Below, one piece after another: positions 1-40,070 of a stretch of 40,070 nucleotides of DNA (within the stretch, counting starts at the first letter, position 1; the number at the start of each line of letters is the position of its first letter). Both the position numbers and the translations under genes were made by a program. Source of the DNA: a virus; IMG/VR virus record IMGVR_UViG_3300020433_000017, positions 1 to 40,070 of that record; one strand, written 5' to 3'. Below the pieces are notes generated by a model. That model searched no databases. It saw only the letters and a program-made list of their open reading frames with translations, and was not told the DNA's origin.

Positions 1-59
1 ACGACATTAGTTAAATCTACCTCTTTGACTTGAACGCCAGGAGAAACTAAAAATGCCAT
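1..59 (-). CDS. g18: Tail sheath protein gp18, N-terminal fragment
   Basis: Only the first 19 codons are inside the window; the gene continues beyond position 1. The visible N-terminus reads MAFLVSPGVQVKEVDLTNV, which matches the start of T4-like contractile tail sheath proteins (a hydrophobic start, then SPG, then a short acidic stretch). Its place directly after the large terminase is the T4 order 17-18. A purine-rich ribosome binding site (AGGGAG) precedes the ATG at 59, and a perfect late promoter lies at 100-107. The identification rests on this short stretch plus gene order. Confidence 0.75.
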   Translation of the reverse strand, partial: MAFLVSPGVQVKEVDLTNV

Positions 60-99
60 GTTTTTACTCCCTCTATTAAAAAATGAGATTATTTCATAA

Positions 100-107
100 T
101 ATTTATA
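100..107 (-). promoter_or_regulatory. T4-type late promoter for gp18
   Basis: The minus strand reads TATAAATA, the exact T4 late promoter element, 41 bases upstream of the gp18 start codon. The same octamer recurs ahead of other virion or small genes in this window. In T4 it is read by host polymerase carrying the phage sigma gp55. That factor is not in the window, so its use here is inferred. Confidence 0.75.
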
Positions 108-161
108 AAAAACAACATTCTAAAAACACAATGTTTATATTCAGAAGTTATAAATATCACT

Positions 162-446
162 ATGAATGAACATTATGACAAATATAAAGAAACTATCAAA
201 AAGGTTGCAAGGCGACACAGATTATTGAAAGATAAGTGGATTGCAGATTATTTGATGTCTAACTCCTGTTCACATTGTGGTGAGTCTGAACTCATATGTT
301 TACAATTTTATCCAGATGATAGAAAGATAAGAGCATTATCTAAAAGGTCTGAGGATAAAACTGAGGTACTGGAGTATATATCAAAAAACGAAATTGTATG
401 TAGAAACTGTTTTCAAAAACGAGACTCAGATATCATTACCAGTTAG
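162..446 (+). CDS. HNH-like zinc-binding protein, possibly a degenerate homing endonuclease
   Basis: This is the only plus-strand gene in the window (94 aa), set between gp17 and gp18 and converging on gp17 with an 11-base overlap of the 3' ends. The N-terminal third is basic (residues 8-28). A CxxC pair (CSHCG, residues 36-40) and a second CxxC (CRNC, near 80) frame a central segment, the layout of small phage HNH nucleases. The position where such proteins usually have a D-H pair reads QFYPDD here, and the final CxxC is followed by FQKR, not the usual CH. The catalytic histidines therefore appear to be missing. TATAAATA at 149-156 lies so close to the ATG that a message made from it would be nearly leaderless. 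It may be a decayed homing gene or a DNA-binding zinc protein. Confidence 0.6.
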   Translation: MNEHYDKYKETIKKVARRHRLLKDKWIADYLMSNSCSHCGESELICLQFYPDDRKIRALSKRSEDKTEVLEYISKNEIVCRNCFQKRDSDIITS

Positions 447-2082
447 TATCGTATTGTCTTACGATTGGACTCCATCTAGTTCCATACTCGTCCACCATTT
501 GACCTACGTTTTCATCTTCTAAACCATTTACCACAAAACCAAATGGGGCCATGTCCTGTTCTAGTTGATCTTGTTGATCTTTGAACATTTGTTGTCTTAC
601 ATCATTGTTAGTAAGTTCTTTGAAATAAGACTGGTCTGTCGCCCAACAAAATATAAACATACACGCAACCAAGTCATCGTTACAACCATCGTCTGCTTCA
701 AATGATGACCCTTTTACTATGAACGTAGATAGTTCATTGATACAATCAAAGTCTTCTACGATTATCTTGTCACTCTCTAATAACTGTTTTAGATTAGAAC
801 AACCAATCTTCTTCACAGCTTTTGTAGTTCTTACTCCTAGTTGTGCTTTACCCCCAGAGAAACCACCACCCATAATCTGACCAGCACGACCTCGCATAGA
901 TGCCATCACAAGATTATCATACTCCATATCAAACTGTAACGCATTTGCGACCTGTTCACCTATGTCATTGACCTCGACTAGAACAAACGCTTGATTATAA
1001 GCCCTTGCAACATGATATATCTTCTGTGGAAATAATAGTGGTTTTACCTCATTATCTCTATACTTTGCAACTATACGATATGGGACTTGTGTTACGTCAA
1101 ATACAACATACGCAGAATAATCATTCTTTGTTCCCCTTGATACGTCTGCGACCATAAAGTATGTGTGACCTTTCTGTGGTTGTTCGTAAACATCGAGTCC
1201 AGCGTTTGATGTTTCTGGTGTCTTGTATGCAAGTGTTCTTAACTTAGATGGTGTGATAAGTGTGTCAATAGACCCAAGAAACTCGCACTCAAATTCTGTC
1301 TGAAACTGTTGTTCACTTGTATTTGCGATAGTTTCTTTTCTCCATTTCTCATCACGACCAGGCACCTCACTCCAATGAACCTCTATAGGAATATAAGAGT
1401 TTCTCTTTTCCTCTGCATCTGTCCAAAGTTTGTAAAACATATTCATACCATGTGGTGTAGAAACTATCATAACCTTTGTAGACTTACCAGATGATATTGT
1501 AGGATACACAGAACTGAAGAATTGTTCTGCAACATTAGAGGGAACATATGCAAACTCGTCTAAGAATATAATGTTGTAAGAACCACCACGAACTGCACTT
1601 GCAGAGGTTGATGATGCAAGTATCTTAGAACCATTCTCTAACTCTAGTGACCCTTTGTTCCACGACATCACTCCCTGTTGTAACCACTTCGGTAGATGTT
1701 CATACGCAAGTTGCAGTCGTCCTAGTAAATCTCTTGCAGTCGCAGCTTTGTTTGCAAGTATCGCTATGTTAACACTTGGATTGAAAAGTGAGTAATGTAG
1801 TAGATAGGATATCATAGTTGTAGATTTACCAGACTGTCTGGGTAACTTACAGATTGTAAAACGATTTTTATGAAACGTACCCACCATCTCTTTTTGAAAG
1901 GGGTACATCTTGAAAGGTATCAAACCCTCATCAAGTGATACTATTCGCACATATGTTTGTATAAAATAAAGTGGGTCTTGCATACATCGTGCGTACTCTT
2001 TCACCTGTTCCTCAGTCCACTCCTGTTGAACATTCGCTTTCTTGAGATTTGGATTACCAAGATATGTAAAATCATTTGTCAT
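436..2082 (-). CDS. g17: Terminase large subunit gp17 (DNA-packaging ATPase and nuclease)
   Basis: This 548-residue protein is the motor that pumps DNA into the prohead and cuts the concatemer. The N-terminal ATPase has Walker A PRQSGKST (81-88), Walker B IIFLDEF with D175-E176, and the STP coupling motif at 208-210. The C-terminal RNase H-like nuclease shows D313 in VADVSRG, E370 in VLVEVND and the NDD pair at 468-470, matching the acidic triad of T4 gp17. The length is normal for the family. The ATG at 2082 lies inside the end of the upstream oxygenase gene (11-base overlap), which suggests coupled translation. Confidence 0.97.
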   Translation of the reverse strand: MTNDFTYLGNPNLKKANVQQEWTEEQVKEYARCMQDPLYFIQTYVRIVSLDEGLIPFKMYPFQKEMVGTFHKNRFTICKLPRQSGKSTTMISYLLHYSLFNPSVNIAILANKAATARDLLGRLQLAYEHLPKWLQQGVMSWNKGSLELENGSKILASSTSASAVRGGSYNIIFLDEFAYVPSNVAEQFFSSVYPTISSGKSTKVMIVSTPHGMNMFYKLWTDAEEKRNSYIPIEVHWSEVPGRDEKWRKETIANTSEQQFQTEFECEFLGSIDTLITPSKLRTLAYKTPETSNAGLDVYEQPQKGHTYFMVADVSRGTKNDYSAYVVFDVTQVPYRIVAKYRDNEVKPLLFPQKIYHVARAYNQAFVLVEVNDIGEQVANALQFDMEYDNLVMASMRGRAGQIMGGGFSGGKAQLGVRTTKAVKKIGCSNLKQLLESDKIIVEDFDCINELSTFIVKGSSFEADDGCNDDLVACMFIFCWATDQSYFKELTNNDVRQQMFKDQQDQLEQDMAPFGFVVNGLEDENVGQMVDEYGTRWSPIVRQYDTNW

Positions 2083-2686
2083 AGAAACTATACCATCCTG
2101 TTATAATATATTTTTCATCAACATCACTTACCACCCCTCTGTGAGTATGTGTCCAACCAGCAGGCCATATCAAAGTTAATCCTTTTCTTGCTTGTATTTT
2201 TAAATCAGGAAAATACAAAAATTCTGTGCCTGCATTTTCAACATCATTTAGGTAAGTCATAAAAACCAAGTGTCTATTAATAGTGAAACCATGACCAGTA
2301 TTTTCCATATGCCAACGATAAAATCCCTCTCCTGGCTTATAGTGTTGTATACTCATATCTTCTACAATTTTATAATATTTAACTTGATCCGCCCACTCAT
2401 ATTTTTGTTTATAACTATCTAAAATTGCTTGTAAATGAATATTATACAAAGAAAGTTGTTGTGCATTTTTTAATACTCGTAGTTGTGTGCATTTTTTGGC
2501 TTCTGCATCAATATGTGGTCTAGATGTTACTTTACCATCCTCATTTATAATGTCAGTACCAACTACTCCAGGCTCATGTAATGATTTGTTATTATTGTAG
2601 AGGTCAAGAATTTGATCACAAATTTCTTCTGACATATACCACCCACCTATAAAAGTTTGTGCATCCACTTCAAATTTTTTTTCCAC
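2072..2686 (-). CDS. 2OG-Fe(II) oxygenase (prolyl 4-hydroxylase-like), inserted between gp16 and gp17
   Basis: This 204-residue protein resembles the 2-oxoglutarate/Fe(II) hydroxylases common in T4-like cyanophages. Expected metal and substrate residues are H126 and E128 (RWHMEN), a distal histidine in WTHTHRG (H180 or H182), and K192 in the usual 2OG-binding position before a TGW strand. The start is GTG at 2686, supported by AAAGGA a few bases upstream; the ATG-containing alternatives are farther in. The gene overlaps the end of gp16 by 17 bases in another frame and gp17 by 11. T4 has nothing at this place. The substrate is unknown; a peptide, nucleotide or small metabolite are all possible. 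Confidence 0.85.
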   Translation of the reverse strand: MEKKFEVDAQTFIGGWYMSEEICDQILDLYNNNKSLHEPGVVGTDIINEDGKVTSRPHIDAEAKKCTQLRVLKNAQQLSLYNIHLQAILDSYKQKYEWADQVKYYKIVEDMSIQHYKPGEGFYRWHMENTGHGFTINRHLVFMTYLNDVENAGTEFLYFPDLKIQARKGLTLIWPAGWTHTHRGVVSDVDEKYIITGWYSFYDK

Positions 2687-3089
2687 TATTATTTCCTTTT
2701 AACATTTTTTGTAGTTCAGCTGTTGAACCAACAAATAGTGCGTTAGTAACATTTTTCGGTGCAGAGTTTGGAACTTCTTTAAGTTTTTTCATCTTCTCCT
2801 GTAAGTCACCAAGTTTTTCTGTTACCTCTGCGACCTGTTTTATTAGATTACCAGCAACCTCATATCCTCTTGGGTGATCAGACTCTTTTGCAACATTGAG
2901 TATACCCTCTATTGCGTTCTGACCTTTTTCTATAAGATTATAAAAGTTATCTCTTTGATATTTGTAATCTGCATCAACATCATCTAATTCATCAGATGGT
3001 CTAGGTACAGGTTCACTGACGACAACCTCTTTGGGTGTGGGTTCTGAAACTCCTAGAACCTCATTGAGTATGTCATCTGCATCTTTCAT
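2670..3089 (-). CDS. g16: Terminase small subunit gp16
   Basis: This acidic, largely helical 139-residue protein sits at the gp16 position, between gp15 and gp17. Small terminase subunits bind the packaging initiation site and stimulate gp17. A coiled-coil-like central helix (about residues 70-105, rich in E, K and L with VAEVTEKLGDLQEKMKKL) fits the oligomerising helices of T4 gp16. The start at 3089 is two bases after the gp15 stop. Sequence similarity in this family is low, so the call depends partly on position. Confidence 0.8.
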   Translation of the reverse strand: MKDADDILNEVLGVSEPTPKEVVVSEPVPRPSDELDDVDADYKYQRDNFYNLIEKGQNAIEGILNVAKESDHPRGYEVAGNLIKQVAEVTEKLGDLQEKMKKLKEVPNSAPKNVTNALFVGSTAELQKMLKGNNSGKKI

Positions 3090-3091
3090 AA

Positions 3092-3913
3092 CTAATCATT
3101 GGTTGATGTCTTATCTGTACCAGTTGTCAAATCTCTATCCTTTGCATCTTGGAAGAAAGATACAGTTTCATTGAAACCAAAATCGTCATCAGAGTCAGCA
3201 GTGATTGGGTCAGGGGTGACTGTATATCTTTGTTCTCTTTTTGGAGCTTGGTCTTGTAGATTTGCATATTGATCAACTTGTACAGTCTTGATAACTTTTG
3301 CAGAAGTGACAGGCCCATACAGATAAAACTTTGCAGTGAACGCCAGTGTGTAGATAATTGCTCTTCTCTCTGCGTAATCCCCACGATAACTATCTTCATA
3401 ACTTATACTGTTCAGAACTATGGGAACATCTCTTTTGACACCCATATCTGCCATATCATTTATTGTGAGTGTGTAATCTGGTTGAAAGAATGGAAGTATC
3501 TGTTCAACTATCTGTAACGCATCATCTGAGTTCTTTGCCATTGCATAGAGTTCCATATCAAGATTATATGGAACGGGCATAAACTGTGAGTCTAGTTTGT
3601 TTGAGTCATCAGAAGAACTTTTAACTTTCTTAAATTTCTGCACACGATTAAGTTTTCTTGCTGGATCATAAGATAAGTTCTGTATCTCAAACCCCAGTCG
3701 TGGTAGTGTGATTGCAACCTTTGTGTTTAGACTTGCATCTGCATCCAATCTAGATAACCACTTTTGTTTTGGGCCATATGCGAGTGGTACTTTCATTGTC
3801 TGAACGATTGCACCTGTATTGTTTTTTCTTACTAAGTTTATATTATTGAATAGTGTACCAAAAGAGATGATGACTTTTCGCATTGTCTCATGGTAAAATT
3901 GTTGTCCTAACAT
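3092..3913 (-). CDS. g15: Tail sheath stabiliser / tail completion protein gp15
   Basis: This 273-residue protein has the typical gp15 opening (LGQQFYHETMRKVIISFGTL), followed by the segment about conversion of contracted tube to neck found in marine T4-like phages (NNTGAIVQTMKVPLAYGPKQK). In T4, gp15 caps the tail and joins it to the head through gp13 and gp14. The ATG overlaps the gp14 stop codon by one base (TAATG). The C-terminus is acidic and low in complexity (about residues 235-273). Confidence 0.92.
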   Translation of the reverse strand: MLGQQFYHETMRKVIISFGTLFNNINLVRKNNTGAIVQTMKVPLAYGPKQKWLSRLDADASLNTKVAITLPRLGFEIQNLSYDPARKLNRVQKFKKVKSSSDDSNKLDSQFMPVPYNLDMELYAMAKNSDDALQIVEQILPFFQPDYTLTINDMADMGVKRDVPIVLNSISYEDSYRGDYAERRAIIYTLAFTAKFYLYGPVTSAKVIKTVQVDQYANLQDQAPKREQRYTVTPDPITADSDDDFGFNETVSFFQDAKDRDLTTGTDKTSTND

Positions 3914-5046
3914 TATTTACTCCCAGCATCACCAAATGGGTTAGTCTCTGAAAAATCAAGAACATCATCATCCAATTGGTCAAATAGTTCATTTTGTGCA
4001 GACTTATCTAAGTCTGTGGTCGTTGTACTTGCGTCACCTACTATATAGGTTTCTTGTAACAAGTATGATTTATCACCACTATCTGCTGAGTTTTCAAGAA
4101 GTATATTCTCTCCAGCAGAGGTGTCTTCATCTTCTGTTATTATTTGATCTCCGTCAGTTTCCTCAAGTAATACACCAAAGGTATTAACAGTGTCATTGAT
4201 CTCAAGGCCTTCATTGTAAGTAGATGATTGTTCTAGTGTAAACTGATACTCTCCAGTATCAGCAGATAGATCTGTTTCTATGTTATCAAGAACTGTGATA
4301 CCAGTATCAATCGCTTCTTGACTGTACTCATATTGTTTACATCTAAGTTTGTAAACAGGATTATTATCTAGTTGATGAAAAGGGTCATCATGATCAACAA
4401 AACTAACTTCAAATAGTTTAGTTAGTATCGGTGAATAAATTAGATCACCCTCCTGTGGTCTATCTGCATCTGTGGTTGCAGTGTCATTAATAAGATAGAA
4501 TTCACTGCCACTTTCCTCTGATAATATAAAAGACGTATTATCATCCTCTAACATTATCTTATCGTCTGCATCTGTTGATGAACTATCAGTCCCACTTAGC
4601 GTTACAAAACTTTGTGTGATTTGTGTTTCTAATCTAGATGAGGTTGTAGTCTGGTCTATTGTACCAGCCTCTAGTTGTATCGAACCACCTGTAGTTCCAG
4701 TTCCGTCCTCTAGTGTAATCTGACTATCAAGTTCTTGAAATCGTTTCTTGTTAACAACAAAGGTTATCTCGTTTCTGTTCTCTAATCCAAACTGTGTGAT
4801 TATCTCTCTTTCACCAGCATATCCGCCAGTTGCATCTTCAACATACATTTCTATTGGGTGTTGTGTTGTAAACTTACTGAGAGAGTCTTCACCTAAAACA
4901 TCATCTCTTGCAACTAGAGTTCTGTCAATATAATATACGTCATGTCCGTATATCTGTATCGCTTCTTTGATTAAGTCACTATACAGATTTCTCTCTGCTT
5001 GTATTGATGCAAGATTGTTTGTTTTGAATATTGCGTTGACAGCCAT
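3913..5046 (-). CDS. g14: Neck protein gp14 with an acidic repeat-rich insertion
   Basis: The first 110 residues (ending near VNKKRFQELDSQ) and a central block (about 200-260, with YSPILTKLFEVSFVDHDDPF) look like gp14, the neck protein that works with gp13 and gp15 at the head-tail junction. At 377 residues it is much longer than T4 gp14 (256). The extra length comes from acidic repeats such as ITLEDGTGTTGGSIQLEAGT, KIMLEDDNTSFILSEESG and ENILLENSADSGDKSYLLQE. The same repeat style fills parts of the gp7-like protein encoded at 18723-24041. The start lies four bases after the gp13 stop. Confidence 0.88.
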   Translation of the reverse strand: MAVNAIFKTNNLASIQAERNLYSDLIKEAIQIYGHDVYYIDRTLVARDDVLGEDSLSKFTTQHPIEMYVEDATGGYAGEREIITQFGLENRNEITFVVNKKRFQELDSQITLEDGTGTTGGSIQLEAGTIDQTTTSSRLETQITQSFVTLSGTDSSSTDADDKIMLEDDNTSFILSEESGSEFYLINDTATTDADRPQEGDLIYSPILTKLFEVSFVDHDDPFHQLDNNPVYKLRCKQYEYSQEAIDTGITVLDNIETDLSADTGEYQFTLEQSSTYNEGLEINDTVNTFGVLLEETDGDQIITEDEDTSAGENILLENSADSGDKSYLLQETYIVGDASTTTTDLDKSAQNELFDQLDDDVLDFSETNPFGDAGSK

Positions 5047-5050
5047 GACA

Positions 5051-5866
5051 CTATCCCATCATATATTCTGGTGGTAGTTCAAATGCGAGTTGTATCTGTT
5101 CTTCTAGTCGTTCTATCTCTTGTTGTGCTTGAGAGTATATCTCTCCACCATTCATCTCAACTCCGCCAAGTAGTTGCACTCCTGTGAATTTAGATAAGTT
5201 TGCACCCCATTGTCTTTTGATAAGTGCAGTCGCATATCTCTTCAGATAGATGTCATCAAAAATGTCTGGATAAGATGCTGGGTCTATCTTTCTGTAACAC
5301 TCTATGATAAGAAACTCGTCCACTGCAATATCATTTGCAAAGTCCATGTCTATATACAAACGATTTTGGTGTTGATTGAAACGTATAGGTTTCTCTCCTA
5401 CCAGTATGTGTGATAGAAAGTCAAGTTGTTGCATTGTCATCTGATAATGTATGATTGATGTTGATGAAAAATCATATAGATCATTCAGTCTAAGTTGATA
5501 TCGAATATCAAACATATTGTTTGTCGCTTGATCATCAAAGGGAAATATCTGAAGAACCGAAACAACAGCAGATGGCATGGGTATGAAGTTTTTACCCTCT
5601 AGAAATGTTGCAGAGATTGTTCCATCTTTTGTGTCTGTTGCAGTCGTTGAGTCATTTGTTGCGGCCCTATCAATATCGTCCTGTGTAATTTTATATTTAA
5701 GATACATTTTTTCAATACCATCATAATGATATTGTGCAAAGTATTGTAGTGCCTCGTCTATCCTGTCGTCTACCTGTGCGTCTGACACGTTTATATCTAT
5801 TACACCAAACCCAAGATTTCTTAAACAGTAATCTTTGAATGTTGCTCTGGTGGTGGGTATGGCCAT
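5051..5866 (-). CDS. g13: Neck protein gp13
   Basis: This 271-residue protein opens MAIPTTRATFKDYCLRNLG and continues with a VIDINVSDAQVDDRIDEALQ segment, the hallmark of gp13 in marine T4-like phages. gp13 completes the head and forms the neck with gp14. A good ribosome binding site (AAAGGATA) precedes the ATG. A late-promoter variant, GATAAATA, lies 19 bases upstream at 5885-5892. It heads the run gp13-14-15-16-oxygenase-17. Confidence 0.95.
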   Translation of the reverse strand: MAIPTTRATFKDYCLRNLGFGVIDINVSDAQVDDRIDEALQYFAQYHYDGIEKMYLKYKITQDDIDRAATNDSTTATDTKDGTISATFLEGKNFIPMPSAVVSVLQIFPFDDQATNNMFDIRYQLRLNDLYDFSSTSIIHYQMTMQQLDFLSHILVGEKPIRFNQHQNRLYIDMDFANDIAVDEFLIIECYRKIDPASYPDIFDDIYLKRYATALIKRQWGANLSKFTGVQLLGGVEMNGGEIYSQAQQEIERLEEQIQLAFELPPEYMMG

Positions 5867-5883
5867 GACTATATCCTTTTCAA

Positions 5884-6039
5884 CTATTTATCTTTTTTAA
5901 TCCACTCACCAACATCACTAGTCACATCATCAGTTGGGTCATCCTCTGGTGCTGGTTCTACGTCACTAGGAAGTTCTTCACGATATTCTTCTTCTTTGGT
6001 TTCAGATAATGATTGTACCTCTATTGCACTTTCAGACAT
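5884..6039 (-). CDS. Short acidic protein of unknown function, 51 aa
   Basis: The translation starts MSESAIEVQSLSETKEEEYR and ends DVGEWIKKDK. It is strongly acidic and looks disordered except for a possible amphipathic end. Expression is well supported: AGAGAGG is the ribosome binding site and a perfect TATAAATA lies 19 bases upstream (6058-6065). It therefore belongs to the late genes, directly before gp13. I do not recognise a family; a small virion or assembly accessory is only a guess from position. Confidence 0.7.
   Translation of the reverse strand: MSESAIEVQSLSETKEEEYREELPSDVEPAPEDDPTDDVTSDVGEWIKKDK
5885..5892 (-). promoter_or_regulatory. Variant late promoter GATAAATA ahead of gp13
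   Basis: The minus strand reads GATAAATA, one base off the T4 late element, 19 bases before the gp13 ATG. That matches the 18-23 base spacing of most late elements in this window. It overlaps the last codons of the short gene at 5884-6039, so it could also be coding chance. Confidence 0.45.
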
Positions 6040-6057
6040 GAAAAATCCTCTCTATGG

Positions 6058-6065
6058 TATTTATA
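6058..6065 (-). promoter_or_regulatory. T4-type late promoter for the gp13-17 block
   Basis: A perfect TATAAATA on the minus strand lies 19 bases upstream of the ATG of the 51-residue gene at 6039. It probably drives that gene and the neck and packaging genes after it. Confidence 0.75.
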
Positions 6066-6077
6066 AAGAGTATAAGT

Positions 6078-6683
6078 TTATAAATTTAATGATTTTAGTC
6101 CATTATCCAGATATAAATTACCTTTAATAAAAGTATTAAAAGACAAACTAACTCTCGTATTTTTATTTGTAGTTGGTTCTACTCTATGACCAAATGATGA
6201 TGGAAATATAAACACAGTATTACTTGGTGTTGGAAGCCACCAACTTTTACTATTCCATTGATTAAAATTAGTAGACTGTATATCTAAAGTAAAAGGTAAA
6301 AATTTTGGATTAGTGAATGTAATCTTATCTGTTTCATCTGCATCTATGTAATAAACACCAGAAAAAATACTGTTAGGATGACTATGTTCATGATGGTATT
6401 CACCTTGTTCTGTATAATTTACCCATGAAATAGTAATATATGTCTCAATACCATCTATTGGCTCAATCACTTTTTGAAAATAATTATTGAGAATATCCGT
6501 AAGGTCAATTTTTAAATCTTTTAGAATTGGATTATCAAGAACATGAATATTTTTTGTGAAACTATTTCCAGCATTTTTTACTATTTCTGTGTTCTTTAGT
6601 TCTTCAAAGAATTTTTTTTCAGTATCAGTTAAATGTCTTACTGATTTGCCCACTGCTGTTGGGAATAAGTTATAAATATCCAT
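6078..6683 (-). CDS. Putative 2OG-Fe(II) oxygenase (TIGR02466-like)
   Basis: This 201-residue protein has the layout of the TIGR02466 group of phage and marine bacterial 2OG-Fe(II) oxygenases. It opens with a DIYNLFPTAVG start, a histidine cluster YHHEHSH (H98 and H100 the likely metal pair) followed by SGVYYID, then FIFPSSFGHRVEP with H166 and RVSLSFN with R177. The jelly-roll core is complete. It lies between the fibre genes and the neck block, where T4 has no such gene. A perfect inverted repeat lies just upstream, but no promoter was seen. The substrate is unknown. Confidence 0.85.
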   Translation of the reverse strand: MDIYNLFPTAVGKSVRHLTDTEKKFFEELKNTEIVKNAGNSFTKNIHVLDNPILKDLKIDLTDILNNYFQKVIEPIDGIETYITISWVNYTEQGEYHHEHSHPNSIFSGVYYIDADETDKITFTNPKFLPFTLDIQSTNFNQWNSKSWWLPTPSNTVFIFPSSFGHRVEPTTNKNTRVSLSFNTFIKGNLYLDNGLKSLNL

Positions 6684-6702
6684 ATCATATCATCCTTTAT
6701 TT

Positions 6703-6727
6703 GATTTGTAGATATATCTACAAAATC
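6703..6727. repeat. Perfect inverted repeat between two genes
   Basis: The 16-base palindrome TGTAGATATATCTACA at 6707-6722 is extended by GATTT on the left and AAATC on the right with one unpaired base. It fills most of the 55-base gap between the genes ending at 6739 and starting at 6683. On the transcribed (minus) strand it is not followed by a T-run, so it is not a clear intrinsic terminator. A message-end stabiliser or a protein-binding site are possible. Confidence 0.45.
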
Positions 6728-6738
6728 TTCACTATCAA

Positions 6739-7194
6739 TTAAGCTTCTGGAATTTCTACCCAACCTTTTGTTTTTGGGTTTCCAGTATCAGCTTGGTATA
6801 CATCTTCATCCCAATAATAAACTTTCTTACCACTTTGTTGCTCCTCAGCGTTCTTAGCTGCATCAGCAGGTTTTGAAATAGGGGGTATCCAATCCCATAC
6901 TTCAGTTGAAAAAATGTGACTTTCAAGTTGACAAGTTGGATAGTAGAAAACATCATTTTCAGCATCATATTTCATACCTTTACAAGCAAATCTGTATCTT
7001 AGTGCCTTGCTTTGATCAGGACTCACTTGGTCTTTTGAAGCGTTCGGAACATAATGTATTCCGTTTCGTGTATTGTAACTTGTCTTTATCCATTTAGATT
7101 TATCACCCCAGTTACCAGTATCTAGTTCAGCTTCTTTTATAACTATAACTCTTAGGACAATATTATTTTCATCTATTTCAGCCCAGTGACCCAT
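6739..7194 (-). CDS. Conserved phage protein with MGHWAEIDENN start, probably tail-fibre associated
   Basis: The protein has 151 residues when started at the ATG at 7194, one base after the stop of the glycine-rich gene. The longer open frame to 7356 only reads through that gene in the wrong frame. Small proteins beginning MGHWAEIDENN are widespread beside tail fibre genes of marine T4-like phages, though their role is not known to me. The sequence has many aromatic residues (YYPTCQLESH, WDWIPP, YYWDEDVYQ), as in small beta-rich fibre proteins. A fibre adaptor or tip protein is inference from location. Confidence 0.75.
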   Translation of the reverse strand: MGHWAEIDENNIVLRVIVIKEAELDTGNWGDKSKWIKTSYNTRNGIHYVPNASKDQVSPDQSKALRYRFACKGMKYDAENDVFYYPTCQLESHIFSTEVWDWIPPISKPADAAKNAEEQQSGKKVYYWDEDVYQADTGNPKTKGWVEIPEA

Positions 7195-7195
7195 A

Positions 7196-8164
7196 TTAAC
7201 TTCCTTGATACTGATACCTAACCATAACGATTCCAGAACCGCCAGTGCCACCTTCACCAAAAAATTGAGAACCACCAGCACCTCCACCAGTGTTTGCAGG
7301 GGCATTATTATAACTATCATTGCCGTCTGCACCACCACCAGTGCCTCCTTCACCAAGAGTCATAGTAATATAATTACCAGCACCACCACCGCCACCTCTA
7401 GTAGCACCATTATAGTTTGCATTCCCTGTATTTGAACCATCGCCTCCATCGCCTGCTTGTCCACCAACTCCATTTTCACCAACTTCATTTTTTCCACCGC
7501 CTCCACCACCAGCATAGTCTGGAGCAGCTGCGGGCCCAGCTGAGTTACCCCCAGCACTTCCTTGACCAGATATTCCATTCCCACCACTGGTAAATTGATA
7601 ACCACCACCTCCACCAGATCCACCATCTCCAGCATCGTATCGTGTCCCTATCTGATTACCACCAGCACCACCACCAGTAGATGTCGCAACATTAGCAATT
7701 GAACTATCAGAACCCTCGCCAGGTGGACTTGTGCCACCTGTCCCACCAGCACCAACAGTAACAGAATAATTGGCAACAGACGCACTAAATGTACCAGTGC
7801 GATAACCACCAGCACCACCGCCACCACCACCCATTTCACCACCAGCACCACCACCAGCAATAATAATATAATCTACTGTATTACTTCCATCGCCTTGACC
7901 TGTTGATGAAAGACTAAGTGTTCCAGATGAATTGAAGTAGTGAAACTTGAAGTTTCCAGAAGTGGTTGTCTGACCACCTGTTCCACCAACATATGTGGTG
8001 TTTGATGCACCATAAAACTCACTAAGAGAACTTGTTGCACCATCAGATTTACCAATCAAACCTCTAACGTCACTATCGTTAATCGAAACTTGCGTTCCAG
8101 AACTTTCACCAAGTTCAACGTGTATGTCATCTAAACTTATTGCTCCAGAGTTTTGTAGTGCCAT
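7196..8164 (-). CDS. Glycine-rich tail fibre / receptor-tip protein
   Basis: The protein has 322 residues. An N-terminal attachment segment (ALQNSGAISLDDIHVELGE to about 50, with SEFYGA) is the one shared by many marine phage fibre proteins. From about residue 95 it becomes a glycine-rich domain (AGGGAGGEMGGGGGGAGGY and later repeats) that runs to the C-terminus and ends GGTGGSGIVMVRYQY. Such polyglycine domains form fibre tips that contact the receptor. The start lies two bases after the stop of the fibre gene at 8167-10572, suggesting one transcription unit. Confidence 0.85.
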   Translation of the reverse strand: MALQNSGAISLDDIHVELGESSGTQVSINDSDVRGLIGKSDGATSSLSEFYGASNTTYVGGTGGQTTTSGNFKFHYFNSSGTLSLSSTGQGDGSNTVDYIIIAGGGAGGEMGGGGGGAGGYRTGTFSASVANYSVTVGAGGTGGTSPPGEGSDSSIANVATSTGGGAGGNQIGTRYDAGDGGSGGGGGYQFTSGGNGISGQGSAGGNSAGPAAAPDYAGGGGGGKNEVGENGVGGQAGDGGDGSNTGNANYNGATRGGGGGAGNYITMTLGEGGTGGGADGNDSYNNAPANTGGGAGGSQFFGEGGTGGSGIVMVRYQYQGS

Positions 8165-8166
8165 TT

Positions 8167-10572
8167 TTATTCACCCTTTACTTGATTCTCTACCCAAAGT
8201 GGATGTTGACATATTGCATCTATGTCCCTCTTTATACTTGCGATGTCACGATTTACTAATTCAGATAACTCTTTTACTGCCTCTATAAGTACAGCGGTCA
8301 GTCTTCCATAGTCTACTGACTTAGTGCCTTGTTCATCATCTGCTGTTAAAACAACTTGAGGATAGAACTGTTCAACTTCTTGTGCGATGACACCTATCTG
8401 TTCACCACCTTCTACGTTGTCATTTCTCGTATATGAAACACCTCTCATTTGTAATACTTTTTCAAGACTACTTTTTAGTGTGGTTATGTCAGACTTGAGT
8501 CTCTCATCTGAGAATGCAGTTACGTTGTTGTTGAATGTAGCCGCACCAGCAGCAGACATATCAAGTGTAAGTGCAGTGATACCTGTACCACCATCATTAC
8601 CTTGTACTATAAAGTCTTTATCAGACACTAATGACTTGAGTGTAAAATTGTCAGCATCTAAACTTGCATGACCTACGTTTGTAGAACCATCTTTGAATAT
8701 TACCTCATCACCACCAGCATCTAAGATAATATCTCCAGCAACATCAAGTGTCAAATCACCAGAGGACAAGTCAATCTCTGTTCCGTCTATGGTTATGTTG
8801 TCTACTACAACTCCAGCGTTTGCTGTGATCGCACCTGTTGGAACTATTGTTCCTGATACTGTAAGATTACCACCAGAACTAAGTGCCATTGTTTCGGCCG
8901 CAGCCGCAGAAGCAGCGGTCTTGAAAGATAGTTTAGTTGCATTACTTGAGGAACTAAAGTCACCCTCTGATACCGCCTCGATACCAGCCGCAACTAATAT
9001 CGCATCTGTTCCAGTTCCTTCATCTGGTGCTTGGAAGTTGATTGTTCCTAATACATCATTTGCAGCTATATCTGTATCACCAGTTTGAAATGTCATTGTT
9101 GGTGATGAACCATCAGCAGTTCTAAGATCTTTAAGTGTTAGATTACCTGTGGAACTGAGTATCATAGAACCACCATCAGTTCCAGCGGCCGCAGAGTTAC
9201 CTGTTAAAAATCTCATTGAAGCCGCATTGTTATCAGCTGCAAAGTTACCTTCAGATAATACGTCAATCACACCAGCATTAAGTATCGCATCTGTACCTGT
9301 TCCTTCGTCTGGTGCTATGAATGCAATTCTACCTAGAACATCATTCACCGCTATGTCTGTATCACCAGCTGCAAGAGAGAGTGTTGGAAACTTATCGTCT
9401 GCCGTGGCTGCGTGTTTAAGTGTAAGACCACTATCTGCAACGTGTGTTAGTGTAATCTCTTGGTCATTACCAAACTTTATTGTTCCACCATCTGCGAGAA
9501 ATAAGTCTGAGAACTCTGCTGATGCAGAACCAAGTGTCGCTCCGTCTGCACTTGCAGGCACGATTGAAGTTCCCACAGTTGCAGTGTTTAAAACAGGACT
9601 CGTTAATGTTTTATTTGTGAGTGTTTCTGCTAATGTTACAGTGGCAAGTGTCGCAGCTGCATTAGGTAAAACTACTGTGTGATTACCAGAAAAATCTGCG
9701 TGGGCTGGTGCTTGTAGTTGTACATAGTGTGCGTTTGATGATTCACAATAAAATCTTATGTAAGACTGAGCACCACCATTCTTGATTGATATCGCACCTT
9801 GTTGTATTTCAACACCATCTGAACCATCAATCTGAAACACAGCAGTTCCGTTAAGTGTTGCCTCTATATTACCATTGGCCGCGTCTACAATTTTCAATGA
9901 AGATGAGTCTGTTCCAGAGTTTGTGTTTAGAACTAGATCGCCTGTACCATTAGAGGTTATAGTTGCAGCTGCATTGGAGTCACCAACGACTACTGTGTCT
10001 GCCTGTAATTGTACATCACCAGTTCCGTTTGGTGTGAGTGTAATATTTCTATTTGAGGTGGACACAAGACTATGAGTCACAACATCAAGGTCGCCTCCAA
10101 GTTGTGGCGATGAGTCAGCGGCAACAGATGTCAGACCACCAGCAGAACTAAGTAGATTGTTCGGTGTAATTTTTTTGAGTGTTGTTACATTCACATCTGC
10201 AATTAATAAAACATCTGTATCACCAGCAACATCTGCACTTGCTAATGAACTCTTATCAGTTATGAATGCAGTGTCAGTTGTATTTGATAAGAAAACTGTA
10301 CCTGTTGCGTCTGGTAATGTGATTGTTCTATCGGCAGTAGGGTCTGCGACTGTAAGTGTTGTTTCGTTACCATCATCAGTTGCACCCTCAAAAACGATTG
10401 TTCCATCTTCTAGGATGTTGAGTGCAGAGGTTGATGTGGTTGTTGCACTTACCGAACTGAATGTAAGAGTTCCAGATTCTAATCCATTAACATCAGTCTG
10501 TAGATTGTTGAATTGTTGTCTAAAATTCTCAAGTGTATTACTTGTTGCTATTTGAGTTGCTGATATTGCCAT
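8167..10572 (-). CDS. Tail fibre protein with C-terminal S74 intramolecular chaperone
   Basis: This 801-residue fibre has a short N-terminal helical stretch followed by low-complexity beta repeats rich in T, S, A, G and D. Its C-terminal 116 residues form a peptidase S74 chaperone domain: AFSDERLKSDI with S688, D689, R691 and K693, then GVIAQEVEQFYPQVV and SVDYGRL. In this family the domain helps the trimer fold and then cuts itself off before the SD pair. Residues about 385-575 hold a tandem duplication of 95 residues (APDEGTGTDAIL occurs twice). It starts one base after the small coiled-coil gene. Confidence 0.92.
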   Translation of the reverse strand: MAISATQIATSNTLENFRQQFNNLQTDVNGLESGTLTFSSVSATTTSTSALNILEDGTIVFEGATDDGNETTLTVADPTADRTITLPDATGTVFLSNTTDTAFITDKSSLASADVAGDTDVLLIADVNVTTLKKITPNNLLSSAGGLTSVAADSSPQLGGDLDVVTHSLVSTSNRNITLTPNGTGDVQLQADTVVVGDSNAAATITSNGTGDLVLNTNSGTDSSSLKIVDAANGNIEATLNGTAVFQIDGSDGVEIQQGAISIKNGGAQSYIRFYCESSNAHYVQLQAPAHADFSGNHTVVLPNAAATLATVTLAETLTNKTLTSPVLNTATVGTSIVPASADGATLGSASAEFSDLFLADGGTIKFGNDQEITLTHVADSGLTLKHAATADDKFPTLSLAAGDTDIAVNDVLGRIAFIAPDEGTGTDAILNAGVIDVLSEGNFAADNNAASMRFLTGNSAAAGTDGGSMILSSTGNLTLKDLRTADGSSPTMTFQTGDTDIAANDVLGTINFQAPDEGTGTDAILVAAGIEAVSEGDFSSSSNATKLSFKTAASAAAAETMALSSGGNLTVSGTIVPTGAITANAGVVVDNITIDGTEIDLSSGDLTLDVAGDIILDAGGDEVIFKDGSTNVGHASLDADNFTLKSLVSDKDFIVQGNDGGTGITALTLDMSAAGAATFNNNVTAFSDERLKSDITTLKSSLEKVLQMRGVSYTRNDNVEGGEQIGVIAQEVEQFYPQVVLTADDEQGTKSVDYGRLTAVLIEAVKELSELVNRDIASIKRDIDAICQHPLWVENQVKGE
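8855..9424 (-). repeat. Tandem 285-bp duplication inside the S74 tail fibre gene
   Basis: Two diverged copies sit at about 9140-9424 and 8855-9139, offset by 285 bases (95 codons) without a frame change. Both encode DTDIAxNDVLG, then APDEGTGTDAIL, then SEGxF and LSSxGNLT. The edges are approximate. It is a shaft-length change by in-frame duplication, as is common in phage fibres. Confidence 0.75.
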
Positions 10573-10573
10573 A

Positions 10574-10801
10574 TTAGTCTCTTTCCAATAATGTTTTTAA
10601 CATACTCTTAATTTCATGCATCTCACATTTGAGATTATTTATCTCTCTAGTTGCACCTCTTATCTCATCTCTTTGTCTTTGAGCTTCCTCTGCCCTACGT
10701 TTCGCAAGATTGTATGCATTTTTATCTTTATTTATAATTGCATGAGTATTAGTATCTCTAACTAAACTATTATAACCCTTTACCTTCAAATAATCACTCA
10801 T
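10574..10801 (-). CDS. Small coiled-coil virion-associated protein, 75 aa
   Basis: The start is the ATG at 10801, one base after the stop of the giant virion gene; the longer frame to 10819 overlaps that gene. The translation begins MSDYLKVKGYNSLVRDTNT and ends in a charged helix (AKRRAEEAQRQRDEIRG through MLKTLLERD) with heptad-like spacing. Proteins with this start are found beside the DUF4815 gene in marine T4-like phages. I know no experimental role; a fibre-attachment or assembly coiled coil is inferred from position. Confidence 0.75.
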   Translation of the reverse strand: MSDYLKVKGYNSLVRDTNTHAIINKDKNAYNLAKRRAEEAQRQRDEIRGATREINNLKCEMHEIKSMLKTLLERD

Positions 10802-10802
10802 C

Positions 10803-13800
10803 TTATGTCGCCAATGCAATGACTCTCAAATCCTTGAGTAGTGGTGGATTAGCTGCATCTGTTGACTGCATCACTATCTTAATTTGAAATTGTGAAAACT
10901 CTGGTAGTGGTTCACCAATACCATCATCAGACACACCAGCAGTAAATTGATAGTCTTGAAAATCAGTGTCAGAAAGTGAGTTTCTAACTGTAGAGTCTGT
11001 AGTTCCTGTCGTGTTGAAAAATGTAAATCCCTTCTCATCAAAATCTTTTGATTCATCTGAACCAAGAGTTTTAAATAAAACTTTAATCTCTGCATTATTT
11101 TTCTTTGCAGCCGCAAAGAAACATCTTATTGAGGTTGCTGGGTTTTCAAGTGCAATTCGTTTTGTTAAGTAAATGGCTTCATTATTGTCACCATCTGGTT
11201 CAGTTGATGCGTTGAAATCAGTTGTTGGATAAACATCAGATGAACTATCAATATTATTAACTCTATTTGCAATCAAGTTCATTGATGCTCTATCTAAATC
11301 TATAACTGGAGATAAGTTTGCATTTGTTGTTGATAACTCAAGGTCTACAAACATTGATCTCGCACCAGACAATTCATTTGTTTCATTTATATTTGACGCA
11401 ACCATTCTAGTTGTTTCAAATCTAAAGTTTTCTCCAAGTGGAAATGATTGTGCATTAGAAGCTGATGTTGTTTGAAATGATGTTTCAGAACCACTAGGAC
11501 TCGTTGCAGATGTTGTTCTCACAGTTGATGATATTGTTGTACCTGTCAATTCTAAAGCAGATATTGCAGATTGCATTGTTTCAAATCTAAAGTTTTCACT
11601 TGCAAAAACTGCCACTCCACCTATCTGCACATCTCCAGATGTACCAGACACAGATGGTGTGCTTGTTATTGAAACTGTATATGAGTCCATACCTATATCT
11701 GCAATCGCAGTATGTGTTTTGTTAATCTCAGTCAGAGGAACGCCATTTACTTGATAAAGTTCAACTGTGGCACCAACTGCATGAGCAGCTGCATCTGAGT
11801 CACCAATACCTCTTGTCAAACTTGATAACGTAGTTCCAGATATAGTTCCAGACATAATCTCGTTTGCGATTTTGACTGTTACAGTTCCAGATGATGGAAA
11901 GTTTGTTGCAGACGCAATGATTAAACTTGATGATGTCGTTGTCAAAGCAGTCGTTGCAACTGTTGTTGAAACACCAGATGATACACCAGTAATCACAACA
12001 TTGTTACTGGTAGAGTACATACCATGATCTCTATGTTGTACTTTGACTTTTGTAACCCCATTTGATATCGTGATAGGATTTGCAAGAAGTTTCTGTCCAT
12101 ATACATCTGTTGTAGAACCCTCTTCATTTGTATTTCGTTCACCAATAATATTATTTTGTAGTGAAATGGTTGAACTACCTGTTGTAAACGCAGCTTTATA
12201 AAGAGTAAACTTTTTATCTTGTGATTGTATTGCATCCCAAGTTCTGTTATTCTGTGATTTAAATAAAGAACCCAAATGTGGTTGAGATGATATGACCCTT
12301 TTTGTACCAGCAACATCTTGTTCACCCATTTGAGAAATCCATATTTTATAGTCTAAACTATTTGTCATGGTAACAAATGCATACTCTAGACCCTCTTGTA
12401 AATATATAGGTGAGTCAAAGGTAAATGTGGTTGCGGCTGTTCCAGTGTTTGCATCTACATTAACATCAGATGGTTCTAAGACTTTTCGACCAAATGGTAA
12501 GAGTTTTTTGCCTGGATACCCATTTACCACATTTCTGACTTCAACCCAAACAGGTAAAGTATTATCCTTAGCTGCAAAGTATAAATCTAATTTTGTTAGA
12601 AAACATCCACCTGTTTCGGTGACTATGAATGTTTGTGCAAGTGGGTCAGCAAATGCGAATGACTGAGTGTTTACCTCTCTTCGTGTTATACTGGTAGTTT
12701 CATTAACTGACTCTTGAACAACTCTTGCATTCCTTGTTGCAACTATGGTTTCTTGTAGTGTTTCAAGGATACCAGAAGATATGTAAGTTGTTTGACCAGC
12801 AGATAAGGGTAGAGGTGTTTTTAGATTAGTTGAACTTGATGTCAATCTAAACTCTAACTCACCAGATCTAAATCTAGGTTGTGTTTCTTGACCTTGAAAT
12901 CTATATTCTGGTATTCTAAAATCAAACTCAACTTTACCAGCACCATTTGTTATTAACGCACTACCTTCAACTGGTGATGTTACGTTAGAGTATTGTTGCT
13001 CTTTTGGTGTAACAAATGTAGACATATCTCTACCATCAAAGAATGCATACAATCTGATGCCTGGTCTAAAACATTCACCTGTTACTGTTATCGTTCTTGG
13101 TCTTACAAAGGGTATAACCGCTCTTGAGATAACTTTGTTTCCTAAAGACTCTTCTTCGATATTTTCAACAACTTGTGTACTAATACCTGTTCTTGATAAG
13201 TCTGTCCTCGTTGTTGTTATTGTTGTAATTTCTGCACCTGCTCGTTGGTCACCATCATCATTAATCTGTACTCGTCTGGAATTTGAGGTTCGACTTATAA
13301 CACCGCTCCATTGTGTTTGCCATGCATTCCACACAGTTCCAAGAACACCTTGATTTCTCAAACCATTTCGTATCGTGTCAAAGTTACCCTCGACATTAAT
13401 GATAAGAGCTGGAACTTCTTCTGTTTCAAACCACTCATCACCCTCTGGTGATAGTTTCAACTTTCCGACCCACTCATGAATAAGATAGGTTTGTACATTT
13501 TCAACTCTTGTTGCGTAGGGTTGATCTACAAATGATGTTGATGTATATGGAAGTGTTAATAAGTCTCCTGTTTTTTGATAACCAGCAGTTGTCCTTGCAC
13601 TATCACTTGTTGCAACCTCTGTCAAAGAAGCATTTCTTAAAATACATTTTGGTCGTAATATATTATTCTCAAAATCAATCGCACACTTATAATCTCTATG
13701 TATTGTTTGTCCCACTCTATGACCAGAAAAGTTGTCTACAATAAAACCAGATTTAAATCTATTTAATCCATTCGCATCTTGAATTTCAAATGACTCTGCA

Positions 13801-16800
13801 TCTCTTTCAAGTAAACTAAGTGCAGTAACAGATTCAATTCTCTCAATACGATCTTTCAGTCTACCAATGTCTCTCATGGTGAATCTTTGTGTCTTTTCTC
13901 TTCTAACTGTCACATCCGTAGGTTTGAATGTAAATGGTGGAATGAATATCTCTGCCAACTTCATTGCGTTATCAAGATCTTTTGGTGATTCTGGAAATTC
14001 GGCAGATGAACCCTCAATAATTTTAAATTCTCCATCAATCGCAAGAAATGCTGATGCCTTTTTACCTAGATAAAATTCAAAATCATGTGTTGATGCACTA
14101 TTAGGTTTTGGTAGATTAATTACACCAGAACCAGTCCCAGAGAATGCTCTCGCAGAAAAGTCAAATGAGTTCCCTGTTATGGTATCCACTGCTGTAACTG
14201 AGTCAGTTGCACCTGTCACGTTTGCAACTGTAGGTCTGAAGTCTATACAATCTCGTAAGTCAAATTGTCCAGTTGGTTCTGGGTCATCTGGGTCAACTCT
14301 AGCCGCAGTGTATGTTGGTATATCATCATAATTCATTTGTCCAGCACTTGCAGAATATGAGTCCACAGAGAAGAACTCACCAGCACCATGTGAAAAAAAG
14401 TCAAACACCACAAGTAGTCTACCACTAGGAACAACAGCGCCTGGTTTTCTAACTATTCTTGCGATGTCATAGACATTATCTCTTTGTCCTGTATCAAGTT
14501 CAAAGTTCTGCGTAATTATTTTACTACCAGCGGTAAGTGTTCCTACAGTCGCAGTCGCACCAGAGGATTGTCCTGTGATAGTTTCACCAGCTACAAAATC
14601 TGTTACACCAAATGTACCATTTAATGAATAGGACAAAGGTGATGTTGTGGATAATATTCTGCCTTTTGCATTGGTAGTTCCACCAACTATCTTTTCTCCT
14701 CTTTCAAATGTCCCTGTGATATTCGATACTGTCATGGATGGAGCAGACGCATCTGCACTTGTATCTTCAGAGTCATAGACTGCTTGCAATCTAAAAACGT
14801 CTGCACGACCTAAAGATATTTCCTTATCATCAGCCCTGACACCAAACGCACCATCATTATCACTTGCAACAACTTTAACTTGTTTCAAAAGATTTGTTGT
14901 TTTTATTCTTGGACTCACAGATGTTTTTAAAACTGTTCCGATAAACTTAACCTTTGCAGATGAACCTAATATTGAATTATCTGTGATAGTAACTGTTGTG
15001 CTACCAGTACCAGATATGGTGCTAGTTATGTCTACTAAATCACCTTGAGAACCAGTTCCACCACCAGCAGTTAGTATTGACATAGAGTAATCAGCAGACG
15101 AAAAACTCACAAATGTTTCATTTGTACCAGCAGAGAATGAAACTGCACCAGAAGAGTTTGTTGTACCCACAAATTGTTTTCTTATGGTTATTTGCGAATC
15201 ACTTGCACCAGCGTTACTGTCTGTCAATAATGTTTTAATTATTTGTTTTGGCATCCGAACAATAGCTTGATTTTTTTCTGATTCTTGTAAAGAACCAGAT
15301 CTTACAACTTCAAGTTCAACTCTGTCAAAGTCAGCACCATCTTCACCTAAGATGAAGTCTCCATCTCCGTCCTCTTGTCTAACAAAAGATGTTACACCTC
15401 TTTTATTTTCAGATATGTCAGCAGTAAAATCTTGACCAGCATCATCGTCATCCATAAAAATACCTTTTGCGTCCTCAAACTTAAATGTTCTTGATGAAGA
15501 TACTGTTAAATCTGTGTCTGAAGCGTTTTCAATAAGTTTACCTGTTTCTGCACTATCAGATGCGATTATTTTTTCACCATCTGTGAATGAACCCTTTACA
15601 TTTACAAGATTGATTACGGATGCAGCCCTAAGACCATCATCACTTGTTTCTGTGCTAAATACAAATCCTGTTGCATTAGATGTTGCACCTTTCAACTGAA
15701 CACCAGTTGAGTGTGTCGCAGTAAGAAGTGGACTTGGTGTATCGTCTAATGTGAGTCTGGTAAACATTTGTATATCAAATAAAAATAATTTGTATTCTGC
15801 AGCTGTGTCACCCACAACTCCTTGCAAAAATTCAAATGCTCTTGGTCTTGCTACACCAATGTTAAGACCCATACTTGTCGAACTTCCTCTTGTCGAGGTT
15901 GGTAGTTCAAATAATTTTAATTGTTTATATGGTGTTGTTTCTCCAGACACATCTCCAATGTCTGGTGTATTATATACATTTGTTATTCTTGTAAAGTTAC
16001 CTATTTCTAAGTTTGTGACACCAGCATTGATAGTATCGAAATCTCTTGCCTTCTTTAAATCTTTAAATGTTAACGCAGTTTTCTCTAGTTCATAACCTTG
16101 CACATATGCCTTGCCTGGTGTTATAGCAACTGTGAGTAAATCTTCAGATGCAGTTGCACCATCATCTGTAGTTCCTCCACTTGCATATACACCCTCAAAT
16201 TCTTTTGTTTTTACAGAGTTAGGAACTGACTCTCTAATATCAAACTGAAATGGACGAGTGGTGTAGTTACCAGATTCATCAAAGGTTCTTCTTGCAATAT
16301 TGTCACCAAGAACTGAGTATTTTGTAAATTCAGATTTATTTGCTTGTAACTTTCCAGATGCCACTGTTACAAGTTCAACAAAGTCAGTATCATCAGTCGC
16401 ACCAGCATCTCTTTTTGAGAGAGTGAGAGTAATCTTTAATCTATGAGCACCTTTGGCCGCAAAGTTTGTAGTTCCAGTCGCATTATCAGTAAGACTAGCA
16501 TCCAACTCTGGTGTTAAAAGTTCCTCTTTGACTGTGAATCCAACTCTTGCATTCTCACTAGTTGAACTCGCACTTAGTATCAAAGTTTGTTCTGCACACC
16601 TGACAAACTGTCCACGAATAAAATATACACCCTCCTCTACTTTCACAGCAGAACCTATTTGAGCTGCATTTGTAGAGTGTGTGGTTGCAGATGCAATTTC
16701 GGATGCGTAAGTTGTGGTATGTGTTATTGAAACATCTGCTATTATATTTTCACTATCTGAAAATGACTCTGTTTCATTGTCTGTCCCAGAATTTAAATAT

Positions 16801-17189
16801 CTTAAAAGTAACAAAGGTTGTGAAGTTGCAGTTGCATCTTGATATCCAATGACAGCAGCCTTTACTCCACTCGTTGCTCCTGTAATAATAACTGGAGTGG
16901 TTTCATTAAAGTATTGTTTGGGGTCTATTGTTTCTCCAGCGAATGTGGACGCAAGTTGAACATTAGTCACAATATCAGAGTATGTAACTTGGCCAGGTAT
17001 AACAACTGAACCTTCTTGGAACATATGTCTACCAAATCTTTCGACTTGGTTTTGCATGATTGACTGAAGTTGTGTTAGTTCTCTCGCTTGTATCGCAAAG
17101 CCTGGACGAAAGAGAACACGATGAAAGTTATCCTCCTTGTCAAAGTCATCATAATAAGGTGCGATGTTTAAATCTGTAATTTGTGGCAT
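10803..17189 (-). CDS. Giant virion structural protein with DUF4815-type N-terminus
   Basis: At 2128 residues this is the largest product here. Residues 1-100 (PYYDDFDKEDNFHRVLFRPG, QARELTQLQSIMQNQVERFG) match the DUF4815 virion proteins of marine T4-like phages. The middle contains GETIxG/GEKI modules (GTFERGEKIVGGTTNAKGRI, FVAGETITGQSSGATATV, GSFTDGEKIIASDSAETGKL) also found in the gp7-like protein and gp8. The C-terminal third has beta-rich blocks (DPLAQTFIVTETGGCFLTKL and two NFRFET stretches) typical of such proteins. It occupies the place of T4 genes 9-11, so a baseplate-fibre connector is likely but not shown. It begins one base after gp8. Confidence 0.85.
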   Translation of the reverse strand: MPQITDLNIAPYYDDFDKEDNFHRVLFRPGFAIQARELTQLQSIMQNQVERFGRHMFQEGSVVIPGQVTYSDIVTNVQLASTFAGETIDPKQYFNETTPVIITGATSGVKAAVIGYQDATATSQPLLLLRYLNSGTDNETESFSDSENIIADVSITHTTTYASEIASATTHSTNAAQIGSAVKVEEGVYFIRGQFVRCAEQTLILSASSTSENARVGFTVKEELLTPELDASLTDNATGTTNFAAKGAHRLKITLTLSKRDAGATDDTDFVELVTVASGKLQANKSEFTKYSVLGDNIARRTFDESGNYTTRPFQFDIRESVPNSVKTKEFEGVYASGGTTDDGATASEDLLTVAITPGKAYVQGYELEKTALTFKDLKKARDFDTINAGVTNLEIGNFTRITNVYNTPDIGDVSGETTPYKQLKLFELPTSTRGSSTSMGLNIGVARPRAFEFLQGVVGDTAAEYKLFLFDIQMFTRLTLDDTPSPLLTATHSTGVQLKGATSNATGFVFSTETSDDGLRAASVINLVNVKGSFTDGEKIIASDSAETGKLIENASDTDLTVSSSRTFKFEDAKGIFMDDDDAGQDFTADISENKRGVTSFVRQEDGDGDFILGEDGADFDRVELEVVRSGSLQESEKNQAIVRMPKQIIKTLLTDSNAGASDSQITIRKQFVGTTNSSGAVSFSAGTNETFVSFSSADYSMSILTAGGGTGSQGDLVDITSTISGTGSTTVTITDNSILGSSAKVKFIGTVLKTSVSPRIKTTNLLKQVKVVASDNDGAFGVRADDKEISLGRADVFRLQAVYDSEDTSADASAPSMTVSNITGTFERGEKIVGGTTNAKGRILSTTSPLSYSLNGTFGVTDFVAGETITGQSSGATATVGTLTAGSKIITQNFELDTGQRDNVYDIARIVRKPGAVVPSGRLLVVFDFFSHGAGEFFSVDSYSASAGQMNYDDIPTYTAARVDPDDPEPTGQFDLRDCIDFRPTVANVTGATDSVTAVDTITGNSFDFSARAFSGTGSGVINLPKPNSASTHDFEFYLGKKASAFLAIDGEFKIIEGSSAEFPESPKDLDNAMKLAEIFIPPFTFKPTDVTVRREKTQRFTMRDIGRLKDRIERIESVTALSLLERDAESFEIQDANGLNRFKSGFIVDNFSGHRVGQTIHRDYKCAIDFENNILRPKCILRNASLTEVATSDSARTTAGYQKTGDLLTLPYTSTSFVDQPYATRVENVQTYLIHEWVGKLKLSPEGDEWFETEEVPALIINVEGNFDTIRNGLRNQGVLGTVWNAWQTQWSGVISRTSNSRRVQINDDGDQRAGAEITTITTTRTDLSRTGISTQVVENIEEESLGNKVISRAVIPFVRPRTITVTGECFRPGIRLYAFFDGRDMSTFVTPKEQQYSNVTSPVEGSALITNGAGKVEFDFRIPEYRFQGQETQPRFRSGELEFRLTSSSTNLKTPLPLSAGQTTYISSGILETLQETIVATRNARVVQESVNETTSITRREVNTQSFAFADPLAQTFIVTETGGCFLTKLDLYFAAKDNTLPVWVEVRNVVNGYPGKKLLPFGRKVLEPSDVNVDANTGTAATTFTFDSPIYLQEGLEYAFVTMTNSLDYKIWISQMGEQDVAGTKRVISSQPHLGSLFKSQNNRTWDAIQSQDKKFTLYKAAFTTGSSTISLQNNIIGERNTNEEGSTTDVYGQKLLANPITISNGVTKVKVQHRDHGMYSTSNNVVITGVSSGVSTTVATTALTTTSSSLIIASATNFPSSGTVTVKIANEIMSGTISGTTLSSLTRGIGDSDAAAHAVGATVELYQVNGVPLTEINKTHTAIADIGMDSYTVSITSTPSVSGTSGDVQIGGVAVFASENFRFETMQSAISALELTGTTISSTVRTTSATSPSGSETSFQTTSASNAQSFPLGENFRFETTRMVASNINETNELSGARSMFVDLELSTTNANLSPVIDLDRASMNLIANRVNNIDSSSDVYPTTDFNASTEPDGDNNEAIYLTKRIALENPATSIRCFFAAAKKNNAEIKVLFKTLGSDESKDFDEKGFTFFNTTGTTDSTVRNSLSDTDFQDYQFTAGVSDDGIGEPLPEFSQFQIKIVMQSTDAANPPLLKDLRVIALAT

Positions 17190-17190
17190 A

Positions 17191-18690
17191 CTAGAACTCT
17201 ATAATAAGTTTGATATCTTCTGTTTGGTCTGACGCTCTTGCGATTGGTTTTCTATTTTCAAGATATACTATTTGTCCACTGTCTGGTTGTAACTCTGGGT
17301 TTGCATAACCAGATGTAAGTGATAGTGTATTGTTGTTTGCAAGTGTAACTGTTTCAGTTGTGCTTGATGGTGTTAGTGTCGCACTAGAACTGTTGCCAGT
17401 GATAGTATTTGTTCCACTAAACGCAGTAAATCCACCATTAGTAGAACTTGTTCCAAAATCTGCAAATCTCTCTTGTTGGTAAAAGAGTAAGTTTCTATCT
17501 GAGTCAAATTCTACAACTTTTCCAACTGCACCTGTTGTTGCTTGTGTTATCTTCTCGTCTGCTGTGAAAGTTCCAGATACACTAGCACCTTTGACAACAA
17601 AAGTTTGTCGTGCTGTCGAAGCACTTGCAACACTCGATGTTCCAAAAGTAGTTGGGTCTACGACAAGACCAACTTGTCTGAAATCGTTTGCAACTGTAAA
17701 GTCATCACCCTCTGCTTGGGTAATTGTTGTTGAGGTCATGACAAAATGACCACCTAGTTCTGCAACTGCATCATTACCATGTCCCTCTTTAGGACTGATG
17801 ATAACTGTTATTGCACCCCCAGTTCCAGAACCCATTGATGACGAACTTGTTAGTGCAGAGTCAGAGAATGTAAAATCTGAACCTAGATTTACTGTACCAA
17901 AAGTATATGAAGCTCCAGCTGCATGAATTGTTGTATCTGAACCAGCGGTTAATCCAAATGATTGTATCGCACCACCTGACACTGTAATTCTTACAATCGC
18001 ACCAGAGGATGTTCCTTGACTTGTACCATCTCCAAAGACAGCTGCGTAGTAAGTTCCGTCTGTATACCCAGAACCAGCAGTGACTATCAATGACTCAATT
18101 GCACCATCAGTTGCGGCCGCACTTACAGTTGAGTCTGTTGATACTGGCATGAAGTCCGTTGTTAGGAATTTAGCTGCATCAGATGATGATATAGTGTACA
18201 TATACTTGAGAACATATCCACCTAATGCAAAAGGTGATGTAGACTCTGAAGTTGGTTCAGAACCAGAGTATGCAGTTCCACCATTATTATCTAAAACTTT
18301 ATACACTCTATTATCAGATGTGAGAAAGTAAAAAGTTGAGTCGTAAAGATTTGATGCACCAGATGTCGTGGTGTTATCAGAACTTATATCATGTTCATAC
18401 ATATCAAACGTAGTTCCGTTTGCAAAGTTTCTTCTTACAACCGCTCTCGTTATATCAGATGATGTTATTTTCTTTGCACCTAACATAGAGTCCCATGAAT
18501 AATATTCTGTTTGTCCAACTGCGTCTGCTGGTGTTGGTGGAGCACTATCACTACCCCCAGATGTTGCAGAGGAAAAGGGACTTGACTTTCCTAGAAATAA
18601 GTAATATACGTTTGCAGCTGTTTCGGAGAAAGACTCAACGAATTGTGATGCATTGTGCAGTCTAAATTTTTCAGTGATTATTGCGGCCAT
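17191..18690 (-). CDS. g8: Baseplate wedge protein gp8
   Basis: The protein has 499 residues. Its N-terminal third (EKFRLHNASQFVESFSETA, VYYLFLGKSSPF, YSWDSMLGAKKI, VYKVLDNNGGTA) follows the gp8 pattern of T4-like phages. gp8 is part of the baseplate wedge with gp6, gp7, gp10, gp11, gp25 and gp53. The protein is longer than T4 gp8 (334) because of a Ser/Gly/Thr-rich region from about residue 190. That region includes one GEKI-type module (SGTFTADEKITQATTGAVGK). A perfect late promoter lies 18 bases upstream. Confidence 0.85.
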   Translation of the reverse strand: MAAIITEKFRLHNASQFVESFSETAANVYYLFLGKSSPFSSATSGGSDSAPPTPADAVGQTEYYSWDSMLGAKKITSSDITRAVVRRNFANGTTFDMYEHDISSDNTTTSGASNLYDSTFYFLTSDNRVYKVLDNNGGTAYSGSEPTSESTSPFALGGYVLKYMYTISSSDAAKFLTTDFMPVSTDSTVSAAATDGAIESLIVTAGSGYTDGTYYAAVFGDGTSQGTSSGAIVRITVSGGAIQSFGLTAGSDTTIHAAGASYTFGTVNLGSDFTFSDSALTSSSSMGSGTGGAITVIISPKEGHGNDAVAELGGHFVMTSTTITQAEGDDFTVANDFRQVGLVVDPTTFGTSSVASASTARQTFVVKGASVSGTFTADEKITQATTGAVGKVVEFDSDRNLLFYQQERFADFGTSSTNGGFTAFSGTNTITGNSSSATLTPSSTTETVTLANNNTLSLTSGYANPELQPDSGQIVYLENRKPIARASDQTEDIKLIIEF

Positions 18691-18707
18691 ATTTTAATCC
18701 TTCGTTT

Positions 18708-18715
18708 TATTTATA
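18708..18715 (-). promoter_or_regulatory. T4-type late promoter for gp8 and the fibre genes
   Basis: A perfect TATAAATA on the minus strand lies 18 bases before the gp8 ATG, in the 32-base gap after the gp7-like gene. It likely drives gp8, the giant virion protein and the fibre genes, which follow with gaps of one or two bases. Confidence 0.8.
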
Positions 18716-18722
18716 CGTTTAT

Positions 18723-21700
18723 TTATGGTATTATTCCAGTTCCACCCTCTAAACTTACGTTATCACCAGCATCAGCAGAGGTATCTAATACTAATCTACA
18801 TTCTTCTCCTACATTATCTTGTGTTGCATCCTCAAGGATAACGTGCCCTGTATCTCTGACATTAATAACAGATGAGTGAGTGACTCTTTGTCCACCAACT
18901 GGATTTGATGAACTATTTAGTGTTAAGTTTGCGAATGGTATTTGACCCTCTGATAATATTACCTTGTGTGATTCAAGTGCAACCTTACCACCATCAAAAG
19001 TAATTGTTTCATATCTAATTACACCATTATCATCTTCAAGTTCTAAGAAGTCATCAAATGTGTTGGTGGATGTATCCTCTGTCAGCAGACTTCCAGACTC
19101 CTCTAAAACAAATCTAACATTCGTATCCTCTTCTGCAGCTACAAAACTACCAGCGTCACTTGAGTCGGAATCAGTACCATCTAGTAGTAATCTACCAAAG
19201 TCTTCAAGTAATATTCCTACCTCTTCAGTTGCGTGTGCGTTGTTTTGATCATTTGGTGGATCATTGAGTAATATCTTAGATGGTCTAATTATATCTTCAA
19301 ACTTTAAATCACCTATCTCACTGAGTGATGGCAACACATTGTCAAAGTCTTCAAGAACTATTCTATCACCAATACCCTGTACAAAATCAGATGCGAATGA
19401 TGATGGTGGGAACTGTCCATCTTCTGAGATTAATATACCACCTGTTTCAAGTTCTACTCTATCAAGTGAACCTGTGGTTGTAAACCCTTGATCTTCATTG
19501 AGTGTTCTATGTCCTGTTTCCATTAAGACGTTACCACCTGTTTCTAATATAATGTGATCTAAATCCTCATCACCCTCAAGAATAATCGGTGCGTTAAAGT
19601 CTAGTGGTGGTAGTCCATCTAACACCACGACTCCAGCTTCAAATTTTCCTATCTCTCCATTCTCTAATTGTATTCCATCTGGGTCACCACCAAATGGACT
19701 CTTTGCAAGTCTTATCAATAAATTATTTGTGACTCTTGGTTTAGGATTAGATGCAAATGAAACCTCTGTTTGTTTCAACACTGCAAGTTCAAAATCTCCA
19801 CTAGGAACAAGAGGAGCACTCTCAGACATCAATCTACCAGAACCAGTAACAGGTAAATCCTCTAATGTTACATTATCACCAGTTGCAACAAATGAATCTT
19901 CTAGTAACACGAACTCTGTTCCAGCTTGTTCTATCTGAGTGCTAAAATCAATTTGATTTAACTGTTGTGATACAAATCCAGCAGTTTCAAAACTGGTTTG
20001 AAAAGTTAACCCACCTATGGTTGAGTTAGTACCATCAGTATCAGCGAGTATAACCCCTGTACTAAAAGTTGCATTACCTATTTGTATTTTCTCTGGTTCT
20101 AGAAGTAAACCATCAAGTTCTCCAAACAACACACCAGACTCTAAGTCTACTTTACCATGCTCATCCACAAATCCAGTATCAGATGAGTCTAGAATTATAT
20201 ACGCAGTATCATAATCGTAACCTGTGGGTTGTAGACTATCCTCTAGTAGTATTGAAAAATCTACATTAGATGTGGTTGTTGGTGTTGTCGATTTCGCATC
20301 AAGTATAATTTTATCACCAGGCACCAATCCATTCTCAAGTAATATCTGGTCATCAGTGTCACCCAGATTATAAGTCGGGGCTCTCATTCTTCTTTCAAGT
20401 TCAACTTGGAATATGTTAACGAGAGTAGATGCAAGTTCTGGTGAGAATGTGTCGTCACCTGTATAGTCTGGAACATCTGTCGCAGTTGTCTTGAGTGCAA
20501 CTGATATTCGACTTGCGATAGACACTTTCCCAAATGGTCTAAATCCTGCTGGGTGAACTGCCTTCTGTAACTCTTTCAAGTAATCACCAAGTGACACACC
20601 AACTTGAACTTCGTATGAATAATCTTGATAATAATATGAGTCTTGAATACGATTTAAGTCCTCACCCATAAGACTTTGAATATTTACATACGAACCTAAA
20701 TCTGTTTGTGTCAGTGCAACTGAACTTGTAATCTCAGCAATGTTTGATTTTACAATTGTACCACTTGCACCACTTGAGTCTGTGATTGTCACATTCTTAT
20801 TACTAAAGTCTATGGCTTCTTCATTGATTATGTTATCACCAGCATCAGTTGACGATGAGTCTGTTCCATCAAGTAGAATGTCACCACTTCCAGTTTCATC
20901 TTCACCTAAAATTTTACTGTTAGCATCAGATGATGAAACATCAGTTCCATCTAGTATCAGACTATCACCAGCATCCTCCGTTGCAACTTGAACACCATCA
21001 TTTGTTCCACTTGAGTCTGTACCATCAAGTAATAGTTTTGCAACTGTGCTGTCCTCATGAAATCTGTCGATAAGTAACTTACCACCTTCATCTTGAATAA
21101 AGAAACCACCAACTGTGTCAGATGTTTGTCCAGCAAACTCTGTGTCATTAATCCTGTCAAGTGTTGACATTTCAAGAAGTATTGTTCCACCAAAGGTATC
21201 CTCTATACCAGTTGTTTCTACTGTTTCATCACCCTCCTTGAGAATGAAAGATGTTTCACCATTATTCGATCCATCCTCCAATAGTATGTCCCCATTTCCA
21301 AGACCATCACTATCACTCGCATCAAAACTAATACGAGATGATCTAGTGAGTGTGAGTGCTTCTTCTCGTATGAAACCATTTCCTAGAGAATCTTCGAGTT
21401 GGAGTCCAAAGATTGTAGTTGCACTTCCATCTAAAACTAGATTGTCACCCTCATCTCTTATGAATGTTTGTACCTCTTTTGATCTTATAGTTCCACCCAT
21501 ACCAGAGTGGTTTGCACAATAATAGTATAGATCTGGAGCATCAGTTTCAAGAACTAATTGTAAGAACGCACCTGTTGTACCAGCTTCAATATATGACGCA
21601 GACTTTGTTACACCAGTGGTATATTCTACCCCACTACCATGTGTTCCATTTGGTGTGGTTGATAATCTAAGGATATGATTATTTCCAGATGTTGCACTAT

Positions 21701-24041
21701 ACAAAGAACTATCAGACAAATCAAAGTAATATGTACTACCTTGAATAAATGACAAGGTTGGTTGGTTGACACCATTTATCTGATAAATGTTTGCAGTATC
21801 GTCATCATTTCTAACAACCTTAACTCTTAAAATTACATACTCTGCTGGAGGAGTGACAATCTCTGTTCCCTCAAGGACAATTGAGTCACCCTCATCTGGT
21901 TCAAAGTCTTGCGTGTCTTCAAGTAAAAATCCTGCTCCTATATCCTCTGAGATTACAGTATAATCTTCTAATTGTATTCCCTGTTGAAACGTGCTTGAAG
22001 ATTCCTGTTCTACTCTAACCACATTCTCAAAGGTTGTATCAAGGACACCAGTGTCACTGTCAAAACCTTTTACTGTTCCAACATGGGTTGTTAGTGTGTT
22101 TCCACTTGTGAAAGTTCCAGTAACATCTTTAAGAACAAAGTGAGCTTGTGGTATCATTTCTGGTGGATTAGTTACAGAGTAAGCAAAACCAGAGTCCTGT
22201 ATATTTACTTCTGTTATTGCACCTATGTCATCCGTGACACCAACTATCTTTGCACCTGTTCCAGATATTGTTGTGATACTTAGAGTTGGTATATCTGTAT
22301 ATGCACCACCACCATCTGATATGTGTATTTTTTGTATGGAGCCATTCTCTGCTGTTTCACCTAAGTTCTCAAACGTATCAAATTCTAAAACAATTTGGTC
22401 TGTGGATGTTGTATGTGCATCTGCTTGTTCAAAATCTAATCCTTCTTCTGTGATTATGTTATGACCAGCATCTAGTGAAGATGAGTTCGTACCATCTAAT
22501 ACTAGTGCATCGTTGTTTGCACCCTCAAGTCTTATCTTTGTTCTGTTCGCTGGTGCAGTGTTGAATGTAAGAGTTGTACCACTTAAAGTGAAGAAAGTAG
22601 TTCCATCTGTATTAGTTGCATTTCGTTTTATATCATCAATAAACACAGTAATAGTATCGGTGGTTGTGTTAAGATTTGTTAATGTAAATTCAGTTGTAGA
22701 GCCATCACCTTTGAAACTATCAGTCGTGATTTGTTCTAAAATTATACTAAAGGGTTCTAAGTGTGTTGTAGTCCCAGACTCCAGTATAATTGCATCATCT
22801 GTCAAACTTGAGTCATCTAGTGTGCCAGATTCTAACTGAATACCTCCACCAACCATGCTGATAAAACCAACAGCAGACTCAACATCTGTATCTGCACTTA
22901 CTGGTGTAAAAGTTATTGACTCACCTACCTCATACTTCTGACCCACATCATCTATCTCAACTCCATTGACTGAACCCCTTTTTATACCACCAACTTTGAT
23001 TATTGCGTTCTCGTTACCAATTGACTCTAAAGTGATGTCTTCATTATTACTATGAAGTATACCACCATTTGTAACAGTTCCAGATGACACAACAGGTCTA
23101 ATCGTAAACCCAACTTCTAGATCTCTGGTGGTGGATGTTGCAGTAATTTTTTCCCCATCAGTAAAAGTCCCAGACACGTTTGCAACTTGAAGTTCAGATA
23201 TACCAACACCAGCTTGTTGAAAGTCCACACTTGTTTCCACGACAGCAGTTGCACCAGATGATGCACCTGTGATAACTTGACCTATTATCTCACTACCAAA
23301 AACACCAGAGTCAGCAGATGCTCTCAAGATAGTTTTCTGTCTGAAATCACCAGCAGATGGTTTCATAATAAATTCATTAGGGAGTAAGATTTCTGCTTCC
23401 TCACCTAAGAATAATCTACTAAAAAGTTTCAATCCCTCTGTAGTGCCTTTAGCTGCATACAAATCTTTGATACTTTTTATCAGATTTCTTTTTGATGTTC
23501 CATTTGCAAGACTATTAGGTATACCAGCCATAAATGATAATCTAAGTTTTTCAAGAAAATCAAAGATAGTCGTATCAGTATTTCCATACTCAAGGAGTTG
23601 TTGTATGTTTTGCACAGGGTTTGCACGATATTCATCTACTGTTGCAGTAGAACCAGATGTTCCACCTGTAATTGTTTCACCTGTTATGAATAATTGTTGA
23701 GATGTAATGTAAAGATGTTTATTTCTTGAGTCCTCTACGAGAATGGTAGCAGTTGCATTAGATGTCCCACCTGTAATGGTTTCTCCGTTTACAAACTTAC
23801 CAGAGGAGCTCTCTGCAAGAGTTCTTTCACCATCTTCTTGTAATATATAATTTGTCGAAACTGTTTCTTGAACTATATTTTGTATGGTTGCAGTTACAGT
23901 AAGTCGTCCTGCTTCTAGAAACCGATAGTAGTCTTTGAGAAACTTTACAAATAAAGGATGATCAGCTTGCACAAAATCTGGTGTCTGCCCAGATATGAGA
24001 GATGATACCTTAGTGGTAAGTTTAGTTTCATTTTTACTCAT
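18723..24041 (-). CDS. g7: gp7-like baseplate wedge protein with repeat modules and a cupredoxin-like domain
   Basis: This 1772-residue protein lies between gp6 and gp8, the place of T4 gp7. It opens like the gp7-annotated virion proteins of marine phages (PDFVQADHPLFVKFLKDYYRF; NLIKSIKDLYAAKGTTEGLK near 200). Three layers of extra sequence follow. GETITGG-type modules occur early (GETITGGTSNATATI, GETITGGTSGSTATV, GTFTDGEKITATS). Acidic LED/LDGTDSS repeats are scattered through most of the protein. A cupredoxin-like domain occupies residues 734-855, with H789, C842, H845 and M848 in type-1 copper positions. A conserved block with DYLKELQKAVHPAGFRPFGK separates the repeats. The gp7 name rests mainly on gene order. 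Confidence 0.75.
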   Translation of the reverse strand: MSKNETKLTTKVSSLISGQTPDFVQADHPLFVKFLKDYYRFLEAGRLTVTATIQNIVQETVSTNYILQEDGERTLAESSSGKFVNGETITGGTSNATATILVEDSRNKHLYITSQQLFITGETITGGTSGSTATVDEYRANPVQNIQQLLEYGNTDTTIFDFLEKLRLSFMAGIPNSLANGTSKRNLIKSIKDLYAAKGTTEGLKLFSRLFLGEEAEILLPNEFIMKPSAGDFRQKTILRASADSGVFGSEIIGQVITGASSGATAVVETSVDFQQAGVGISELQVANVSGTFTDGEKITATSTTRDLEVGFTIRPVVSSGTVTNGGILHSNNEDITLESIGNENAIIKVGGIKRGSVNGVEIDDVGQKYEVGESITFTPVSADTDVESAVGFISMVGGGIQLESGTLDDSSLTDDAIILESGTTTHLEPFSIILEQITTDSFKGDGSTTEFTLTNLNTTTDTITVFIDDIKRNATNTDGTTFFTLSGTTLTFNTAPANRTKIRLEGANNDALVLDGTNSSSLDAGHNIITEEGLDFEQADAHTTSTDQIVLEFDTFENLGETAENGSIQKIHISDGGGAYTDIPTLSITTISGTGAKIVGVTDDIGAITEVNIQDSGFAYSVTNPPEMIPQAHFVLKDVTGTFTSGNTLTTHVGTVKGFDSDTGVLDTTFENVVRVEQESSSTFQQGIQLEDYTVISEDIGAGFLLEDTQDFEPDEGDSIVLEGTEIVTPPAEYVILRVKVVRNDDDTANIYQINGVNQPTLSFIQGSTYYFDLSDSSLYSATSGNNHILRLSTTPNGTHGSGVEYTTGVTKSASYIEAGTTGAFLQLVLETDAPDLYYYCANHSGMGGTIRSKEVQTFIRDEGDNLVLDGSATTIFGLQLEDSLGNGFIREEALTLTRSSRISFDASDSDGLGNGDILLEDGSNNGETSFILKEGDETVETTGIEDTFGGTILLEMSTLDRINDTEFAGQTSDTVGGFFIQDEGGKLLIDRFHEDSTVAKLLLDGTDSSGTNDGVQVATEDAGDSLILDGTDVSSSDANSKILGEDETGSGDILLDGTDSSSTDAGDNIINEEAIDFSNKNVTITDSSGASGTIVKSNIAEITSSVALTQTDLGSYVNIQSLMGEDLNRIQDSYYYQDYSYEVQVGVSLGDYLKELQKAVHPAGFRPFGKVSIASRISVALKTTATDVPDYTGDDTFSPELASTLVNIFQVELERRMRAPTYNLGDTDDQILLENGLVPGDKIILDAKSTTPTTTSNVDFSILLEDSLQPTGYDYDTAYIILDSSDTGFVDEHGKVDLESGVLFGELDGLLLEPEKIQIGNATFSTGVILADTDGTNSTIGGLTFQTSFETAGFVSQQLNQIDFSTQIEQAGTEFVLLEDSFVATGDNVTLEDLPVTGSGRLMSESAPLVPSGDFELAVLKQTEVSFASNPKPRVTNNLLIRLAKSPFGGDPDGIQLENGEIGKFEAGVVVLDGLPPLDFNAPIILEGDEDLDHIILETGGNVLMETGHRTLNEDQGFTTTGSLDRVELETGGILISEDGQFPPSSFASDFVQGIGDRIVLEDFDNVLPSLSEIGDLKFEDIIRPSKILLNDPPNDQNNAHATEEVGILLEDFGRLLLDGTDSDSSDAGSFVAAEEDTNVRFVLEESGSLLTEDTSTNTFDDFLELEDDNGVIRYETITFDGGKVALESHKVILSEGQIPFANLTLNSSSNPVGGQRVTHSSVINVRDTGHVILEDATQDNVGEECRLVLDTSADAGDNVSLEGGTGIIP
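21477..21842 (-). other. Cupredoxin-like domain inside the gp7-like gene
   Basis: These bases encode residues 734-855 of the gp7-like protein. The segment has the strands of a small Greek-key domain (YQINGVNQPTLSFIQGSTYYF, DLSDSS, HILRLSTTPNG) and ends in YYYCANHSGMGG. The spacing C-x2-H-x2-M, with a histidine 53 residues upstream at H789, is that of type-1 copper sites in plastocyanin-like proteins. Copper binding is inferred from the ligands only. Confidence 0.7.
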
Positions 24042-24051
24042 TGTTTACTCA

Positions 24052-25983
24052 TTAGTAACCAGAGGTTGTCGGTGTGGTAGCCGCAGTTGTTGATGTGGTT
24101 GTCTGGGTTGTTGTTGCAGTTGTGGTGACAGTGTAACCTTTACCTGTTGTTGCAGTTGCATCAACTGTACCAGACACAGAGGTGTTGGTTAGATCTAATT
24201 CTAATAATTGATTTCTCACAGGAACGATATCATTTGAGTTTGGTAAAACTGTTAATCTAAATCTTGTAGAGGTTGCTTCATCAACATCAGACACACTTGT
24301 TATTTTCACAGGATTTATTTTTATCTCACCATTATCATAATCAACTGTTCCAGCAAGTGCATCAAAGTATGTTCTAACACCAGCGACTAAAAAATAAATT
24401 CTTAGATTACCATTACCATCATCATCAAAGAAGTATTCAGTGGACGCACCATCTATGAAGAATCCTGTTGATGCGATGATACCACCAGCTGCAGAATTGT
24501 GTCCATCATGTGGGTGAAAGAATGCGTTATCAAAACTTAGTGTGTATGCAGTTGCCTTTGTCGTGTCTGGTGTCACAAACTTTGCAAGTGTGACTGTTGT
24601 CACATTGCTTAGTATTGCACCATTAGTGTCATCAATCAACCCTGTAAGTTGTGAGTGTCTAAATGGTTTATTAAAGTCTTGAAGATTATCACTATTATAA
24701 TTTGAAATTGTAGTGTTAACCAAAGTTTCTAAATCACTTTGTGTTTTTGTAGTTACGTTTGAGTCATATTGGAATGTTGTGTTTAGAATTATAAAAGTAG
24801 TTTCTGGATTTACAATAACAGGAGTTATTGATGTGACTTTGAATTTTCCAAAGTCATTTACAAGTTGTGTCTTTTCTGTATCTGTAAGATTTTGTCCTGT
24901 TGTGCTTCTGATAGAGATGAATACTTTACCATATTCTGGAACTGAAGTGATACCAGTTGCTGGATCAAATCCACCATCTTCTCCACCCCACACAGATACG
25001 GCCTGAGTGTTCGCAAAAAGTTTTTTAGTATAGGTTACATAATCATCTGTTGTAACTGCACGACCCTGTGACGCATAGTCAAGTGGTGCTTGTAGTTTTA
25101 TTGATGCAAGACTCTCTGGTTCTGCACCACCACCAGCATTTGATACAGTGGTTACTGTGATATCACTCACACCATCTATCGTTGATGGTGCAGAGAAACT
25201 AGATGCACCATTTGATGCAGTCTTATTTGTTACAACATAGTTTAGTATGACTATGTTTCCATCAGACAGTGCTTTACTAATATTACCATCTCCAAAATAT
25301 ACCTCATGTCTACCATTCTCAACTTCCTGTAAAAAGTAAACAGAACTTGTTGATGATAGTTGTGATATATCTGTTGCTTTTGTGTATGTTGCGACTGTAG
25401 AGTCAGACGCAGAGTTTTGAACTTGCACTCTTAATGTTGATGTATCTACACGACTATCTGGTAATAAAAATCTTTGTGCAACATCTGAAGTGTCCACAAG
25501 ATATTTCGATGTGATATAAGTACCCTCATATATTTTTACATTATTAAATGTCACCACCCCACCAGCACCAGATGCAGTGGTGTCTGCAATGGTTACAAAC
25601 TGATAACTTACATCGTCCACTGTGGTGGAGAACGCAGTTCCAGCAGGCATTGTCTTTGATGCGTCTGTTGTTGATAGTGCAACATTAACAGTTGCGATTG
25701 GTGATCTTGCAGAAGTAACTTCATATCCTAAAGTCTTTGCGTGTGATACAACACTTGATCTAAGTGATGCACTATCAAGAAACATTTCATTTGCTAACAT
25801 ATTTGCGTTAAACCCAAGATAGTGAGTATTGTACGCAAGTACGTCTAGTAAGATACTCATACCAGAACCCTCAAAATCATAGTCTTTAAATTCTGTTTGA
25901 TTTTTCAGAAATACTTTTAAATTATCTTTTACGTCATCAAAATCAAATTCTGTAATGTTTAATCTTTTTTCATTTACTGCCAT
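24052..25983 (-). CDS. g6: Baseplate wedge protein gp6 (baseplate J-like)
   Basis: The protein has 643 residues, close to T4 gp6 (660). The start MAVNEKRLNITEFDFDDVKD and the block FEGSGMSILLDVLAYNTHYL with DSASLRSSVVSHAKTLGYE are diagnostic of gp6 in marine T4-like phages. A baseplate J-like middle follows (ATTDDYVTYTKKLF, about 330). gp6 dimers form the inner ring that holds the wedges together. The C-terminus is a Thr-rich low-complexity tail (about 615-643). The start overlaps the gp25 stop codon by one base (TAATG). Confidence 0.95.
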   Translation of the reverse strand: MAVNEKRLNITEFDFDDVKDNLKVFLKNQTEFKDYDFEGSGMSILLDVLAYNTHYLGFNANMLANEMFLDSASLRSSVVSHAKTLGYEVTSARSPIATVNVALSTTDASKTMPAGTAFSTTVDDVSYQFVTIADTTASGAGGVVTFNNVKIYEGTYITSKYLVDTSDVAQRFLLPDSRVDTSTLRVQVQNSASDSTVATYTKATDISQLSSTSSVYFLQEVENGRHEVYFGDGNISKALSDGNIVILNYVVTNKTASNGASSFSAPSTIDGVSDITVTTVSNAGGGAEPESLASIKLQAPLDYASQGRAVTTDDYVTYTKKLFANTQAVSVWGGEDGGFDPATGITSVPEYGKVFISIRSTTGQNLTDTEKTQLVNDFGKFKVTSITPVIVNPETTFIILNTTFQYDSNVTTKTQSDLETLVNTTISNYNSDNLQDFNKPFRHSQLTGLIDDTNGAILSNVTTVTLAKFVTPDTTKATAYTLSFDNAFFHPHDGHNSAAGGIIASTGFFIDGASTEYFFDDDGNGNLRIYFLVAGVRTYFDALAGTVDYDNGEIKINPVKITSVSDVDEATSTRFRLTVLPNSNDIVPVRNQLLELDLTNTSVSGTVDATATTGKGYTVTTTATTTQTTTSTTAATTPTTSGY

Positions 25984-26408
25984 TATCGTAATCTTTCTAA
26001 CATGATGGAAAAATCCACAAGTTCTGTTGGAGCGTTCACAATATAAAATTCAACTGATACTTCATACGCATTACGATCTAAATCTGGGAATGCACGAACA
26101 CTCACCAGACGGGCTCTTGGTTCAAAGTTGGTAATCACATCTTCTATCTTTCTTGCAATCACAACTGCGACTAATGGAGACATCGGTTCAAACAATAACT
26201 CTCTCACACCACCAGCAATCTCTGGGTGAAAAGGTTTCTCGTAAGTGTTTAGTTGCACTAGGTTTCTAAGTGACCTCTTAACTGCTTGAGCATCAGTTAC
26301 CTGTCTTACATCATTATTAGATGATTTTCTCCCAAAGAATAAATCTAAGTCTGTATACTGTGTTGTTGCTCTTGCAGTATTATTCAGTTGTGCATCATAC
26401 ACCGCCAT
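25983..26408 (-). CDS. g25: Baseplate wedge protein gp25
   Basis: This 141-residue protein of the GPW/gp25 family has the expected size. It shows DLDLFF near the start, the RSLRNLVQLNTYEKPFHPEI block and the EPR motif (NFEPRARLVSV), which are conserved from T4 gp25 to type VI secretion TssE. gp25 links gp6 and gp53 and helps trigger sheath polymerisation. In T4 it lies apart from gene 6; next to it, as here, is the usual marine arrangement. Confidence 0.95.
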   Translation of the reverse strand: MAVYDAQLNNTARATTQYTDLDLFFGRKSSNNDVRQVTDAQAVKRSLRNLVQLNTYEKPFHPEIAGGVRELLFEPMSPLVAVVIARKIEDVITNFEPRARLVSVRAFPDLDRNAYEVSVEFYIVNAPTELVDFSIMLERLR

Positions 26409-26430
26409 TTATAGACTCCTAAGTTTATAT

Positions 26431-26438
26431 TATTTATC
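26431..26438 (-). promoter_or_regulatory. Variant late promoter GATAAATA ahead of gp25
   Basis: The minus strand reads GATAAATA 23 bases before the gp25 ATG, in the short gap after gp5. One base differs from the T4 consensus, but the spacing agrees with the perfect copies. Confidence 0.5.
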
Positions 26439-28614
26439 ATGCAAGTCTTAATAAAACTAATCTTTCTTCTTCTATCCTATCTAATAGACTTTGCCTCAAA
26501 CCCTTTTTCGTTCTACCTTTACTATCTGTAAATGGTAACCACTCACTCTTATTTGTAGAGCTGCTAAAGTGTGAGTCAATCTTATCTCTCTTTACATCTT
26601 GTATCGCATTTATAAGTTCTGCATCTGTCAACGTGGATAAGTCTTTGCCTTTAACTGCATCTTTTACGATACTCCCAGTCAATCCAGGCCCATACTGAGT
26701 TGATGTACTCCATATCGCATCTTGAACTGCACTTCCCTTTTCACTAATATCAATACCTGTTTTCTTTTGTATATTATGGAATGCTGGTCTAAAGTTTGAT
26801 GTTGATATGTACCCTGCTTGTGAATCTTCAAAACCAGATCTATCATCAATCGCAGCCTTCTCCCAAACCTCTCTAAATGTTTTACCAGATGTTCCGACAA
26901 CTGAGTCTGGATTTCTCGCACCTCTTGAACCACCAGCTGCTTTTAAATCTTTTGCAAGTCGTAGGTTTGATTCAGTTCCAGTATTCTCTAGATATTCTAT
27001 GTACTCGTCTATATTTTTATTTGTAATCTGATATGAACCATAAGAGTGTCCACCTAAGTCAGCACCAGATGGTTCACTTATAGTTCCAGGCCCTTCGTTT
27101 GCAGACTCAAATCTTTTTACAGAGTCACCTACATTATCACGACTGACTGGGTTTTTAGATTTCAACATATCCTTTTTAGTTACACCTTTGACTGTCTTTG
27201 TTTTATTTGTCGAATTAGTTGATGTGACTGTTCCCTGTGAAACCTCTGTATCCTCATCGAATGTACCCTCTATCTCCTGTGCATCTATAACATTACCAGC
27301 AGATATGTCACCACCCTCAGGCATGATGTTATCTCCATTCTTGTCTTTCGGTGTATCCACTGCACCGCCAGGCGAACCATAAGATGGTGATACATCTGTT
27401 ATTACAGGTTCTATTGGTTCTGTAATTGTGGGTTCAGTTGGCTCCTCAACTGTTGCACTAGACGTGCCATGTATTATTTGGCCATTGAATGTACCCAATG
27501 CACTGTCTTTTGCAAGTAGATTTGATGATGGTGCATTCACTGTGAGTGTAGACGCATTGATAGTGGTTGTTGTTCCATCTATATCTACTTTACTACCATC
27601 TATATCAACTGTGGATACTGCTCTTATATCACAGTTTATTTGTGAATAAAGATTTATACTACCATTTGATAATAAGTTGACAGTAGAATTAAAGTTCTCT
27701 GTTTGTATTCCAGTAACAGAACGATTGATAGTAGAACCATAGACTTCCGTCACTGCACCTGTTATATCAGACTCTAGAGTTCCACCAACACTGATGATTA
27801 CATTCTCACCTATCTGTTGTGTAAAGTTTTCCTCTACTTCTATGTTTAGATTTTTACACTTTATGTTTAGAGTTCCACCACTTGTGAAAAATACATCTTT
27901 GAATATGTGTCTATACTCATCACCTCTAACAAACTCATAATTATCTTTTACAATTCTTTCGTGACGATTACCATCTTCATCTATCTCTCTAAATGTTCCA
28001 GACTTATGATATTCATGTAATCTTGTTTTACCATCCGTGTCGTCATACTCTACTATATGACCAGACTCAGATTCGAATACATGATTCTTTGGATATTCTG
28101 CATCATACGTTGTAACTGGTTCATCAAAGAATGAACCATCTGCGGCTGGAACTCCTAAAGATCTATCTACACTTTTATCTGTCACTACAGTAGACGATAT
28201 CTTTTCATTTCGTGCAAGACGATTAGTATCTGACTCCTCTAGAAAATCTGTTTTAGGATAAACACCATTAGGGTCATAGAAACCTTTTGATGTATTGGGT
28301 TTTTCATCTGGAACTCCAGGCAATGTTCCAATTACTATAGGTTGTTGCTTATCTTCTGCGTCCATGAAAAAACCAACTACCCATGTTCCCTCAACCATGA
28401 ATGATGGAGTGTTACCCATACCATTCATAGATGGATCTGTCACAGGGTGCATTACATGAGCCCAAGGTAAATCTGCTGTTGGTATTCTTTCTTTATCGTC
28501 TGTGTGGTGACCTACACAACGCACTCTCACACGACCAAGTTTCGATGGATCATTTCTATCCTCTACGACTCCAGTAAACCAGATGAAACCATCCATTCCC
28601 ATAAAGTTTTGCAT
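26437..28614 (-). CDS. g5: Baseplate hub / tail spike gp5 with C-terminal lytic domain
   Basis: The protein has 725 residues. The N-terminal OB-fold domain (FIWFTGVVEDRNDPSKLGRV, VEGTWVVGFFMDAEDKQQP) is that of gp5/VgrG spikes. A beta-helix-like region follows (about 190-370; NLNIEVEENFTQQIGENV, SINLYSQINCDI, VDIDGSKVDIDG), then a disordered linker. The last 240 residues contain a lysozyme- or transglycosylase-like segment (SVKRFESANEGPG with E503, GGHSYGSYQI). In T4 the lysozyme sits between the OB fold and the helix, whereas here it lies after the helix. The hub punctures the envelope at injection. An AATAAATA element lies 20 bases upstream. Confidence 0.88.
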   Translation of the reverse strand: MQNFMGMDGFIWFTGVVEDRNDPSKLGRVRVRCVGHHTDDKERIPTADLPWAHVMHPVTDPSMNGMGNTPSFMVEGTWVVGFFMDAEDKQQPIVIGTLPGVPDEKPNTSKGFYDPNGVYPKTDFLEESDTNRLARNEKISSTVVTDKSVDRSLGVPAADGSFFDEPVTTYDAEYPKNHVFESESGHIVEYDDTDGKTRLHEYHKSGTFREIDEDGNRHERIVKDNYEFVRGDEYRHIFKDVFFTSGGTLNIKCKNLNIEVEENFTQQIGENVIISVGGTLESDITGAVTEVYGSTINRSVTGIQTENFNSTVNLLSNGSINLYSQINCDIRAVSTVDIDGSKVDIDGTTTTINASTLTVNAPSSNLLAKDSALGTFNGQIIHGTSSATVEEPTEPTITEPIEPVITDVSPSYGSPGGAVDTPKDKNGDNIMPEGGDISAGNVIDAQEIEGTFDEDTEVSQGTVTSTNSTNKTKTVKGVTKKDMLKSKNPVSRDNVGDSVKRFESANEGPGTISEPSGADLGGHSYGSYQITNKNIDEYIEYLENTGTESNLRLAKDLKAAGGSRGARNPDSVVGTSGKTFREVWEKAAIDDRSGFEDSQAGYISTSNFRPAFHNIQKKTGIDISEKGSAVQDAIWSTSTQYGPGLTGSIVKDAVKGKDLSTLTDAELINAIQDVKRDKIDSHFSSSTNKSEWLPFTDSKGRTKKGLRQSLLDRIEEERLVLLRLA

Positions 28615-28633
28615 AAATAGACTCCTTACGAGT

Positions 28634-28641
28634 TATTTATT
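28634..28641 (-). promoter_or_regulatory. Variant late promoter AATAAATA ahead of gp5
   Basis: The minus strand reads AATAAATA, one base off consensus, 20 bases before the gp5 ATG. It overlaps the stop codon of the preceding gene. Confidence 0.5.
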
Positions 28642-29050
28642 ACTTCTTTTTGAATGAGTCGTTAAGTGAATCTACTACTGAGTCTATGTTTGGTTCTTGA
28701 CCATGAGGCTCATACTTACATTGATACTCCATTGGGCACTGACCTTCGACAACTAGTTGATAAGTATCATTTGCACCTTTGTACAAACAAACCTGTTGTC
28801 CACTCTTTGCTTGCACTCGTTTGTATCTGCGACAGGTAATATACTTTGGGTCTTCTCGCATACCTAATCGTTTCTCCTGTTCCCAAGTCCAATCACTAAA
28901 CTTCTTGAGAAAACAAGTGAAACATTGTTTGATATTGTCTGGTTGTTTTTCTGGTAGAATTGGTTGTGCAAAGATGATTAGATATACAACTACCCATGCA
29001 AGAATGTTAATCTTCTTGAGTAAAGATAGCGTTGTAGTTTTTTCGTACAT
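28640..29050 (-). CDS. Membrane-anchored cysteine-rich protein of unknown function
   Basis: The protein has 136 residues. A hydrophobic segment at about 15-31 (NILAWVVVYLIIFAQPI) is a signal anchor. The rest is probably periplasmic and has six cysteines (C43, C46, C73, C88, C105, C111), enough for three disulphides. It sits between gp5 and other small membrane genes, in the late region. A role at the cell envelope, for example in lysis or exclusion, fits the shape, but no family was recognised. Its start lies inside the end of the small gene at 29007-29183. Confidence 0.65.
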   Translation of the reverse strand: MYEKTTTLSLLKKINILAWVVVYLIIFAQPILPEKQPDNIKQCFTCFLKKFSDWTWEQEKRLGMREDPKYITCRRYKRVQAKSGQQVCLYKGANDTYQLVVEGQCPMEYQCKYEPHGQEPNIDSVVDSLNDSFKKK

Positions 29051-29183
29051 ACTTTGTATTCAGTTTGTTTAGATACCAGATGAGTCCAAGAATGACCCAT
29101 GCAGTGTTATGAAAATCCCAAGGCACAAACAAGTAATAGTACATATCAAAGTATTCAATGAAATACTCTATTACGTCTAACAC
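29007..29183 (-). CDS. Short membrane protein, 58 aa from GTG
   Basis: Reading from GTG at 29183, directly after the stop of the gene at 29184-29666, gives VLDVIEYFIEYFDMYYYLFV, then a hydrophobic stretch (NTAWVILGLIWYL) and a basic end. An ATG at 29144 is an alternative start (45 aa). The 3' end overlaps the next gene by 44 bases in another frame. One membrane helix with a positive end is predicted. The tight junction on both sides is the main argument that it is real. Confidence 0.5.
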   Translation of the reverse strand: MLDVIEYFIEYFDMYYYLFVPWDFHNTAWVILGLIWYLNKLNTKYVRKNYNAIFTQED

Positions 29184-29666
29184 TTAGATGTAACCTCTTG
29201 TGGATAGATATAGATATAACAGAAAGAAAACAAATCCTGTGATGACAGTGATGAGAATACCTATTCCAATCCATTCTTTGATTTTTTGTATCTTCTCTTC
29301 TCTATCGTAGATTGCCTTCTGCCGTTTCTTACGAATGTCTGCTTCTGTTCTAAGGAGTTCTTCCCAAGCACCATGACCTCTTGAAAACATAATTATATTC
29401 TTGAGCTGATCTCTCATATCCTCTGTCTTCTTTTTTGCCATAAGTGTTTGCAACGCCTCCTCTTCTACAGAACCAGCCGCAAATAGTTTTTTGAATAGTG
29501 GTGGTTTTTGGTTTAGTTCTTCTGCCTTCTTGATGTCACTGACTGCACCCATCCATCTGGACAGGTCACCTGCCATACCCTCAACGTCACGACCAGCCTG
29601 AAAACCAGTCTTGATTGCGTTGAACGCTGTGGTTGCAACACCTAGTGCTGTTACTGGATCAATCAT
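29184..29666 (-). CDS. Conserved phage protein with C-terminal membrane helix
   Basis: The protein has 160 residues. It has the start MIDPVTALGVATTAFNAIKT, a block KPPLFKKLFAAGSVEEEALQ and a basic helix (ADIRKKRQKAIYDREEKI). One transmembrane segment follows at about 134-153 (IGILITVITGFVFFLLYLYL). I recognise this pattern as a conserved gene of unknown function in marine T4-like phages, usually near the baseplate genes. It has its own late promoter 29 bases upstream. A tail-anchored, envelope-facing role is inferred from topology only. Confidence 0.75.
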   Translation of the reverse strand: MIDPVTALGVATTAFNAIKTGFQAGRDVEGMAGDLSRWMGAVSDIKKAEELNQKPPLFKKLFAAGSVEEEALQTLMAKKKTEDMRDQLKNIIMFSRGHGAWEELLRTEADIRKKRQKAIYDREEKIQKIKEWIGIGILITVITGFVFFLLYLYLSTRGYI

Positions 29667-29694
29667 TAACGTACCTCTCTCTAACTCGCAATAC

Positions 29695-29702
29695 TATTTA
29701 TA
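29695..29702 (-). promoter_or_regulatory. T4-type late promoter
   Basis: A perfect TATAAATA on the minus strand, 29 bases before the start at 29666. It likely serves the three genes from 29666 down to 28640. Confidence 0.75.
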
Positions 29703-29724
29703 ATAACGACTTAGAGAAGAAGGG

Positions 29725-29862
29725 TTATAGAAAGAAAGTAAATAAAACTAAACCCCATATGAGATAGAACTCTGATCTGTTGATTACATTTGCTCCAAGT
29801 GCAACCACAGATAGATTTCCAACCCAATAGGTAAGGAGTATCAATAATACAAATTCAAACAT
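29725..29862 (-). CDS. Small two-helix membrane protein, 45 aa
   Basis: Started at the ATG at 29862, which overlaps the previous stop codon by one base (TAATG). The product is nearly all hydrophobic: MFEFVLLILLTYWVGNLSVV, then GANVINRSEF as a short polar turn, then YLIWGLVLFTFFL. Two membrane helices joined by a short loop are predicted. The size and shape recall phage holins or membrane-modifying peptides, but nothing else supports that. The longer frame to 29916 runs into the neighbour and was not used. Confidence 0.55.
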   Translation of the reverse strand: MFEFVLLILLTYWVGNLSVVALGANVINRSEFYLIWGLVLFTFFL

Positions 29863-30059
29863 TATTTTATATATCGACCACAACAGATTGGCATTGATGC
29901 AATTGACTTCTGCCAATCTCTCATAATCTCTTCATTCATTTTTCTTTTTGTCATAAATGTAGACCTCTCACTCTTGACATACATGAGTTGAGGTTTTCTG
30001 AGGAGGGACATGATTGGCCCATCTGGTATATATTCTACAGGGGGAGTTTTCTTTGCCAT
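29862..30059 (-). CDS. Small basic protein of unknown function, 65 aa
   Basis: The translation starts MAKKTPPVEYIPDGPIMSLL and is basic in the middle (TKRKMNEEIMRDWQKS), with two adjacent cysteines near the end (MPICCGRYIK). The ATG overlaps the stop of the gene before it (TGATG) and its stop overlaps the next ATG, so it belongs to a translationally coupled trio. No family recognised. Confidence 0.55.
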   Translation of the reverse strand: MAKKTPPVEYIPDGPIMSLLRKPQLMYVKSERSTFMTKRKMNEEIMRDWQKSIASMPICCGRYIK

Positions 30060-30316
30060 CAGGCTGAGATGTCGAGAGTCCTATGAATACGCATCTGGTT
30101 CAATAGTGACCACATATTTTCTTTTGCGAAAAACTGCATCATCAATATGTATGCTAACCATCTCTGTTGTTCACGATATTGTTCTTGATGATATTCCATC
30201 AATCGTGTTTCCGACATATCTTGAACCTGTCTAACCTGTTGTGCGTTATAGGTTTGGACAGCCGCAGTATTGTGGTAGTTGTTAATATATTGATTTGTAA
30301 CTGTTCCTATTTGCAT
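30059..30316 (-). CDS. Glutamine-rich helical protein of unknown function, 85 aa
   Basis: The product begins MQIGTVTNQYINNYHNTAAV and continues in a Gln/Arg/Glu-rich helix (residues 25-50) and a hydrophobic stretch WLAYILMMQFFA. A perfect late promoter lies 20 bases upstream (30336-30343), so it leads the small late operon 30316 to 29725. The amphipathic helix could be a coiled coil or a membrane-surface helix. No family recognised. Confidence 0.6.
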   Translation of the reverse strand: MQIGTVTNQYINNYHNTAAVQTYNAQQVRQVQDMSETRLMEYHQEQYREQQRWLAYILMMQFFAKENMWSLLNQMRIHRTLDISA

Positions 30317-30335
30317 CTCTCTATCCTTACCTATC

Positions 30336-30343
30336 TATTTATA
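30336..30343 (-). promoter_or_regulatory. T4-type late promoter
   Basis: A perfect TATAAATA on the minus strand, 20 bases before the ATG at 30316. It is the rightmost late element found, so it marks the edge between the late block and the accessory genes, which use sigma-70-type promoters. Confidence 0.8.
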
Positions 30344-30365
30344 AACGACATGAATTAAGATTTGT

Positions 30366-30887
30366 TTAGTGTCCGACATAAACTAACAAATCTATAGCCG
30401 ACCTTTTTACTGTGTCCATTGCGTCTTCTAAAGTTTCTACCAATGGTTCTCCTGCCAAATTAAATGATGTATTAAATAATATTGGTACTCCTGTTTGTTT
30501 GTAGAACTCTTCAATTAAATCATAATAATGTTTATTTTGTTCTCTTGTGACAGTTTGTATTCTACACGTTCCATCAACATGAATTATACCAGGCACCTCA
30601 TCTTTTGCCTTTTGTTTAGCTGGTATTGCATATGACATATAAGGACTTTCCTTAATTGTCAACATTTCAAAATAATCATTCACATATTCTAATAATATTG
30701 TGCCTGCAAATGGTCTATACCATTCTCTTTTCTTAACTTTATTAACAATGTCTTTTGCGTTAGGATTTCTAGGATCAAATAATATTGACCTATTTCCTAA
30801 TGCTCTAGGCCCCCATTCACTATCACCTTGAAAGAATGCAACAATCTTACCATCAATTATATTTTTTACTACTTCACTTTTGTTCAT
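30366..30887 (-). CDS. Carbamoyltransferase, C-terminal part (NodU/CmcH type)
   Basis: This 173-residue segment corresponds to the C-terminal domain of NodU-type O-carbamoyltransferases. It has IVAFFQGDSEWGPRALGNRS, with the invariant GPRALGNRSI motif, DPR, YRPFAGTIL and LFNTSFNLAGEPLVET. This domain binds carbamoyl-adenylate in the family. It lies one nucleotide forward in frame from the N-terminal part at 30874-31779 and overlaps its end by 14 bases. If it is translated on its own, the ATG at 30887 (MNKSEVVKNI) is the likeliest start. It is either one half of a genuinely split enzyme or the downstream piece of a frameshifted gene. Confidence 0.8.
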   Translation of the reverse strand: MNKSEVVKNIIDGKIVAFFQGDSEWGPRALGNRSILFDPRNPNAKDIVNKVKKREWYRPFAGTILLEYVNDYFEMLTIKESPYMSYAIPAKQKAKDEVPGIIHVDGTCRIQTVTREQNKHYYDLIEEFYKQTGVPILFNTSFNLAGEPLVETLEDAMDTVKRSAIDLLVYVGH

Positions 30888-31779
30888 TATACCATACGGC
30901 AGCTCCGATAGCTGTCCCTCCATCATGTGCTACAGGATCTACAAAAAAATTATAATCTGGAAACTCTTTGACATAATGATAATTGTTTACACAATTCAAA
31001 GAATAACCACCAGATAACACAACATTTTTACAATCAGAATAACTAAATGCTTTCTTCAATAATTCTATCGTATAATTTTTAGAGTGTGTCTGTAACCATC
31101 TAGGTCTTGTTTGGTTAGGATAAGAAGCAAGACCCATTAATTTGCCTGCATCCAAACCATGATCTTTAAATCCCATTGACGCACACATATCTGCAAATAG
31201 ATTACCCATAGATTTTCTACTGCTTAACAAAATATCAGAACCATTTAATTTAAATTCTCTATCGGGAGATTTTACTAAATTATATAGTTTATCAAATCTT
31301 ACACATGAGGCGTGTAAATATTTTCTTTGCCAATCATTTTTATTCATTAAGTATATACTTTCAATTTCTTGATAACAATGAAATTCTTGGCCACCACCTC
31401 CATCCATAACTACAATAATAGCTTCATCAAATTTTGACAAATGAAAACCACAAAACGCATGATATAAATGATGATGTGATTTATAAAAATCTACCTGCTG
31501 ACCTAATTGTTTTGATATTAACTCACAAATAATTATGTCTTCATTAGTTAAGTTTTCTCTTTTATGTCCCCAAAAAGAACGATCAAATCCTGCTACAATT
31601 ACGTTATCAGGTTTGTCTTTTACTTTTTTATCAATACTCTCGTAGTAACAATCATCAGGATTGGGGCAATAGTGTTTCTTTTTATTAAACCTATCCTCCT
31701 CATAATAAAAATCTATTTTGCTATCAGTAACTTGACAAATAGCTGCATTATGAGATATGTTAATCCCTAGTGTTCTCAT
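30874..31779 (-). CDS. Carbamoyltransferase, N-terminal part (NodU/CmcH type)
   Basis: This 301-residue ASKHA-fold domain of a NodU-type carbamoyltransferase has LGINISHNAAI near the start, the metal-binding SHHHLYHA motif (H103, H104, H107), VVMDGGGG (126-130) and VLSGGYSLNCVNNY. It ends at HDGGTAIGAAVWYNEQK with a TGA. Intact members continue without a stop into the domain now found at 30366-30887. The break falls near the domain boundary. Such enzymes put a carbamoyl group on a hydroxyl of a sugar or antibiotic-like molecule; in a phage the target could be glycan or modified DNA, but this is speculation. Confidence 0.85.
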   Translation of the reverse strand: MRTLGINISHNAAICQVTDSKIDFYYEEDRFNKKKHYCPNPDDCYYESIDKKVKDKPDNVIVAGFDRSFWGHKRENLTNEDIIICELISKQLGQQVDFYKSHHHLYHAFCGFHLSKFDEAIIVVMDGGGGQEFHCYQEIESIYLMNKNDWQRKYLHASCVRFDKLYNLVKSPDREFKLNGSDILLSSRKSMGNLFADMCASMGFKDHGLDAGKLMGLASYPNQTRPRWLQTHSKNYTIELLKKAFSYSDCKNVVLSGGYSLNCVNNYHYVKEFPDYNFFVDPVAHDGGTAIGAAVWYNEQK

Positions 31780-31781
31780 GT

Positions 31782-32336
31782 TTAACGAAAATTATATGAA
31801 AGAGTAACTCTTGGTGTATCACTCTTGTGTTTTTCCACACAGTGAAGTTGGTAACTTCTGAACACAATACATCGGCCAGGTATTGTTTCATATCCTATAG
31901 GCGTATTTGTGTTGTTGAAGAACTCCTTGTAGTCTATTGCTTGTTGATCTCTAAAATTAGATCCAAAGAATAGTTTACTCTCACTCTCGTTCATGAAGTA
32001 TACACATGAGATGATGCTTGGACAATGATCGTGAAACTCATGATAGTCACCTCTTTCATATACACAGAACCAACCCTCAGCAACTTTGTATTTAAATTGC
32101 ATTTGAGTTTGCATCATATAATCAAACACACATTTAAAAACAAAATTGTTTATACTATAAAACTCTGGTTTACCTATTATATTATAATTCTTGTAAGTAA
32201 TGTAGGTATCCTTAGATATGGTAGTAATGTTTGGATGTTCAACTCTATTCTTTATATCTAAACAATGACTTGATATGTCAACATGATTTGGATTATCATA
32301 GTAACCAATCTGAGTAGGCCACCAGTTTTCAATCAT
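31782..32336 (-). CDS. Putative 2OG-Fe(II) oxygenase
   Basis: This 184-residue protein is of the jelly-roll type. It has GDYHEFHDHCPSIISCVYF with H102 and H104 (or D103) as the metal pair, IPGRCIVFRSYQLHCVEKH with distal H165, and TPRVTLSYNF with R176 for 2-oxoglutarate. The N-terminus (IENWWPTQIGYYDNP) is like that of TIGR02466-type proteins. It overlaps the preceding gene by 4 bases (ATGA) and is followed two bases later by the carbamoyltransferase, so the two may act on the same product. Confidence 0.8.
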   Translation of the reverse strand: MIENWWPTQIGYYDNPNHVDISSHCLDIKNRVEHPNITTISKDTYITYKNYNIIGKPEFYSINNFVFKCVFDYMMQTQMQFKYKVAEGWFCVYERGDYHEFHDHCPSIISCVYFMNESESKLFFGSNFRDQQAIDYKEFFNNTNTPIGYETIPGRCIVFRSYQLHCVEKHKSDTPRVTLSYNFR

Positions 32337-32668
32337 CTTCTCTTTCCTGTACTTTCATCTTTCGCATCCTCTTTACTTAATACAACTAGATTACCTTTGT
32401 TGTATGCTTGACCTATGACGTACTCACCACTTAACGTAGAAGTCGTCTTCACGAAACCATTACCGATACCATCCCCTACACTCCGATATCTCTCAGAACG
32501 AGTCGGCCGCTCGAACGCTAATTTTTCTGACTTAGGTTTCCAAGGCTTATCTATACCCATACCTCTCAACCATTTCTCATGTTCTTTGTTTAATCTCTGA
32601 TTACGAACCGAACTCTTTTTTCTACCACTGAGTTTTGTGGTTGTATAATATACTGGCATCAATCCCAT
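32333..32668 (-). CDS. Conserved basic protein of unknown function
   Basis: The protein has 111 residues. The start (MPVYYTTTKLSGRKKSSVRN) and the HEKWLRGMGIDKP segment recur in conserved proteins of marine phages, function unknown. It is strongly basic, as expected for a nucleic-acid binder. The ATG at 32668 is favoured over the one at 32659 because AAGGAG lies 8 bases before it. A sigma-70 promoter at 32691-32719 lies right upstream, so this is the first gene of a unit that continues into the oxygenase and the carbamoyltransferase. Confidence 0.7.
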   Translation of the reverse strand: MGLMPVYYTTTKLSGRKKSSVRNQRLNKEHEKWLRGMGIDKPWKPKSEKLAFERPTRSERYRSVGDGIGNGFVKTTSTLSGEYVIGQAYNKGNLVVLSKEDAKDESTGKRR

Positions 32669-32690
32669 AATATAATCTCCTTATACACAT

Positions 32691-32719
32691 AGTATATCAG
32701 TGTATTGTTTCTTTGTCAA
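32691..32719 (-). promoter_or_regulatory. Sigma-70-type promoter (TTGACA-17-TATACT)
   Basis: On the minus strand TTGACA (32719-32714) and TATACT (32696-32691) are separated by exactly 17 bases. The predicted start is near 32684, which leaves a 15-base leader with an AAGGAG site before the ATG at 32668. The -35 box lies inside the last codons of the upstream gene. Confidence 0.8.
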
Positions 32720-32927
32720 CATCTAAATCAATATCAATATCATCATCACCATTTGCAATCTGGTCTAGAAGTCGAAAGGCAGTATCATCACCCAACTCCA
32801 CTTGATAGATTTGCACTGCACCTGCTAACATACACCCAGCGATTGCAAGTGGGTCATTACCCTCTTTTCTCAATTGATTGACAAACTCAAACATTTGTTT
32901 GTGCATTTCTTCTATATTGTTTTTCAT
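32697..32927 (-). CDS. Conserved small acidic protein of unknown function, 76 aa
   Basis: The product has an amphipathic N-terminal half (EEMHKQMFEFVNQLRKEGND), a small-residue helix (LAIAGCMLAGAVQIYQVEL) and an Asp-rich tail (NGDDDIDIDLDVDKE). Similar small proteins with the ...LAIAGxMLA... helix occur in marine phages, without known function. The stop of the upstream oxygenase lies two bases before the start. The 3' end contains a promoter for the next gene. Confidence 0.6.
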   Translation of the reverse strand: MKNNIEEMHKQMFEFVNQLRKEGNDPLAIAGCMLAGAVQIYQVELGDDTAFRLLDQIANGDDDIDIDLDVDKETIH

Positions 32928-32928
32928 A

Positions 32929-33462
32929 TTAATTTCCTTTTACAAAATTAAAATTAATTACAAACCTATCTAACTTTGTAGATCTCTCTATTCCATGTTC
33001 TAAGTAATTAGGAAACAACACCATTCTATTTGCAACAGAGTCTACCTTACTACCATCTTTGAAAATAGTCTTACCATCATTATCATTGACATAATAAACT
33101 CCTGTAATACCAGTCTTTATCAGACTATCATTATGTAATGTTTTAATTGGATTATCCATATTGGTAGCAGGTGTGGTAAGATTTGCTTTTACTCTTATAA
33201 GTGTACATGGTGATAGTTTATTCAATATAGATTGTACTAAACCATACTCTCTACTTATAAGTGGGTTCTGATTTTCTTTCACAACACCACTATAGAACAC
33301 ATGAGTTAAATGTGAGTAATTCCAATCTTCCTCAGAGTCATGTGACTTGTTATAGTACCAACTAAACCACGGCGACACCATAGTGTCATGTATATTTTTC
33401 CAATCCTTATGATCAATAAAATTGTCTATGACAGTAATCGCAAGACCATTTTCTAATTCCAT
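32929..33462 (-). CDS. Putative 2OG-Fe(II) oxygenase
   Basis: The protein has 177 residues. The metal triad is visible as H110-x-D112 (TLHNDSL) and H156 (FPNYLEHGIERS), with R166 in LDRFVINFNF for 2-oxoglutarate. Between them lies the typical TGVYYVNDNDGKTIF strand pair. The N-terminal half (VIDNFIDHKDWKNIH, PWFSWYYNKS) is that of short phage hydroxylases. Its start overlaps the stop of the coiled-coil gene before it by one base. The substrate is unknown. Confidence 0.85.
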   Translation of the reverse strand: MELENGLAITVIDNFIDHKDWKNIHDTMVSPWFSWYYNKSHDSEEDWNYSHLTHVFYSGVVKENQNPLISREYGLVQSILNKLSPCTLIRVKANLTTPATNMDNPIKTLHNDSLIKTGITGVYYVNDNDGKTIFKDGSKVDSVANRMVLFPNYLEHGIERSTKLDRFVINFNFVKGN

Positions 33463-33674
33463 TAATTTTTCTCGACCTCTCTTGCGATTTTATCTTGTAC
33501 TGCTTGCAAGGCTAATCTCTTAACTGCGATTACTTTCTCTAATCTCTTCTTACGATTTCTGAGATCCTTTCGCAATCGACTGAGTTGATTGATTTGCCAC
33601 AGTTCATCTTCCAGAACTATTAAAGGTTTCCTCGCAAGTTTTAACTCACGTTCTTGATTACGATATATATCCAT
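33462..33674 (-). CDS. Small basic coiled-coil protein, 70 aa
   Basis: The product is almost entirely a charged helix (NQERELKLARKPLIVLEDEL through QAVQDKIAREVEKN), with a very basic middle (LRKDLRNRKKRLEKVIAVKR). It sits between the cupin and an oxygenase, with junctions of one base on both sides. A nucleic-acid-binding or bridging coiled coil is a fair description; no family recognised. Confidence 0.6.
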   Translation of the reverse strand: MDIYRNQERELKLARKPLIVLEDELWQINQLSRLRKDLRNRKKRLEKVIAVKRLALQAVQDKIAREVEKN

Positions 33675-33675
33675 A

Positions 33676-34098
33676 TTATTCCTTACTCATTGATATGCCT
33701 AATCTAGGACTTAAAGGTACAACCTCATGATAAAATCCTTTTGGTATATAAATTAAATCACCAGTATTTAAAATGAATTGTTCTTTATCCTCTATAATCC
33801 ATTTTGTTACACCTTGACATTGCCAAAACCAAACATCTATTGTGTCTTTGTGTTTTCCAAAAGTTTTAGCTTGAGTTACAATATTAAAATATAAATGAGC
33901 ATAATTTAAATTATTATCTCTCAAAACTTTTTTAACTTTACCAATTTTATTAGCATCGTGTGATACATAAAATCCATCTTTACCTTTTGTAAGATTTCCT
34001 AAAAGCACAGACTGATTGTAATTAATTAAAGCCTCATTCCAATTAACCACATTATCATTCCAGTTTTTTAAAAAATATACTGATTTACTATCTAACAC
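33676..34098 (-). CDS. Cupin / JmjC-like protein
   Basis: The protein has 140 residues. The second half has a cupin core: FGKHKDTIDVWFWQCQG with H83 and D85, then LNTGDLIYIPKGFYHEVVP with H124. An H-x-D...H set is what Fe(II) cupins and JmjC-type hydroxylases use. The start is GTG at 34098, preceded by AAGGAAAT; no ATG is available. It is the first sizeable gene after two sigma-70 promoters (34234-34262 and 34549-34577), so it should be expressed early with the genes that follow. Whether it is a 2OG enzyme or a simple metal cupin cannot be told. Confidence 0.75.
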   Translation of the reverse strand: MLDSKSVYFLKNWNDNVVNWNEALINYNQSVLLGNLTKGKDGFYVSHDANKIGKVKKVLRDNNLNYAHLYFNIVTQAKTFGKHKDTIDVWFWQCQGVTKWIIEDKEQFILNTGDLIYIPKGFYHEVVPLSPRLGISMSKE

Positions 34099-34107
34099 AC
34101 TATTTCC

Positions 34108-34200
34108 TTATCTATGAGAAACAATGAAAGAAACTTCAAGTCTACTGCAGCCCATCTCTGAGTCCACTCGTTCCTCTAGGGGAACACTTGTTATACACAT
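34108..34200 (-). CDS. Possible leader peptide, 30 aa
   Basis: A short frame begins at ATG 34200 (MCITSVPLEERVDSEMG...) and ends 10 bases before the GTG of the cupin gene. It lies in the leader predicted for the promoter at 34234-34262, and a small hairpin (GTTCC...GGAAC, 34170-34185) falls inside it. No good ribosome binding site was seen, so it may be chance. Confidence 0.25.
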   Translation of the reverse strand: MCITSVPLEERVDSEMGCSRLEVSFIVSHR

Positions 34201-34233
34201 AATATAATCGTCAGTCATTAATCTCATATTTTT

Positions 34234-34262
34234 ACTATACCATGATTCGCAATATCTGTCAA
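34234..34262 (-). promoter_or_regulatory. Sigma-70-type promoter (TTGACA-17-TATAGT) with a CGAATCA spacer motif
   Basis: On the minus strand TTGACA (34262-34257) and TATAGT (34239-34234) are 17 bases apart. The spacer contains GCGAATCATGG, the reverse of the GTGATTCG motif repeated just upstream. The predicted start is near 34227, about 130 bases before the cupin gene. Confidence 0.82.
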
Positions 34263-34285
34263 GTATTTATCTAGGGAAGGTAAAA

Positions 34286-34527
34286 CGAATCACTCTCAGT
34301 TTTAGGGGGGGGTACTCTGTGAAAAAACTCTCTGGATACTTATTGCATTTATAGATTGCAAAACACAACACAGATTTAGGGGGTATAAGGCCAAAACGAA
34401 TCACCTACCCCTAGATACACGTCAGCCCCAGACTACTCTTGCGAATCACTCCTTTATCGAATGACCCACCTCATCTAGGGCTGCATGGGTTACCATATCA
34501 AAGTATATCTACAACATATCGAATCAC
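34286..34527 (-). repeat. Array of five GTGATTCG motifs
   Basis: On the minus strand GTGATTCG occurs at 34286-34293, 34397-34404, 34442-34449 and 34520-34527, and GTCATTCG at 34458-34465. Each copy is preceded by purines (GAGA, GTAG, GGA, AGAG, GGTGG), and two copies are followed by TTTT. Spacing is irregular (16-111 bases). The stretch lies between two promoters and holds no recognisable gene. Repeated operator or initiator-protein sites are the simplest reading. Confidence 0.7.
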
Positions 34528-34548
34528 CTCTCTATTAACTACACTATA

Positions 34549-34577
34549 AGTATACACACTTGTGTCGTAGTTGTCAA
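34549..34577 (-). promoter_or_regulatory. Sigma-70-type promoter (TTGACA-17-TATACT)
   Basis: On the minus strand TTGACA (34577-34572) and TATACT (34554-34549) are 17 bases apart, and the -10 box is followed by a second TATAGT-like stretch. The predicted start is near 34542; the first GTGATTCG motif begins about 15 bases into the transcript. It lies after the small-RNA terminator, so it restarts transcription towards the cupin gene. Confidence 0.82.
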
Positions 34578-34629
34578 GTCTTTTTTAAAAATAAAAAAAA
34601 TAACATAATGTATATTATGCGCCTTTGTA

Positions 34630-34857
34630 AAATAAAAAAAACCCAGACCAGCATTGAGCTCTGAAGTCTGGGTTTGTTTTTGTTGTATGTGAAACTGTCG
34701 TTACTCTATCCTACACCATCCCCAACAGTTGAGTCCTCATGATCGGACACCCATTGCGTAGTTAGAAAGGGAGCGGTTTTACTACAGTTAATGAGGGAAA
34801 GACCGAAGTCCATATCAACAGACGCTACTCTCTGTCTTTTACCCTTTAACTAACTAC
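34630..34857 (-). ncRNA. Predicted free-standing phage small RNA, about 225 nt
   Basis: The predicted start (about 34857) of the promoter at 34864-34892 coincides with the 5' arm of a long stem: GTAGTTAG-TT-AAAGGG (34857-34842) pairs with CCCTTT-CTAACTAC (34771-34758), 14 bp with a two-base bulge. Inside it are ACAGA...TCTGT and GGAC-TTCG-GTCT, the latter with a cUUCGg tetraloop. Downstream follow GTCC...GGAC (34748-34733), an 8-bp stem AACTGTTG/CGACAGTT (34730-34693) with a G-rich loop, and the terminator. A 35-codon frame (34813-34706, MDFGLSLINC...) lies within it but has no clear ribosome binding site. I know no matching RNA family. Confidence 0.7.
34639..34675 (-). terminator. Strong intrinsic terminator
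   Basis: A 10-bp stem (AAACCCAGAC with GTCTGGGTTT) encloses a 17-base loop. On the minus strand the stem runs into eight T and then ATTTT, a classic intrinsic terminator. The plus strand has a weaker T-run (TTTGTTTTTGTT), so it may work both ways. It ends the predicted small RNA and separates the right-hand operon from the cupin unit. Confidence 0.92.
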
Positions 34858-34863
34858 ACTTAC

Positions 34864-34892
34864 AGTGTATCTGATTCGTTTCCGTTTGTCAA
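34864..34892 (-). promoter_or_regulatory. Sigma-70-type promoter (TTGACA-17-TACACT) for the small RNA
   Basis: On the minus strand TTGACA (34892-34887) and TACACT (34869-34864) are 17 bases apart. The spacer contains ACGAATCAGA, the same motif as in the promoter at 34234-34262. The predicted start falls at the first base of the long stem of the small RNA. Confidence 0.8.
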
Positions 34893-35000
34893 CCCCTAAA
34901 TGAAAATAATTTTTGACGATAGACTGCAAAGTAAGAACACAACAACTCTATGTTTTTTTATACCTTTTTAAATAGTGTCCGAAAATACCACAAAATCCCA

Positions 35001-35108
35001 TCAAGTACCATATTCTTTCCGATATCCTCCTGTGGGTCTTGTTCTGACCATCTCCTCGTCTACTATGAAGTGGTTCGATAGCATTACAAGTATGAGTATA
35101 ACCTTCAC
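35001..35108 (-). CDS. Possible 35-aa peptide
   Basis: A frame from GTG 35108 overlaps the previous stop (GTGA) and reads VKVILILVMLSNHFIVDEEM, then MVRTRPTGGYRKEYGT. The hydrophobic start could be a small signal or membrane segment. AAAGGAGTGTG lies just upstream as a possible ribosome binding site. It would be the last gene of the right-hand operon. Too short to be sure. Confidence 0.3.
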   Translation of the reverse strand: MKVILILVMLSNHFIVDEEMVRTRPTGGYRKEYGT

Positions 35109-35275
35109 TCCACACTCCTTTTATCCATCACCTGTAATACATACCTGAGTTCATCTATACATTTCCATAACCACATTCGTGTCATTCTGTCATTAGACTT
35201 GGCTCTCTCCTGTTTGAGTTGTTCTATTCGCATCTCTATATACGTTCTTGGGTGTACTGGTTTACCTCTTCTCAT
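35105..35275 (-). CDS. Small basic protein, 56 aa
   Basis: The product begins MRRGKPVHPRTYIEMRIEQL and continues in a basic helix with several tryptophans (MTRMWLWKCIDELRYVLQVM). The ATG overlaps the stop of the oxygenase gene by one base (TAATG), the commonest junction in this operon, which supports it as real. It may bind nucleic acid. No family recognised. Confidence 0.65.
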   Translation of the reverse strand: MRRGKPVHPRTYIEMRIEQLKQERAKSNDRMTRMWLWKCIDELRYVLQVMDKRSVE

Positions 35276-35826
35276 TAATTAAATGTCACTACTAAGACAA
35301 CCCTCCTCTGATGTGGGTCACAATATCCCTGTGTGTGTAGTTCACTATCACTTACAACTGCCTTATACTTCTGTGGATGCACTATCTTTATAAGTCTTCG
35401 TTCATCATCAAAGAATTGAGTTTCACCACTAGTCCACTCATTTAAATACATGAGAAAGTTTCTATGTGGAAACTCATGATCACGATGAATAAAACACTCA
35501 GAATCTTTAGGTTGATGTGTTGTGAAATTGACTGCTGATCTAAGTATTCTATCCCATTTTATATTGTTTTCTTTACAGAAATCTTTGAATATACCCTCAA
35601 ACCTTTCCACATAGTCAGAGTTTGGTGTACCCCATACATCCTTTGTATGGTCGCTACCTCTTGTTCTGAGTGTGTGTGCAAATATTGGATTTATTTTTTT
35701 ACCACCATCAATTCCTGCAGCTGTATCAGAGAACCATGAAAACAAAGGAAAGTCCTCTCCATTCACTACCCATTCGATGAATTGTTCTTGTTCTTTTGTT
35801 AGATTTACTTGATATTCTTTTATCAT
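35275..35826 (-). CDS. Putative 2OG-Fe(II) oxygenase
   Basis: The protein has 183 residues. The metal residues are H114-x-D116 (FIHRDHEFPHRNFLMYLN) and H164 (SDSELHTQGYCDP), with R174 or R175 before a VVLVVTF strand for 2-oxoglutarate; SGETQFFDDE forms the usual hairpin. The H-x-D...H...R order is complete, so activity is plausible. The start follows the previous stop without a gap. The substrate is unknown. Confidence 0.85.
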   Translation of the reverse strand: MIKEYQVNLTKEQEQFIEWVVNGEDFPLFSWFSDTAAGIDGGKKINPIFAHTLRTRGSDHTKDVWGTPNSDYVERFEGIFKDFCKENNIKWDRILRSAVNFTTHQPKDSECFIHRDHEFPHRNFLMYLNEWTSGETQFFDDERRLIKIVHPQKYKAVVSDSELHTQGYCDPHQRRVVLVVTFN

Positions 35827-35994
35827 TTACCACAGTCCCAATATGCGTCCGTTACCTATGATGATAAACAAACAGGTTGTTATGTGTAACACTACCCATG
35901 CACTTCGTACTATAACCATATACTTATCATAGGGTTGTGTCTTATCGTCTGAGTAACTCCCCAGTGCGTACATCCATATCTTCAGTAGTTTCAT
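35827..35994 (-). CDS. Small membrane protein, 55 aa
   Basis: The product starts MKLLKIWMYALGSYSDDKTQ and has one hydrophobic helix (about 32-50, SAWVVLHITTCLFIIIG). The ATG shares four bases with the stop of the preceding gene (ATGA), and its stop touches the next start, so the frame fits the operon exactly. A single-pass inner-membrane protein is likely; no function known. Confidence 0.7.
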   Translation of the reverse strand: MKLLKIWMYALGSYSDDKTQPYDKYMVIVRSAWVVLHITTCLFIIIGNGRILGLW

Positions 35995-36182
35995 AGGTAT
36001 GTACCATCTAGTTTGTGTGTCTTACTGTTACTCCAAGCCCATATCATACAGTTCCACATGGAATAACTAGGGTGATATGCACCAAGCGGATATGCAGAAA
36101 GTAGCGTCCGAAAAATCGATTCGTCTCTGCGTTTTTCTCTGAGAAGTTTGTAATGTCCTTTGAATAGTTCGTATCTGGTCAT
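35991..36182 (-). CDS. Small protein of unknown function, 63 aa
   Basis: The product starts MTRYELFKGHYKLLREKRRD and has a tryptophan-rich second half (SYSMWNCMIWAWSNSKTHKL). Basic helix first, aromatic tail after. It overlaps its neighbours by four bases on both sides. No family recognised. Confidence 0.6.
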   Translation of the reverse strand: MTRYELFKGHYKLLREKRRDESIFRTLLSAYPLGAYHPSYSMWNCMIWAWSNSKTHKLDGTYL

Positions 36183-36370
36183 TTCTTCTTGACTATCGGA
36201 TCTTTGAATGTAACCTTGAGGTCGTCTTTGACAATGGTCATACTACCCCCTTGTGTGTCGTGAGAGTTTGATGTCCAAGAGTTCTTTATGTTGTAAAGTA
36301 ACCACATATAGATAGGCACAATGACTATCGTGATACCAAACATGATGTATGTAAATATTTCAAAAGTCAT
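36179..36370 (-). CDS. Small membrane protein, 63 aa
   Basis: An N-terminal transmembrane helix (about 5-27, IFTYIMFGITIVIVPIYMWL) is followed by a polar cytoplasmic or periplasmic tail (MTIVKDDLKVTFKDPIVKKK). Four-base overlap with the next gene and an 11-base overlap with the one before. No family recognised. Confidence 0.6.
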   Translation of the reverse strand: MTFEIFTYIMFGITIVIVPIYMWLLYNIKNSWTSNSHDTQGGSMTIVKDDLKVTFKDPIVKKK

Positions 36371-36620
36371 TATCTATTCCGTCCTTTGTATAGGTCGTAC
36401 CATTGAAGTGTTTGTCCATGCGTTCTGTTTCTGTAAGTTTCTTACGCATGAACATGATGTCACAGTATCCACACTGCACATATCCGTCCTCTGGTACTGT
36501 ATACCATACCTTTGGGTGGTCGTTAGTCGCACCTGTGCATGATACTTTATCTGAGTCAACCTCTACAATCGTACTGATTTGTGGTTTCTTTTTACCTTTA
36601 CCCCAGTTCCACATACCCAT
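36360..36620 (-). CDS. Zinc-finger protein, CHCC (NDUFS6-like) type
   Basis: The protein has 86 residues from the ATG at 36620, which overlaps the stop of the upstream oxygenase (TAATG). The core reads VSCTGATNDHPKVWYTVPED and then YVQCGYCDIMF, giving C, H and C-x2-C in the order of the zf-CHCC fold. That fold is known from the complex I subunit NDUFS6 and from bacterial homologues. The N-terminus (GMWNWGKGKKKPQ) is basic. In a phage it may act as a small zinc-binding adaptor; the partner is unknown. Confidence 0.7.
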   Translation of the reverse strand: MGMWNWGKGKKKPQISTIVEVDSDKVSCTGATNDHPKVWYTVPEDGYVQCGYCDIMFMRKKLTETERMDKHFNGTTYTKDGIDNDF

Positions 36621-37162
36621 TACTCTACCTTCATGTCCCAACTGATAACTCTTTTACGTTCATCAGATAAATTTACTTCACTTGAATGTAGTAAAAAACT
36701 TGGCATGACCATCATAGTTCCCACCTTATACTTGACAGAATAATATGTGGTTGTATCATTTATCCAATCATTCCATGGCATTATAATATTCAACTGTGGG
36801 CCATCAGTGGGAATTTCCAGATGCAGTAAACCAGATAAACCTGTTGAACGATGATTATGTGTTGCTTGATAATCACCCTTCTGATATGTTACCGACCAAA
36901 CATCAGTCAACCACACTTCGTTTATTTCTGGTTTATACTCTTTCAGATTTACTTGTAATTCGTGCAATTCTTTTGACATTATGTTTGCAAATGATTTTGA
37001 TAAACCCTCTCTTTGAATACCTCTATTTGAGAAAAATGTATTTGTGTCATTTCTTACCTCTGGAAATTTAGAAAACTCCTCATCTAACTTACCTTTTTTA
37101 TACTCAAAATTATCTACCTCTTTTATCCAGATAGGTATATCAAATAATGTTTTTTGTAACAT
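36620..37162 (-). CDS. Putative 2OG-Fe(II) oxygenase (TIGR02466-like)
   Basis: The protein has 180 residues from the ATG at 37162, chosen because it overlaps the previous stop (TGATG); a GTG three bases earlier is the alternative. The opening (LQKTLFDIPIWIKEV) and GDYQATHNHRSTGLSGLLHLE (H102, H104) are those of TIGR02466-type oxygenases. The distal histidine is H159 in PSFLLHSSEVN, and R169 or R171 lies before the last strand. The substrate is unknown. Confidence 0.82.
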   Translation of the reverse strand: MLQKTLFDIPIWIKEVDNFEYKKGKLDEEFSKFPEVRNDTNTFFSNRGIQREGLSKSFANIMSKELHELQVNLKEYKPEINEVWLTDVWSVTYQKGDYQATHNHRSTGLSGLLHLEIPTDGPQLNIIMPWNDWINDTTTYYSVKYKVGTMMVMPSFLLHSSEVNLSDERKRVISWDMKVE

Positions 37163-37353
37163 CACTCCTCCTCTTTATCTACTACTGCTGGTCTGCAATA
37201 CGCAGAATAGGTGTATCGTTGTATCTTTTGTAATGGTCGATTGATCTGATTTTCGTATATCTGACACTTCTGTAGACTTGGATACAGTAATTCACCATCT
37301 GTCACTACCTGTGATTGATTGACTATTACAAGTATCCAAGCAAGTGTTTTCAT
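37162..37353 (-). CDS. Small secreted protein, 63 aa
   Basis: The N-terminus (MKTLAWILVIVNQSQVV) looks like a signal peptide or membrane anchor. The rest is polar, with two cysteines (QKCQIYENQ, AYCRPAV) that could pair in the periplasm. Four-base overlap with the lipoprotein gene before it. No family recognised. Confidence 0.55.
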   Translation of the reverse strand: MKTLAWILVIVNQSQVVTDGELLYPSLQKCQIYENQINRPLQKIQRYTYSAYCRPAVVDKEEE

Positions 37354-37562
37354 CGTGTCTGGTCGTCAATGATTGTTGCACCACCAGCGATTACTGCACC
37401 AGCTTTACAATCATCAAAGAATACTTGACCTACTGCACAACCTACTACTGAGTTGGATAGTAGACGTTCTCCGTCCTTTGTAATGTATGGTGTATTGCAA
37501 CCTGTTACCAATATCATCATTGATAGTGCAATACCTATGAATAAAAAATGTAGTCCGTTCAT
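37350..37562 (-). CDS. Small lipoprotein with a glycine-zipper-like segment, 70 aa
   Basis: A signal peptide (LFIGIALSMMILVTGC) ends in a lipobox LVTGC, so the mature protein should be a lipid-anchored N-terminal cysteine (C22). The rest contains VVGCAVGQVFFDDCKAGAVIAGGA, with small residues at regular spacing as in glycine-zipper outer-membrane lipoproteins. A role in the envelope of the infected cell, such as superinfection exclusion, is conceivable but unproven. The start touches the zinc-ribbon gene by one base. Confidence 0.7.
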   Translation of the reverse strand: MNGLHFLFIGIALSMMILVTGCNTPYITKDGERLLSNSVVGCAVGQVFFDDCKAGAVIAGGATIIDDQTR

Positions 37563-37879
37563 TATGTTTCTCCTTCTTCAAAATGTGACTTCGGTGTATA
37601 GACCAATACGAATGTTGCACAGTTCGGACAAGTGAGATTAGTCACCATCTTATGTGCGTCCACATGGTCAAATTCTTCTTCTATATCATGGTCACCGCCC
37701 CATGTAAGCTCTGATTCACAGTGATAACATTGCATCTTTTTCTTCCTTTTGAAATTATCTGGTAGTTCTGTTGTTGCACCAAGACCCATCAGATACATCT
37801 CTGGAAAGTCCATTTCTTCTGGTTCTTCTTTTGGTCTCTTCTGTGTGTGTATTCTCAAATGACGAAATAAATCAAGCAT
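37562..37879 (-). CDS. Zinc-ribbon protein, 105 aa
   Basis: Two CxxC knuckles (CYHCESE at about 51-57 and CPNCATF near 84-90) enclose an acidic stretch with HxD (GGDHDIEEEFDHVDAH). That is a zinc ribbon of the phage regulatory or metal-chaperone type. The ATG at 37879 lies inside the end of thyX (8-base overlap), with TTG upstream as the weaker alternative. Function unknown; an RNA polymerase- or DNA-binding adaptor is a guess. Confidence 0.65.
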   Translation of the reverse strand: MLDLFRHLRIHTQKRPKEEPEEMDFPEMYLMGLGATTELPDNFKRKKKMQCYHCESELTWGGDHDIEEEFDHVDAHKMVTNLTCPNCATFVLVYTPKSHFEEGET

Positions 37880-38525
37880 CAAATAATTCTCTCCAACTTA
37901 TCGGAAACTCCTTTGCACATATCTTTTGTATTCCGTCTGCAATCGTTCTTGTTTCCGATTGTGTATCTTCTGCACATCGTAGATTGCACACTCTTGAGAA
38001 TGCATAAAGAGTTCCACTCCAATACCACTCTGTATATAGGTTCTGTGGTAAAACCATACGAGCCATCTCTGGTGCAACACCCTCTTTGAGTAAGTTATTA
38101 TAGGTTTCTGTAACGAACATCATCGTACCTCCGATACCATATGTAATCGTGTCCGACTCATCTGACCCTTGTTTGATACTGTCTGGTGGTCTTTTTCTCC
38201 AAACTTTCGGAACATAGAACTCTGGTTCGGAATCAACGTATCGTCTGGATATTTCATTCCATACTAATCCGACTTGATGTTTGACTAATTGTCGTGCAAC
38301 GAATATGGGTGCTTTGATGTGCAGTTGCAGTGATGCGTGTGCAAATGGACTCCAGTGATTATGTTTTGCAAGATACTTAATGAGTCGTGCATCTGTGTCC
38401 TTGAGTACGTTACCCTCTGAAAAAGGTATCTCGTCATCCCAGTTTGACTTTTTTGCAAAGGACACACGGGCTGCATTGACCACTGATAGGTCACTCCCCA
38501 TTTTGTCTATTAGTTTTACTTCCAT
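37872..38525 (-). CDS. thyX: Flavin-dependent thymidylate synthase ThyX
   Basis: The enzyme makes dTMP from dUMP with methylene-THF, FAD and NADPH, feeding phage DNA synthesis. It has 217 residues from the ATG at 38525, which overlaps the previous stop (TAATG). Visible family marks are ARVSFAKKS near 20, HWSPFAHA (about 57-64) and the ThyX signature region RQLVKHQVGLVWNEISRRYV. The signature differs from the canonical RHRxxSxNExSxRY: it reads KHQ, lacks the serine and has one extra residue before NE. YTEWYWSGTLYAFSRVCNLR near 160-180 is the C-terminal active-site part. Confidence 0.95.
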   Translation of the reverse strand: MEVKLIDKMGSDLSVVNAARVSFAKKSNWDDEIPFSEGNVLKDTDARLIKYLAKHNHWSPFAHASLQLHIKAPIFVARQLVKHQVGLVWNEISRRYVDSEPEFYVPKVWRKRPPDSIKQGSDESDTITYGIGGTMMFVTETYNNLLKEGVAPEMARMVLPQNLYTEWYWSGTLYAFSRVCNLRCAEDTQSETRTIADGIQKICAKEFPISWRELFDA

Positions 38526-39085
38526 TAGTGTACCCAACTTATGTAAGAATATCTTGTTCCACTCTTTACTGGTTCTACTTTGTGAGGATATAAAAACAGA
38601 GATGGAAACACTAAAACATCTCCTTTGTCAAACTTTATCTCTGTGTCATCAAATATTATAAACTCCCCACCCTCGTAATCATCATTTAATACTCCTAACA
38701 CACTTAGTATAGGGATACCCTTTTTCTCACCATCAAACATAGAGTGTATGTGATCACAATGTAGAGCCATTTTTTTATCTTCACCATACTTATTAAATCT
38801 TGGTAATGTATATCCAGACCAACGAGCAAACCAAGGCATATCAACATATATAAGATAGTCTTTAATAACATACCATATTTTTTCTGAAAGAATTGATCTT
38901 GATGGACAATCATCCCAACTCACTGATAATTCTTTTGAACCACTTCTGGTGATATATTTACCTGTAGTTGAATTATAAAACTTGTGTTGTTCAAATTGGA
39001 TTGCATTCATTTCACGCACCAAAGTATCACAGAGATTTTTGTCTATACGACCTTTGAAGTGTTTTACATAATGTTGTAGATTCAT
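38525..39085 (-). CDS. 2OG-Fe(II) oxygenase, prolyl 4-hydroxylase-like
   Basis: The protein has 186 residues from the ATG at 39085, two bases after the previous stop; an ATG at 39112 is in frame but inside that gene. The catalytic set is H109-x-D111 (LHCDHIHSMF), H168 (LYPHKVEPV) and R178 (TRYSYISW), with the EGGEFIIFDD hairpin typical of P4H-type enzymes. It lies directly before thyX and is coupled to it. The substrate is unknown. Confidence 0.87.
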   Translation of the reverse strand: MNLQHYVKHFKGRIDKNLCDTLVREMNAIQFEQHKFYNSTTGKYITRSGSKELSVSWDDCPSRSILSEKIWYVIKDYLIYVDMPWFARWSGYTLPRFNKYGEDKKMALHCDHIHSMFDGEKKGIPILSVLGVLNDDYEGGEFIIFDDTEIKFDKGDVLVFPSLFLYPHKVEPVKSGTRYSYISWVH

Positions 39086-39087
39086 AT

Positions 39088-39303
39088 TCAATGTATTAAT
39101 CCTAGACACCATTTCTCTGCTGTGTCAATCGCAGTTGTTTCACCCCATGCACGACTTGACTTATAGTAAATACGCATCTCTACCAACTCATCGTTTTCAA
39201 ATAAATGTACTTCATGATTATCTTCTATGTCTGTGATATGATAAACTTTTGCTTCACGATCTGGTCGTTGACCTTTGTGTTCAAGAACCAGAAAACGAGT
39301 CAT
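39088..39303 (-). CDS. Small protein of unknown function, 71 aa
   Basis: The product begins MTRFLVLEHKGQRPDREAKV and reads as a small alpha-beta protein (VYHITDIEDNHEVHLFENDE, MRIYYKSSRAW). It has no cysteine cluster and one C-terminal Cys. The start overlaps the stop of the membrane peptide gene before it (ATGA). No family recognised. Confidence 0.6.
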   Translation of the reverse strand: MTRFLVLEHKGQRPDREAKVYHITDIEDNHEVHLFENDELVEMRIYYKSSRAWGETTAIDTAEKWCLGLIH

Positions 39304-39407
39304 GACATAAAAAGACCATGCACAATTATATTAAGTAAAAGCGTACCACCAAACATGATTGCGATTATCATCGCAAGTGTTTGACCCTCTGTTGGCATCT
39401 TATCCAT
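39300..39407 (-). CDS. Short membrane peptide, 35 aa
   Basis: The frame from ATG 39407 reads MDKMPTEGQTLAMIIAIMFG and continues GTLLLNIIVHGLFMS, one long membrane helix after a polar start. It begins one base after the previous stop, has GGAGAG as ribosome binding site, and its stop overlaps the next ATG by four bases. Such exact fitting on both sides makes it a probable real gene despite its size. Confidence 0.65.
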   Translation of the reverse strand: MDKMPTEGQTLAMIIAIMFGGTLLLNIIVHGLFMS

Positions 39408-39408
39408 T

Positions 39409-39606
39409 CTATTTCTCTCCTTGTTGTGATGGGTAAACATCTTCTATGCAAGTAAATCCAATCCCCAATGGTGACTCATGATTTTCATGTTGATACTGAG
39501 CCATCTCTACACATTCATATGGATCTTCAAACCAATCAACTGCACGACTATCAATATCACCAGTAGGTAACATCACCACCATTATAAGATAATATCCATA
39601 TATCAT
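39409..39606 (-). CDS. Small probably secreted protein, 65 aa
   Basis: A short hydrophobic N-terminus (IYGYYLIMVVML) precedes a polar domain with two cysteines (EDPYECVEMAQ and GIGFTCIEDV) that could form a disulphide. The DPYxC...GIGFTCxED pattern occurs in small conserved phage proteins of unknown role. The start overlaps the DoxX-like gene by four bases. Confidence 0.6.
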   Translation of the reverse strand: MIYGYYLIMVVMLPTGDIDSRAVDWFEDPYECVEMAQYQHENHESPLGIGFTCIEDVYPSQQGEK

Positions 39607-40055
39607 TTTGCGTTATTACCTCTGAGTGCAAAGAACAATGCACCGACCCATAGTAACACATGAAGATTATCATAGAGTAAAACATCAACAAAACTCTCTG
39701 GGTCACCTATCCAGATAACGCCTGTCATGATACAACACAATACGATACCACTGAAACGTGTAATCGCATCTCCATAAGGTTCTAGGATATTATGTCCTAT
39801 CATATAGTGCATCCAGTTTGGTGTCTTGATTAGACCACCAATGATAAGACCTAGACCACCAAGTAATTCACCATATGTTACGAACCACCAGACAAGATAT
39901 GATAGACCATACGATGCGGCCTCCTCAATATCCACTGGTATCTTCATCAAACCTTGTTGTATGAATATGATTGCAAGTGGTATTCTCAACAACCAATGTG
40001 ACATACAAAATTCTGGTATTTTTATTTTACTTAATATATTCACTTCACTCTCCAT
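39603..40055 (-). CDS. DoxX-like membrane protein
   Basis: The protein has 150 residues and four predicted membrane segments (about 22-36, 52-80, 100-118 and 127-145). It has LLRIPLAIIFIQQGLMKIP at the first helix and ELLGGLGLIIGGLIK after the second, the layout of DoxX/DoxD-type proteins. Those proteins are linked to respiratory or thiol redox chemistry in bacteria. A phage copy might adjust host membrane redox balance, which is speculation. The start could also be GTG at 40043. The upstream gene is outside the window. Confidence 0.65.
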   Translation of the reverse strand: MESEVNILSKIKIPEFCMSHWLLRIPLAIIFIQQGLMKIPVDIEEAASYGLSYLVWWFVTYGELLGGLGLIIGGLIKTPNWMHYMIGHNILEPYGDAITRFSGIVLCCIMTGVIWIGDPESFVDVLLYDNLHVLLWVGALFFALRGNNAK

Positions 40056-40070
40056 CTATAAACTTCATCA

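Follow-up and report, generated by a model that had tools for sequence, protein, structure and literature searches.

The window analysed here is a stretch of 40,070 nucleotides from a virus in IMG/VR (record IMGVR_UViG_3300020433_000017), with its genes directed along the minus strand. The best matches of its terminase are to Methylophilales phage Melnitz (72%) and Pelagibacter phage HTVC008M (68%), both classified under Kyanoviridae, with cyanophages next, and on the basis of these matches the window is judged to be from a marine T4-like phage. An intergenic region at 34099-35274, upstream of the baseplate hub gene, has a cupin/JmjC-like gene on one side and a neighbourhood containing 2OG-oxygenase genes on the other. 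Two minus-strand proteins of the window (32929-33462 and 35275-35826) match phrog_274, labelled DNA endonuclease V, and no Pfam family. The second of them contains an oxygenase-like HRDHEFPH stretch, and the phrog_274 label may for this reason be wrong.

A preliminary description of this DNA had proposed that the intergenic region holds a phage small RNA that stands alone, between a promoter and a terminator of its own, a proposal now supported by comparison with related phages. The following elements were recognised:

34864-34892, minus strand: predicted early-type sigma-70 promoter of the small RNA, TTGACA-17-TACACT, recognised from its sequence and conserved in contigs L098 and L088
34872-34878, minus strand: CGAATCA (complement TGATTCG) in the -35/-10 spacer, a GANTC site that fits the extended GcrA motif YGAKTCK
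34842-34859, minus strand: 5' arm of outer stem P1, with a 2-nt bulge, in the consensus fold with L098; likely RNA start at 34857-34859
34777-34835, minus strand: three-way junction within P1, including the conserved CUCAUUAACUGUAGUAAAA stretch (34777-34795), from the fold compared with L098
34832-34835 with 34784-34787, minus strand: stem P2 of the three-way junction
34829-34831 with 34820-34822, minus strand: stem P3, double change at one pair relative to L098
34808-34811 with 34800-34803, minus strand: stem P4 with cUUCGg loop, double changes at two pairs relative to L098
34756-34771, minus strand: 3' arm of outer stem P1, in the consensus fold with L098
34731-34750, minus strand: hairpin M2, GUGUCCGAUCAUGAGGACUC, identical in L098 and with a U-A to G-C double change in L088
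34693-34730, minus strand: hairpin M3, an AACUGU/ACAGUU stem around the GGAUGGUGUAGGAUAGAGUA loop, the loop being kept in L088 and L188
34634-34675, minus strand: intrinsic terminator, 10-pair stem and run of 8 T
34549-34577, minus strand: second early-type promoter, TTGACA-17-TATACT (11 of 12 consensus matches), with start sequence GTGTAGTTA as in the first; conserved in L098
34423-34483, minus strand: second structured RNA, predicted from the consensus fold with L098, with a 10-pair outer stem and an inner hairpin with GAUAAAG loop
34328-34357, minus strand: late-promoter-like element AATCTATAAATGCAATAAGTATCCAGAGAG with a T4-type TATAAAT and a recurrent 24-base pattern
34234-34262, minus strand: third early-type promoter, with CGAATCA in the spacer, before the downstream operon (11 of 12 consensus matches); conserved in L088, L092 and L098

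Promoter, terminator and fold of the unit

The promoter of the small RNA agrees with the consensus at 10 of 12 positions, and the whole of it is kept in L098 (TTGACA-17-TACATT) and L088 (TTGACA-17-TATACT), in agreement with its earlier recognition. Note that a scan of the window returned 32 such sites compared to 25.8 expected, so that the scan alone is weak support. Matches of the promoter region to Streptococcus phages in BLAST were short and weak and were judged to be due to chance. The terminator is strong (z -4.0; 0 of 500 shuffles), with both stem and T-run kept in L098. In L088 a different sequence takes the place of the terminator shared by the window and L098. A strong terminator closes the unit in each of the three phages, followed by a new promoter before any gene is reached. 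The longest ORF on the unit's own strand encodes 35 aa, and L098 lacks the ATG of this ORF.

TGATTCG at 34872-34878 places a GANTC site within the promoter and conforms to YGAKTCK, the extended motif through which GcrA has been proposed to activate promoters methylated by CcrM (PMC7987155). CGAATCA was present in 12 of the 409 TTGACA promoters of the contigs examined, with its start 9-11 nt upstream of the -10 element in every case, and the opposite orientation in none. From the overall frequency of the box ~0.4 such promoters were expected, with some of the 12 observed being orthologous. Within the 40-kb window, six of the seven TGATTCG sites fall in the intergenic region. In the window, the L098 contig and L094 alike, GAWTC is depleted ~two-fold; GASTC shows no such depletion. 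Counting both orientations, TGATTCG/CGAATCA sites are located at window positions 34244, 34287, 34398, 34443, 34521 and 34873, i.e. six within 630 bp.

No phage-encoded GcrA was found among 17 related records, and a search for N6/N4 methylases yielded one, in the L154 contig only. Three of the four genome bins with the late-promoter-like element are alphaproteobacterial, binning errors being possible, and the host may be an alphaproteobacterium. Host shifts within the phage group of Melnitz have been argued for (PMC9004378). Judging from its sequence, the small-RNA promoter may respond to GcrA.

The 5' stem of the preliminary description is real, but its size of 14 bp was revised: P1 now extends over 34842-34859 with 34756-34771 and has 16 pairs and a 2-nt bulge. 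The cUUCGg hairpin is present as described (34800-34811), and in L098 its place is taken by another stem, capped by a CUUG loop. The G-rich loop likewise exists (34702-34721), but the AGGA in it is not conserved, reading AGGU in L088 and CGGU in L188. Comparison of the minimum-energy fold with shuffled sequence, which had been suggested as a check, gave z values of -1.4 to -1.6 for 220-226 nt, near the shuffled range. In this lone fold the 5' end has another partner and P1 is missing; it uses a pairing of the kind AGUUA (near the 5' end) with UAACU (in the junction). These two stretches (34851-34855 and 34786-34790 of the window, minus strand) are both invariant, and their pairing would compete with the outer stem, a possible conformational switch.

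Comparison with related phages

Relatives were gathered as contigs through protein anchors, followed by a sensitive search for the unit. Homologues of the unit, at the matching intergenic position, were found in L098 (79% over 169 nt) and, incompletely, in L087 and L088, two near-identical contigs, so that the exact unit is represented by only three distinct relatives, the window included. L002, the closest relative by a downstream protein, was discarded for comparison, its intergenic region being without synteny. The order of promoter, RNA and terminator is the same in the window, L098 and L088, and a conserved reading frame is absent.

The window and L098 have in common the outer stem, the three-way junction, the near-identical CUCAUUAACUGUnGUAAAA stretch, M2 and the terminator, and the CUCAUUAACUGUAGUAAAA stretch is likewise retained. 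M3 is an extra hairpin of the window, located between M2 and the terminator and absent from L098. In L088, promoter, outer stem and M2 are kept, and the outer stem surrounds M3 in place of the junction. The M3 loop of L188 differs from that of L088 at 1 of 20 positions on an entirely different, still complementary stem; the loop is thus retained in both contigs on replaced stems. Given these differing contexts of junction and M3 in the window, L098, L088 and L188, the small RNA is modular, consisting of a scaffold of outer stem and M2 with exchangeable inserts and hairpins. Its layout is not that of one fixed family, the inserts and hairpins being swapped between phages. Matches of an M2 pattern in L115 and L116 lay in unrelated sequence and were judged to be due to chance.

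Compensatory base changes, the absence of which the preliminary description had named as evidence against the RNA, were present. The consensus fold of the whole unit for the window and L098 reached z -6.4 (0 of 300 shuffles), and that of 34725-34859 alone z -3.7 to -3.9 (1 of 500 column shuffles). The reverse complement of this core gave a weaker consensus fold (-1.8 compared to -3.7), and two neighbouring homologous control stretches gave z values of +0.4 and -0.2. Four pairs were exchanged on both sides between the window and L098: G-C/A-U in P1, G-C/C-G in P3, and G-C/A-U and G-U/U-G in P4. In addition, P1 has a one-sided change (U-G to U-A), and its bulge is filled in L098. Together, the compensatory changes and the consensus fold answer the question in favour of an RNA. 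A model of 34725-34859 built from the two sequences recovered L088 at E 0.016 via the outer stem and M2; a genome-level search with the same model did not report this match.

Rfam 15 had no match in the window at the gathering threshold, consistent with the earlier view that no known RNA family has this layout. At lax thresholds, the best sub-threshold match on the minus strand scored 21.9 bits compared to a cut-off of 47. No tRNA or tmRNA was found in the window by ARAGORN or Rfam. There was also no Rfam match to 6S RNA, and the fold consists of a three-way junction and separate hairpins. The tandem repeats of a type III antitoxin (ToxI) are absent, and no toxin was present among the neighbours with family matches. 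No opposite-strand ORF of more than 34 aa, such as a cis-antisense RNA would face, extends across the unit. We found no earlier description of the unit in Rfam or in the literature searched, which lacked most subscription journals and preprints.

With promoter and terminator kept in relatives, a conserved frame absent and compensatory changes present, the unit has the features of a stand-alone small RNA. We consider it probable that this uncultured marine T4-like phage has here a stand-alone gene whose product, presumably transcribed and with early timing, is a structured small RNA of ~220 nt. Stand-alone RNAs of phages are an already known kind; this one appears to be outside any described family, is modular, and shares its slot with several RNA types that have not been described.

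The slot upstream of the late-promoter-like element

The small-RNA unit lies just upstream of the conserved late-promoter-like element TCTATAAATGCAATAAGTATCCA, a diverged form of which also occurs in Melnitz. The 24-base pattern of this element matched 72 IMG/VR viral stretches, and in many of these, recurrent non-coding stretches run upstream of it. The commonest, family A (~75 nt; model R1), was present in 42 of the contigs examined, a few of them near-identical, mostly ~50-250 nt upstream of the element. Family A is defined by a UUAAGG-n-nGG-n-UGG core and stems P1, P2 and P3. Its structure has 20 pairs, with 88% of cells paired compared to 65% in shuffled alignments, and 17 of the 20 pairs are changed on both sides. 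The covariation score was 0.61, compared to 0.22 after shuffling and 0.10-0.24 with slid partners. By this overwhelming covariation, family A is a well-supported RNA family absent from Rfam 15. Rfam had no match at the slot RNAs (scan of 19 loci, lax scan of one). Examples of family A among contigs L126-L193 are L133:1050-1123 and L131:3747-3821, both on the minus strand. Melnitz, HTVC008M, P-SSM4, S-H38 and Sf-CH5 did not yield family A; two hits, in the cyanophages S-H38 and Sf-CH5, were weak, within coding genes and judged to be due to chance.

The small RNA of the window is not a member of family A, an 8.3-bit hit being to the terminator stem only. The start of the L088 RNA resembles family A (E 0.21). 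The second structured RNA of the window (34423-34483), located behind the promoter at 34549-34577, had a consensus fold with L098 of z -8.6 (0 of 300). Its layout of outer stem, asymmetric loop and inner hairpin resembles family A. The family A model did not recognise it, scoring it at 4.5 bits (E 6), the best alignment in the window that touches the family core.

At least six more non-coding stretches recur in the slot (B, G, H, D, F and C; ~55-165 nt, 4-11 contigs each), and these are likely to be structured RNAs. Examples are L175:749-911, L128:5402-5558 (minus), L127:12685-12816, L134:4408-4499 (minus), L176:3196-3297 (minus) and L141:544-599 (minus). In L133, L161 and L174 the late element is directly followed by tRNA genes, and L102 has a tRNA within its island. 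The baseplate hub gene is downstream in L163 and L128, as in the window. With family A, the recurrent stretches and the tRNAs beside the late element, the slot has the appearance of a locus for stable RNAs in marine T4-like phages.

Two further loci contained RNAs of other kinds. L120:509-1294, from the L098 contig, has, behind a promoter with a CGAATCA box in the spacer, a permuted alpha-type tmRNA and directly after it a manA RNA match. L123:55-323 has a CGAATCA-box promoter, a long closed stem (CUAUAUUACUCAGCGUCC with GGGGCGUUGAGUAAUAUAG) belonging to an unnamed island RNA, and a tRNA-Trp. In the window, the leader of the downstream operon (34114-34227, minus strand) is conserved at the nucleotide level across five contigs with a weak fold signal (z -1.4), and a 39-codon frame in it is broken in L098 and L092.

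Possible functions and relation to known systems

We propose that the unit is a small-RNA gene in a slot of structured RNAs, sometimes tRNAs, upstream of the late promoter of the metabolic and baseplate region. Transcription would be early, by host RNA polymerase from the sigma-70 promoter with its GcrA/CcrM-type TGATTCG box, and would end at the intrinsic terminator. The body of the RNA would be a scaffold of outer stem and M2 carrying exchangeable inserts. As to its action, our tentative reading is that of a trans-acting early RNA that, via its conserved loops, binds a host protein and keeps it occupied. Protein binding is suggested by loops and a fold that are kept while stems and linkers drift, by the scaffold with varied inserts, and by the finding that no complementary target stands out in the searched parts of the phage genomes or the 16S tail. 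A CsrA-type decoy acting through AGGA was ruled out, the GGA not being conserved. The M3 loop may resemble a stretch of 23S rRNA.

Most described stand-alone small RNAs of bacteria pair with messages, and it is possible, if somewhat unlikely, that the small RNA is a trans-acting antisense-type RNA that pairs with host messages via the conserved, unpaired CUCAUUAA...GUAAAA or the M3 loop. The near-identity of CUCAUUAACUGUnGUAAAA in the window and L098 and the retention of the M3 loop in three phages would fit such a role. However, the start regions of 37 window genes and 46 genes of the L098 contig paired no better with the RNA than with shuffled segments, and the same was true of the 16S tail. 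The suggestion that the AGGA loop pairs with messages or rRNA failed likewise, phage start regions and the 16S tail giving no better pairing than with shuffled loops. Inserts that are modular, turn over fast and are exchanged between phages within one slot resemble an arms race, as would be expected if protein binding took the special form of counter-defence, e.g. by mimicry of a type III toxin-antitoxin antitoxin or against another RNA-sensing defence. This we consider improbable, since neither ToxI-like tandem repeats nor an adjoining toxin gene were recognised.

Alternatively, the hairpins might not be part of a gene but form a regulatory stretch, the untranslated leader or attenuator of the downstream genes. 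All local transcription is indeed directed towards these genes, and family A RNAs elsewhere lack an obvious T-run terminator ahead of the late element. Yet the strong terminator in all three phages and the new promoter ahead of any gene make this reading quite improbable. That promoter-, hairpin- and terminator-like strings occur by chance in AT-rich intergenic DNA, with no RNA function, would agree with the z values of the lone fold (-1.4 to -1.6) and with a promoter scan count near expectation. Against this stand the whole-unit z of -6.4, the compensatory changes, the conserved promoter and terminator and the controls near 0, and we regard chance as highly improbable. Extended from the unit to the whole slot, the protein-binding reading would make it an exchangeable cassette of early structured RNAs, switched by GcrA/CcrM and aimed at host proteins or defences, a speculation that we hold to be rather unlikely.

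For lytic marine phages, to our knowledge, little non-coding RNA has been described apart from tRNAs, tmRNA and a small number of riboswitch-like leaders. One small-RNA candidate has now withstood comparison with relatives, and the slot that it occupies exposes at least one well-supported family missing from Rfam, providing concrete candidate RNA genes, open to testing, in uncultured viruses. If the promoter box works as proposed, a lytic phage would time its early transcription by the cell-cycle DNA methylation of its host.

The stable RNAs C and D of T4 (species 1 and 2) are located in the T4 tRNA cluster and have no known function. Like these, the unit would be a stable, stand-alone RNA encoded by a T4-type phage alongside tRNAs in one slot; unlike them, as parts of one tRNA precursor, it has its own promoter and terminator and no Rfam match. 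The manA, wcaG, glnA and PhotoRC-II RNAs of marine T4-like phages, proposed to be cis-regulatory leaders (PMC2864571, PMC9964418), are structured RNAs of the same broad phage group, but the unit terminates before any gene and matches no Rfam model. The two-piece tmRNA of Melnitz and pelagiphages (PMC9004378) is likewise a phage RNA gene behind an early promoter, whereas the small RNA is without a tRNA-like domain or tag frame. The protein binding proposed for the small RNA would be shared with known RNAs of other layouts. ToxI type III antitoxins, CsrB-type decoys and 6S RNA all act by binding protein, and in contrast to these the small RNA is without repeats, a conserved GGA or the 6S layout. 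Finally, although it does not score as a member of family A, the small RNA occupies the same slot and has promoters of the same kind.
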